The translations under genes and the position numbers were made by a program. Under the pieces are notes generated by a model, which was not told where the DNA came from, ran no database searches, and worked only from the letters and a program-made list of their open reading frames with translations. From assembly GCA_030765065.1 (NCBI GenBank), contig CM060978.1:115177692-115241691 (forward strand): a stretch of DNA of 64,000 bases, given 5' to 3'. This DNA comes from Deroplatys truncata. Taxonomy: Eukaryota > Arthropoda > Insecta > Mantodea > Mantidae. Shown here piece by piece: positions 1 to 64,000 of this stretch (positions are counted from its first letter, which is position 1; each line of letters opens with the position of its first letter).

Positions 1-120
1 TTATACACAGTGTTAGATTATAGGGATAGGAAGAGCATGTACGGCAATGAGGCCCATGCGATTGTTGTATTGTTCAAGAGTAGACTGAAACTGTTCACAA
101 TAAAAGCCCTTCTACTACTA

Positions 121-557
121 CTTATACAGAAGTACACAAAATTAAATCAGAATGAAAGGGGTTTCACAAGCTATTCGCAGAAAATTTAAGATATATATTT
201 TATTATGCATACAAATACCCTAAATACTCTTTTAATTAAAATCGCTAGACATTTTTGGGAAAATAAAAAATAACAAAGGTTTTTCCATGTAAAGGCTAGT
301 TTTGGTGGGGAAATTTTCTTTAAAATCTTGTGTCGCATCTTTGGAATTTGATGAACTAAAATACCAAGTTTGGTAGCTATCCGACATTTCGTTTTTGAGT
401 TCAGCTGTTCACAGAGCAGAAAGACACACGGACTGTTTTCTAAAATGCGTTTTTTATTCCGGAACCTCAAAAAGTGTACATTTGCGTGAAATCTCCATAT
501 GGAATTTTTGGGTGAAATACAGTACTGCTCTGCTTATAGGTAAGTGATAGAGAAAGT
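121..557 (+). repeat. AR-family repeat, diverged copy
   Basis: This AT-rich non-coding stretch can be aligned by eye with copies near 17.0-17.7 kb, 19.2-19.7 kb and 60.3-60.9 kb. Shared landmarks in order are a phrase about attcaagatatacatttta, a block with gagaaaatTaaaa and ccatgtaaagg, a tggggtgggg block, caccaagtttggt, a gctgttcaca block before a CA-rich segment, and a terminal gtagagaaagt (here gatagagaaagt). No reading frame is conserved. It is a 5'-truncated copy in the orientation that ends with GAGAAAGT. Confidence 0.6.
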
Positions 558-1968
558 AAAAACTTATTTTGGATATACATAAGTCCGCCGGCACACGCGC
601 GCGTCTATGAGTTAATATGTCTACGAATAGCATAACCCAAAAAGGAAAAGTCAGATTAATACCAAAATCATACTTGGATCAAACAACGGTTAAGAATGTC
701 AGACGAAAGATTCTAAAAGAAGAAAATTCCCTCTCATCAAACATTCCTTTATATGGAAAGTGTTTGCTTTCTTTTTATTTTCTAAAAATTATAACAACTT
801 TGATTGTATTCTGTTTGAAATATCAATATGTCAAATACAACGTGCATATGGAATTTTCTGTTAATACCCTGGGAGACCTTCATTCTCATTAAATGTTATA
901 TAATTTAAATTGGAAATCATAAGAGAGAGAAACTTACTTTAGGAAAAATTTTGAGGCTCTTTAAATTATACAATTTGCGTGAAATAAATTCCTTTATATC
1001 CATCTCCGAAATATTCGCTGTCGTTCGGCTGAGTTGTCCGATATTTTAAGCAATACGCTTTGTGCTATGTTTTTTCTTCTCCTAAAATTATGCAGAGGGT
1101 ATGTAACGTCAAGGCAGGTAAATGCATAATACTCGTAGTTGACTGTCCTATCAATCACTGTATGCTCTTATGTAGCTGTTACAAAGAGTGTAACTGAAAT
1201 AATCTCTGCCAACTTTTGTTATGATTAACAGAAGTAGCTAGGAAAGCAAGCTTTTATATGAATAATCTTCACAATATGTATGAAAATAAATGATGGTGGA
1301 TACAGAAATTCGTTGATGCTAAGACGTTAGATTCTTTTTTCTTCCTCTATAGTTTTGTGCAATATCCAGTCATAAATTAGGATAGGTGTAAAGAAAGCAA
1401 GCGTTTAGGGCACGCACCGGTAAAATCAAACCTGTTCCTGCAGAGCGGAGATTGTATGTCAGTGGTAACCTAACAACGTAAGGAGTCTTTTAATTATTTT
1501 CAAAATCCTGTCCTGTGTGCTTGAAATGAGAATCCTGAAGACTCTTATTATGGCGTTATAATGAAAATATTTGTGGATGTTTCAAAAGGGTTGTCTTTTA
1601 GATGGCTTTAAAGGTTCCAAATATATTAAATACTTAACATTTTATGTACAGTTTTAAATAATTTAAACGGTTTTTCGTGAACAGTGCCTTCTAGATAAAG
1701 TATCGCGTCTTCTGATCAGTTTATATCACTATTGGTCATACACTCGCGACTGAAAATGACAAAACAGATGCGATCATAATATATGTAAATAATCTAAAAT
1801 GTGAGTAAACTTTCTTTTTAAAGCGCCTGGTTATATATTTTGCTATTAATAACACTGAGAGACTTGCAGATTAATAGTTATGCACTTTTAGCAGAATGAT
1901 GAAAGTGTGGAAATACTTCAGTGAATTCGCATCTACGCAAAGAGAATAGAAAAAATGCATACATGTGG
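558..1968. other. no recognisable feature
   Basis: AT-rich sequence with only short chance ORFs. I see no conserved coding, RNA gene or repeat structure. Confidence 0.5.
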
Positions 1969-1982
1969 GTAGCTCAGAAGTA

Positions 1983-2529
1983 GGATAGGAAAGGACTAGA
2001 AGCGGAGGTGAACACCTCGACCTACGCATATGTTTTGTGCCTAGGTCCCTGGCGAGCGCCCCTGGGAGAGAGGGAGGTTGGGATGAGTTTAAAGGAGACA
2101 GAGGGCGGCCGGACCAGGAAGCACGACAAGCAGAGGGCGGGTCCCTACTATTTACAGATTTGAGCTCCCGGGTACTATCTGGTGCAGCCGCCCCCTCCAC
2201 CTGTGGGTTTACACATCCACTGGGGGGTGTGGGACTCAAGAGAGTCTGAGGGACAAGATTTCCTCAGAGCATCCTTTTCCCCTGCCATGCAGACGCCAGG
2301 ACCTCCCGCCGACACTTGCAACCCTGAAAGAAACCAAGCAGATGGAAGGGGAAGTGAAATGAGAATGGAGATGAAATGGAGGGACAGGAAATTCGGAGAA
2401 TGTAATGATTCTTCCCAGCATTCGCCTGGGGATCCGGGAAAACCCCGGAAAAAACCATGGCCACGGGAATCGAACCTACGACCTCCCAAATGCGGGCCAG
2501 AGACGTTACTACCTGAGCCATCCCGCTCG
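1983..2529 (-). repeat. tRNA-derived SINE, full length with TSDs
   Basis: Read on the minus strand, the 5' end is tRNA-like: a box A region (tggctcaggtag) and a box B (ggttcgattcc) lie in a tRNA-sized head near 2450-2529. They are followed by a body with ccggggttttcccgg, and a 3' tail built from TCCTA units (1983-1992). The element is bracketed by 14-bp direct repeats of form gtagctcRgaagta at 1969-1982 and 2530-2543, which differ at one base and are the TSD. A second copy of the same family lies at 27240-27728. Several ORFs overlap it but none is conserved between the two copies. Confidence 0.85.
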
Positions 2530-2907
2530 GTAGCTCGGAAGTAAATATTGCTTTGATACCAATGCAGCAAAAAAATTAATTAAAAAGACTTTCAAACCCG
2601 CTTTAAAAATATTCAAATTAAATTTCACAAGAATACAAAATAGTTTATATTACAGAGAAAAATGCATTTCTTATGGGAAGCTGTCACACGTTCTCTCATA
2701 TGCGATGTCGAACAATATAGCTATAACCTTTTCTCTTAGTAGCTGTGGGAAGTGTTTGCTCTATTTGGAGGCGTACTGATTACAAGTAAAACAAATAAAC
2801 CAATGTTACCTATGGCAAACATCACAGTTTTAAGGACAACGCATTTTGCATAGCTTCCAAAATGAGAATACTGCACTTATTACCGAAGTAAAAGACTTGT
2901 TCATTTA

Positions 2908-4092
2908 CGAGGGCGGTTCTGAAGGTTCTCAGGCTCTCGCAGGGATGGTGGTTGCAATATCAAATAATAAGGATAGTTCTCAACTACAATCCTTTAGATG
3001 GTGCTATGTGCAATTTCATATAGGTGTTTTGGTTTGTTTTGTAGTACTGCAAAAGAAACAAGCTGGGTTTTTTTTCCAAAAAATAAAATCGAATGTCGTG
3101 CAGTTAGTAGGTAAATACAATGTATTAAAAGGTTTAGCGCCAACGAAATAAAAACGAATTAGGTTCTACTTTGGAAGATTCTTCAGCATTATTTTCTAGT
3201 GATTAAATGGGTAGCGAAGATTAAAGCCGGCAAACGTTCAGGACGTCCAGTCACCGCTATGATCCCCGCCCCCAAAAAGGCGAAAATTCAAAATGCCTTA
3301 TTAAATGACAGGCAAATCAAGGTGCGTGAGTTAACTGAATTGCCAAAGTTCATTAGATCGTGTATGGAACATTTTGAACGAGGGTTTGCTCATAAGAAAG
3401 CTCGCAACGCGCTGGGTTCCGCGTTTGTTGTTAACTAGCTATCACTATCAGAAATGCATCTGAATGAACATTTCACAGGAGTGTTTCGACGTATTCAAAC
3501 GCAATCCGACCAATAATTTTTGCCAGGTTATATCACTATTGCCGAAGCAAGGATTCACCACATACCCAAAGCCAATGCAGCAGCTTAGACAATGGGTGCA
3601 AGCGCTTCAAAGAAGGCCAAATGTGTTCTTCCAGCAGGCAAGACGATGGCCTCTAGTTTTTTTTAAGGGATAACAGGGATGTGGCGTTAGTATACTACCT
3701 GGAAAATGGAAACATATCAACGGAGAGTACTAAGCAGCTTTTCTGGATAAGATGAAGGATGCTAAAAGGCCTAAAGTTCGATTTGTTAAGAAGAAAGCTA
3801 CAGCTGCGCACAATTCTTCAATTACGATCCCAAAATTACACGACCTGCGCTTTGGACTGCTGCCACGTGCACCTTATTCAGCAGATATTGCTCCCAGTGA
3901 CTTTTTCATCTTTCGCAATCTAAAGAATTAGCTCCCTTTTAAGAGTTGAACAAATCGTGTTATATTGAAGATGTAAAGAAGTTAAACATCGCATGTATAA
4001 AGTTAAAGATGATAATGCAAATACTAAATAAACTTTGGGATGAAATTCTTTTATTTTATTTCTCAGGCCGAGAACTTTCCGAATAACCTTCG
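2908..4092 (+). mobile_element. mariner-family DNA transposon, degenerate
   Basis: A cut-and-paste transposon whose DDD transposase would act in the nucleus on its own terminal repeats. The left end (cgagggcggttctgaaggtt) and the reverse complement of the right end (cgaaggttattcggaaagtt) form imperfect TIRs, each next to a TA dinucleotide (2906-2907 and 4093-4094), as expected for mariner TSDs. Between them, translated pieces show mariner transposase segments: RSGRPVTAM and KIQNALLNDRQIKVRELTE (about 3230-3340), YYLENGN (about 3695), and LPRAPYSADIAPSDFF (about 3860-3910), the last carrying the third catalytic Asp of the D,D34D triad. The pieces sit in different frames with stops, and the N-terminal domain is barely recognisable. 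The copy is long dead. Confidence 0.85.
3199..3438 (+). pseudogene. mariner transposase fragment (linker region)
   Basis: A 79-codon open stretch inside the mariner copy. Residues about 14-45 (KRSGRPVTAM ... NDRQIKVRELTE) match the mariner segment that follows the DNA-binding domain. The following residues lead towards the first catalytic Asp block but leave frame before reaching it. The apparent start (ATT) is not a real initiation site; the fragment only marks an uninterrupted part of a dead gene. Confidence 0.7.
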
Positions 4093-4094
4093 TA

Positions 4095-5110
4095 CGGCAT
4101 TTCACATCTTATAGTAATACCATACATTTTGAAACTGTTCAGCTCGTAAAAGGAATAGGAATAGCAGGCATGGGCATACTAGTAGCAAAACTTTCGACTA
4201 TTCTTGTAACGTGTACATTTTCGGGAGAATTTCCGTTAATAAGCTGTTTGCTAACATGGATATAAATAAAACGCGTACGTGTTTTTGTTTCAACCGTCTA
4301 GATGCGCAACCCAGATCACCAAACGCATTGGCGTATTTTACACTGGACACAGCTAGTACGCTCAGAAGTCTCATAAAGAAAGGATTGGACTGGATTAAAC
4401 TTTTATATCCTCAGGCTTTTCTGCAACGTATTACTTCCTGACGAATGTAGCTACCTGAGGCATCAACTGTAATAATGGAGGATCGTCGTTGCAAATAAGA
4501 AGCTTGGGTTGCTTTTTGAATTATTTATTACTACTAATCCCTAGAGCAATTGTTTTCACTTGAAATAAAGCTTTTCCGCTCGACCTGTTTGGTCTGCGGA
4601 GGTATTTGATTTATCTCCTGTCTCTCATGTCTGAGAGACATTCCCCTTTTCTCCAGCGGGGAAGTGCCCTCTAGAGTTACAGGGTCCCTCGAGGGAGTCA
4701 TTCATAAAAGGAAGGGGAGATGAGTGAAGGGGCTTTAGAAGAGTTACGGCAATGAGTGCTTCTGGTTATGTATGAATCATACTTGAAAACTATTTAGTAG
4801 GCGTTAAAACAATTAACGTATTATGTGTGTGTGTATATATATATATATAAATATGCATGCATATGTTTCATTAAAAAGAAAATTATAATAATATGCGATT
4901 ACAGAATTTGTGGTAAAATCAATAAATATATATCTTGGAAAGATCATGCTCTACGCAATAAAATGTATGTGTAACCAAAGCGGAGAGTGGGGAAATTTGT
5001 TTCAGAGGAAAGTGGAATAACAAAGCGACTTAGACAAAGATATGTAGGTATAGCAGCACGTTATAGCTGTTTTCGGCATTGCAACTACCTTATAACTTAA
5101 ATACACTGTC
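4095..5110. other. unassigned stretch with a TG/TA microsatellite
   Basis: No gene or transposon end recognised. A mixed (TG)n(TA)n microsatellite lies at about 4824-4850. Confidence 0.5.
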
Positions 5111-5114
5111 GGTA

Positions 5115-5960
5115 TTTTGTTCTAGCATTCAGTCAGCTACAATTTTCTGCCAAAGGGCTGCAAACCCAACTTCTTTCATGCGTGTCGCTTTTTTTTCCCC
5201 TCTTCGTTTCGTATACAAAAACGAGTGAGTATAATCTGGAAAGCTTTCCTGCCCCGAACCTCCTTTCCATTCACCATTCCTTTTGGTATATGTACTTTCT
5301 TCTCAACTATTGCCTCGCCTATTTCATTTTCTTTTTACACAATCATTTTCGGTACTGTTCTTCCTTCGCCAGCTTTTTTTAAAACAACATCGCTATCACT
5401 GTCGCTCCATAACAATTCTTCGTTTCTCTTCATATCCCCATTTCGTCCCAACCACGGGGTTTCTGCATTATACATTGCCACAATCCAGACAGTGCACTTC
5501 ATTAATATCTCCTTCAGTACTTTCTTCAGGTGTCCTCAGAAACATTTTTCTTATTAAAAGCTTCCTTTGCCATTGTTACCCTCTGACTTTGTGACAGCAG
5601 CTCAAGTTACTGCTTGCGATACATCCCTGGTATTTGAAGCTGTCCGGTAACTGTAATCTCCATTCTGACTCGAAAATACACCTTCTTTACTTTCCCTCCC
5701 GATAACTACAATGTTTGCCCTTTTTGCGTTCAGCTTGATCCCTCCCTTTAACTTGACCCCTCGCCGTTGTCATTAGCATGTTCTTTAGGAACGCTTCCTC
5801 TTCTGCGGCGGCGGTGTCATAATAGCAATATACTTTATGCACGTTCTTCTTTTTCTTCTTCTCCCTATTGCCATTCTTCTCTCATTCCGGAAACAGTTTT
5901 TCACCAAGTTCTCTAAGACGATTGAACAACGTAATAAACGCCATCCCTATCGTACATATT
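5115..5960 (-). pseudogene. non-LTR retrotransposon (LINE) ORF2, 3' portion, degenerate
   Basis: The minus strand translates in several frames into the C-terminal half of a LINE reverse transcriptase protein. In order it shows LENLVKNCFRN (about 5900-5960), a decayed active-site region followed by AEEEAFLKNML (about 5790-5830), ERKKGKH with the match to xKTKVLVIGRE-type sequence, DSFKYQGCIAS (consensus SFKYLGCI; about 5620-5660), the AKEAFNRK-like block (about 5560-5580), and a C-terminal RGRKxFQI / ERSW...PLAEN tail (about 5150-5260). Frameshifts and stops separate the blocks. The clade was not assigned; the SFKYLGCI block is typical of LINE proteins annotated in many arthropods. Confidence 0.7.
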
Positions 5961-6304
5961 TGCCGTTAACCCCAGAAGATCCCCCAATAAGGGGGAAATT
6001 GTATCAGGCCGACAAAGGTGTAAAGTAACTGTTTTCTGCTGTACCTCGACTGTTCTGACTTTTATTAGGATGTTGGATCGTAAGTATTGCCATCTATTTT
6101 CTAACTTATAACAGTAAACATATATTCCATTGGTTCACGATACTAAAAATGTTCTTACCAGACAACTGAATCTAGGAATTTTATTTCAGACGCTTGTTTC
6201 TCATTTTTTGTTCAATTATGTGGATCCATGAGCATACACTTTCTTCGCATTTAGTTTCAGGTACATCGAATCCAATAATGTTAAAATATTGCTAAAACAA
6301 ATGC

Positions 6305-6420
6305 CTCAGAATGCAGCGTCTGTAGCTTGCTTTCTGAAGGCCAACGGTTCAAATCCCATGTACCGGAAATTCTGACCCGACCTTTTTCTTGGTTTCCGTC
6401 AGTTCCTAGGTAAATACCGA
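6305..6420 (+). repeat. SINE fragment (tRNA-derived)
   Basis: The stretch has a box B-like acggttcaaatcc (about 6346) after a tRNA-like half, then the body phrase cctttttcttggtttccgtcagttcctaggtaaatacc. A similar body follows the tRNA-like part at 30395-30520. No TSD or tail could be defined. Confidence 0.55.
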
Positions 6421-7793
6421 ATTAAACACTCAAGACTACGATTAAAGATTCCACCCATAGAAGAAAATAAATATAAGTAAAATAAATGGTACAGGAAGGT
6501 GACTAGGTAACTAAGACCATCTATACAAAATTTATCCAAACAGGTGGTACACCTGTACAAAAAGTAAAGTCGGAAAATTGAAGCCACCACAATGAGGCTT
6601 ATGCCTGTTTTGCGCGATTTTGGTCTTTGAGCGACCGTTGTGATTACGACTCCAGCCTCTACTACGATCAGCAGTACCAATGAACCTTGTACGCGAAACT
6701 TATAAGTCTAATTACTGAAGGCTTCATTATTCCGTCTTCACTTTTTGTGCAAGTGTACAGGAAGACAATTAAGCAACTAAGGTCCTCAGTCCCAACATCT
6801 GACTGGTTACGTTTAAGTACAAAAATGTCCACCTTCCAATGAAATCAACAAGTGCAAGTTATATGACATGACTGCACAACTGATGCCTTCTAGCAGAAAT
6901 TTATTCAAACAAATGGTACAGAAATGTGATTATGTAACAAAGGCTGTCCAGCCTCGCCAAATCGTCCGTATCAAAACCTGCAAGAAACGGTCGCTTATAA
7001 CGTATGTAGATGCACTGTTAAACAAGGAGACAAATGGAATAAAAATAAAATTATAATATTTTGAAAATTCTTCGTGCCTTTCAAAGATAAACTTGGCAGT
7101 TGCTTTTAAAAATTTTCTGTAACCAACATATTTTTTCTTCGGTTCCTTAAGTATTCACAGGTAGTTCAGACAAATTATTCATATAAAAATATCGCTCTTC
7201 TATCCGTTTTGAGTTAATCACGATAAATATCTACATATAAACTGTTTTAAATTAGCTAATACAGACATAAGGATTGTTTTTTTCACTTGTTTGTTTGCAC
7301 CGGGTAGGTCATATCTTATGGCAATATGGACTTAATGTAACATGCTGGATGTACTTATCACAGAAAAATATTTATTTTTCATAAAATGTTGCTAAAACTA
7401 GCTTGTTTTCACATCTATTGCAATACAAGACGCTCCAGTGTAGACTTCAAGCTTGAAAAATGTAAGCACACAAGAGGTAACCCCTCAAAATCTTTGATAT
7501 CACTGAAGTGGTATACTTGTAATATTATTTAATTTTGTTGAGCCCCACGTTTGGGAAGGCAATTTTGCGGTGGTATTGCTTATAATGTTTGTGTATGTGT
7601 TTTTACTCAACGTGATGAAGCCATTTTGTGACGTGATTCTTTGTTAGGTGTGTTAGCTCCATCTGGTGTTAGCAATTTGCGGCAGTATTAATGTTTGTTT
7701 TAAAGAATGCTACTGTAATTTTAATTAATTTTGATTTACTGTCCTCCGGCTAGCTATGATCGTTTTGGTCGAGCACATCTCTTTATACAGGTT
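6421..7793. other. no recognisable feature
   Basis: AT-rich sequence with scattered short ORFs that show no conserved domain. I see no RNA gene or transposon terminus. Confidence 0.45.
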
Positions 7794-8412
7794 GTGTAAA
7801 CGGAAAGGAGTCTTTTATCCAAAGATAACACTGATGAAAGAATTTGTTTTACACTTTTTATTGTCGAACACATTCACTATCACAATTTACACATTGATCT
7901 TGACACTCGCCAAACTGAAACTGTTATAATAACTTCTTACTGATCACTTTTAATTCACGTACTTCAACCTTTTGTATAATTAACTTTACAACACTTGAGA
8001 ATTTTCCTAACTCTGCTACGCGTAACTTGCGAGTCGATAGCTGACGTATACTGTACAAATATTTCTGATGGACTGAAGGCGACGTGTAGCATACAAATAT
8101 TTTCGACGAACTGACGGGGTCTATCTCTAACCTAGCCCTTTTTATACTCCTACACCCCGATATGCCTAAAGATTATAACTGAGCTGCAATTGGCTAATAA
8201 AACGCGCCAACATTAGCGTCTATTTTTATATCCAATGAAAATTATGAATACATATGCTTTAGGGAAAATATTCCAGAAAATTCTAAAGAAAAACGCGCCA
8301 ACATTACGTAACTTCCTCGTCTCTAATAATGATAAACAGCTCACCCCCTCGCTGCATTATTGCACGCTATTATTGTCAGTTTCAGTAAGGCCGTATAAAC
8401 TTACTTCTCAAC
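7794..8412 (-). mobile_element. possible solo LTR (fossil)
   Basis: On the minus strand the segment begins TGTTGAG and ends TTTACACA. It carries a TATA-like element (gtataaaaagggc) and, further on, an aataaaaa polyadenylation-like signal near the 3' end, an arrangement expected of an LTR. No internal region, coding remnant or clear target duplication was found beside it, so if real it is a solo LTR. The family and age cannot be told from this copy. A tandem near-duplication with tacaaatattt lies inside (about 8042-8117). Confidence 0.3.
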
Positions 8413-8897
8413 AATAATTACAATCAACAAACATCTCAAATCAATGTCACATAAAAATGCATATTCATACTGTAATCATTCTTTACATTTAAATAATTTG
8501 TGATACAAATTACTGCATCATCACAAATATGTTATCTGCTACACTTTAACGAGATCTATGCTTTTTTTCCTGTAGTAAGTGCTATCTGCAGTTTAATAAG
8601 ATTCACTTATTATTTACAATGCAGTGAAGAAATTAATTTTATCTATATAGTTATCTCAAATCTATGGTACATTTTAATCCAAATCATTAAAGCCATTTTG
8701 ATACAATAAAATATCGAACGTTTTTTCCATACAAAACACTGTTTGGGATGGAAAGCATCTTGAAAATCTTGGACTTAACTTTTTAAAGCCTTCATATACC
8801 TTATTACATGTTTTTTAGTTATGGCGTAAACGTGCATTTCCAGTTAAATCTCAGAAACAAAATTATGTGTAATGCAGCGCTTTCTCTACTTTAGATA

Positions 8898-9000
8898 AAC
8901 GAGGACGGACGGACGGACGGACGGATGGAGGGAGGGAGAGAGGGAGGGAGGGACGGATGGAGGGAGGGAGGGAGAGAGGGAGGGAGGGACGGATGGATGA
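8898..9000. repeat. GGAC/GGAG/GGAT tetranucleotide microsatellite with internal duplication
   Basis: Starts as (GGAC)n, changes to (GGAG)n, and contains two near-identical blocks of roughly 45 bases (ggatggagggagggagagag ... ggagggac). The ORFs on both strands here are products of the repeat. Confidence 0.9.
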
Positions 9001-9585
9001 TTTTTTAATTAAAAACTCAGAAGATTGTTCTTCTCGATGGTCGAAGACTATGTGTCTTTTCCAAATAGGTTTGGAGGGCTGGGGATGTGGAATCCACATC
9101 TTAAACAGCTTCGCCTCTGTTTCAATGTATACGTTAAGGTTTCTGTATTATGTGAAAACTGTGTACCCTTTACGTTATTAAACAACTGTGGGACCAGAGA
9201 CGATACAAAGGTTTAAAATGTCACATGCTGTAATTATCTAACAAGTTACTTGATCACTCCAATCTATGACTGCAGCACAGACAAAGGGTACTTATAGGCT
9301 ATGCAGTATTTCCAGAACTTGGAAGACTGTCCAGAGGAGGTTAAGGAAGTCAGACTTGCGCCGATGTTTCACATCCTTTTGCGTGAACATCAGGGGATTT
9401 TTGTCCTTTATTAGGAATAGCCGGTCTGCACAAAATTATAATTATAAGGGGTAGGACTCGCATTAAGAAACTTATAGATTATTTTGCAATCATCCCATAA
9501 AGAACCGTGGGAGGTACATTAAGTTAATTCGTCATTCGAATTTAAAAAGCTACCCGTACAACGTCGGGCAGAACTACTACTACTA

Positions 9586-10971
9586 CACTGCCGCTTGTGA
9601 AAATTGCAACACCAAGAAGAAAACGCGTGCATTCAATGAGTTTAATACCACAAGTTAGGTATATGACAAGTAACAAATGATAAACTTTTCAAATCTATAC
9701 ATGACCTTTAAGCCCTGATATTCAGTATTTGGTGTGGCCTCTATGCGCTGCAATTAGAGCTGCTATACGCCGTGGCATTTAATCAAAAAGGTCCTGAATA
9801 AATTCCTGAGGGATTTCCCTCCACGCAGTTTGTATTCCAGCCCACAAATCCGTGACACTGGTTACTGGAGGACCGTGACGCACCAGGTGCCGACCAACCA
9901 CATCCCAGACATGCACGATGGGCGACATGTCAGGCGAACGTGCAGGCCAGGGAAGCAATGGTACCTGTCGCTCTTCGAAGAAGGCTGGTACATTCCTGGC
10001 AATATGTGGCCGGGCATTATCCTGTTGAAATGTGGCCTGTGGATAAATCTGAAGCAGGGGGAGTACCTCAGGCTCTACAATCACCGTTAGGTACCGGTAG
10101 CTATTCAAAGTGCCCTCAATTCTAGGAGGCGAGATCGGTTGTTGTAACCAATGGCGCCCCAAACCATCACACCTGGCGTTTGTCCGCTATGCCGCTCAAC
10201 AATGCAGCCCTCCAGGTTGCGCTCGCGACGGTACCGCCGGACACGTATGCGGCCGTCTCTGTAGGACAAGTTGAAGCGGGACTCGTCGAAAAGACTACAT
10301 TTTGCCATTCAGCACACAGTGACAGTGTTCACGTGCCCATTGCAGTCGGAGGAGCTTGTGGTTTCTGGACAATGGAAGCCGACGTAATGGCATGCATGCA
10401 ACCAGTCCAACCTGCAGCAGACGTGACGAACCGTTGATGCAGACAAGTTCACACCTGTTGCAGTGCTCCAGCGTCGAGCCAACACTGTGGATGAAGCTGT
10501 ACGGCCCGTTAGGGCCATGCGGACAAGATGACGGTCATCACGTGCTGTGGTCATGTTCCGTGGTCCAGTACCCGCTCTTCGCTGCCTACGACCTTCATCT
10601 ATCCACTGCTTCCACACACGCATCATTATCGTAGCAGCATGCCCTGTATGAGCCGAAATGTCACGGTATAACAAAGCCGCTTCCCGGAGACCGATCATTC
10701 TGCCCCGTTCGAACTCACTCACGTGCCGATATGATTCCCTTTGACGTCGACGAGGCATACAGGCACTACTTTATTGTTTCCACCTTGTTTGACAGCTCTG
10801 CACTGACTACACTGGGCGCAACACTGACCTTGTCGGACCGACACGAGAGGGCTTTGCTGGCCTACGTATACCCCATCTCTCTACAAACCTAATCACTCTT
10901 CTCACTTCCACCAAGTTTGGAGTTATTCGGGAAATTCTTTCTTGGTGTTGCAATTTTCACAAACGGCAGTG
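9586..10971 (-). mobile_element. Tc1-family DNA transposon, inactive
   Basis: TIRs are clear: 9586-9622 (cactgccgcttgtgaaaatt gcaacaccaagaa...) against the reverse complement of about 10930-10971 (cactgccgtttgtgaaaatt gcaacaccaagaa...). The left end abuts a TA; the base pair at the right end reads CA, presumably a decayed TA. The single gene inside is on the minus strand and encodes a Tc1-type transposase in pieces (10758 down to 9779). The length of about 1.4 kb is normal for Tc1. Confidence 0.92.
9779..10758 (-). pseudogene. Tc1-like transposase, frameshifted
   Basis: The protein would bind the TIRs and perform cut-and-paste transposition at TA. Order on the minus strand: an N-terminal paired-type HTH (FERGRMIGLREAAL ... 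RVWKQWIDEGR, about 10720-10570), a second HTH (DDRHLVRMALTGRTAS, about 10530), the first catalytic Asp in DESRFNLSYRDGR (about 10290), GVMVWGAIGYNNRS, the second Asp in FQQDNARPHIA (about 10030), and SPDMSPIVHVWD (about 9925). The family consensus for the last block is NPIEHVWD, so the third acidic residue appears replaced by Val. A one-base loss just before DESRF, another frame change upstream of it, and a third near 10120-10130 break the gene. It is dead in frame and in catalysis. Confidence 0.9.
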
Positions 10972-11007
10972 CATATAAAATGCTTCAAAACCGGGTACTC
11001 TATTTTT

Positions 11008-11820
11008 ACTTTCTCTTCTACGTCCTTACGTAGAGGAAATATTGTATTCCATCTTTTGATGTCAAAATTTCACCGGAAGTATTATTTTGAGGTCCTCTGA
11101 ACCCCCGAAAAAGCAATTTTAGAAAAAAATGTCCGTGTGTGTGTGTCTGTGAACAGCATAACTCTAAAACTAAAGGTAGTTAAATGCGAAACTTACTAAG
11201 TTTAAGATCTGAAGATTTTGAAGAAAATTCTCCCAGCGCAAACTACCCCTGGAACATGGAACATTTTTCAAAACTTTTAATTTTCTCTATAATGATAACG
11301 GCTTTGGTTAAAATAACGTATGTATTAAAGATATTTACATGGAAAATAAACTGTACCAAATTTTCTTGAAATCGCGTGTGAAGTCCTCTTCATTTGGGAG
11401 AAATTTTATAATTTTGTATAACTGGTAAACGTCAATAAAAATGTAGATCTCTTTAAAATACACAATTTATTCCAATTTTTCTGTGACATAAGCCATTTGC
11501 GAGGCATCCCTTATTATTGGTTCGAATTGTAAACTGCTTTATCAATATTTTTAAGTCCTGTCGACATTCGAAGTTTCCCGCGAATGCATGGAAAGAGTAC
11601 GGAGTTTTAAGGCCAGCATAAAGCGTCCGGTTCACTTTCGACTATCACTATCCCCTTTATACATTTCGTTATAGATACAATGTAGCTGTTTCTGCCAATG
11701 TTTATCTCGATTAAAATGAAGTAGATAGAAATATAAACTTTTGTAAGAATAGTTTGAAAACCCACTAATAAATGAAAGAGGATAGAAACACTCATGTGAA
11801 TGTAACACAAAGTTTTTCAC
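11008..11820 (-). repeat. AR-family repeat, nearly full length, diverged
   Basis: Begins actttctctt ctacg and shows the family landmarks in reverse order: an attgtattcca block, a tgtgtgtctgtgaacagcata block, catggaacatttttc, then the tail with gtaagaatag..., gatagaaacactcatgtgaatgtaacac. It abuts the Tc1 right end with only about 36 bases between. Diverged from the 24.4-kb copy throughout. Confidence 0.6.
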
Positions 11821-12239
11821 CTTAATATATCTGTAATAAAAACCTGATGCGGTATTGTCACATAACTTCTTCTCAGTCATATAAAAAAAACTGGTCGCAG
11901 GCAACGTTTCCCCAGTCGGCTACAGAGCGAACGGAAAGTTTTGAAACCTGACCACAAACCCATCAGTAAACGATTAGTAGGGTCTTCCCATCCCTCAACT
12001 ACAACATGTGGTCCTTTCTCTAGCTCCACCAAAGCAAAGCGTTGTTGCAATGTCATTTCTGTTGTTTCTTCGGTTTCAGTACGTTTTAGCAGCTGTGACT
12101 GTTCACCCGTGCTTTTCTTCCGTCTTTTAGTTAAGCTTATACCTTACTTCTTCAGAGAAGTTATGTAGTGTTTTACTTAGTGCAATTTTGTAAGTTTAGC
12201 AGTGTTTAATAGTTATTAGCGTTTAATAGTACAATTAAG

Positions 12240-12425
12240 GTGTGGAGGCCTTGGGAAACGAACCAAGCTGCTGCCCCTCCGGCCGCACTAGCAAATGACC
12301 CTCTGGCGAGTACCAGTAGTGCCAAGAACACGAAGAGAAGGGGTCCAAAAACTTTAAATAAGCAAAGCCAGATTTTTGTGTGTAATGTTCACGAACATGT
12401 AGAAAAGAACCCTTTACGTGGAAAA
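12240..12425 (+). pseudogene. HTH N-terminus of a DNA-transposon protein, relic
   Basis: An 84-codon ORF (GTG start, not trusted) includes KRRGPKTLNKQSQIFVCNVH about residues 32-51. This resembles the start of the HTH domain seen twice on the minus strand further on (LKSGEKTTVLNVFSYL at about 48.7 kb; LKSGxKQTILHIFNSL at about 49.77 kb). I read it as the same broad class of transposase N-terminus. After about residue 60 the sequence passes into an AR-family repeat. No TIR was found. Confidence 0.4.
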
Positions 12426-12975
12426 ATGTTTGTTACTGTTTTGAATTTCTCAAAAACAGCTATAATGATGTTTAGTAAAATACCGTATGTGTAAGATATT
12501 TGCATGAGAAATGAAATTTGTATCTTGAATTTTATGTTCTGGGAATAACTTGTAAATTCCTCCTCGTTCTAAACTTTTTGTATAACTGGTAAACGTAATA
12601 GATAGTCAAAATGTTACTGTGCGTAAAATGCAATCTCAGTAAAGAACACATTTTAGGTCAAATTATGCTAATCATTTCCGAAAATTCTTTGTTATTGGTT
12701 TGAATTTTGAAATACAAGTTGGAAGTCCCTATTTGTGTTTTCCTCGTGGTCATGCTAAGAGCATGGAATTTGAAAGCCATCATATAGTCATCTGGTTTTT
12801 AAAAATCTGACTATCGCTTTAGCTTATGTATCCTTATATTCATAACAAAATGTGCAATGAAATTTTATCTCGTTTAAGAAGAAGTAGATAGAAGCATAAG
12901 CTTTCGTAAAAGTAGTTTGTAGAAGAGTGAGTAGAGATAATCGTGTGAATATAACACATAAGATTTCTTTTTTAT
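12413..12975 (-). repeat. AR-family repeat, partial
   Basis: Contains the landmarks ttctcaaaaacag, gtaagatatttgcatga, aactggtaaacgtaata, gtttgaattttg, the ctcgtttaagaagaagtaga block and gtgtgaatataacacataag. The end with the CA-rich block and ctactttctc is missing. Confidence 0.55.
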
Positions 12976-14169
12976 TTTCTTTCCTTTGCCTTCCGTATTT
13001 TTACTTACCCTGCATTTTATAATAAAGCTATTATTTAAGTAAACAGAAGCTGCCATGCTTATACATCGTACATATTAAACAATACACAATTTCTTCTTAT
13101 ATTAGCTTTATATTAATAAAAACATTGTTGTGAAGCAAATTTATTATTTTATCAAAACTACGAATAAAGCACCTATCTCCCGAGAGTGATATAAAGACTT
13201 GCGTGCGCTTTACTTTTTTCACCTGTTTCTTCTTCTTTTTTTAATTTTACATATTTACTGTTTTTGTTTATGTCTTCTGGAACTTGGCTTTTCTACATTT
13301 TGTGCTTGCAGGACAAACAAAATAAAGAATACTTTCATCATAGGAGCTATGTAATACCACAGTAATAATTGCAGTAAGCAAAACTGCAAACATACAACCC
13401 TTATTTATAAACATTAAATGTTAGGTTAAATAGCATAATAAAAAATGATGCTTTGATTTGGGAGTAAGAGTTCTTTTCAAAATAAATTTATATTTTTGTA
13501 TTTTAATTATTTAATGATAGTCCAACAATGTGTAGTTTATTCCGGACATGTTTCTAAGTTTCTCTCGGATATGTTAACATGCATTTCCATTCTTATAGCG
13601 TAGTATTTAAGTTCAGATCATCCTCAGTTATATTTTAAAGCGTATGTAACATAAATGTAATTATTATGCGATGCATAGTTATTTACTGCATTTGTGTGTA
13701 AAGCAAGCAGACAAACTACATAATTGTATTCTGTACATGTGGGAATTAGCTGCAAAGTTTTGCTTTTAAATACTATTTTTAACTGTGGCAACAACGCGCA
13801 CGTGTACATGGATTTCACTAAGATGTTTATGGTGGTTGCGGTTAGGGAGGTAGGGAACAAGTGTTTGACTACTGTACAAAGGCCGCCGCTTGGGGATCCT
13901 TAGACTGCGATGACCATACCTTATGCTGTATTTATGCATTAATTAAAAACGGATTCTTTTATCCACGATATATTTGTAAACGAAAAAAGAAGAATCGGAA
14001 ACTTTCAAGCATCTTCCCCAGATGATGCCCTTACATTTGAAAAATATTACACAAATTACTTTGAAAACGCCTAACGCTATAGAAAATATTAGTTTGCTAT
14101 TTTACAAAAACTGTACTTTAATAGGCTTAGCATTTTTTCTGGTGTAAGCTTTGCTTCTATCCCTTTCTT
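12976..14169. other. no recognisable feature
   Basis: AT-rich; no coding homology, RNA gene or repeat family recognised. Confidence 0.4.
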
Positions 14170-14432
14170 ATTTATAGAAAAGTTACAAATGAATGCAAAA
14201 TACTTCTCTGGCTGTTCACAGAACATTTAATATACACTTTTATTAATCATACAGATATTTTAAACATTTGGTGCTTTAATAAAAATTGTGAACGCTATTT
14301 TTGAGAAAATAAAAAAATAACGAAAATTTTCCATATAAAGGGAAGTTTGGGGTGGAGAATTTCCTTTAAAATCTTAGTATCGCTTCTTTGGAAGATGTTG
14401 AAGATAGATACCAAATTGGGTATTTAAGAAGA
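14170..14432 (+). repeat. AR-family repeat fragment
   Basis: Short fragment with gttacaaatgaatgc, gagaaaataaaaaaataacg, ccatataaagggaagtttggggtgg and atcgcttctttggaag, collinear with the copy at 121-557. Both ends are lost. Confidence 0.55.
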
Positions 14433-16589
14433 AAGCTTCTCTCTTGAGTAACTGAGAAGAACTGAAGGATACACCTAGAGAGCAATGGGAAGAAACAAAC
14501 ATAAAGAAGAGAACTAGACCCGTTTGGCAAGTCCTGTCACGAAATAATAGTTATGCTGTATGTGGCGAAGATTGCCACTGCATTCCTGTAAATCCTTATA
14601 GCATTGGGGAAGATTCCTGGAAGTTAGCTAAATGAAAGCGTGACAAAACGTTCTTCGCTACAGTCAGGAAAAAGAATATGCAACTATGTCTAAGAACCCC
14701 CATACAACATAATGAAAGGTTCCCACTGTGTTCAAGTGGAAGTTCTTGCAAGTGCTCTCTTTATCCCTCTTTCTAGAATTTTTTTGTGACAGGACCAACC
14801 AAAGAGGATGTAGTGGCAAGTGTGAATGGTTTATTCATTCTGATATTGTATCCTCGCTTATACGGTGCTCCGGTGCAACAAGTCCCAAGTTAGCTCACCC
14901 TAAACATCATTTACAATATTATTTATCCAGAGTTTTGACCCATGTGCTTTCCACCTATGTCCTACAACCACCATGAATGGATATCAACAAATAATGGAAG
15001 GCGGTATATGGAGGATTAATAGGAAACCGGTAGTTTTCTGGAGTATAAGCTATCCTATGAGTTTCTCAAGTGAAGCACATCATCTTCCAGGGATTTGCAC
15101 CTACTTCGGATGACGCATTACTGCACCGTAATCCAATCCAATCCAATCCAATCGACATGATCCTGTCTATGAACACTATAGAAAGCTCATGTTTGATTGC
15201 AAAAAAATAAAAAATAAGTACTGTTAACATTGTTGCTCCTAGACATACTCTCAGAGTCAGCCAACTCAATTACCTGTGATATTTCACAGATTCGCAGACA
15301 AGGGGTGTGGAGGGGAGGGGAGGAAAGGGAAGGGAAAGGAAGGGTAGGGTAGGCTTTGTACCTGACAACTGCGTAGATATGAAGTGCAACGTACACTCTT
15401 CCCTTGCCCAGCTAGTTCTTGCTCCCTTGCCTCAACTGTCTTTACTTATCACTGAACTCCTCTCCGAGAGCCGGGAGCATGAAGGTATTTACTCGCTGAT
15501 GTCACAGAACATTCGGTTGCCTGACGCTGTTCTAGATCAACATTATCATATTTGAAGTTAAAGGCATGTTGTGCATGTAAAATGAACAGAATAAATATGA
15601 CACACATAGTTTCCGCTAGTAATACACAAACTACAATGCATCATTCGTAGTATTGATCATGTGCAATGCTCCTTAGAACTGAGCTAAGCAGGAATATGGA
15701 ATCTCTAATCCAGGAAAAATCTCGAATGAAAAAATAAATACGATGACAAGGTTTCCAACTTATGTACATTTACATTTTAAACTATTTTTTATTAATATAA
15801 GTAACTGCATTGTAATATAATCTACTGTAAAATATCTCTGCTGGAAATATATTTGGTGGAATGACAGTATAAATCTTTGCGGTTATATCCGATATAGCTT
15901 CGTAATTCTATTATCGATAATGAATCGCTTCTCCCGGAATAATAGCCACTTTATTCGAGATGCAATTTATATTAGTTGGTAACTTGGTAGAAGCGTATGC
16001 CATGGTGGTGAGAATTAATTTCCAAGCATAGCAGGCGGACTTATTCCGTCTCTCTCTAGCCATATCGATTTTGTAATTTGTTTCTTTCTGGGCATTGTTA
16101 TATAGTTCCTGCCTTGGGGCCACGTCTTTCCAGTGGTATTGACACTGGCTTACTCAAACAGACACTGCAGACTTCTGCTGCCGCATGACGGACTTTTCCA
16201 ACGGCAGAGTTTCACTGTTGGTAAACAGAAACTGCCACACAGTTCAGTGCTTTGGAAAAAAGATCTCTTGCTTGGCAATTCTGGTGCATTAAATGAAAGC
16301 ATTTACTGCATGAAGTTAGGCCCGTTCAATACTGTAATGTAACCCTTTCCTTTTTACTTTATCTGTTAGGCAGAGACAATCATTATTTTGACATTAAACA
16401 TGATTTCCATCGCATTTGTGTTTTCTATAGGTTTATAAATAATTTGCTTTATTTTTCTATAAAAAAAACAAACACGAAAAATATTTGAACTGAAATGCCT
16501 TCAGTTCTTGGAATAACAGCATATTAATATACATTTTATTGCATGAAGGAGTCGGGTACAATCCGGTTGTTCATAAGATAAGTGAATAC
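14433..16589. other. unassigned stretch with (AATCC)n and GGA-rich microsatellites
   Basis: No gene seen. An (AATCC) run lies at about 15127-15154 and may be the tail of an unrecognised SINE. A G/A-rich purine run lies at 15305-15352. Base composition near 16130-16340 is less AT-rich, but the ORF there has no recognisable domain. Confidence 0.4.
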
Positions 16590-17534
16590 TGTGCAGCCAT
16601 GGGCACGGGGGAAAAATACTCTCACATGACTTTCTCTATCCACTATTCCACAAGCTATTCTTAAAAAAAGCTTATTCTTTTATGCTTCATTTATCGAAGC
16701 AAATATTTGTAGAAACGGTTTTATTACACATTTCGTTGCGAGTCCAAGGTACAGTAGACTTAAGCGACAGTCAAATCCACCGCTACGCAAAGACTATGAA
16801 ATTCTGTTCGCTTTGCATGGCCACGAGAAAAAAATTCTGACGAGATACATTCACATGACTTTCTTTTCCCTCTATCGTTTATTAGTGGGTATACAAATTG
16901 TTCTTATACAGCTTATTTTATCTATCTACTACATTTTAATCCAAATAAACCTTTGCAGAAATAGCTGCATTACACATTTCGTTATAGATACAAAGAGAAC
17001 AGCGATTGTCAAATGTTTAAGACGGTATATGCTGGCCTTAAAGTTTTATACTGTTTCCATGCAATCGCGAGAAATAATTGAATGTTGAAAGGACTTTATA
17101 AGAATGACCAAGAAATGAACCATTCGAACCTTAATAACCAATATCTCAGAAACGGTTTAGATATACCATAAAATACTTATTTTTAATAAATTGTGTGTTT
17201 TAAAGAGATCTACATTTTTGTGTAGTACGTTTTCGTCTGTCACTTAAAGCTTATCAGTTATAAAGATTATACAAAATTTATTCCAAATGATGGGGACTTC
17301 ATAGGCTTTTCCCCATACATTCAAGATATACATTTTATTTGCCATGTAAATATCTTTAAAGTATTTCAATCAAAATCATTAGAGTCATTTTTCAGAAATT
17401 AAAATTTTCAAAAAAATTTCCTAAATGGTAGTCTGGGGTGGTTTTTTTTAATATTTGTGTGACATATTTGGAAGGTACTCAACTTAAATACAAAGTTTGG
17501 TGTTGATCCAACTTTTCGTTTTTCAGTTATGCTG

Positions 17535-17571
<37 letters not shown>

Positions 17572-17706
17572 ACGTTTTTCTTAACAAGGTTTTTTTTTGG
17601 ATTCAGGGGACCTCAAAACTTTTATTTCCGGTGAAATCTCGATATCGAATTTTTGGGTGGAATACAACACTTCCCGTACTTACTGTATGCAGTAGAGAAA
17701 GTGAAA
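16590..17706 (+). repeat. AR-family repeats, one partial and one nearly full copy
   Basis: Two successive 5' ends occur: ctcacatgactttctctatcc (about 16620) and ttcacatgactttcttttcc (about 16850). The second runs through the whole family order, including a (CA)n microsatellite at 17534-17569, to the terminal gcagtagagaaagtgaaag at 17690-17706. Members share the phrase ttaatCgagataaacatttgcag, here ttttaatccaaataaacctttgcag. Confidence 0.7.
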
Positions 17707-17729
17707 GCGAATAGAGACTTTGCAGTTTA

Positions 17730-18305
17730 AGAAAATATAAGTATTTTTAAGAAAATTCAAACCAATAATAAAGAATATCTCGGAAATAGTTAACGACACA
17801 AAAATTATTTCACACAAATTGATCTATATATTTCGTGTTGTAAGTTTTTGTCCACCTCTTACGGTTTACAGCTTATAAGAACTTTATTCAGAATGAAGAG
17901 GACTTCACAGACCATTCCCAGAAAATTCAAGATATGCATTTCGTCTTGCAAATATCTTAAATATATAGTACCTATTTTAAACAGAATCCTTAGAGACATC
18001 TTCGAGAAAATAAATAAAATAAAAAAACCGAAAGCATTTCCATGTAGAGGGTAGTTTGTGGTGGGGAAACATTCTTGAAAAAAATATTCGTGTTGCATTT
18101 CTTGATTTCTTTGGTATTTAAGCGACTCCTGAGTTTTTAGTTATGCTGTCCACAGACAGACACACACAGACAGACACACACACCTTTTATAAAAACCCTC
18201 CTTTTATTCAGGGAACCTCAAAACGTGTATTTCCGGTGAAATCTCGGTATAGAAGCCTTGGATGGAATACACTACTTCCCCTATAGATAAGCAACAGATA
18301 AAGTA
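17730..18305 (+). repeat. AR-family repeat, 5'-truncated
   Basis: Follows the previous copy in the same orientation, so the two form a head-to-tail pair. It has caccttacggtttac, gaatgaagaggacttcac, gagaaaataaataaa, the gtggggaaacatt block, a cagacagacacacaca run (about 18154-18182) and gcaacagataaagtaaaaa at the end. Confidence 0.65.
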
Positions 18306-18374
18306 AAAAGGATATGCACTTAACGCTTCAGGATATACTACATATTTATCTGGAAAATATTAAACGTGCAGCAA

Positions 18375-18857
18375 TGAATATTTCAGGAAAGGTTAATGCC
18401 AGAAAAACTACGTAGAGTATATGCTTTAGGATATTTATTTTTCTTCCTTAGTAAGGGTTTGTCTATCAAGCTTTCCCCTTATATAAAACTGAACAAAAAT
18501 TAAATGGAGACTTAACACACATTTTAAATAAAAATTCAAGACAGGCCATTATATTCAGATAGTGCTAATTTAGTCAATATTAAAATCCACTTTAAGAAAA
18601 CTCAAAATCACAAGGTATGAGTAGTTAAGAGTGGGGTACACTCCCTGAAAATCTTCGCTTCAAAAATTAACCTGAATGAAATATCAAATGCGTTTATAAC
18701 AAGGTTTTTTACTTTCCCTATTACTTACTTAGAAGTACTTATAAATTCGATACCACCGGAAACAAATGTTTTGAGGTCCCTGAATATAAAAAGTAATTTA
18801 GTATACAGTTCATATACGTGTGTGTATGTGAGCGTGAACAGCATAACTAAAAAATCC
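18375..18857. repeat. AR-family debris in mixed orientation
   Basis: A plus-oriented fragment (about 18380-18700) with weak landmarks is followed by a minus-oriented fragment (about 18745-18857) with gataccaccggaaacaaatg, ttttgaggtccctgaat and gtgaacagcataac. Confidence 0.5.
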
Positions 18858-19743
18858 GATGTGTTACACTCACATGACTTTCTCTACTCTTGTACAAACT
18901 ATTTTTACAAACGCTTATTCTCCATTTACTTCATGTTAATCGAGATAAACATTTGCAGAGTCTATCTTATTGCTAATTTTCTTGTAGATGTAAGGGGAAT
19001 ATATATTTACAAGGGCAATATAGAAATACAGTAGCCTTTAAGCACATACATATCTCTTAATAGCTGGTTGCTAGGTGCAGCACCATTCCCTTTGCCACAG
19101 ATTAATACTCTTTGCATATCAAAGACAAAAAAAATGAATAACAAATTCCCATTTGAGAAAATAAGTATTGAAAAAATTTAAGGGAATAACAAGCAATATC
19201 TCGAAAATGGTTCACTCAACAAAAAAAAATATGACATAAATTGTGTATTTTAACGCGATCTACATTTTTTGTGTAGTAAAATTTTGTCTATCTCTTATGA
19301 TTTACCAGTTATGCAAACGTCATTCACAATGAAGAATACTTTTGGAGACATTCCCAGAAAATTCAAGATATACATTTTATTTGTCATGAAAATATCTTAA
19401 ACATATGATATTTTAATCAAACTCGTTAGAGCCATTTTTGAGAAAATTAAAATTTTCGAAAAATCTTACTTGTAAAGGGTAATCTGGGGTGGGGGGATTT
19501 TCTTGAAAACCTGCGTGTCACATCTCTGGAAGATACTGAACCTAAATACCAAGTTTGGTGTTTATCCGACTGTTCGTTTCTCAGTTATGCTGTTCACAGA
19601 CAGACACACACAGGGACATGTTTCCAAAAATACTTTTTTTGGATTCAGGGGTCTCAAAACATGTATTTCCGGCGAAATCTCGGTATCGAATTTTTGGGTG
19701 GAATACAATACTTCCCCTACTTACTATACGTAGTAGAGAAAGT
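18858..19743 (+). repeat. AR-family repeat, full-length copy
   Basis: The best plus-strand example, about 890 bp. It begins gatgtgttacactcacatg actttctctac and ends ctatacgtagtagagaaagt, so ACTTTCTCTAC near one end is matched by GTAGAGAAAGT at the other. The last bases before the end, ctacttactatacgtagtag, can fold. No ORF is conserved with the other copies. The neighbour at 19755-20545 carries the same sequence inverted. Confidence 0.75.
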
Positions 19744-19754
19744 AAAAAATTAAA

Positions 19755-20545
19755 AGCTGGATAAATACCAAACTGTTCAGCATCTTCTAAGGATGCAGCA
19801 CGAAGGTTTTCAAGAAAATCTACCCACCCCAAAATACCGTAACGATTTTGATTAAAAAAGTCTACCAATTCCCTTTGCATCTACAAGAAAATTAGCAATA
19901 AGATTAACATCTCGATAAACATGAAGCATATGGAGAATAAGCGTTTGTAAAAATAGTTTGAACAAGAGTAGAGAAAGTCATGTGAGTGCAACACATCAGA
20001 TTTTTTTGTCTTGGATATGCAAAGAGTATTAATCTGTTGCAAAGAGATTGGTGCTGCACCTAGCAACCAGCTATTAAGAGATATGTCCATGCTTAAAGGC
20101 TACTGTGTTTCTATATTGCCCTTGCAAATACAAAACAAGGGGAACATAGTAGGCCTTAAGCGATAGTAAAATATTTTTAGAACTGGTCCCTATGTGTAAA
20201 ATGTAATTCTCTGTGTATGTCAAGAACATAAAAAAGAACAACGAATTCTCAGTTGAGAAAAAATGTAAGTATTGGAAAATTCAAAGAAATAGCAAGGAAT
20301 ATCTCGTTTTATATCCTGGACATACAAATAGAATGGAATGCTCCACATAGCAACCAACTCTTAAAAGATTTAACTATCGCTTAAAGCCTAGCATATTCCC
20401 CTTGCACCTACAAGAAAATTAGCAATAAGATACTTTCTGCAAATGTTTATCTCGATTAACATGAAGTAGACGGAAAATAAGCGTTTGTAAAAATAGCTTT
20501 TACAAGAGTAGAGAAAGTCATGTGAGTGTAACATAAGATTTTTCT
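19755..20545 (-). repeat. AR-family repeats, inverted relative to previous copy
   Basis: Two internally deleted minus-oriented copies. The first ends ...agagtagagaaagtcatgtgagtgcaacac at about 20002; the second ends ...gagtagagaaagtcatgtgagtgtaac at about 20540. Between them, 20003-20160 is the reverse complement of 19009-19145 (gcaaagagtattaatctgt, ctagcaaccagctattaaga). Together 18858-20545 forms a large imperfect foldback. Confidence 0.7.
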
Positions 20546-20984
20546 AAAAGTGTCTCTATTTTTCTTTTCTGTCCTGTTGTTTCTTGATTCGTTAATGTTT
20601 TTATGAAATCCCGCAATGACGCTTGAGTTCAGACTTTAGATGTCTTTAGATACTTAAGTTGTAGGTACGTAGGGAAAGCAAACTGGAATTATTCAGCGGA
20701 GCTCAAAATAATATTTATCGTAGCATTGAAATACACACATAAAGGATGATTACGAGCCTGCTTTGTTTGCCTAAGTTTGTGCCTCTTCTTCGTCTTTAGT
20801 TTCTGCTGTTACCTACCATCTTAAAGTGAAATAATTACAGGGAGAATCAGTATTAAGGATATATGCTATTATATATGCACGAAAAGAAACTTTAAACCGA
20901 ACCAGTATCTGCGTATGTCATTATATACTCATTGCAGCGAGCAAATTGGAAAATCAAATTAAATTTCAAAACCCCAATGCCACG

Positions 20985-21070
20985 ACCGGAACTGGAGCCA
21001 TAGATTTACAGCTTATTGTGCTGACGCTCTACCACTGAGCTACCATGGACGATACCTCCGAAAGTGGATT
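20985..21070 (-). repeat. tRNA-like sequence (SINE head or tRNA relic)
   Basis: The minus strand has ggtagctcagtggtagagcg, a strong tRNA D-arm/box A, followed 35 bases later by a degraded box B (ggctccagttccgg). The anticodon stem does not close, so I do not call a functional tRNA. Confidence 0.5.
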
Positions 21071-22317
21071 GCTGGATACAAACAAGTTACTTGGAAAAGA
21101 AACCTCTTTCAGAACATGCAGTCAAATAATGTCGCTCAAACAGTATTGGAAATGAAATTAATTAAAGCACTAAACTGTTAAATTTACTTTTAATAAGCGT
21201 TTTTTATATTCTTCAAGCTAGTTCTCCAGTAAGATTGTGTACATGAGCTTTAAGATGTTGCTGTTGTATTCACCGTCACTTAAATGATATCTGATAAGCA
21301 CTTCGGCTGCTTCACTGTTATTATGTCAGTGCGATAATACCTTATTATCGACTATGCCTAAGCGAAGAAACGTAATTTGTTCCATGTAAAATGTACATAT
21401 ATTAAATAAAAGTAGGATGATAAAGTGGAATGAACTAGTCCCAAACCTAATGAATAACTTAAATTTATGTATTTAAAAATGACACATTTCATTCTCCTCA
21501 TAAGATTTCTACATTTGTGCTCTCTGCATTTAAAATGACACAGTGATGAGATGACTCATTCTGACGCAGTTGATTTCTGTATAACTTTGTCTTTTTTTTT
21601 TTATCTCGCATTTATTTCGCCGAGATTAATTTGTCGTTTCATTCATCAGGTATAATTTTGTCTGTGATTATTGTAAATAATCTTAAGCAAGAAACCTGTG
21701 AACGTAAGTATACTAATCAATATGCGCTAAAATGGATGAAAAGTTCACTCCTGAATTAACCATGAATGCCTACTATTCAATGCAGAAAAAAGATGAACAA
21801 TGAGCGAAGTATCCTATCTCGTTCTTAAAGGAGATACAAACAACTCAACATAATCTTACATAGCACCTGCAGCTTAGTACGGCCCGCAACGCAAACATGA
21901 TGAAGAAGTTGCCGCCTCTTTACGGCGATTTACAGCTGTTCGGGTCGATACGCAATGAAACATCAGCCATGCACGCACGCAACTGGTGAACATGTAAAGT
22001 TGCGGGTTTCGATTACCATGGTAAATATCAGAGGGAGGGAAAGGGACGGGACAGATAGAGGTATTTCTTCTCAAGAAGTCCAGAATTAACTATATAAAAT
22101 ATGTATATCATTACGACACAGTTAGTGTCGAAATAACATCCTAAATGTAAAAACTACGTTGCTGCTACCCCTCCACTTTTTTTTACGATTTAACCCTTTT
22201 AGAAAATACAGTAGATGAAAGACAATCTTGCAATACAACCAATTGCACGAGGATTTCCCCCTATACTAACTTGTTTTTTTATAAATATTAGCAATTCCTT
22301 GCTAAAAAGTATCTAAT
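21071..22317. other. no recognisable feature
   Basis: AT-rich; only chance ORFs. Confidence 0.4.
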
Positions 22318-22500
22318 AGATAAAAATCTGATGTTTTACATCCACATGACTGTTGTTATGAGATATCGGTTAATCGAGATAAACCTTTGCAGAAATAGTT
22401 TCATTCTATATCGCTGTACGTTTAGTGGGGATAGAGAAAACCGAACCGATAGCAAGATGTTTAAAAACTAGTCAGTATATTAAGGCCTAGAAATTCCATA
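22318..22500 (+). repeat. AR-family repeat, 5' fragment
   Basis: Has aaatctgatgttttacatcc acatgact, ttaatcgagataaacctttgcag, and the ggcctagaaattccatat block near its end. The rest of the family is absent. Confidence 0.55.
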
Positions 22501-24372
22501 TCATATCCTTTAAGCCCTCTTCTCGTGGTTACGTCATAGACTCCATCATCATGAGGAACACGAAAACCAGCCTATAGAAATGGACGAAGAGAAGAACATC
22601 TACAGACCAACAGTAGATTTCTTCAAAGATAAATGCCACCTGAAGTCAAATGAGGTCAAAGGATTGATGAATGATGCCTGAGATACCCTCTCATGCCTGT
22701 TCATTGACTTCCTTAAAACCTTTGACATTCAGAGAAATACATTATATGCTATTGCTATGACAACACTCACACGTTCAATATCTATATTTAGAAATCACAA
22801 GTTTAGCCCACAATTTTGTAAATTTCTGGATTCGCTTACGTATATAATTTCATTGTATATTTTGTATTTTTAGACATTAATCTTTGCTCAGAAATTGATA
22901 ATCTGCTTTATTTCAATTATTGAACATTTCTTTATAATATTAATGTATTGCTTTAACATTTTAATTTTTAAAATTTCTGCTATTGTTTTATATAATTCTG
23001 TTGAATTGGTATTCTTTGTGTTTGGCAGCTAACAGTTGTGTATGAAGATTTCAAAATAAATTAAAATATTACATTGAATTACTGAATGTGAGACGATTTC
23101 TTCGTTTATATGTATTTAAGTTCAGCAACCCAGCGTATTTATTTCAAGCATACAGCGGGGCTTCTCAAGCGTAGCCTACTCCTTTTGTCTACTTTTTATT
23201 TCAATTTTCCGTCTTTTTTTTAAGTCGTGCGCGCAAATAAACTCGGGCTCATATATAACATCGAACCATTTATCCTATTAATCATTTTAAAAATGTATTG
23301 TAATTTGATGGAATTTAAATGCTTATAAAATAAGAGAAATGTAGTAATTTAGTTAAATATTTTGTTCTGCACTATGTCATAAGTTTTTCTAAACAATAGT
23401 ATCTATGGAAAATGTGTTTCAGAAACTGATTTCCATACTGCATGTTTACCAGTAAACACTTAAAAAAAAACCTAATAGTCCAATATTTTACAACAGACTA
23501 ATGCTTGGATTCTATTATAAAAATACAGACCACAGAACAACATTTGAGTCAAAACCAGTCACTTTTTAAACGATTACATGCAGAAGATATTTCCCAAATC
23601 CAAGAAAATGCCATTAATTAGCTGTTTATATTACCGTGTAAAGAACAACGTGAATTTACAGCTCCAACAGTGATTCCAATACCTATTTAAACAGTGCTAT
23701 TTCGATCAAGTGTGGGTAAATTATTTAGTTTAGCACCCGATGACCAATTTGTTTCAAACCTCTTAATATTTGCTAAATAATACCCTAAGAGTGTATTTTT
23801 GGTGCAAAAGCAAATTTTGGCCAAAATAAATGTTTGAAAACAGTAATATTACAACGCTCATTCGTCATGGCATACTCGTCATAAGCAAACGCGGAAGACA
23901 AAAGACGATTGGAAGGGTATGGATTTGAATTGAAGTTTATTTCTCTGAAATTCAATAAATTAGCCACTAAGATCACATAGGCTCCCCATGTTGTATCAGG
24001 GCCAGTTCTCTTCTACACTGAGCGTTCCAATTTCACTCCACTTGCTTTCCTTGGTTGGTAAGATTTTTCTTCACACGCAGATAATTACTGCTGAAACGAA
24101 TATCCTCTTGCAAGTAATTCTAACATGTAACTGGTTCTTTCAAAACGTTATGCGTTATAAAAGACTAAAATCTTACCTTCGTTTTGAGAAATGTCGCCAA
24201 TGAAATGTATTTCACACGATTCACAACTCGGTTTTAATTGAAATGATCAGCATGTCGATGTTCTTTTGTTTTTTCAAATGCGTGTGCACCTTCGTTTGTT
24301 TTATAGACTATTATATGCCTTAAAATTGTTTTCTCACAGAATAAGCATATAAAATGGCATAAACCTGCACTT
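22501..24372. other. no recognisable feature
   Basis: AT-rich; no conserved coding sequence, RNA gene or repeat family recognised. Confidence 0.4.
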
Positions 24373-25213
24373 TACTTTCTCACTACGTACAGTAAGTGGG
24401 GGAAGTATTGCATTCCACCCAAAAATTCGATACCAAGATTTCACAGGAAATACATGTTTTGAGGTACACTGAATGCATATAAAGCATTTTTGGAAACATG
24501 TCCGTGTGTGTGTCTGTCTGTGAACAGCATAACTCAGAAAAGAACAGTCGGATAAACACCAAACTTAGTATTTAGGTTCAGTATCTTCCAGAGATGCGAC
24601 ACGAAGGTTTTCAAGAAAATCCCCCCCATCAGAGATTACCCTTTACATGGAACATTTTTCGAAAATTTTAATTTTCTCAAAAATGGCTCTAACGATTTTG
24701 ATTAAAATATCATATATTTAAAATACTTTCATGACAAATAAAATGTATATCTCGAATTTTCTGGGAATATCTCCAAAAGTATTCTTCATTGTGAACAACT
24801 TTTGCATAACTGGTAAACCATAAGAGATAGACAAAATTTTACTACACAAAAAATGTAGATCGCGTTAAAATACACAATTTGTGTCATACATTTGTTTTTG
24901 TTGTTGAGTGAACCATTTTCGAGATATTGCTTGTTATTCCCTTAAATTTTCCAATACTTATACTTTTTCTCAAATGGGAATTCGTTATTCATTTTTTTTG
25001 TCCTGGTAATGCAAAGAGAATGTAATACTGCACATAGCAACCAGCTCTTAAAATATTTGACTGTCGCTTAAAGTCTACCAGTTCCCCTTGCATCTACAAG
25101 AAAATTAGCAATAAGATTAACATCTCGATAAACATGAAGCATATGGAGAATAAGCGTTTGTAAAAATAGTTTGTACAAGAGTAGAGAAAGTCATGTGAGT
25201 GTAACACATCAGA
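24373..25213 (-). repeat. AR-family repeat, full-length copy
   Basis: The best minus-strand example, about 840 bp. It runs from ctttactttctcactacgta to gtagagaaagtcatgtgagtgtaacacatcagattt. Landmarks in order: attgcattccacccaaaaattc, gtgtgtctgtctgtgaacag, cagataaacaccaaact-type phrase, cccttta catggaac, aattttctcaaaaatggctc, taactggtaaaccataagag, gtgaaccattttcgagatat, tagcaaccagctctta, and tctcgataaacatgaagca. No coding sequence. A TSD could not be fixed because the outer boundary is uncertain. Confidence 0.75.
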
Positions 25214-26844
25214 TTTATTTATGATTTCATTACAAAACTATGCACGTTGAATAAAAATGGATGGATTTGAGCCACAAAGGTGAATATAAAAACCCAATTG
25301 CAAGCGTAGGATCACAACTTGACGAAACGATTGAGATCGTTCGAGGACGAAAAAACGTGATATTCGTATTCCTCCAGATGATACCCAAGTGGTTTTAAAA
25401 ATACAAAGGTAAGCTGTAAACAACGGGATAAGAATGTGGGGTTAAGGGGAAGGGGGAGAATGGGAGGAAATATGGATGACAGCGTAATGCGGTGAAAGAA
25501 GTGGATTGGTATAAAAATCTATTTCCTAAATTAAGCTTTTACCCCAAAAATGACACCCCGAAACATCATTAGGTATTATTTCCTACATGTTAAGCAGGTT
25601 TAAAGTCCACCGGGAACTAAGGTAATAATTGTGCAACTATAAACAAATGTAATTTCCTTACTCGTATCGAAAATTCATTCCGGACTATAGCTAGATCGTA
25701 AGCACCTCGCTTGAAAGGAAGTGCGTCACCTTCAGCAATTACAGTAAACAGTCCTTGAATTTAAAACAGGTCTTTAGGGCAGTCAAAATCCTGCATAATT
25801 GGAATTTTATAACGCAGGAAGTAATGACGTAACATATTTGTGAAACAGACGTATTCATAGGCGACCCCATTCTGATTTCCCCTTATCCTGCAAAAATCTA
25901 AAGCCTTCTGTAGCGAAAAATCAGTGGATATGATGACTTCATGACCCAACAATCAAAAACTTGCCTCGTATAAGGTGGTAATAGAAATTTCCATTCCCCC
26001 TGATGAAACAACATTGCAAATTATTAAGTTTAACAGTCATCTAAGCTATGTATAATAATATATTACTTAGTTTTCTTCTAGTACAGTTCTTTCGCCGAAT
26101 CGTCGAAAATTGGTGAAAAATACTGCAAATTGCCTAAACATACGGACACAATATTCAGATTGTTTTAAAAATGTCATATTTCATATGGATGTTAATCATT
26201 AAGCAGCTATCTAGGAAACAGCGACGAGCCATATCTGCCATGCCATGGCTATTCAAACGTAGTAAACGAGTGAACATAACCGCCGATGAGGAATTGTTCC
26301 AAAATCAAAGCCGCGAGATGATTTTAAAGGCGGCTTATAAATGGAACAAAAAGCACTTGTGTGCAACTCCTGTACAATTTTTGCTGTGTCACTCGTAAAA
26401 ACTATATTGTTAATATAGGTAACTAACATCTCTTCGTTCAAATTTCGAGAGTACACTACTTCGCACACATCTTGTAGGCTTTTAGAACAACTTCAAAAGA
26501 TAAAGAACATTCTTTTAGCATAATACGAAATCTCCAAGAACCTTTTTGCCGGTTAATAAAAGACAAGAGCTTTAGCAAAACACGCGAACTTTATCGGAAA
26601 GAAAATGAAAAGCCAAAGACGCGTGCGGAAAATGCAACAAAAAATATGCGTATTTCATCTCAAAGTTCTATGTTCTTTTGTCTTTCTTTCATAAAACTTC
26701 TCTTCTTTCTGTGCAATGCTTTGTTTTGCAGCGCTTTTCTTTGATTATTTCGCTTACACGCCATGACAGTTTCATGAAATGAAAAAGCAAGGAATGCTAA
26801 AGGTGTAGGTATAAAAAAAAAGAAGAAAGGAACACAAAAAAAAA

Positions 26845-26879
<35 letters not shown>

Positions 26880-27239
26880 AAACAAGAAACGTTTATAAAA
26901 TGAATTTTATTTACATAATGGCCTAGTGTCAAAATTTAAATTGTAGCCATTTGGTCGTTTCTAGCAGATAAAACAGAGTATGAGGTAAGCTGGGAAAAAG
27001 CGTAAACGAGGAGTCTAAAGTAAATGCTAAAATTCGCTCCAATTCAGCTTTGACGAAGGCTTTTCAGAAATTGTTTAGGCCTTACATCCTCTTGACTACT
27101 AACTCTCTCGGATCAAGTAAGTTCATAGTGACAATTATAACTGAGCGCAAACAGCTGTATATTTACTTGCATTATTGGATTATGACCAGGACCCGGATTT
27201 TGATGACTAAACAGGTTTGAAAAGTGACCTAAAAGACGA
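25214..27239. other. unassigned stretch with CG/CA microsatellite
   Basis: No gene or transposon recognised. An alternating (CG)n(CA)n run at 26848-26878 could adopt Z-DNA; it sits beside purine-rich AAAAG runs. Confidence 0.45.
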
Positions 27240-27728
27240 CGATAGGATAGGATAGAACTAGGAGCGGAGGGGACTTAGCACCTCGACCTACGCAGATCTT
27301 TTTGTACCTAGGCCTCTGACGGGCGCCCCCGGGAGGGAGGAAGGAAGTGAGAGGAGACAGTGGGAGGCCGGATCAAGAGGCACGACAGGCAGAGGGCAGG
27401 GTACCTACCGTTTACAGATTTGAATTCCCCGGATAGTGGCTGGTGCAGCCGGCTTCCTCCGCCCTGTGGGCTTACACATCCCTCATGGGGCCCGTGATCC
27501 GGAGACCGCTCGTAGTCCGGGGGACGAAAGTTTACTCAAGAGCATCCTTTTCCCCTGCCAAGTACACGCCGAGACATCCTGCCGACATTTGCAACCCTCA
27601 AAGAAACCAAGCAGGAAAAGGTGAAGTGAAATGAGAATGGAGATGAAATGGAGGGACAGAAAATTCGGGGGGGGAAGTGATCCTTCCCAGCATTCGTCAA
27701 GCGACTCGGGGAAACCCCCGAAAAGAAT
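27240..27728 (-). repeat. SINE, second copy of the 1983-2529 family, head truncated
   Basis: Shares the family body (cacctcgacctacgca, gccgg..caagaggcacgacag, gcatccttttcccctgcc, aaatgagaatggagatgaaatgg) and the tail of CCTAT units. It lacks the tRNA-like head, stopping near ggggaaacccccg. Imperfect direct repeats ctaaaagaCga (27229-27239) and ctaaaagaAga (27729-27739) bracket it, so the truncation happened at insertion. Confidence 0.85.
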
Positions 27729-28654
27729 CTAAAAGAAGATTTATTTAACTTATTAAAATTAGTGTACAAAAATTATAAATTAATTTATAAAAGGATATAC
27801 CTAACTGCTCTACAATCAGAAAAAGTAGCAATTAGAATCTTGATGAGATAATTTAGAACATCAATATATATGTTCCATATTCATGCTTCAAGAATCTGAA
27901 AAGAAAGTTAATTGTTTTTGAAGCAGGTCTTACAAAATTTTAGCATTAACTCTTTGGAGTTCTCAGATTATACAAAAATTCATGAAGAGGTCTTCACAGC
28001 CTATGACCGACAAGGACTGTACGTACTTATTAACGCGAAAAGAAACTGTCGTGTCTCATCCCTAGTTTGGCACATGAATCCATAATTGTAATATTACCCG
28101 TTTCCCTGACAATACTCACCATTTGTGCAAGCAACCATTTCCAGACTAACTATTAAATACGAATGTGGTTTTTTTTCAAGAATGCAAGTAAAGTATGTGC
28201 AAAATTACTTTTATTTCTCGGTTGAATAGTAGAATTTCTGATGTTTGAGAAATCATATTTATTAGGTATCAAAATTGTTATATACGCAATGTAAATGTAA
28301 GAAAATGATTAAATAAAGACGCAAAGAGCAAGAAAATCACAAGATAACGTGAAATTGAAAAAAAAAAATTAAATAGAAAATGGCATAAAATGACCTAATA
28401 AACATCGATTTTCATAATCTGGAACCTATGATAAGAATAAAGAAAATTGCCCAATCTGTACCCTAAGTTAGTCACACAATATCTCCCTGCTGGTGAATTT
28501 TGGCTTTTACTACTCAGCCGGTGAATTGCGAGATGTTTGTATGAATATTAAATCCTATGCCATCACTCTTCATCAACACACTCGCTTAAAGCGGCTCCGA
28601 CACGCAATATGATCATTTTTAAAGGTGATGCTTGCTTAATGGTGATGCGGATAG

Positions 28655-29282
28655 GGATACCGTGTTTCAGTTTTACTTTCTGTACCACCTAGATAGAGGA
28701 ATGTTTTATTGCACCCAAAACTTGAATTCGAGACTTCACCGAAAATACATTAGGTATGAAGAGCGTAACGTCAAATTTCCTACCATTTGGGACATATCTA
28801 CCAAAGATATTCCATCCACCCTAACGGCTTTCATTATAATGTGTTTAAGACATTTGAATGACTAACAAAATGTATATGTTGAATTTTCTTGAATAATCTG
28901 TGAAGTCCTCTTCATTCTGAATGAACTTTCTATAATTTTATATAACTAGTAAACCATAACAGATAGAATACCATGATCCCCTCAAAAAAGAAACGAGTTC
29001 ATTAAAATATAGTTTATGTCAAATACCTTTTGCGGTACCATTAGCCGTTTTGAAAAATTGGTTGTTACAGCTTTACATTTTCTCAAGTTTAATTGCCCTT
29101 CGGCATCTTACTTGATTCTTATTTTTTCCCGCACGTCTTCGTTAGTAACAAAATCTGACTTGCGTTAATATAATTTTTTTTTATCATGTGTGCAACCTAG
29201 CCCATGTTCTTAATTTGAGATAATGTAAGGGGTTATATGAAGTTTTGATGGGTAAAGTCATATGAGTGAGACATCAGATTTC
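28655..29282 (-). repeat. AR-family repeat, diverged
   Basis: Shows ttttactttctgtaccacctag, attgcacccaaaacttgaattcgagacttcacc, tctactaaag-type block, aacggctttcattataatg, gtgaagtcctcttcattctg, aactagtaaaccataacag and the terminal agtcatatgagtgagacatcagattt. It lacks the CA-rich block. Confidence 0.6.
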
Positions 29283-29312
29283 CTCCCTCCCCCCCCCCCG
29301 CCGCCGCCAGAT
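29283..29312. repeat. poly-C / CCG short repeat
   Basis: A C-rich run, cctccctcccccccccccgc followed by cgccgcc, abutting the end of the AR copy. Confidence 0.8.
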
Positions 29313-30394
29313 GAAAGCATGGAGCTGGAGGGGGTCAACTGGGCCTCATGCGGATCTGTTTCAAAGAGAAACCACACTTTCAATTCTTGAAAGTCATAAA
29401 TAACGGTAAACCTGATCAAGTTCATTTCGTAGCATATGTTACAAAGGGTACAGGCAAGAATAAACTCAGATGTACGACTTACTTTTTAAGTTCTTTTTTA
29501 ACTACTCTAATAAAGCGGATGCGCTGAGATAAGCAAAAATTCCAACTCTCTGTTACAAGTAATCGAGATAACACAAAATGTTTAAGTTCTCAAGCTTGTT
29601 AGGAAAATAGAAACTGATGGATGCAGTCAAGTATTATCTCTTTTTCAACATTTCATGTATTGGAAAGCAGCAAAGATAGAATAAAAGAGGCAAAATATAT
29701 TTTTTGTTTATATAGTTTTTTTCTTTTCATTGTAATTCTAGTAAAAGAGTATTATATAAGATTGGGCTGAGATAAAAACTGTAAGGACCTTTTCGAAATT
29801 TGATATAGGCAAAGACAGCGAAAAAATGAATTGGGTGAAACTCTCAGATTTCACTATTACACCTACCAGCCTTTTATCGTTAAGAGGAATTTACAAGACA
29901 TCCGAACTCTTTTAAGAGCATGGAAGAGGTGGGAGGTTAAGGAGATCACAAATACAGTATCCACCAATCCCATTTGTTTGAATATCTATACTAAAGAATT
30001 TTTAAATTCATTACTATGAATATCATGTTTTTTTTAATGAAGTTGTAGTTCTAGAGTGAAGCACTACTTGAGGTCAAAGACAAGAGATCGCATGCAACCT
30101 TGAGGAAATCGTCCCACCATGACTAATTAGCTCAAGCACTTTTATAAAATTAACGAACCAAGAGAACATAATAGTTATTCACAGCAGTCGCCACTACAAA
30201 GAAAAAGGAAACAAAAAAACAAACCATTCTGTATACGAACAGAATTAAAAATCTCATTATCCTCTGTCAGTGATCAAACCGCATCTTTTAAAGATGCAAG
30301 TCGAAGATTTTTAGGAACTCCACTCATATCAAACAATTGCTTATTACCTCAAGAATGGCTCTAAAGGTATCGATTAAAATACTGTAAATTGAAA
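29313..30394. other. no recognisable feature
   Basis: AT-rich; no conserved coding or RNA structure seen. Confidence 0.4.
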
Positions 30395-30710
30395 TGTTGA
30401 CACCGAGCGAAGTGACGCCACGGTTAAGGGAAGTCTCATGTTCAAACCCCCGGGGTCGACCAACCTGACCTTAGGTTTTTTTCTTGGTTTTACTCGGCGC
30501 TAGGTGAATGCTGGGTTGGATAATTTCATCCGCGAATGTTTCTATCATATCTTTCATCACTACAATTCATTTCCTTCTTCTTCACCGTCATACCAGACAC
30601 TGGGTTGATCACCCATCCAAATATGATCCAAAAACTTTGTTTGCTCGTCGACAGACTACTGACTCAAGGCATTGGCTTGCAAGTCCTTGGGGTTGTAAAA
30701 AGAGGAGGGT
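30395..30710 (+). repeat. SINE-like element (tRNA-derived)
   Basis: A tRNA-like half with box B variant catgttcaaaccccc (about 30440) is followed by tcgaccaacctgaccttagg and ttcttggttttactcggcgc taggtgaatgctggg, a body related to that at 6305-6420. The end is uncertain and no TSD was found. Confidence 0.5.
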
Positions 30711-30729
30711 AATTCGTTGAAGAAGAAAT

Positions 30730-31320
30730 GTTTATATGAATAAGCTGATACCCTAATAAATATTACGAAAATGGCATGTAAATTGTGCATTCTACCTAAT
30801 ATTGCATACCACCCAGAATTTGGATATCGAGATTTCACTGAAAATACATATTTTGAGATTCCTTGGGCAATTGTACAAAAATGTTTCAAAATAGGCCCGT
30901 ACCTGTTCGTGTCTATGAACAGCATAACTCAAAAATGAAAACTAGGTTAAATATCAAACTTGCTATTTAAGTTCAGCATCTTCCGATGCATACAAAGCTT
31001 TTCAAAAAAAAATCCTCCTACTCTAAATTATCCTTTACTCGATAATTTTGATTTTCTCAAATACGGTTCTAACGATTTGCATATGCATATCCTGAATTTT
31101 CTGGTATAAGCCTGTGAAGTACTTTCTATTCTGAATGACATTGTATAGTCGGTAAACGTATGACAGACAAAATCTTACTGCATAAAAAATGTACATCTCA
31201 TTAAAGCACACAATTTATGTCAAGACTTTTAGTGGCATTAACCATTTCCAAAATATTTTCTGTTATTGGTTTTCATTTTCAAATATTTAATACTTTTTTC
31301 AAATGGTAAGTCGCTATTCA
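30730..31320 (-). repeat. AR-family repeat, diverged
   Basis: Shows attgcataccacccagaattt, cgtgtctatgaacagcataactc, gcatcttccgatgca, attttctcaaatacgg, tctggtataagcctgtgaagt, acagacaaaatcttactgcat and gccattaaccatttccaaaa. The 3' end with the GTAGAGAAAGT motif is missing. Confidence 0.6.
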
Positions 31321-31329
31321 CAAAGGACA

Positions 31330-31970
31330 ACATGTGTATGTAATAATTTGTAAATTGTATGTAACCGTCATTGCATATGCTTATATTATTGTATACATGC
31401 TCAATAATGTTATATGAATGTATTATGTAATTTAATAATGTAGGAGCTGTGAAAAATAGGTCAAACGTTGCTAACAATGAGGTAACCTTGAGGCAATAAT
31501 GAATTTTAAAGTTTAAATACTACTAGTCATTATTGGAGCAACAATAATGTAAATTTAGTGACAGTTTAAAAAAAATAGCCAATCAACAACCAGAAAAAGC
31601 TTTAGTTAAATGAAGGTATTCTATTGGAGTATGATTAGCCAATCAGAAACTGAAATACAGAAATTTACAAATTTAAGAGGTGGAAAACAGTTCAGTTGCC
31701 TGCAGACAGTGCTCATAACTGGATGCGTTGCTTGTGCGTCCTCGAGAAATATAATACGTATTCGTGTGAGACAAAAATAGTTTACGTATTAAAAAGTGAA
31801 GTATTTAATAAAAACCTCTCTCTCGCTCTCGCTCTCGCTCTCGCTCTCGCTCTCGCTCTCGCTCTCTCTCTCTCTCTCTATATCAGTGAAGTGTTATTTA
31901 AATCGCATCAAACATTAATAAAAGGAGTGAAGTAAAATTAAAATCTGTGTAAGTCTACATTCTTGTCGCA
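31330..31970 (+). mobile_element. possible solo LTR (fossil) with (TCTCGC)n
   Basis: A promoter-like order is visible on the plus strand: two agccaatca boxes (about 31577 and 31638), a TATA-like atttaagagg, an initiator-like cagttcagttgc, an attaataaaag signal near the 3' end, then gtgtaagtctacattcttgt. This resembles an LTR but there is no internal region, no coding remnant and no confirmed target duplication. A (TCTCGC)n/(TC)n microsatellite at 31816-31879 lies inside. The call could be wrong. Confidence 0.25.
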
Positions 31971-34080
31971 CCACAACCCTGCTAAGACATCCATGTCTCT
32001 AAAATAAATACTGATGCAGCCAAGGCAAACATAAATATTTAATACTTAAAGAAACAGTCAAATTACAAAGTTAATATTTTTTTAAAAATGTGGCATAGGC
32101 TATCGGGTACCATACGTGAGGTTGCAACTACAAGTTTGGCTCCCCAACAGTTGAAATATAATACAACTCCTTTAATACATCTTCTTCAAACTGGCTTTCA
32201 ATACATAGCAGCAACTACCTACTTCAAGTTTTAGGTCTGGTGACAAAGTTAAGTTCCCATTTTTAAGTTTGTACGCATATTGCAAGTAACTAAGCTTAAT
32301 GATTTCTCAGTATGCGCTTTCAGAAATCACAGAGCTAAGAATGAACACAAAGTAACATTTGAAGTGAAACAGTGGAGATTCCAGTTGCTAAGTTACACCC
32401 AACACCAGAAGTGATAGCCATCATGTTTGTACTGTGTAATGCATTGGTTGGCGCAGTGTGCTGCTGCAATGTAAAGCTCTCAGTCAGCAGTTCTAAAGCG
32501 CTAACACAAACTGTTTAAAAGCGTACTTCTAAGGAAGATCTCATCCTGATATTAACAGATTTAAAACAAAATATATCACAGATTCCTCCTGTATTTTTTG
32601 CAGATTTTAATATTAGGGGGTTAAATATGATATTGCAGTTTAAAATATTCATACTTAAAAAAGTGATTGCTTTTTTTTTATTCTGAAAAAATAGTATTTT
32701 ATATAAAGAAAACCACAATGCTTTTATCTGCAAAATGATGTATTGTTCTTATCCCTGACCATTCTGTATTCCAAGAATAAATTACTTTTCTGTAAAGTTG
32801 TGCGCGTATAAGAAAAATGTTAAGTAAGATGTAAATCCTAAAATAATTTGATTTTCCAAAGCATATAAAATTCATGTCAATTTATTTCATGTGTGCAACC
32901 AAAATTCCGAAAATTCAGAGAAAGTGATGTTTTGTGTGTGTTGGGCTTGATATGGAATGATTCCTACGTGAAGCATTGAGTTTTCAGTTATATTTAGTCT
33001 TCTGGTGGTCTAAACTTCCACAAAGCAAGTTTGCTTATGAGATATATGATTTCCCTTCTTTCATTTAAGATGTTGCATTAACAGTAAGCAGATACACATC
33101 TACACTGCCCTAACATCTAACACCATTACTTTTTCCTCAAAACAAGTCTTTAATTGGTGAATAAAGTAAGCATGAGTCCTGGAAATATAAGCAATCCACC
33201 GAGTTTCAAAAACTAACAAACTTGGAAAACTAACAAAAGAATAAGAGGATTTTGTAATTTTATAATCATAATCCACATGGAAAGTTTAGATTTGTTTTCT
33301 TTCAGTGCTAAAATTTTGCAAACTCTTTCTGTATCTAGGTACCGAATATAATCTCTGCATATAGTGGATAATATAACTTAATCATTGCTAATGGCAGTAT
33401 ATTTGTCGGAGTGCTATTTTGTTACATGATCATTATCAGCAGTTCGGTTTGAATTCTTTGTATATTCTGGGATGTACTGCTTGTTCTCTGAATGATCCAC
33501 ATTTTATTTATGACTTTGACCCCCTTGTCAGGTGTGTGCACTACTGTGGACCGCCTAACAGCATCACTTAGTCTGTCTGTCCATAGACAAGAAACATCTC
33601 GCCAACCACATGTGCATGGTTGAGATTTTATGCATACGAATTTTAAGTAATCATTGGTGCATTTCAAATACAGCTGAAATTGATAGTTTAGATGCAGAAT
33701 CTCCTACAAATTTTCAATTTTTGGACAAACCACTGCATATATAGAGTTAAAATTTTAAACATGAATTTGAACAAAATTTATCAATAAAACTCAAATTTGG
33801 TTGAAATCAGTAATAATATTATGGGTAGCTAAGTGAGCATTAGATTCAAGGTTGCAGCTGAATATTTCTGAACCAAAGCTTGCTTAGACTGAAACTTTGC
33901 TAGCTAAAAGAAATACAATGAAGTATATACCCAACTGCAAAGAGGAGATAAAACACACTATCTTTTGTTTTATCATTAAAAGCGGTGTGGAACCATAAGA
34001 ATGTCTAGGGCAGTGACTGAAATCTGCTATTGTGTTTGTATGCTCTTATTTCAAATACAGTATAACCACAGTAGAAATTT
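31971..34080. other. no recognisable feature
   Basis: AT-rich and quiet. Several short ORFs have no domain I recognise. Confidence 0.4.
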
Positions 34081-34212
34081 GTTTCCGGGCTTGTAGGCCG
34101 TGGTCTAGTCGATGAGATATCGCTTTACATTTCACCCATAACTCTGTTGAGCATCTTACAGGTGAAACATCAGGTGATATCTTGACTGGACCACAGCCTA
34201 CAAGCCCAGAAA
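34081..34212. mobile_element. foldback MITE-like element
   Basis: Two imperfect inverted arms of about 55 bases (34081-34136 and 34158-34212) surround a short centre. The left arm starts gtttccgggcttgtaggccg; the reverse complement of the right starts gtttctgggcttgtaggctg. The arms share tggtcYagtc and tttcacc. No coding sequence. Family unknown. Confidence 0.6.
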
Positions 34213-34659
34213 CTACATTCTACTGGATTAACACTGGCCGTAAAAGCCTAAGCATGTACAGCATACATTCAGTTATACCTTTTCAAAGGGAGACAGCTAA
34301 AATAATGTATAAATGAGAAAACATATTTTTTTTATGCAACAAACTGTTTTATTAGATTAATTTTTAGATTAGATTATTACTCAAACTGATTATGAGTTAT
34401 TTAATATACAAAAGGAATAAATGAAACAAATAAACAAATAAGCATAATGCACTATTTAAAGTATTAATATGTATGCAAGTACTGTTGTTCAAAATTTAAA
34501 AAAAAAAAAATATTCGCAGTACTGGTGCTTTATGCTGGTTTAAAAAAAAAAACATTTCTTTGCTTGTTTAACTTTTCCACACAGTCATACACAAGTCAAT
34601 TATATGCACTGATCATAGAAATACTATAATAATTTAGGCTTTTCAATAATAGATATCAA

Positions 34660-34800
34660 TGTGCAATTTCTAGAGCTTCAATTGCCTCATGCACACTGGG
34701 AACACTAATTATTTGGGCCTCCTCTTCATCAGCATCATCATTAGTATCATCAATACAAACTGCAGAAGGACCTTGCCCAGGTCAACAACAATACATGAAT
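34660..34800 (-). pseudogene. possible pogo/Tigger transposase C-terminus, relic
   Basis: The minus strand reads CIDDTNDDADEEEAQIISV PSVHEAIEALEIA then a stop. An acidic stretch followed by xxHxEAIxALExA is how many pogo/CENP-B-type transposases end. Nothing of the catalytic core was found upstream, so this rests on one short match. Confidence 0.3.
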
Positions 34801-36400
34801 GTATTGTTGACACATGCACAGGCAATTACGACAGCAAGGATATAATATCCAGGTTCCATACATAATTCTTAATGTAGCATATATTTATTATATTTAATGT
34901 ATAAATGAGTAAGTAAATGAATATATTTCATACAAGGTACCACAAAAATGTGGCATATGAATAAGAAAATATAACTCCAGAATGTATAACTGAGCTAAAT
35001 TTAATGGACATAGTTTGGTAACTAAAAAATTTAATATACATTTATGAAAAGTAGATAAGTGAGATTCAACTGTAGTTGCTGTGTGACGTAATGATATGTT
35101 TTCTCACTTACCATGCAAGGGACCAAGGTTTGATTCACACCAGATATTAAAATTTTAATTTGCATTATTAAACTTTAATGGATTAAACATATTCTTTATT
35201 CTCTGGAATTCAACTGAAAGACATAACTACACTTTTCATTTTTAATTTATTGCCATGAACTGAGACTTCTTAAAACATCTCTTTTGTGCCTAGAAATGCC
35301 AGGTTGGCCTGGGCTCACCTTAATATATCTTCGCAAATCAAAACAATATAAGAACTGCTACTAAAGTAAATACAATTTGGGAAATCTCACAGATTCACAA
35401 AACACCCTATCACATAGATAACAATAAAACTCCACTCATGTAGGCGAGCTTGCAAAGTGCAAACTGATGTTAGTAATAAACAACATATCAGTTATGTTGG
35501 CACTGTGATGCAATGGTATCCACTACTATTCCAAAGCTTAGCCCCTAACAAAGCTTAAATATTGGTAATTAATTATTCGCAACAAAAACGTAACTATATT
35601 AATGAATACCATCCTACAAGATTAATGTTAAATTTCAAAGAGGTGCATGTTACAACAATGTATATAAAGGTTAAAAAATTTAAAAGCAAAGCCAGAAGTA
35701 TTTCATGTTTGCAGCTATAAAACATAATTTCTTATAAGGATTCTAAAAAAATGAATTCAATAGGAAATAAATAACAAAACATATTCTCCTTTAACAGTGC
35801 AGTAAGCACATAACAATAAGTAAGCTTCAAGAACATTTGATAGCAGTTTTAAAACCAGCAAACATTTCTCTAAGATCTCCATTGTACATAGCATTTGATA
35901 GATTTGTATGCATGATACGTCACTATAGTAGCCAATAGAATTCAAGATCTTATACTCTTAAGCATAGATTAGACATGACGCTACAGAGTTCGTTAAAAAT
36001 TCAACAGTTCTTACTTCAATCATGTGGTAGACAGAAGCTATGTGTAAAGAGCTAGATACTGTTGCAAAGGTGCGGTAATCATATTGAGTATACATTTATT
36101 ACATCAGAGTAATAACAAGTTCAATATTAGCTAGCAAAAGACATAATAATTGTGTTATTTACTAACAATTACTAAAAACAGTGAATACTTATAAATTCAT
36201 CCTTTGCACACAAATACTCTGGCAACACAAGTAAAGTTATCAGTTTGTACAAGTGCTGCATTTAAAGTGACACAAAGTTCCAATATATTTAAGTATTAGT
36301 GCTTTGAACTGTGTGTGTTAAATTATTTATATTATTCTAAGTCATTGCCACACACCCTGCTAAGAACAAAGTGCCTACCACAAAACATAACTAACCAGGC
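34801..36400. other. mostly featureless; one weak tRNA-like patch
   Basis: At about 35075-35160 a box B-like aaggtttgattcacacc follows a possible box A and precedes a TTTTAATTT-rich tail, so a decayed SINE is possible. Nothing else is recognised. Confidence 0.35.
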
Positions 36401-36407
36401 AAAAAAA

Positions 36408-36458
36408 TACACACACACACCCCCACCCCACACACACACACACATCCACACACACCTG
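36408..36458. repeat. (CA)n microsatellite, interrupted
   Basis: A CA/CCCA-rich run just upstream of a SINE. Confidence 0.9.
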
Positions 36459-36487
36459 CATCCTCCAGAGCAATCTTCATCTGCATG

Positions 36488-36778
36488 TTGTCCTCCGTGG
36501 TGTAGTGGCTACCATGGTAGCCTCTAGTTCCCGAGGTCGCGGGTTCAAATCCGGCAGAGGACGATGAATTTTTTCGGGCGTAAAAATCCTTAGCATGGGT
36601 TCCTTCAGAAGGGAAGTAAAGCTGGTGGTTCCGTGTTGTAGATTTATGGCATGTAAAAGAACCTGATAGAGAGGCCTCTGAGCAAAATTATTGCTCTTTC
36701 ATGCCCAATGTAGAATGGTACGCTAAGAACCCAGCAGTTAAAGAGCATGAATAAATAAAACTCAATTTAATTTAATTT
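36488..36778 (+). repeat. tRNA-derived SINE with ATTTA-type tail
   Basis: The head has a good box A (tggtgtagtggctaccatgg) and box B (gcgggttcaaatccggcaga) spaced as in a tRNA. The body contains gttgtagatttatggcatgt aaaagaacctg (36641-36671), a core shared with the SINE at 37933-38163. The tail is aataaataaaactcaattta atttaattt. It ends in the type of A/T-rich repeat used for LINE-assisted priming. TSD not certain. Confidence 0.8.
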
Positions 36779-36956
36779 GTCAACTGCATCTATCAGAAGC
36801 AATCTGCACAGCATCTACCACAGACAAACAGAGTAGCAGCAGCCCCAAAGACTTATATAACAGTAGGTGTCCTCGAGATGGAGAAGGACTGCGTTAACGG
36901 TTATGGGCCAAACTTGTCCGAGGTCGCACGTCGGACAAGATAAACACAGATAAATA

Positions 36957-37174
36957 GACACAGGAGTTCTCTCGAATGGCATAAACGCCAGAAGTGCTGT
37001 TAACAGATAACCAGAATCTTCTGGAACTTTCCCTTCCCTTGCCTCCAGAACATTCTGGAATGTTAATAGACACAGGACTTCTCTTGAATGGCATAAACAC
37101 CAGAAGTGCTATTAACAGATAACCAGAATCTTCTGGAACTTTCCCTTCCCCTTGCCTTCAGAACATTCTGGAAT
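36957..37174 (+). repeat. tandem duplication of a ~109-bp unit carrying heat-shock elements
   Basis: Two copies of tagacacaggaRttctctYg aatggcataaacRccagaag ... agaacattctggaatgtt lie next to each other (about 36957-37065 and 37066-37174). They differ at a handful of positions and by one added C. Each holds two arrays of inverted GAA/TTC units described in the promoter entry. Confidence 0.9.
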
Positions 37175-37240
37175 GTTCTGTACATATTTCCAATGGTTAT
37201 ATAAGCAAGCGCTCTCCCAAGTTAGTAAGTGAATGAGTTT
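37014..37240 (+). promoter_or_regulatory. heat-shock promoter (four HSE arrays plus TATA box)
   Basis: Heat-shock factor binds alternating inverted units GAAnnTTC. Here 37014-37031 and 37126-37143 both read GAAnnTTCnnGAAnnTTC without a mismatch. 37161-37178 (gaacattctggaatgttc) is another perfect four-unit array, and 37048-37065 is the same with one base off in the last unit. A TATATAAG box at 37198-37205 follows the last array by 20 bases, the spacing seen in insect hsp70-type promoters. Initiation would fall near 37228-37238. No chaperone ORF follows within the next kilobase, so the transcript is unknown; see findings. Confidence 0.7.
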
Positions 37241-37932
37241 CTGGTGCGACAAAAACTGCTGTTCTCCAAGCAAGTTTGTGACATGCAGTGAGTGCTGCTA
37301 CTGCAAGAGACTGAAGAGATCTTGTGTTCGATTCTCCAGGGAGTAAAGTGGAGCTAAGAAGAGGCTACATCATACATATTTCATTACATCGCTTTCACAA
37401 AGAGTGTGAAGTGACAGTGAGAAACTGAGTGAAATTTGAAATAGATCACATTAGTGAAGTGACAATGAGAGCTTAGTGAGCCGACAGTGACAATTGGACA
37501 AACTCACGATATTATTTAAATGATGAAAGAACAAGAGAAGGTTCTGAGAAAAGAATATTAACAAATGCTAAGTGCATATTCATGGATGCAATTTGTTTGA
37601 AATCAATAGAAATTTAGTCCGCAAAAAAATACTTTTATATATTTCTGCTGAGCAACAAATGAGGTTACGGCTTGAAACCAATACTTGTTCTTCACCATGC
37701 CATAATTACAAAACAATAATAAATATGATGCTAAGTTTAAATATAAAATCATTGAAACTTGCACACAACAAAGCAAATAATTAAATTATGGAATATGAGT
37801 TGAAGTACTTGTACTGCTCTGCTTACCAAATTACTGACAGGAATGTTTAGAGGACTTATTGTTCCCATTTTTGGCTACTGGTCTTCCTCTTCTTCTTCTC
37901 CTCTGGGTATCTGTAGCATCATTGGTGTGGGG
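37230..37932 (+). other. putative transcript leader downstream of the heat-shock promoter; no ORF recognised
   Basis: Downstream of the TATA box the sequence is rich in gtgagtg/agtgaa-type words (37420-37500: gtgaagtgacagtgagaaac, gtgaagtgacaatgagagc) and has stops in all frames. The longest open stretch, at 37572-37784 (70 codons), matches nothing I know. It could be a non-coding heat-shock RNA, a 5' leader with a distant exon, or a dead promoter. Confidence 0.3.
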
Positions 37933-38163
37933 ATGTGTCTGGGTGGCTCAACTGGTTAGGCACTGGCCTTCTGATCCCAAGGTTGCAGGTTCAAATCCGG
38001 CCCAGACCAATGGTTTTTAAGTGTGCTTAAAAGTGACAGCCCCATGTTAGTAGATTTACTGGCATGTAAAAGAACTCCTGCGAGACAAAATCTAGGCACA
38101 CTGGTGGTGCTGAAATGACCCTGGCAATTGACAGCATCGTTAACAAAAAAAACAATTTTTTTA
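37933..38163 (+). repeat. tRNA-derived SINE with 12-bp TSD
   Basis: The head has box A (gggtggctcaactggttagg) and box B (gcaggttcaaatccggcccaga). The body holds gttagtagatttactggcat gtaaaagaact, related to the core in the 36.5-kb SINE, and the tail is A/T-rich. Perfect 12-bp direct repeats attggtgtgggg at 37921-37932 and 38164-38175 are the TSD, so this is a fairly young insertion. Confidence 0.9.
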
Positions 38164-38507
38164 ATTGGTGTGGGGTTGGTGAATTTGGAAATTAAACTAT
38201 TGTCTGTTGGAATTTCAAAGTTCATACTTTGATAATCAAAAGTTTCAATCTATGAATCCTTATCAATTGAACATATCCATTCATTTTTAACTTAGTAAAA
38301 ATGTTTTCCTAACAACTGGATTTATGATTTATTTTCAAAAAGTTCCTTACATGCTATTTCTTTATCTGTTTTATGAATTATGATTTGGAGAATTTCAACC
38401 TCTATTATTCTGATATTGTAATGAAAAGAAGCTAGAAACAGTGATGTGTATTGAATTTATTTAAAGGTGAGTCGGAATTGTTACACTAACATCACTTAAG
38501 TTTACTC

Positions 38508-38550
38508 ACTTAACATGTTTTGGGAAACGGTTGTTCCCATCCTCAGAAGT
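38508..38550 (-). ncRNA. hammerhead-like ribozyme motif at the 3' end of PLE copy 1
   Basis: On the minus strand, starting on the last base of the TAA stop, a 43-nt motif reads: stem I ACTT, core CTGAGGA, stem II TGGGAACAACCGTTTCCC, core AAAAC, loop AT, GT then T (position 17), and stem I AAGT. Stem I pairs perfectly; stem III is just two pairs, as known for PLE ribozymes. The expected GAAA is AAAA here, which replaces G12, a catalytic base, so this copy is predicted weak or dead. Confidence 0.6.
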
Positions 38551-40865
38551 TAATTCGACTGGCCCGTGTTGTTGGTGTTTCCGTTTTTTGGACTGGATCC
38601 TGTGGTGGCATCTTGTGGTGGAGAAATGTACTTCCAGAGAGGATTTGGTGGCGGCAAATCAAAATTAATTAGATGTGTGTTGTGTTTTAGAATGGTGATC
38701 TTCTCCCATGCATCTAATTCGGCTGCAAATTTGGCTGGTTTGACTAATGTAATATTGGGTTTGATGTTGTGATTAGTGATCCAAAAATGGTGTGAAACTG
38801 CAGATTTGTCCATTTGTTTGTATTTAATACATCTCATGTGCTCCTTTAGCCTAGTTTCTAGGTTTCTTTTTGTCTTACCTATGTATACTTTATTGCAATC
38901 TGAACGATTGATTTTATAGATTCCAGCTTTTTTGTCTTGTGGAATGGGGTCTTTTAACTTGTTACAAAGTAATTTCTCTATGTTAAATTTGTTCTGTGGA
39001 GCTAGGCTGATGTTATGTTTCATGAAAATCTTCTTAAATTTGTGAAATGTTCCTGGGTGGTATGTGAATTTCTTGAACTTTAGCTCTTTATCTTGCTGGC
39101 TGAGATTTGTTGTGTTTCTGATGTGCATCTGTCGTTTGAATTTTGCAATTTTTTTGTCAATAGTTGCTTTGTTGTACCCATTATGTATTGCTGTGTCTAC
39201 TATATGCTGGTATTCTTTTTTATTTAAGGGGGTATATACCAGTCTATGTGTTAGGCTGTTTAGTACTGCATGTTTGTGTGTGGTTGGATTGAAACTGTTA
39301 TTTTTTATGTAATTAGTAGAGTGTGTTGGCTTCCTGTATATGCCAAAGGTTAGGTTCTTTTGTTCTCTGATGATTTTTAGGTCTAAAAATGGTAGCATGC
39401 CTTCTTTTTCTATTTCTATGGTGAATTTTATTGATTGGTTCTGTAGGTTTAGTAAGGCTAAGGAGTCTTGTATGAACCTGTTAGGGACAACAGCGAAGAT
39501 GTCGTCAACATATCTGTGCCAAACTTTAAACATGTATGGAAAGGAAGTTGTTATGTGTGTTTCTAAGTAGCTCATAAATAAATCTGCCAAGAAGGGTGAA
39601 AGTGGTTTGCCCATGGTTAGACCAGTTGGTTGTTGATAGAACTTCTTCTTGAAGCTAAAACAATTTTGTGCAATGCATAAATTGGTAAGTTGTATGAGGT
39701 CTTCTATTTCTTCTTCAAGTAGGTTAGTCTGCTGTAGCCATTTCTTTAATTGACGCAGGAGTTGATCTGTAGGGACACTTGGAAATAGTGCAGTGACATC
39801 AAAGGAAACTAATCTGTCTTCTGGTTCGAGTTCCAGGGATTTTATCTTCTGTATTAAATCTTCTGAATTCATTATGTTTTTGCTATTGAATTTTGGTAGT
39901 GAAGAGAATCTCTGTACTAACCATTTTGCCAGTTTGTAGGTAGGAGAATCAATATTACTGACGATTGGTCTCATCTTATTACCCGGTTTGTGTATTTTAG
40001 GTAGAGCATACATTCTTGGTAAAGTGGGGTGGTCTGGTTTTAATCTAGATTTATCAGTGTCTGTTATAGTTTTGCTTTCCTGGATGGTTTGATTGAAGGC
40101 TTTTAAATGTAATTTTAATGGGTCTTCTTGAATTTGTATGTAATTTTCTTGTTGCAGCATATTTTCTACTCCGGCAATATAATCATCTTTTTGCAGTACA
40201 ACTAGTTTATTTCCCTTGTCAGCTTTTGTGTATACTACTGGTTTTGATTTTAATGTTTTGATCACATGTTTGGTTGGGAAATTGTTATGTTTATCTGCTT
40301 GTATTTCTTGGAGAACCATTTCACATTCTTTTTTTATAGTGGTTTTACTATTTTCATTTAGGTTGTAAGTAGCAATCTCAATGTCTGCGACTATTTCATC
40401 GGTTGTTTTTGTGTAGCCAACACATGTTTTTAGGCCAAGGTTTAATACCGATAATTCCGCTTTGGTGAAAGTTACATTTGAAAGATTAATTACGTCTGGG
40501 TATGACGTCGTTTTTTCATTTTTTAGGTTAGGTTTATATGAATGTTGCTTCCAGTGTAGTATGTCTAGTTTTTTCTTTAATTTCAGCGTTTTTGTTTTCA
40601 TCCTGTAGCTAAGAATAGTGAGGAATTTTGTTTGCATGTTTTGCCAAAGTGGGTAGCCGAGTGTGTCCGTTAATTTAAGGTGAAGAGCATATAATTCCAT
40701 TTCCAATTTTTGTAATTTTGCATAGTGGTTGTTTCTCTCAATTATTATTACTTTTTTATCGGCTGATGTTTGGTGTTTGCTGTTTTTGTCATATTTTACA
40801 ATTCTCCTTACAAACTTTGGTGTGACTTTGCTTTGTATGCATAGGTTTAAAAAACGGATGTCCAC
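38550..40865 (-). CDS. Penelope-like reverse transcriptase / GIY-YIG endonuclease (PLE copy 1)
   Basis: Open for 771 codons from a GTG. The frame stays open upstream to about 40944 (NFKDFSGIKSDIKRYQKVEE), so the true start was probably ATG beyond the 5' truncation; GTG is only a computed start. The protein copies element RNA at the target and cuts DNA. RT motifs: A, FDVTALFPSVP (about residue 355); B, GLTMGKPLSP (about 415-424, Lys where copies 2 and 3 have Asn); C, YVDD (about 452). The GIY-YIG domain starts near residue 646 (KAGIYKIN...KVYIGKTKRNLETRLKEH), followed by SHHFW and ELDAWEK. The first Cys of the CxxC knuckle is Arg (NRSDC, against NCSDC in the 62-kb copy). No stop or frameshift interrupts the gene. 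Confidence 0.9.
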   Translation of the reverse strand: MDIRFLNLCIQSKVTPKFVRRIVKYDKNSKHQTSADKKVIIIERNNHYAKLQKLEMELYALHLKLTDTLGYPLWQNMQTKFLTILSYRMKTKTLKLKKKLDILHWKQHSYKPNLKNEKTTSYPDVINLSNVTFTKAELSVLNLGLKTCVGYTKTTDEIVADIEIATYNLNENSKTTIKKECEMVLQEIQADKHNNFPTKHVIKTLKSKPVVYTKADKGNKLVVLQKDDYIAGVENMLQQENYIQIQEDPLKLHLKAFNQTIQESKTITDTDKSRLKPDHPTLPRMYALPKIHKPGNKMRPIVSNIDSPTYKLAKWLVQRFSSLPKFNSKNIMNSEDLIQKIKSLELEPEDRLVSFDVTALFPSVPTDQLLRQLKKWLQQTNLLEEEIEDLIQLTNLCIAQNCFSFKKKFYQQPTGLTMGKPLSPFLADLFMSYLETHITTSFPYMFKVWHRYVDDIFAVVPNRFIQDSLALLNLQNQSIKFTIEIEKEGMLPFLDLKIIREQKNLTFGIYRKPTHSTNYIKNNSFNPTTHKHAVLNSLTHRLVYTPLNKKEYQHIVDTAIHNGYNKATIDKKIAKFKRQMHIRNTTNLSQQDKELKFKKFTYHPGTFHKFKKIFMKHNISLAPQNKFNIEKLLCNKLKDPIPQDKKAGIYKINRSDCNKVYIGKTKRNLETRLKEHMRCIKYKQMDKSAVSHHFWITNHNIKPNITLVKPAKFAAELDAWEKITILKHNTHLINFDLPPPNPLWKYISPPQDATTGSSPKNGNTNNTGQSN

Positions 40866-40945
40866 AAATGTGTTTTTTCTCTTTTCTTCAACTTTTTGGT
40901 ATCTTTTGATGTCACTTTTTATTCCACTGAAATCTTTGAAATTGA

Positions 40946-42882
40946 AGCGGAAGTATCGGTATTAAACCTTGGCCTAAAAACATGTGTTGGCTACACAAAA
41001 ACAACCGATGAAATAGTCGCAGACATTGAGATTGCACTTACAACCTAAATGAAAATAGTAAAACCACTATAAAAAAAAGAATGTGAAATGGTTCTCCAAG
41101 AAATACAAGCAGATAAACATAACAATTTCCCAACCAAACATGTGATCAAAACATTAAAATCAAAACCAGTAGTATACACAAAAGCTGACAAGGGAAATAA
41201 ACTAGTTGTACTGCAAAAAGATGATTATATTGCCAGAGTAGAAAATATGCTGCAACAAGAAAATTACATACAAATTCAAGAAGACCCATTAAAATTACAT
41301 TTAAAAGCCTTCAATCAAACCATCCAGGAAAGCAAAACTATAACAGACACTGATAAATCTAGATTAAAACCAGACCACCCCACTTTACCAAGAATGTATG
41401 CTCTACCTAAAATACACAAACCGGGTAATAAGAGGAGACCAATCGTCAGTAATATTGATTCTCCTACCTACAAACTGGCAAAATGGTTAGTACAGAGATT
41501 CTCTTCACTACCAAAATTCAATAGCAAAAACATAATGAATTCAGAAGATTTAATACAGAAGATAAAATCCCTGGAACTCGAACCAGAAGACAGATTAGTT
41601 TCCTTTGATGTCACTGCACTATTTCCAAGTGTCCCTACAGATCAACTCCTGCGTCAATTAAAGAAATGGCTACAGCAGACTAACCTACTTGAAGAAGAAA
41701 TAGAAGACCTCATACAACTTACCAATTTATGCATTGCACAAAATTGTTTTAGCTTCAAGAAGAAGTTCTATCAACAACCAACTGGTCTAACCATGGGCAA
41801 CCCACTTTCACCCTTCTTGGCAGATTTATTTATGAGCTACTTAGAAACACACATAACAACTTCCTTTCCATACATGTTTAAAGTTTGGCACAGATATGTT
41901 GACGACATCTTCGCTGTTGTCCCTAATAGGTTCATACAAGACTCCTTAGCCTTACTAAACCTACAGAACCAATCAATAAAATTCACCATAGAAATAGAAA
42001 AAGAAGGCATGCTACCATTTTTAGACCTAAAAATCATCAGAGAACAAAAGAACCTAACCTTTGGCATATACAGGAAGCCAACACACTCTACTAATTACAT
42101 AAAAAATAACAGTTTCAATCCAACCACACACAAACATGCAGTACTAAACAGCCTAACACATAGACTGGTATATACCCCCTTAAATAAAAAAGAATACCAG
42201 CATATAGTAGACACAGCAATACATAATGGGTACAACAAAGCAACTATTGACAAAAAAATTGCAAAATTCAAACGACAGATGCACATCAGAAACACAACAA
42301 ATCTCAGCCAGCAAGATAAAGAGCTAAAGTTCAAGAAATTCACATACCACCCAGGAACATTTCACAAATTTAAGAAGATTTTCATGAAACATAACATCAG
42401 CCTAGCTCCACAGAACAAATTTAACATAGAGAAATTACTTTGTAATAAGTTAAAAGACCCCATTCCACAAGACAAAAAAGCTGGAATCTATAAAATCAAT
42501 CGTTCAGATTGCAATAAAGTATACATAGGTAAGACAAAAAGAAACCTAGAAACTAGGCTAAAGGAGCACATGAGATGTATTAAATACAAACAAATGGACA
42601 AATCTGCAGTTTCACACCATTTTTGGATCACTAATCACAACATCAAACCCAATATTACATTAGTCAAACCAGCCAAATTTGCAGCCGAATTAGATGCATG
42701 GGAGAAGATCACCATTCTAAAACACAACACACATCTAATGAATTTTGATTTGCCGCCACCAAATCCTCTCTGGAAGTACATTTCTCCACCACAAGATGCC
42801 ACCACAACCGTTTCCCAAAACATGTTAAGTGAGTAAACTTAAGTGATGTTAGTGTAACAATTCCGACTCACCTTTAAATAAA
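40946..42882 (+). mobile_element. Penelope-like element copy 2, 5'-truncated
   Basis: Sequence equivalent to copy 1 begins at gcggaagtatcggtattaaa, about 20 codons before the VGYTKTTDE segment, so roughly the first 140 codons are missing. Early in the frame (about 41034 and 41073-41080) a one-base loss and a one-base gain flank an 18-codon out-of-frame segment with a stop. Beyond it the gene is open. At its 3' end, 69 bases present in copy 1 are gone. Confidence 0.88.
41088..42836 (+). CDS. Penelope-like RT / GIY-YIG protein (PLE copy 2, N-terminally truncated)
   Basis: 582 codons from an internal Met corresponding to about residue 183 of copy 1. RT motif A FDVTALFPSVP is near residue 172, B GLTMGNPLSP near 233-242, and C YVDD at 270-273. 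GIY-YIG starts near residue 464, again with Arg in place of the first knuckle Cys. Differences from copy 1 include IARVEN for IAGVEN, GNKRRP for GNKMRP and MGNPLSP for MGKPLSP. The C-terminus is abnormal: an in-frame 69-bp deletion removes the last native residues and stop, so the frame reads through TVSQNMLSE, the last residues coming from ribozyme-side sequence. Without its N-terminus the protein is unlikely to work. Confidence 0.85.
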   Translation: MVLQEIQADKHNNFPTKHVIKTLKSKPVVYTKADKGNKLVVLQKDDYIARVENMLQQENYIQIQEDPLKLHLKAFNQTIQESKTITDTDKSRLKPDHPTLPRMYALPKIHKPGNKRRPIVSNIDSPTYKLAKWLVQRFSSLPKFNSKNIMNSEDLIQKIKSLELEPEDRLVSFDVTALFPSVPTDQLLRQLKKWLQQTNLLEEEIEDLIQLTNLCIAQNCFSFKKKFYQQPTGLTMGNPLSPFLADLFMSYLETHITTSFPYMFKVWHRYVDDIFAVVPNRFIQDSLALLNLQNQSIKFTIEIEKEGMLPFLDLKIIREQKNLTFGIYRKPTHSTNYIKNNSFNPTTHKHAVLNSLTHRLVYTPLNKKEYQHIVDTAIHNGYNKATIDKKIAKFKRQMHIRNTTNLSQQDKELKFKKFTYHPGTFHKFKKIFMKHNISLAPQNKFNIEKLLCNKLKDPIPQDKKAGIYKINRSDCNKVYIGKTKRNLETRLKEHMRCIKYKQMDKSAVSHHFWITNHNIKPNITLVKPAKFAAELDAWEKITILKHNTHLMNFDLPPPNPLWKYISPPQDATTTVSQNMLSE

Positions 42883-42895
42883 CTCTATTATTCTG

Positions 42896-44663
42896 TTCGA
42901 GAACAACCAAATAAAATATTTCCTTCCTACAAATTGGACAAAAATCCCTGACTCACCTTCCTTCAGGAACCTTTAGATCTCCATACTCCTAGTCTGAATC
43001 ATGCAGTAAATTACAGTTATTAACTCTTTTACTAAAAATGTAAAATTTTTAGAATTGTTCCATAAAATATGTAACAAATTCACCAGAACACAAGACACAA
43101 AACGTTGCAAACACACCTGAAATGGATACTATTTGTGCATTTACGATTTTGTTTGGCTTTTATTTTGGAAAGAAAATAAGATTTTGGATTTCTATATTTG
43201 CATATGAAGTTCCCATGTTCATACGACTTTTATGCAGGTGTTACTTGTCTTGTTTATAAGCCTGTATTGCACAGTGCACATTCTGATTAACCCATCCAAA
43301 TGAAATGGAGCCATGTCAAAATTTGGCAAAGCTAGCAGCTTATGTGAATACGACAAATAATAAGTGTGTGTTCTCAAATCACACGCTTGCGAAAAAAAAG
43401 CATTCAACATAGGGTAAAAAAAATCAACATCTGAGTTTGTGCAATGTAGCATTAAGGTTTACAACACACACTTACTTGAAACAATTTTATCATAACTAAG
43501 AAAAACATAGTAGTAACTGCCATATAAACTGATACAAAATGAAGGCACTTTAATTATGGAAAATATAATTGAATAATTAACATATGTCACCCAACTCGTT
43601 CAAATGAAAACAATATCTTTTATTCACAGTTAGATATTATTCTACAATGTCTAGAGTACAATTACTGGTCATAATACTAATTAAAATACATTTAACTTTG
43701 ATATAATCTTAAGCTTTAGTAACCATAATTACATGTCCAGCATTTATATCTAAAAGTGCATAAATAGATCCAAACATTAACAATGCCTTACATTTAATCT
43801 AGAAGGCCATTTAGTATAAAGTGTCTTTTTAAATAAAATTTACTGAGAATGCTTTTGTTATTTTAATGCACTAGTTATGTAAATGTTTTATGTTCAAAGG
43901 ACATGCCATCTGGCTTTGGACTGACAATAAAAATCTTCCCGTACATAATACAGTAACATCTTTGGCCATAAAAAGTTTTCATTAACATCTATAAAGCACA
44001 CATACTTTAAAGAATATGAAAAATAAATTATACTGCTCTTAGTTTAATGAATAAGATGGAAAGACATACATGGAGTATGGAACAAAGCTTTGTAACTTTT
44101 TTAATGAAATGCATGTCTTATCACTGAGACAGTTTTATCAATAGGCTTGTAATCCTGAGGACCCTTTTAACAGAGTAGTATGGTTTCTAATTAATTACCT
44201 GCAAAACCACTCACCAATTGGTATCAGTCTACATTACATATTACAGTCAAGTTTATGGTTGGTCCCCAAGTTCAAGCCTGATGATCAGTAACAATGAAAG
44301 AGGCCAAGGCTACTAAAGTCTCTTCCATACTCTCTATGTATAAAGGCACCTTTATTATTTCTGTTAATATAAACGTGCTATCTTGCACTTCTTACATTTC
44401 TCCAATTGAGCAATTCTTTTATTGGCTTGCTGTGCTCTCCTGAAATCTTAATGTTTATTTCAATGAGATATATCTCGTATATTTCATATCTCTCATATAT
44501 GAGATAAGGTATCTCTTCTATCAATTTTGTTGTAGTAATTACAGAGAGAAGACTAAGATGCAAGAGAGAAGTGGGAAGGGAGCGTATAATGTTCAATTTA
44601 TGCAACTTTTAATGAATACATCAAAATCTTTTTATATTTTATGCTTGAAAAATACTCTGAATC
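42896..44663. other. no recognisable feature
   Basis: AT-rich; no conserved coding sequence. A self-complementary AT-rich patch (gatatatctcgtatattt ... gagataaggtatct) lies near 44464-44515. Confidence 0.4.
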
Positions 44664-44807
44664 ATGGTACTCTGTATTTTATAATAAACCAGAAGTATTG
44701 TTTATTGTGATGTTGTGTAGTATTTAAAATTTGAGTTGGAAAATGTTGATTCACATCACAAATGAGAATCAACATTTTCCAACTCAAATTTTAAATGGTA
44801 CTCTGTA
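44664..44807. repeat. perfect 31-bp inverted repeat between 13-bp direct repeats
   Basis: Arms 44722-44752 and 44766-44796 are exact reverse complements (atttaaaatttgagttggaa aatgttgattc), separated by 13 bases. The 13-mer atggtactctgta occurs at 44664-44676 and again at 44795-44807, just overlapping the end of the second arm. No coding capacity. Confidence 0.9.
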
Positions 44808-46036
44808 GTTCAGTATGATAAGAGCATTAATGAATTTCAAAATAAAATGCCAAAACAAATACACATATAATAATTATCTGCAAATCAGAGTGTATTATAG
44901 GGGAATAAAGCCATTAAAGCCTCATTACACCCTAAGTCAGAAAATGAATCTGAAAACCTCTAAGCAATCATGATTAATGTTAGTTTAATTAACTATTGTA
45001 CTCATTGTATGTAAACTCTTGATTCCACAGTCCTATTCAAATACACACTCCAACTATTGCCATAGTTCTTTTATAACCAACAAAGCCTATCTATTTTCAT
45101 TTTTAAAAAACTTGTGCTTTAGTCATCTATTTCACACTATCTAGAGAAACACTCTGAATCATGTTTTAAACTACTTTGCTTGTATATGCCATGTCAAACT
45201 GTGAATATAAAGTATTCACCTCATCATCTTTTTCAACTGGTTTACACTAACATGCAGATCAAACAAAATTAAATTGTAAATTACAAATAGCAAAAAATAA
45301 AAATATCTATATTGGTTTTATTTCTAGAACCCAGATGACAGGCAGCTTCAAAATATTGCTGCTTTATAATATTAGTACCAGCACAACATGCAAAATTGCT
45401 TAATGACTAATTAGCAAATGAAAAGAATTTGTTTTCTCGTTTTTATTTGTGTACAATTCCTATTCGAAATCAAATGGAAGCTGTAACTGAGAAGGCAAAT
45501 TTTTATTTAGTATTTTGTTTTGGCAAGCTCATTTAAAAATGATGTGCTTCCTTTAACAAAAATAAAGATAAAGTTACACATGTGTAAACACAACCGTGAT
45601 TTATTTCAGTGATAATTTCACATATAAACATCCACCTGTAATTATGTGTGTTTGTAATGCTTACTTTAACCTCAATGGGGATATTTGTCATATACATGTG
45701 CAATTCATATGACTTGGTGAACATATTACTTTCATTACATAAATATTATCCTATATTGAAAACCTAAGCATATGACAGAACAATATTTAGGGATTAAAAT
45801 ATCTTTATATTGAAAATAAAAACAATTCTTCTCCTTTTTAATGTAAATTTTGAATCACGAGCATGACCCCAATTTTTCAAATCTAAAGGTGCTTTAATCT
45901 TAATTAGAAAGTAGATAAACTGAATTTTAGGAAATTGAGTATGATTGCAAAATAGGTCTCGCAACAGGGTGTTTGTGTTCGACTCCATCATCCAAGCAAG
46001 CCTTACCATCATTTATTTAACCTGGGCCCATCTAAT

Positions 46037-46071
<35 letters not shown>

Positions 46072-46321
46072 GGTATACATATAAGCAAATCTGTTCATTG
46101 CATAGGATGGAATTTCTACCTGGTTTGAAGCTATAAATAGGGTTAAAAAGAAAACTGTGTTCACTGAAGGTATAAGCACTTCTGAGAAATGTTCAGAGAA
46201 AAATACACATCAAATTTTAAAAAGAAATGTCATTGGGAGAAAATTCTTAATGCTAAGACCTGACATTGCTTCAAAGACAAACATATACACTTCTAAGGAG
46301 AATGAAAAATTAAACCTACTA
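44808..46321. other. unassigned stretch with (AT)n microsatellite
   Basis: (AT)n at about 46039-46066. The ORF at 46157-46483 (108 codons) has no domain I recognise and partly overlaps the transposon beginning at 46322. Confidence 0.4.
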
Positions 46322-46521
46322 CTGTGCGGTCCAAATCACTTGATGTTTCGTGACAACCAATGCGAAGTGACCACGCGGTTGCCAAACTTCACTTTGCTTC
46401 GTCAGAACGTTACACATTTGTTACCATCGCAACGTTCACTTAAAAACTACAACAAAACAAGAGACACAATAATGGAAACGTAATACACAAATAGAAGCCA
46501 TTCCTTTCTATGCGTTCTCTG

Positions 46522-46725
46522 TTATTCAAGTGGCATAGCTAACACTATATACTCATCGTCCTCGATATCACGTTTATCATAAAATTCAAAAACACTGCGC
46601 CACATAACATCTTTTTCAAAATTATCCAGGTTTATACCTCTCTTAGGTAAGCCTATATTTTCTCGGCGATGCAAACAATTTCGTGGCTTCTGCTGCATGT
46701 GCCTTTTTCGCTTCCCTACACACAC
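46522..46725 (-). pseudogene. transposase fragment (region after the HTH domain)
   Basis: A 67-codon open stretch; residues about 29-50 (KRGINLDNFEKDVMWRSVFE FY) match the linker described for the enclosing element. It ends at a stop after EYIVLAMPLE. It lacks both the HTH and the DDE domain. Confidence 0.45.
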
Positions 46726-47264
46726 GTTAAGAAGTTGATGTACTTAACGAGTACACCTCAGCCATAAGCTCTCGATATTTCATGAAGTTAAGATTTTTGC
46801 GGCTTTCTTCATTGGCATACTTTATAAAGAAATTATACACACTGAAGACAACAGCCTTAACATTACTGCTATATCCACTGGTACTACTGGGCTTACTAAG
46901 TAAAACTTTATAAATGCTAGGACAAAGTCTATCACTATAAGAACTGAGTACACCGCAGTTGAATTCACAACTGAGTCACTTAATCTTCCAGCAAGCGTGC
47001 TGTAAAAGATACACCAGCAGTATTTTTGCTTTGTCAAAGTTTTAACAAGGTTTTAGCCTTGAGCTATCGCGCCAATGGTGCATTGAATTCCATTGTTGAT
47101 GCTTCCTCAAGAATGTGATGATAACTGCCAATTCTTTGGTAACAGTTCTCAGTTGGATTATTCTTTATATGCTTTTTCTTTCATAGTGCATTACAAGTAA
47201 CAAGTTGTTGAATTGAATTCACAATAAAATTGTTTTGGTGGACTTTGTGACAGTGATTTGTCTA

Positions 47265-47474
47265 TAATTAGTAATTATTGAGTCTATTATAACACTACAT
47301 CGCTTACTTGTTTTTATAACGAATACATGTTCCAGGGACTAATTGCTCCCATCCTCAGCTCCTTGTCCACTCACAAGGAGCCGAGGATGGGAGCAATTAG
47401 TCCCTGGAACATGTATTCGTTATAAAAACAAGTAAGTGATGTAGTGTTACAATCGACTCAATAATTACTAATTA
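47265..47474. repeat. near-perfect palindrome of two Penelope-like 3' ends
   Basis: Arms of 102 bases (47265-47366 and 47373-47474) are reverse complements with four mismatches and a 6-base spacer. Each arm, read outward, carries a PLE-type 3' terminus: a hammerhead-like core (CYGAGGA, stem GGGA/TCCC, GGAAC), then aagtRatgtagtgttacaat and cgactcaa, matching aagtgatgttagtgtaacaa ttccgactca after the ribozyme of PLE copies 1-3. No ORF remains. Confidence 0.85.
47377..47419 (+). ncRNA. hammerhead-like motif, right arm of the palindrome (degenerate)
   Basis: 43 nt with the same spacing as the other PLE motifs: GGAG, CCGAGGA, an 18-nt stem II region, GGAAC, AT, GTA, TTCG. Changes in CUGAnGA and GAAA make activity unlikely. 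The mirror copy at 47320-47362 on the minus strand has an intact CTGAGGA but the same GGAAC. Confidence 0.45.
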
Positions 47475-48549
47475 AGGTGTTGAATGTTGTAAAACGCACA
47501 ATACACTCTTCTCATGTAACGGGTTCATGCTTGGTTCTAGTATTCGATATTATGCAGAAGTAAGCATAATAACCATTAAAATGCACTTAATCATTGGTTT
47601 TCCAATGGTATTATTCCATGAAACAAAACCATACATGACATTTAATTTATATATATATATATAAAAAAAGTCATGTATGGCTTTGTACAGCTGCGTCAGA
47701 GGGCTTTGAAAGGATTTCCATGACGAGTTTGTAGCTGTATTAGAAAACCCCGTGGGATAACTATTTCTACATTTATTTAAAACATGGAGAATTGCACATT
47801 ATTAAGTGATAATTATGTCTATGACATAATATATAAAATAACTACAACAGCAATGGATTTATTACAATTACAAGCGTAACTATAACTAAAAGTCTCCGTT
47901 TAAACATCACGAAAGATAACTATAAATTAATGGCGAACCACTAGGTGTAAAAATATTATCTTCTTTTTTGTACTTGTTCAGGAAAACATTGCCTTTTATC
48001 CTAGCTACTTGTTGCTTTTCTGAAATATAAAATACGCATGCGCACACATGACATTGCAGTTAGAGTCTTACCAGGGGCAAGGTGTACTGTCCATATGACA
48101 CAACACTGCACTGCTGCTATTCATTATTCGCCTCAAATGTCAAGAGATTTGGACCGCATAATAGTCTTTCTGGCCTGAGGTCTACACATAAACAATGTGC
48201 ATTGTATCACTCTGCGGTTGACATCTCAAGGGCACATGGAGGAGATTCCTGCCTTCCCTCAGCTGTTTACTATCAGGAGTTCAAGAAACTGCCATCATTT
48301 GCCACCTAATTGTATATTAACCATGTGCTATATTTCACTGCACCAGCCCTGAGTATTAAAGAAATACATGCCCCTATAATTGATAAATAAGCTAAATATA
48401 CCAATGTGCTAACTGAAAAATGGATCAAGAAATGTTATGAAATATATTTTATTACCATTTACTAAAGAAAGTAGCTTATCTATGGTAAGGAGAGTCAATG
48501 TTTAAGAAACAGCTGTGCACCTTGAAGCATATGGGACTTTGCCTAAAAC

Positions 48550-48830
48550 ACTGCATATCAATTCCTTTTCTTTTTCACAGCTTTCACAATTCCTGCCTGC
48601 CTCACTCCCTTCCTGACATTCACAGACACACCAGCTGCTAATGTAATGTCATCCTTGACAGCAAGGGTAACATAATGCTCACACAAATAGCTAAATACAT
48701 TCAATACTGTTGTTTTTTCGCCACTTTTAAGGGCTTTACTACTTCTATACTTAATTACACTGCTCTGATCTGCTACAAACTTGGCTATGATTGCAACGTA
48801 AACAATGCATAAGCACAACCATTGCTTCGC
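48550..48830 (-). pseudogene. HTH N-terminus of a DNA-transposon protein, relic
   Basis: The minus strand reads SSKALKSGEKTTVLNVFSYL then TLAAGVSVNVRKGVRQAGIV, an HTH pattern like LKSGEKxxILNVF...TGVSxRTVxRV in arthropod transposases. An 86-codon frame contains it. The upstream start (TTG/ATG region near 48818) cannot be fixed. It lies between two TA-flanked elements but no TIR of its own was found. Confidence 0.45.
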
Positions 48831-49228
48831 TCCAGTAACTAGCTTGGGAATACCAATGTCTGCATGGTTATGATAAGAAATAGAAGCTAATTATTTAAGT
48901 TACGTTTAAATGAAAAAATTATTAAAATACTATGCTTATTCATCGCCTTGAAGTACTAAAAGAGTGATAATTGGACATAGAAATTCTTAAGCAGCTGGTT
49001 TAAGCTATCTACAATCAAACCATTGCCACTACAAAGAATGTAAATAAAGAGTGGCCAAGGGTCACTGACAGGCAGGTCAGAATGGTGTCTGCAAATGCCA
49101 AAAGACTGTACAAGGGATGGGGTGGTCTGTTACCCACGACATCCATGCCTATAATCCAATTCAACTTTATTTCCTTGTGTCCTGGCTTTAATGCTTAGTA
49201 ATTCCTAAGCCTGGTGATAATACATCTA

Positions 49229-50308
49229 CTGTCCATTCCAAACCAGAGTGCCTTTCACTGAAAACAAACTCTTTGTATTATCCGCGCGAAAGTAGTTCGC
49301 AATCCCCTCCCATGTGCTTGTTGAACACTATTTAATCTATAAAAAGGCGCCCTGCGTGAGAATCATAGTTCAAAATGCAACTTGAGGCAACAATCGATGT
49401 TATAAGTATGCAGCAATGAACATTTTACTTACGTTGATCACAATCCTCAGGAAAAAGTGCAACACCCAAATCCGAATCCTCCGAAGATGACTCAGCTGCC
49501 ATATCAGAATCAGAACTACTCTCCAAAATAATGACAAGCTTATTCACAATTCCACAGCACTGTCGCACTTAAAACAAGTTCCCACATTTTATCCTCTTCT
49601 ATATTGTATGTCTGTTTATATTCCCTGCTCACTTTCGTTACACCTCTCACTGAAACACCTGTAAAATCCGATATTAGTTTCGTAATATGCAATAATGCAA
49701 GTGTCAGGTATTTTTGTAATAGTGAGTTGAATATATGAAGTATTGTTTGTTTTTAGCCACTTTTTAACTGTTTACCGCTTCTGTGTTTGAACAGTTTATT
49801 CGCACTACATGCACCTTCCTCTGCCATGCGAGCTCAAATACCAACTGACTGAATCACAAGATTTGACCTGAGCTGAGCATATGTGTGTTAGTGTATTATG
49901 AATGACTGTTCGCTTATCATATATCCTGTGTTACGCAAAGTGTTTATTCGGTACTCAGATAGCACCTCTGGGAATTCATTGCTGTATTTCTTGTGTATGT
50001 AAGAGAGTGGCAGTCGTGCATATGGTTGGTATTAACCAGCAAGATGCTCTCAGCGTTAGCGCAATAACAGGTGAAAATCATATTGTGTAATCTCTTAACA
50101 GCTAGTATATATCCATTACCTTTAACGATGAGTTCTTATGATAACCGCAATAAAACGTGCAGTTATATACCTTTCCTGCACTAATATTTCATAATACATG
50201 TATTAAGGAACTATTTACGTTGGCATAAGAGTGTATTCTTGGGTTCGTGACAAGCCGAAGCATGTGCTTCTGTTTACATCAGAGGGAACTCTGGTTTGGA
50301 ATGGACAG
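49229..50308 (-). mobile_element. TA-flanked DNA transposon with perfect 21-bp TIRs, internally deleted
   Basis: Left end ctgtccattccaaaccagag (49229 on) and the right end's reverse complement are identical over at least 21 bases, each next to TA (49227-49228, 50309-50310). Inside, the minus strand has ATG at about 49828 followed by MAEEGACSANKLFKHRSGKQ LKSG, TKLISDFTGVSVRGVTKVSR EYKQTYN (HTH, about 49640-49680), then an acidic tail SSSDSDMAAESSSEDSDLGV (about 49460-49520). The catalytic region that should separate them is missing, so this is a non-autonomous deletion derivative. A good GTAAGT follows the acidic segment at about 49434. Confidence 0.75.
49560..49828 (-). pseudogene. transposase HTH region inside the 49.2-kb element
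   Basis: Starts MAEEGACSANKLFKH. An in-frame stop follows QLKSG where the related copy at 48.7 kb has E. After a frame that is open through about 49.73 kb comes LISDFTGVSVRGVTKVSREY, the recognition-helix region. It ends at a stop after LWNCE. The HTH would bind the TIRs in a working copy. Confidence 0.55.
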
Positions 50309-50310
50309 TA

Positions 50311-52697
50311 GTGTAATAACAAACTATTTTTATTTGCTTGAAAGGTGTGGTGTGGCAAAGGCACATATGTTTGTTTACACCAGGACCCATTCTTGTGCTG
50401 AATTCAGTATAGTCCAGGGTTGGCAAAAACAGGATTCGCAAGTACATTGGACTCCCTGTGCCGCTTCTCTGCCATGGGTTAATTTATAAAATAAGAATAT
50501 CTGGGATTGTGAAGGAGCCAAATTTAATTTTCACCTCTGAACTCGAATAGCAAAAGTTCAGCACCTAATGAGTTTAAATGCAGGATATTTAGTGTTCAGT
50601 TTTAGCTTGAAATCTAGGCACAGACTATCATAAAGAAATTCACAATAAAGTGTGCGTGTATGTAAACCAGTTGTTGCCAAATGTTCGGTGCACTGTTGCC
50701 ACTGTTCTTGATAACACTTCTTATCTTTCTACAGAAATCATTGAGGCCTCTGTACTTTGGCATCCCTCAAATTAGCAATACAGCAAATAATATTCCATCA
50801 TGTCTGTCTATAATCTGAGCTTTTCAGCCAGAGGTTTATGCTGCACAGCATACTAGCTTAGTTTATTTTCAGAAACTGCAAATATTTGAAATTGGCATTT
50901 TGTTTTCTCTAAAGCAATTTCTATACGCTCATAAAAAGAACATACTGTAACTCATTCCAATGGGTAAAATTTAAGTGTAACAAAAATTTGCTAAAATAAC
51001 ATAGTTTTTAAACATTTCAATTACATTATTTACACATGAATGTTCCAGATGATGGATACAAGCATAAAAAAACACTTATAGCCATCCATCTCCTCTGTAG
51101 TTTGAAATGGAGAAATACTGATGTTCTCCTTACACTAATTCTTAATTATTAATTACCATTATTTTCTTCTTAATAGAATGGTTGGGTGAATATAAATACT
51201 AACAGTATTTTTAATATTTCTTTTTAGTGCTGCTTATAATTCCTGCCATTCCTTTTAGAGTGTGGCATGTTGCTATGAATCAAGTAGGCTGACAAATCTT
51301 ATTTTTAAATTGATTCAAGTATTTTCTCATGACATTTAATTTCCTGTTTTTTTTATTCATCTGCTCTTTTAACCTGCTTACAGGTAGTGAGAACATTTTC
51401 TGAATTTTTTTGCAAACAAACTAGCCTAAGCTTAGAAGTTGGTAATAAAAGCACTTGCAAGAGCAAGTTGCCCTAAGGTTACAATACTAGTATAATTTGC
51501 CTTGAAAGCTTGCCAGACAATATAGGAATCCAACAAGAAAAATTCATTGCTTAGTTGGTGGTCGGAGTCATGGTAGCTCGGGTAGAAAGAACATCTGGAT
51601 GGAGATCCAAATATCCATGTTGAATCCCCGCTGTGGCATTGCATTTTTCAAGTCTGATTCGCCTTTCCATCTTTAGTCCACACACAGTTAGGGTGGATAA
51701 GAGCAATTTTTATACCAATTCTGTCACTAGTGCACTAGAATGGAATACTAAATTTTAAATGTAACCATGTAAGTAGGCTACTTCAGCCCCAGTGGACTTT
51801 ATGCACAACTGATAATAACATTGTAGAAGGTGTTGTATATGCTTTCTCTCATTCCCTCCTGCATCCCTTAATTACTCTCTTTGCTGCATTAGAGACTTCA
51901 CAGCTCTCTGATAGACTATGAAGGTAATGTCTTACATGTAAACATTTAATTATACTTTTAGTTTTGTTGTTTCTAGTACTTTAGCATTCTCCTTACTATT
52001 AGTAACACACAATTTCTGTAATCTTAAAAATTCCCATGGAGTGCAACAGCAAGGTTTTTATGTTTCGACACACCAGTCTTAAGAAGTAATGCATTCTTTT
52101 ACTCCAGTTATATATTATTTTAACAACACAAAAATTCAAATATTAACATTACAATATCAAATTAAGTATATAATATTAGCATATATCTTAATAAAAATGG
52201 AATATTTACATATGGTAATGCCAGAGCACCAACTCAAATTTTAAAACTCAATATATGCTTAAGAACAGTTGCATTGTGCTTTGCACTAATTATTTACACC
52301 AACCAAATTATCTAGGCACTTACACAATTCTAACAAGCTTATTTTTCCTATCTCTCTATTCTTCCATTGCTCAGCTTTATCATTTAGCCTAAGCAAGGAA
52401 AATGTGCTAAGCACCTCATCCTCCATACCACAGTAGAATTTATTAAAACAGTCACTATCTTATTTCATATGTAGTTAATGTGCTTTATGTAATGCCTGCA
52501 TTAAAAAATTACATATGGCACTACCATTCATTTTACCAATTAAAGCTGATAATTCATGCACCAAGGATGAAAATGTCTTTAGATATGATGCATGCTGAAT
52601 GATGCCTTTGGTGAGAATGATGTACAATGTTTTATTATCTGTCCTATTTCCATGGGATGATGACCACGGAACGGTGTATATAATTACATACCTGACT
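50311..52697. other. unassigned; includes a tRNA-like SINE relic and the 3' flank of the kinase gene
   Basis: At about 51560-51645 the plus strand has ggtagctcgggtag and, 50 bases on, gttgaatccccgctg, box A- and box B-like, probably a SINE head. TTTATT at 52631-52636 is AATAAA on the minus strand, 62 bases after the kinase stop codon, and may be its polyadenylation signal. Otherwise nothing was recognised. Confidence 0.4.
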
Positions 52698-53205
52698 CTA
52701 ACAGATAATAGCTCTATCTACAGTTATTTCCACTGGTGAATTTGTTATACTGGAATGATGGTGTTGATGCCGTGATCTTGGTGTTTTGTGGATATGGCAA
52801 CACTGACTGCCACATTGTGCACATGAAAGACATGAGGCTACTGGGTAATGTGTTGGAGAGTTTTTAGGCCGTTTGTTTACTGGCAATTCTTCGCTATCGT
52901 CACTATGTGCATGATGGTTTCCTTCTGCTGTTTTTGTTTCATTCCCATCATCCTTCTTTCTTGAGCAGCTTATACCATTTTCTAAACTATGGGATGATTT
53001 AATTCCATTTGCTCTACTAGCCTCCAGGATGTGACTAGGAAGGTCTGTGATTACAACTGATGTCTTTACGCCATCAGTTTCCTCTTGTCCTACTGAGCTA
53101 GCTCCAGTAGAAGAAAGAACTAACTCCTTGCTAGAAGGGGTTAAAGCACATGAAGATCCTGATAACCAAGGATGCTCCAAACATTGTTGGGAAGTAAGAC
53201 GGTTA
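52698..53205 (-). CDS. Drak: DRAK/STK17-type serine/threonine kinase, last coding exon
   Basis: The exon follows a consensus acceptor (gtgtgtttcag, ending 53206) and completes a codon split 2/1 with the exon at 61353. It gives ...DPSNRLTSQQCLEHPWLSGS S, the end of a protein kinase domain (subdomain XI, with the invariant Arg and the HPWL of DAPK/CaMK-group kinases). A 150-residue tail follows, rich in Ser/Glu/Lys in the middle (GEEKTxx-like, SRKKDDGNETKTAEG), then a Cys/His cluster SCLSCAQCGSQCCHIH, a basic-His patch RSRHQHHHSS and the end DRAIIC. The stop is TAG at 52698-52700. The kinase assignment is firm; DRAK rests mostly on the upstream exon. Confidence 0.85.
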
Positions 53206-54489
53206 CTGAAACACACAACATGTACAAAATGTCATAAGATAACAGTTATTTCTGAAACCAGAGAAAATATTTCTCAACTATGTTTATGCTAATGGCAATT
53301 TTCCTTAAATCTAACTTGAGATGGTGAATGAAATGAATGCTTATATGGACCTAGAGCTTACAGAGACGAGAATTGCCTGATATTTCTTTTCTCAGGATAA
53401 GAAAGAATACTGGAATAATACTTATAAATATAACACACCCAAATTGATATTGAAACTCAGGCTCTTCGGATTAGATGGCAAACATGATAATTTCAACCAC
53501 TGAGGCAGACAACTGATGTGACCATAAATAAGTCAAGAAATAAATGCATAGCATAAATCTGTCATTAATTTAACTGAAGAAGAGAATGGACTAGTTATGG
53601 CCTAACACTGACATATTGTGTCTGTTCTTGTAAATGGGCAATATGTATTGGAACCAGCTATCAGCTTCAATCCTTGACAAGTCAAACTGACAGCATGGCC
53701 ACAATGCTGATTGGGAAATCATTATTTAAAGTGATCACATGTCTAATAGTTCCATAGTTAACATGTTTCCTTTAGGCTAGTTTTTCAGTGTGAGTTAATA
53801 TAGTTGAATTCAGGTATTCTATTCCACATGGGTATATGTTTATGATCATACATGCATATGAAGTAAGCTCGAGTTAAATAGATTAATTTCAGGAGAGATT
53901 CTTATATATTAAAAATTTCTTCCAAAATGTGATTCATATATTGAATAATAGAATCCTTGTAACCAGTAGTGTTCAATACAAGAAGCCTACAACTCAGTGC
54001 AATATGTTCAAAGAAACTATACAACAGTAGATATTCTCTGGTATACTCCCCAAAAATGGCTTAGATGTCTTTTATAGCAAATGGGAATTTCCAGTGGCTC
54101 TCGCATTGAAGTTAAAACTGTATAAAAGTATTGTATTTCAAGAACATAAGCTGGGCAGTCCTTCAGCCAGGGTTAGACTCAGTGACTAAATTTGAATTCC
54201 ATGTAGCAGATAAATTCACCTTCATTTCATCTTGTTCACTGTTTCACAAAGAGTACTGTATGATCAAAACAATGGGAGAATGTGCATTATTTGGAAACCA
54301 TTTTGTTTTTAAAAATAAATAGTTTTATAGCCTTTTTTAAACAACAGCAGAATATTCATTGTACAAAAGTCATGAAGTGTTCAATGAAAGAATCATGTTA
54401 ATTTCATAATCATACTTCAGAAATGTAGATAAAAATGGAGGCATATAGCTCCAATTTTCAATATACTATTATAGAATTATATAGAACAT

Positions 54490-55175
54490 TTGAGTCGGAG
54501 TTGAAACACTTAACATCATTTACATGTTTTAAAACTTGACCGGTTTTGGGAGCCAATTGCTCCCATCATCGGAAGTGGCCGACTGGTTCCTTGTGGTGTT
54601 GTCCCATATGCATCTGTGTGTGGTGGAATTTGGTGTAGTAATGAAACTCCATAGTGGGTTCGGTGGCGCCAATTCAAAATTCATCACATGGTGTTTATGT
54701 TTTGTGGTGAATAACGTTTCCCAAGTATCCAACTCTGCAGTAAGTTTTGTTGGTTTTAAGCGTGTTATATTTGGTGTGATGTTGTGATTTGTTGCCCAAA
54801 AGTGATGTGCAACTGCAGATTTCTCCGTCTCTATTTGATGTGTCTCATATGTTCTTAAAATAATAGCACATTTCAAGAAACACATTAAGGATACCACAAA
54901 ACTCGCCCAACAAAAACGCAAAATTATTTTCAAGAAGCTCGCTTTCCACCCAAGAACTTGCTACAAATTCCACAACATGTTCAAAAAATGCAACATTTGC
55001 CTAGCTCCATAAACAGATTAAGCCTAGAGAAATTACTCTGCAACAAATCAAAGGACCAAATACCTCAGGACAAAAAAGCAGGAATCTATCAAATTAATTG
55101 CTCAGAATGTAACTAAATACACATAGGTAATACAAAAAGAAATTTACAGACCAGATTAAAAGAACATACTGCACT
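54490..55175. mobile_element. Penelope-like element relic with inverted 5' part
   Basis: Minus-strand part (54490-54860): THQIETEKSAVAHHFWATNH, ELDTWETL, NFELAPPNPLW, the end of a PLE protein, followed by a ribozyme-like motif and tgatgttaagtgtttcaact ccgactca. Plus-strand part (about 54865-55175): FHNMFKKCNICLAP, LSLEKLLCNKSKDQIPQDKK AGIYQIN, NTKRNLQTRLKEH, the segment immediately preceding it in the protein. So the upstream piece is inverted relative to the downstream piece. Both pieces carry aagaacata at their break, i.e. the junction point is duplicated. Stops are present in both. It is a different subfamily from copies 1-3. Confidence 0.8.
54534..54576 (-). ncRNA. hammerhead-like motif at the 3' end of the PLE relic
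   Basis: 43 nt on the minus strand: ACTT, CCGATGA, TGGGAGCAATTGGCTCCC, AAAAC, CG, GTC, AAGT. Stem I pairs 4 of 4, stem II has a long GGGAGC/GCTCCC helix with loop AATTG-like, position 17 is C. Two C/T or G/A changes (CUGAUGA to CCGATGA, GAAA to AAAA) would need reversing to match the active consensus, so it is likely dead. Confidence 0.6.
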
Positions 55176-56365
55176 TAACTTCACTCACATCTTTCCTATT
55201 TGCCTTTAGCACATTACACATCATTGAAGCAGCTAAACGTTCAGGGGATATGGAATAAAATACACATTTTCTGATCTCACGGATATGCGCCTTGTGTAAG
55301 TGAAGCAGGAGATTGTGCTTCAATAGCTGCACCGATCAGTCAAAGAGACCCCAATAGATGGCATTCCCATCAGACTACTTTCGAATCTGTAAATCGGTAT
55401 TTGCAGAAAGCAGTTCTGTGGTGCCAAATAAAGCAGACTGCAGTGCAAGGCATACTCATTACACTCCGGAGACAACCAGCACTAGTGCTATTGCACATGC
55501 AAGTGTGTGGCAAGTCTTGCACGAGTAGCAGCTCTACCCTTTCCGTCTACTAAAGATGCAAGCCTTAACTTCAAGGGATTCTCATTTGTGCCTGCAGTTT
55601 TGTAAATGGGCCACCTAAATTGCTTTCATTAGTGTTGTTCAACAATGAGGTCACGTTTATCAGGGATAGGCCGATTGCAAACTCCAAGAACTATCACACA
55701 TGGGCATACGAAAATCACCATTCTACCGTACAGAAGAGCCACCAACAGCAGTTTATGATGAATAAGCCCCGGATTCTTAGGTTCTAACCTATTTCATTCC
55801 TGACCTCCTACACTCCAAACTTCAGTTTATTTTAATGTTTTAGTTACCAACGAGTAATATACTTCAATTTTATAGAGCCTAAATTGACCTAATTTTACGT
55901 TAGGACCTAATAAAACCTATTTTTCGTGATAGAACCTAAAAGTGCCTAATTCGGTTATTTAAGCAAATAAGAGTAGATTTATGAATATAAAAGTATTTTT
56001 AAAACGAAGGGAATCCGTTCGAATAAGGAAACTATTAAATAATTAGATTATGAAATCTTGCGCAATACCTTACAATAATAAACTTTAATTAAACCGTCCG
56101 CCACAATAATAAACTAATTAAAACGTTCGACGCCTTCAGTTATCATTTTCTAGCTATTGTCGAAAGAGGTGGTCAGTGGCACGTGGCACTTCTGAAACGT
56201 GTGATGTTTACATGCCGCAACAATAGGTGAAAACTAGAGGCAAACATTTTAACAGCGCTGTTGAGTAGTATGCATTATTGCTTCTTCCGTTATAGGGAGT
56301 TTCTAACACGACATTTTTAAAATTCAGTCTTCTTGCTACTAGTGACGATAGCAGTCATTTGCACC

Positions 56366-56476
56366 ATGCCCAAAAGCAAATCATCAAGAAGTTCTCTGCT
56401 CCACAAGTGGATCCTGATCTACAAAAGCTTTTCTACAGATGGAAAGGTTATTTATTGTAATGCATGTCAGAAGCAG
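56366..56476 (+). CDS. hAT transposase exon 1 (BED-finger start)
   Basis: ATG at 56366 begins MPKSKSSRSSLLHKWILIYK and ends CNACQKQ at 56476, directly followed by GTAGG. The CxxC here is the first half of a BED-type zinc finger; the HxxxxxH half (SHLVQHRQSATH) is at the start of exon 2. An earlier TTG in frame is not preferred because ATG matches the short N-termini of related proteins. Intron 56477-56666 (190 bp, phase 0). Confidence 0.75.
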
Positions 56477-56666
56477 GTAGGAATAATTTCTCGTGTTTTT
56501 CGTATTTTGGTAATTGTTCACCCTGCTATTTTTTAAAATAATACTGGAGCGCAACTTAAAGTATGCTCTCTTTAGACTTCATCACACATCCAAAATTATA
56601 TAATACTTATTTGCTGGCAGTGGGTATTTAAATTGACTAATTTTGTTGTTTACTTTTAATTTACAG

Positions 56667-58028
56667 GTCCCAGCAGAAAAACGTTCTCACTTGGTGCAAC
56701 ATCGACAATCAGCAACTCATTCTGCAAATGCTGTTAGGAACGAATCTCAAAAGAAGCAGAGTTTCTTAACATCAAAGCCAGGCAGTTCTAATGAAGCCAA
56801 AGCTAACTCATTTAGCATGCATTTATGTGAAGCTTTTACTGCCGCCAGTATACCAATTGCTACACTACAAAACCCAATATTGAAAAACTTTTGCAACTCT
56901 AAAGTACCAGATGAGTCCACCTTAAGAAAGAATGTATTGCCCCAGTTGTATGAGAAAGCTATTGAAGACATAAAGGCAGACATCGCTGACCACAACATTT
57001 GGTTAAATGTGGACGAAACAACGGATGCTTGTGGTAGATATATTGCCGCCATAGTTGTGGGCAAATTCACTTCTGAGGAACCCAGTAAGCCCCATGTCAT
57101 CCTATGCAAGGAGCTTCAACAAACCAACCACTCTACAATATCAATTGCAGTGAGGGATGCTTTAAAGGTCATATGGCCAGATGCAGAAGGAGAGGAAAAA
57201 TTGAGATTGTTAGTGACCGACAGTGCAGCTTACATGTTGAAAGCGGGTGAATGTCTAAAGGCTTTCCATCCTCGTATGCTCCATGTCACCTGTCTTGCAC
57301 ATGGATTCCACCGGGTAGCTGAAAAGATTCGGGAAGAGCATCCTACAGTCAATAAAATAATTTCTTCGGTGAAGAAGGTTTTCTTGAAAACACCAAATCG
57401 AGTGGTGATATTCGGAGAGAAGTATCCTTCGATAGAGCTGCCTCCACAGCCTGTACTGACACGGTGGGGTACATGGCTATCAGCAGCAATGTATTATGCG
57501 GAAAACTACACAAGCATCGTAGAGGTAATTGATTCATTAAATGAACTTGATGCAGCCGCCGTTGTAAAGGCAAAGAAAGCATTGCACTCAGCAGCAGCAG
57601 TACAGGAGTTGAGCTATATCAAAGCAAATTGCTTCCACTTTGAAACTGCAATAAAAAAATTGGAAGAATCATCTCTCCCCATGACGGAAGCATTGCAAGT
57701 CATAGAGGAGGTAAGAAACAAAGTGGTACCTGGACCAAGTGGAGAATCTATAAAAAATAAGTTAGAAGTTGTTTTGGTGCGCAGTCCAGATTTCAAGGTC
57801 GTAGCAAAAATTGGCCGCGTTCTCTGTGGAGAAAAAGTGCAGGGATCACTGAGTTGGAATCCTAAGGAAATAGCCGAGATGAAGTTCGCACCTCTTATCT
57901 CGTGTGTAGTGGAATGCAGTTTCTCCGCTTTCAAGCACATTTTAACAGAAGAAGGGGGTTTACACCTCACAATCTTTCCAAGTACTTCATTGTTCAGTGC
58001 CATACTAGGAGTGCAAAATGAGTACTGA
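56667..58028 (+). CDS. hAT transposase exon 2 (RNase H-like catalytic domain)
   Basis: Begins after ttacag with VPAEKRSHLVQHRQSATH, completing the BED finger. With exon 1 it makes about 490 residues. Catalytic elements: first Asp in NVDETTDACG (about 57005), second Asp in LVTDSAAYM (about 57215), the HVTCLAHGFHRV block (about 57283), TRWGTWLSA (about 57460), and Glu in CVVECSFSAFKHIL (about 57905). The last 24 residues are off frame: after HILT the encoded sequence is EEGGLHLT..., whereas a neighbouring frame reads RRGFTPHNLSKYFIVQCH, the usual hAT ending. One lost base near 57950 explains this. The rest is uninterrupted. Confidence 0.85.
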   Translation, partial: VPAEKRSHLVQHRQSATHSANAVRNESQKKQSFLTSKPGSSNEAKANSFSMHLCEAFTAASIPIATLQNPILKNFCNSKVPDESTLRKNVLPQLYEKAIEDIKADIADHNIWLNVDETTDACGRYIAAIVVGKFTSEEPSKPHVILCKELQQTNHSTISIAVRDALKVIWPDAEGEEKLRLLVTDSAAYMLKAGECLKAFHPRMLHVTCLAHGFHRVAEKIREEHPTVNKIISSVKKVFLKTPNRVVIFGEKYPSIELPPQPVLTRWGTWLSAAMYYAENYTSIVEVIDSLNELDAAAVVKAKKALHSAAAVQELSYIKANCFHFETAIKKLEESSLPMTEALQVIEEVRNKVVPGPSGESIKNKLEVVLVRSPDFKVVAKIGRVLCGEKVQGSLSWNPKEIAEMKFAPLISCVVECSFSAFKHILTEEGGLHLTIFPSTSLFSAILGVQNEY

Positions 58029-58913
58029 AAACTTTTGCATTTGTAGTGTGTAAAATTAATTGTGTGTTTCTAAAGTATAATATTAAAGCAAAATGAGTAT
58101 ACTCAGTACTTTTGCACATGCAGTGTTGAAAATTAAATTATGTGTTTTTCAACTTATGCACAGTAGTGCTTGAAATTAGTTTGCTTTTCAGTGCCATACT
58201 ATTCGTAGGTGTATTGAATTTGGTACTTTCAAATACATACTAAAGTTACAGTTAATTTAACTTTTTACAATTTAAAGCTAGTGTTTTAAACAAAGTGCCC
58301 AGTGATTTGCATGAATAATGTATGTATATATATAATGCCAAAGATCCTATAAATTCCTAAATTCAACATATAAGATCCTATAAAATCCTAATACACTGAT
58401 ACATAGAACCTAATTTTAACTTTTTAGAACCTAAAAATCCGGGGCTTAATGATGAACATATGGCTGGTATTGTTTCCAACCACATCATTGGACCATTCCT
58501 TCTTCCTCCTCTACCGCATGATGATACTTATAAAACATTTCTGGAGTATGTATTGCCAGTCCTTTTGGAAGAAGTGCTGCTTGATGTTTGGGCTCAACTG
58601 CATCTCCACCATGATGGAGCTCCTGCACATTTTGCTATGAATGTACAGGAGCATCCAAAAAGTCTTTTCCCCAATCTGGATTGGAAGAGGCAGTCCTACC
58701 ATGCCTGGCCATCTAGGTCTTCGGGGTCACCTTCAGACCATGGTGTATTCATCACTGATTGATTCTGAAGAGGTACTGGTTACCCGCATTATTGCAGCAA
58801 GTGATGAGATTCATAAAGCACTTGGAATGCTCAACAGGGTGCAGGAATCATTTCTGTGTACATGTTGCCTATGTATTGATGTTGGAGGTCACCATTTTGA
58901 GCAATTCCTTTGA

Positions 58914-59245
58914 AACCAATGCATTTTCATTTGTTTGCTTACTTTTATTCTTATGTGTTTGTAATGTTAATACCGAGACAACTACTTTTGTAATAATTCA
59001 ATCGCACTTAGATTTTCAAGTACAAAAGTTTACATTTTTTTTTGTTATTTGTGTAGACTTGTACCAGTTTATTTAACATTAATGTACGTATTTTTAGTAT
59101 GCATTATTTAGATCATGAAAAAGGTAATGGGAATTAAACGAATTTAAAATTAAAAACATGAGCATTGGTTTAGCTGAAAATTATATGCATGCAACACAAA
59201 TGTTTCCTGTAAATCAATTAAACTAAGCATGTGTTGGAAAGAGAA
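58914..59245. other. no recognisable feature
   Basis: AT-rich flank of the dead transposase gene; its right TIR was not found. Confidence 0.4.
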
Positions 59246-59249
59246 GGTC

Positions 59250-59306
<57 letters not shown>

Positions 59307-59326
59307 AATAAATAAATAAATAAATT
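59246..59326. repeat. (GAAA)n(GA)n(AAAT)n microsatellite
   Basis: Compound run of agaaagaaagaaagaaag, gagagagag and aaataaataaat immediately before an AR copy. Confidence 0.95.
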
Positions 59327-59330
59327 TGAT

Positions 59331-60907
59331 GTGTTACACTTACATGACTTTTTCTACTGTTGTACAAACAATTTTTCCAAACACTTAATTCTCCATCTAC
59401 TTCATATTAATCGAGATAAACATTTGCAGGCATTATCTTATTGCCAATTTTCTTGTAGGTGCAAGGGGAATATGGTAGGTTTTAAGCGATAGTCAAACAT
59501 TTTAAGAGCTGGCTGCTATGTGGAGCATTTAATTTTGTTTGCATGTCCAGAACATAAAAAATTAAAGCATTTTTGGAAACACATTGGTGTGTATGTCTTG
59601 TGTGTCTGTAAGTGTGTCTGTCTGCCTCTGAATGGCATTAACTCAAAAACGAAAAGTCAGATAAACACCAAACTTGGTATTTATGTTCAATATGTTCCAG
59701 GGATGTGACATGAAATATTTTGAGAAAATCCCCCACCCCAAACCACCCCTTACATGGAACATTTTTCGAACATTTTTATTTTCTCAAAAACGGGTCAAAC
59801 GATTTTGATTAAAGTATCATATGTTTAAGACATTTTTATGGCAAATAAAATGTATATCTAGAATTTTCTGGGGATGTCCCCAAAATTCCTCTTCATTCTG
59901 AAAGACTTTTGCATAACTGGTAAACCACAAGAGATAGACGAAATTTACTACATAAAAAATATAAATCTCGTTAAAACACACAATATACGTCATAAACATT
60001 TTATATGTAAAGTGAACCATTTTCGAGATATTCCTTGTTATTTCTTTGAATTTTCCAATACTTACACTTTTTCTCAACTGAGAATTCATTGTTCTTTTTT
60101 TATGTTCTTGACATGCAAAGAGAATTACATTTTACACATGGCGACCAGTTCAAAAATATTTGACTATCGCTTAAGGCGTACTATGTTCCCCTTGTTTTGT
60201 ATTTGCAGTAGCCTTTAAGCATAGACATCTCTCTTAATAGCGGGTTGCTATGTGCAGCACCATTCTCTTTGCCACAGATTAATACTATTTGCATATCCAA
60301 GACAAAAAATTAATAATGAATTCCCATTTGAGAAAAAGTATAAGTATTGGAAAATTTAAGGGAGTAACAAGCAACATCTTGAAAATGGTTCACTCAACAA
60401 AAAAAATGTATACAACATAAATTGTGTATTTTAACGCGATCTACATTTTATGTATAGTAAAATTTTGTCTATCTCTTATGGTTTACCAGTTATGCAAAAG
60501 TCGTTCACCATGAGAATACTTTTGGTGACATTCCCAGAAAATTCAAGATATACATTTCATTTGTCATGAAAATAGCTTAAACACGACATTTTAATCAAAA
60601 TCATTAAAGCCATTTTTGAGAAAATTAAAATTTTCGAAAAATGTTCCATGTAAAGGGCAATCTGGGGTAGGGGGATTTTCTTGAAAACCTTCGTGTCCCA
60701 TCTCTGGAAGATACTGAACCTAAATACCAAGTTAGTTGTTTATCAGACTGTTCATTTCTGAGTTATGCTGTTCAGACACACACATGGACATGTTTCCAAA
60801 AATGCTTTTTTTGGATTCAGGGGGTCTCAAAACATATATTTCCGGTGAAATCTTGGTATCAAATTTTTGTGTGGAATACAATACTTCCCCTACTTACTAT
60901 ACGTAGT
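59331..60907. repeat. AR-family composite foldback
   Basis: It starts gatgtgttacacttacatg actttttctac and ends ctatacgtagtagagaaat, the two family termini. In between, 59570-60170 is in minus orientation and 60200-60905 in plus orientation, so about 550 bases of one arm pair with the other. The centre (about 60110-60300) carries tgactatcgcttaaggc and gcctttaagcatagacatc. No ORF is conserved. It is in the kinase intron. Confidence 0.75.
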
Positions 60908-60917
60908 AGAGAAATTA

Positions 60918-60968
60918 AAAAACATGCACGTGTGCGCGTGCGCACGCACACACACACACGTACGTACG
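60918..60968. repeat. alternating purine-pyrimidine microsatellite (CG/CA)
   Basis: acatgcacgtgtgcgcgtgc gcacgcacacac... a run able to form Z-DNA, next to the AR copy. Confidence 0.85.
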
Positions 60969-61352
60969 AAAGTTAACATCATCCTTGTAATATCCTTGTG
61001 TTTTTATTTAAACATGTAATCTATTATATACCAAGTTAGGAAATTAGATATTTTCTTGAAAGAGTTTGTCTCAAAAAGAAAACTGGTTCAACTATTTTTC
61101 TTCTGCTTTTTTATTTACTTTTAGCCTCCAAGAGCAGTCTATCATCAAAATAAATTGAGGTACATTTTGAAAACAGGAAAGTAAATTTTAAATAATTAAA
61201 CATTTATCTACTGACTACACTTTAGCCATGAAAATGTTAGCTTTATGGGGCACTGGAAGGAATTCTTATATTCTGGAGAAAGCTTTCATATACAATAATT
61301 TTTGATTTGTTGAGTTTAATGTTATTATTCTTAAAATAATGACACAACTTAC

Positions 61353-61532
61353 CTTGGATCTTTCACAAGAGTAGCCTGGATGAATTCTTTTGCTGTGGAT
61401 GACACACCCTCAAACAATTCTTCTGGGAAGTTCAGGCAACACTGTGAGATGTTGCAGAATGTTTCTTGTTTAGTATCACCACCAAATGGTGAATAACCTG
61501 ACAGCAACACATATGCCAGCACACCTACAGAC
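61353..61532 (-). CDS. Drak: DRAK/STK17-type serine/threonine kinase, penultimate exon
   Basis: 180 nt, bounded by an acceptor (ttatag) and a consensus donor (gtaagt, 61352 downward). It reads (W)SVGVLAYVLLSGYSPFGGDTK, QETFCNISQCCLNFPEELFE, GVSSTAKEFIQATLVKDP. These are kinase subdomains IX-X. The block GDTKQETFxNIS is close to GNDKQETFLNIS, which I know from STK17A/B (DRAK1/2), death-associated protein kinase relatives linked to apoptosis and actomyosin control. Phases fit exactly: one base completes Trp at the start, two bases (AG) begin Ser at the end. Earlier exons with the ATP-binding lobe must lie beyond base 64000 on the minus-strand side. Confidence 0.88.
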
Positions 61533-61927
61533 CTATAAGGAGAGAAAAATTATGATAAAACATATAAAATTAGTTAAAGCAAATACACACAAGCTCAACA
61601 ACCCTAAGTAGTACTGCAATGAACCTAAGTTATTCTCCAGAGCAAGCTGCTTGTGTTTCTCTACAGCACTTCAGCTACTCTCTAGTACAGTGTGATTTTT
61701 AACTCCCTCCACAATGGCAGAATAAGCAAAATATGGCCATGTGTGGTAATCCTGGCTCCATGCATTTGTGATGCTATAACAGTAGACTGGTTAGAATGAA
61801 TTTGTAGAAAGCAGTAGAAAGAGAAAACAAATAAGTAAAAATCAATTAACTTGCCCATTCGCAGATGATGTTGAAAATGTCTCCCATTCTGTTGAAAGCA
61901 CAATTGTTAAAAACCTTAATTTAACGT
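61533..61927. other. intron sequence upstream of the kinase exon
   Basis: No feature recognised between the acceptor at 61533-61534 and the PLE at 61928. Confidence 0.5.
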
Positions 61928-62024
61928 TGATATTGTAATGAAAAGAAGCTAGAAACAGTGATGCGTATTGAATTTATTTAAAGGTGAGTCGGAATTGTTA
62001 CACTAACATCACTTAAGTTTACTC

Positions 62025-62067
62025 ACTTAACATGTTTCGGGAAACCGTTGTTCCCATCCTCAGAAGG
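62025..62067 (-). ncRNA. hammerhead ribozyme motif at the 3' end of PLE copy 3 (core intact)
   Basis: 43 nt on the minus strand: CCTT, CTGAGGA, TGGGAACAACGGTTTCCC, GAAAC, AT, GTT, AAGT. Both conserved cores (CUGAnGA and GAAA) are intact, position 17 is U, and stem I pairs 3 of 4. Stem III is only C-G plus A-U. It begins right after the ORF's end, as in copy 1. This is the copy most likely to cleave. Confidence 0.65.
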
Positions 62068-64000
62068 TTAATTCAACTGGCCCGTGTTGTTGGTGTTTCC
62101 GTTTTTTGGACTGGATACTGTGGTGGCATCTTGTGGTGGAGAAATGTACTTCCAGAGAGGATTTGGTGGCGGCAAATCAAAATTAATTAGATGTGTGTTG
62201 TGTTTTAGAATGGTGATCTTCTCCCATGCATCTAATTCGGCTGCAAATTTGGCTGGTTTGACTAATGTAATATTGGGTTTGATGTTGTGATTAGTGATCC
62301 AAAAATGGTGTGAAACTGCAGATTTGTCCATTTGTTTGTATTTAATACAGCTCATGTGCTCCTTTAGCCTAGTTTCTAGGTTTCTTTTTGTCTTACCTAT
62401 GTATACTTTATTGCAATCTGAACAATTGATTTTATAGATTCCAGCTTTTTTGTCTTGTGGAATGGGGTCTTTTAACTTGTTACAAAGTAATTTCTCTATG
62501 TTAAATTTGTTCTGTGGAGCTAGGCTGATGTTATGTTTCATGAAAATCTTCTTAAATTTGTGAAAAGTTCCTGGGTGGTATGTGAATTTCTTGAACTTTA
62601 GCTCTTTATCTTGCTGGCTGAGATTTGTTGTGTTTCTGATGTGCATCTGTCATTTGAATTTTGCAATTTTTTTGTCAATAGTTGTTTTGTTGTACCCATT
62701 ATGTATTGCTGTGTCTACTATATGCTGGTATTCTAACTGGTATTCTTTTTTATTTAAGGGGGTATATACCAGTCTATGTGTTAGGCTGTTTAGTACTGCA
62801 TGTTTGTGTGTGGTTGGATTGAAACTCTTATTTTTTATGTAATTAGTAGAGTGTGTTGGCTTCCTGTATATGCCAAAGGTTAGGTTCTTTTGTTCTCTGA
62901 TGATTTTTAGGTCTAAAAATGGTAGCATGCCTTCTTTTACTATTTCTATGGTGAATTTTATTGATTGGTTCTGTAGGTTTAGTAAGGCTAAGGAGTCTTG
63001 TATGAACCTGTTAGGGACAACAGCGAAGATGTCGTCAACATATCTGTGCCAAACTTTAAACATGTATGGAAAGGAAGTTGTTATGTGTGTTTCTAAGTAG
63101 CTCATAAATAAATCTGCCAAGAAGGGTGAAAGTGGGTTGCCCATGGTTAGACCAGTTGGTTGTTGATAGAACTTCTTATTGAAACTAAAACAATTTTGTG
63201 CAATGCATAAATTGGTAAGTTGTATGAGGTCTTCTATTTCTTCTTCAAGTAGGTTAGTCTGCTGTAGCCATTTCTTTAATTGACGCAGGAGTTGATCTGT
63301 AGGAACACTTGGAAATAGTGCAGTGACATCAAAGGAAACTAATCTGTCTTCTGGTTCGAGTTCCAGGGATTTTATCTTCTGTATTAAATCTTCTGAATTC
63401 ATTATGTTTTTGCTATTGAATTTTGGTAGTGAAGAGAATCTCTGTACTAACCATTTTGCCAGTTTGTAGGTAGGAGAATCAATATTGCTGACGATTGGTC
63501 TCATCTTATTACCCGGTTTGTGTATTTTAGGTAGAGCATACATTCTTGGTAAAGTGGGGTGATCTGGTTTTAATCTAGATTTATCAGTGTCTGTTATAGT
63601 TTTGCTTTCCTGGATGGTTTGATTGAAGGCTTTTAAATGTAATTTTAATGGGTCTTCTTGAATTTGTATGTAATTTTCTTGTTGCAGCATATTTTCTACT
63701 CTGGCAATATAATCATCTTTTTGCAGTACAACTAGTTTATTTCCCTTGTCAGCTTTTGTGTATACTACTGGTTTTGATTTTAATGTTTTGATCACATGTT
63801 TGGTTGGGAAATTGTTATGTTTATCTGCTTGTATTTCTTGGAGAACCATTTCACATTCTTTTTTTATAGTGGTTTTACTATTTTCATTTAGGTTGTAAGT
63901 AGCAATCTCAATGTCTGCGACTATTTCATCGGTTGTTTTTGTGTAGCCAACACATGTTTTTAGGCCAAGGTTTAATACCGATAATTCTGCTTTGGTGAAA
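62068..64000 (-). pseudogene. Penelope-like RT / GIY-YIG gene, copy 3, one nonsense codon, 5' end outside
   Basis: The frame is open from the window edge through VLQEIQADKHN, RT motifs FDVTALFPSVP, GLTMGNPLSP and YVDD, to a TGA at 62647-62649 where copies 1 and 2 have CGA (KFKRQMH becomes KFK-stop), a CpG-type change. It then continues to the native end NTGQLN. A 12-bp duplication adds QLEY inside KKEYQ (about 62730-62742). The GIY-YIG domain keeps the Cys pair NCSDC that copies 1 and 2 have lost. The apparent start at 63849 is an internal Met. Confidence 0.9.

Follow-up and report, generated by a model that had tools for sequence, protein, structure and literature searches.

A heat-shock promoter with no chaperone gene behind it raises the question of what it was built to drive, and such a promoter lies within the stretch of DNA analysed here (the window: 64,000 nucleotides from the mantid Deroplatys truncata). 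Our motif scan agrees with a preliminary description of positions 36957–37932 on the promoter's components: three perfect arrays of four heat-shock element (HSE) units, GAAnnTTCnnGAAnnTTC, are present at 37014–37031, 37126–37143 and 37161–37178 on the + strand and at no other site in the 64 kb, a fourth array at 37048–37065 (+ strand) matches 11 of the 12 core bases, and a TATA box (TATATAAG, 37198–37205, + strand) stands 19 bases past the last array. The odd base of the fourth array falls at the junction between the two repeat units of a tandem duplication. This duplication had been given a period of 109 bp: its existence holds (36953–37177, 2.0 copies, 94% matches), whilst its period as measured is 112 bp, with arrays 1 and 2 carried by the first unit (36953–37064) and arrays 3 and 4 by the second (37065–37177; both units on the + strand), the two halves differing by K=0.046. 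The arrays are not what base composition would provide: across 20 dinucleotide shuffles of the window, perfect arrays had a mean of 0.0 and a maximum of 0 against the 3 observed, and arrays of at least 11/12 a mean of 0.35 and a maximum of 2 against the 7 observed. The lack of an HSP gene was likewise upheld, with the Hsp70 N-terminus reaching a best E of only 4.3 in the window and Pfam at E 0.1 returning no match for the ten pieces scanned out of 29 stop-to-stop pieces in 36.80–37.94 kb; HSP families other than Hsp70 were covered in the window by the scan of these ten pieces only. On the basis of both searches, a remnant of an hsp gene was rejected as a candidate.

The preliminary description had proposed searching the genome for other copies, and this search revealed a dispersed repeat. 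Comparison of 36957–37932 with its own genome (4.29 Gb, 818 contigs) gave at least 39 scored matches besides itself among 5,723 first-look candidates, spread over many contigs at 71–76% identity and confined to 37.06–37.52 kb of the window; the counts from this and the other genome searches are lower bounds. In order to delimit the repeat, 20 loci were compared with ~4–5 kb on each side: the centre of a ~0.5-kb unit is common to 17–19 of the 19 others, and outside this unit and its second copies there are only stretches common to at most ~10 other loci, which look like unrelated common repeats. Since the 0.5-kb centre recurs across otherwise different loci, the apparent orphan promoter is part of a dispersed repeat. 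The 20 and 22 copies studied here and below were those scoring highest against the window copy and do not constitute a random sample.

The anatomy of the unit is that of a long terminal repeat (LTR). Boundary fitting, with three copies as 5' templates and with several weak fits at the 5' and 3' ends, placed a TG at the start of 19 of 23 copies (TGTGA in 11) and a CA at the end of 16 of 23 (TCACA in 14). Five of the 23 copies have one side inside the element, and the other 18 were used to look for target duplications: a 4-bp duplication (ATAT or CTAT) agrees at all four bases in L009, L013 and L027 (the 3' end of L027 being weakly fitted) and at three of four in L016, L017, L024 and L028, whilst ATAT begins the 3' flank in 9 of the 23. 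The LTR is followed by the primer-site-like sequence TGGTGT in L021 and L022 and by a decayed form of it in L012; the corresponding tRNA is presumably that for Leu. A purine tract lies directly 5' of the LTR in L012, L019 and the related loci L035, L036 and L038, and two LTRs stand in direct orientation in L012 (76.7% identical, K 0.249) and L021 (79.8%, K 0.247). The hallmarks of an LTR retrotransposon were thus found among members of the family, namely TG...CA ends, a duplication of fixed 4-bp length, a primer-site-like sequence, a purine tract before the LTR and paired direct LTRs, and with a K of about 0.25 between paired LTRs the family is old. A DNA transposon or MITE was also considered: the inverted repeat ATATTGTGA...TCACAATAT consists of the LTR ends plus the AT-rich target duplication, and this candidate was rejected because the primer-site-like sequence, and not ATAT, follows the LTR in L012, L021 and L022.

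The LTR of the window copy extends over 36890–37508 on the + strand by boundary fit (~620 bp including the 112-bp duplication). It is longer than the other copies (452–555 bp, n=22, same fit) because of the duplication, which none of these 22 copies possesses; the duplication is young, private to the window copy among the copies compared and much younger than the LTR itself, and it has doubled the number of arrays, with those at 37126–37143 and 37161–37178 being the equivalents of the family elements HSE1 and HSE2. The decayed 5' end, which starts in TG, could be placed by a weak fit only (18 of 100), and the 3' end reads TCACG, equivalent to the TCACA of the family. Homology across the family continues through the part downstream of the TATA box (37206–37508, + strand), which by its position would be R/U5-like, and the LTR is followed by an ATATT flank (37509–37513, + strand) resembling the ATAT found after other copies. 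This flank has no matching 5' duplicate, and the window copy shows 0 of 4 bases of a target duplication. A single LTR is visible in the window, and integrase, RT and RNase H gave no match within it when pieces of the related locus L035 were used as queries; the copy is apparently solo. A purine-rich stretch, GATGGAGAAGG, does immediately precede the fitted start, so that the window copy could instead represent the 3' LTR of an element whose polypurine tract has decayed.

The nature of the parent element can be read from sister copies. Integrase remnants homologous to the integrase of L035 are present in 3 of 20 loci (L021, L012 and L019; E 2e-32 to 2e-20), where they stand between or beside the LTRs, whilst a single piece each of the RT and the RNase H of L035, used as queries, matched 0 of the 20 family loci. 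Pieces of L035, searched apart, match Pfam RVT_1, RT_RNaseH and Integrase_H2C2, and they lie in the order RT, RNase H, integrase, the order that distinguishes Ty3/gypsy elements, followed by the purine tract and then by an LTR with a 12/12 HSE array. Integrase-like sequence also accompanies an LTR with an 11/12 array in L038; in the LTR of L036 no array of at least 10/12 was found. As L035, L036 and L038 were retrieved with an integrase query, their LTRs were not chosen for HSEs. We therefore assign the element to the Ty3/gypsy type, an assignment in which the pol evidence comes from the related subfamily and the window's own subfamily contributes integrase remnants only. This own subfamily is represented only by decayed copies: no intact member was found among the loci examined, and Pfam recognised no pol domain in six decayed gag/integrase pieces. 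Gag-like coiled-coil pieces were observed near the integrase remnants of L021 (4432–8187), L012 and L019, again with no RT or RNase H match, and these three loci possibly represent a common internally deleted, non-autonomous form. Repeat sharing, LTR anatomy and the integrase of sister copies together bear out one of the candidates named in the preliminary description, that of a promoter carried by a mobile element.

Are the HSEs a property of the family or of the window copy? In 21 of 22 copies, the best array within a promoter segment of 200 bp scores 11/12 or higher, a level reached by 3 of 2,200 shuffles and by 3 of 110 windows from the flanks. Because these 22 copies had been retrieved with a query that itself contains HSEs, the test was repeated with an HSE-free query (window 37212–37508): of 20 copies, the first of 24 absent from the original match set, 15 carry an array of at least 11/12 within ~290 bp (against 4 of 2,000 shuffles), one scores 10 and four score only 8. 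One of the 20 (C11:109182686) had turned up in an earlier search, and two others, L047 and L048, whose HSE sites are nearly the same, may represent a single duplication. The HSEs are a family trait, and the four or more adjacent nGAAn units that characterise the LTR promoter of the plant retrotransposon ONSEN are found here too. The same signal is visible genome-wide, where perfect 4-unit HSEs number at least 7,219 against 652 for a reversed control pattern (the HSE pattern is palindromic, so that the same 7,219 sites match on both strands). A perfect array with a TATA box at 14–26 bases occurs at no fewer than 743 places (control: 2), the family HSE1 motif with at most one mismatch at 4,106 or more (control: 1), and two arrays close together at 709 or more (365+344; control: 2), some loci in the last count being included on both strands. 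Among the first 50 distinct perfect arrays listed, motif or pairing linked 29 to the LTRs. Inspection by eye of the array-plus-TATA and paired-array listings distinguished at least three promoter variants, which suggests that the HSE design is common to several related LTR subfamilies; in three loci of one variant, the HSE/TATA part and other stretches match the window copy or L022 at 67–77% identity.

Conservation within the LTR is less telling. Mean pairwise identity is 0.84 and 0.81 in the HSE core columns and 0.87 in the TATA box, compared with 0.72 in the rest of the LTR, and the HSE core columns rank 10 and 31 of 398 placements of equal spacing, with several other LTR blocks kept as well. 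As the HSE columns are only moderately better kept, sequence comparison does not prove selection on HSF binding. HSE1 is perfect in 9 of 23 copies and HSE2 in 4 of 23, both being perfect in the window copy, L011 and L020, whilst the expected chance of an intact 12-base core is ~0.135 at the mean K of 0.345 between copies; this comparison is no clean test, since the copies are those most like the window's.

Taken together, 36890–37508 is very probably an ancient LTR, apparently a solo one, from a Ty3/gypsy-type family whose U3 carries two adjacent 4-unit HSE arrays just upstream of a TATA box, and from this layout we infer HSF binding and heat induction. The element would have recruited host HSF to its LTR, much as ONSEN did in Arabidopsis: while the family was active, host HSF trimers may have bound the arrays, and the element would have been transcribed, and hence copied, mainly under heat or proteotoxic stress. 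Recombination between LTRs, together with decay, could then have scattered HSE-bearing LTRs over the genome, and the window copy would afterwards have duplicated its own promoter segment to reach four arrays. We rather doubt that heat still induces this copy to start a short non-coding transcript on the + strand; judged by the position of the TATA box, such a transcript would begin near 37228, and its end could follow an AATAAA at 37718, which makes a length of ~0.5 kb conceivable.

An origin from the heat-shock genes themselves has to be weighed against this, either with the promoter or a fragment of a lost hsp gene having subsequently multiplied as a repeat, or with an LTR having captured an hsp70 promoter. 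The layout does resemble that of hsp70, since HSE units followed by a nearby TATA box are seen in three of five hsp70 promoters, and TTCTGGAACTTTC is common to the window and two of them. However, these five promoters, taken from 5 of 14 hsp70-like matches (721 bp each, all five matches having long open frames of 541–644 codons), share with the LTRs nothing alignable that is longer than HSE-sized words (best E 0.078), and the LTR promoter was thus not visibly taken from these five hsp70-like genes. Their best 4-unit scores are 10, 10, 10, 11 and <10 of 12: a perfect 4-unit array is absent from all five, and by this score the LTR arrays rank as the stronger. For the five promoters tested, an hsp origin appears largely refuted, and the decayed duplicate of a known hsp promoter against which the preliminary description had cautioned was not borne out; overall we consider such an origin very improbable. 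Still further from the evidence is a heat-shock non-coding RNA gene like hsr-omega, which is a single-locus gene with tandem repeats bearing the nonamer ATAGGTAGG. A strong HSE promoter with no recognised ORF would suit such a gene, as had been suggested for this locus, but the promoter belongs to a dispersed family, the nonamer is absent from the window and no tandem array is listed between 37178 and 46037, leaving this reading with next to no probability.

The remaining alternatives accept the LTR and differ over its present role. That all present copies are silenced and irrelevant to the heat-shock response, the arrays having worked only in the ancestral element, has an appreciable chance of being correct, although it is not the reading that we favour: the high age indicated by the LTR pairs and the mostly single or truncated state of the copies examined speak for it, and animal genomes commonly silence such element copies. 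Against it stand the persistence of perfect arrays with a TATA box in numbers far above the control, both counts being lower bounds, and the binding of HSF-1 to such sites after heat in worm Helitrons (PMC6927752). At the other extreme, the window copy may be an exapted host regulatory element, its HSE promoter having been kept and duplicated for a useful heat-induced non-coding or fused transcript. Three of its four arrays are perfect despite the divergence between copies, the duplication that doubled them is recent and absent from the 22 other copies, and the AATAAA would allow the transcript of ~0.5 kb; yet other copies have equally intact arrays, the halves of the duplication differ at too few sites for a test of constraint, and the only downstream ORFs of at least 120 codons on the + strand are those of a Penelope-like element and a DUF659 ORF. 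We regard exaptation of this copy as improbable. A broader proposal, that a Ty3/gypsy lineage became in effect a heat-shock gene and that its leftover LTRs are now the genome's chief reserve of strong HSF sites, exceeding the HSEs of hsp70 in both number and rank and forming a dispersed regulon, with the window copy and its young fourfold array as one functioning stress promoter, is in our view unlikely.

HSE-bearing or heat-inducible transposons are already known from plants, fungi, worms and, weakly, from Drosophila copia. The closest parallel is ONSEN (ATCOPIA78), whose LTR holds a heat-responsive element of the strong '4P' type, with four nGAAn units side by side; bound by a heat-shock factor, such 4-unit elements render ONSEN inducible by heat (PMC3907296, PMC5059998). 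ONSEN has eight full-length copies in A. thaliana, with HSFA2 binding and heat induction demonstrated (PMC3907296, PMC5059998), whilst its 16 fragments and solo LTRs there keep no functional element (PMC5059998). It is, however, a Ty1/copia element of plants, whereas the window family is of Ty3/gypsy type, with two 4-unit arrays and many old copies. In Caenorhabditis, Helitrons likewise furnish a large share of the HSEs of a genome, amounting to 61.4% of those in C. elegans with a 3-unit motif (PMC6927752); these are DNA transposons with HSF-1 binding seen by ChIP (PMC6927752), whereas the window family consists of LTR retrotransposons whose HSEs sit where the element's own promoter would be. 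The Cryptococcus elements TCN3 and TCN12 also have putative HSEs in their LTRs, and TCN3 is Ty3/gypsy (PMC12810828), but they are fungal, their heat-dependent mobilisation has been observed and they carry two putative HSEs (TCN3) or one (TCN12), not paired 4-unit arrays (PMC12810828). Amongst animal LTR elements, Drosophila copia was reported to be heat-responsive with a heat-shock consensus but is of copia type (Strand and McDonald 1985, as cited in PMC3907296), and the Cer elements of C. elegans are heat-inducible once nuclear RNAi is lost, although the term 'HSF' is absent from the main text of that paper (PMC4714518). The open-access literature searched, where sources were available in part, yielded no LTR family of animals in which 4-unit HSE arrays are paired. 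The family described here is notable for the number, age and strength of its HSEs and looks like an animal Ty3/gypsy counterpart of ONSEN: a large, old LTR family with the strongest HSE class in its promoters. If HSF still binds these LTRs, heat shock would light up a network derived from retrotransposons, making it possible to ask directly if transposons rewire the heat-shock response or absorb it; should every copy be silent, the family still documents a time when a retrotransposon lived off the stress response of its host.

Several further features lie around the LTR in the window. Two related repeats with tRNA-like heads (GGTTCAAATCC box) flank it in the same orientation (36490–36720 and 37936–38130), are 74% identical over 53 bp and appear SINE-like, whilst Rfam and ARAGORN found nothing in the window and no tRNA was called. 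The Penelope-like pair that had been placed downstream is present, with elements from 38.5 kb on: at 38550–42836, an ORF of 771 codons on the − strand, which contains RVT_1 and, slightly below the cut-off, a GIY-YIG match, adjoins an oppositely oriented partner (41088–42836), and a further Penelope-like copy occupies the right end of the window (62068–63999). These elements look like insertions separate from the LTR, and a link between the two was discarded, as they lie beyond the tRNA-like repeat and have no tested feature in common with it. An ORF on the − strand (52698–53216) has no Pfam match and looks like the end of a DAPK/Drak-type kinase; given this kinase-like appearance, a host gene may be situated upstream of the LTR. 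The DUF659 ORF (Pfam; 56643–58028, 461 codons) is presumably hAT-transposase-like.

Two further loci contain multiplied forms of the LTR. In L029, a 3-kb unit is repeated in tandem at 98.6–99.2% identity, each unit having an HSE-LTR near an exon that we take to be filamin-type; the locus had been considered as a full-length element and is instead a recent tandem segmental duplication of 3 kb that multiplies HSE-LTRs. At C7:241627776–241628665 of the same assembly (G000), the 3' part of one LTR (query 195–287 of 297) is present in several extra tandem copies.
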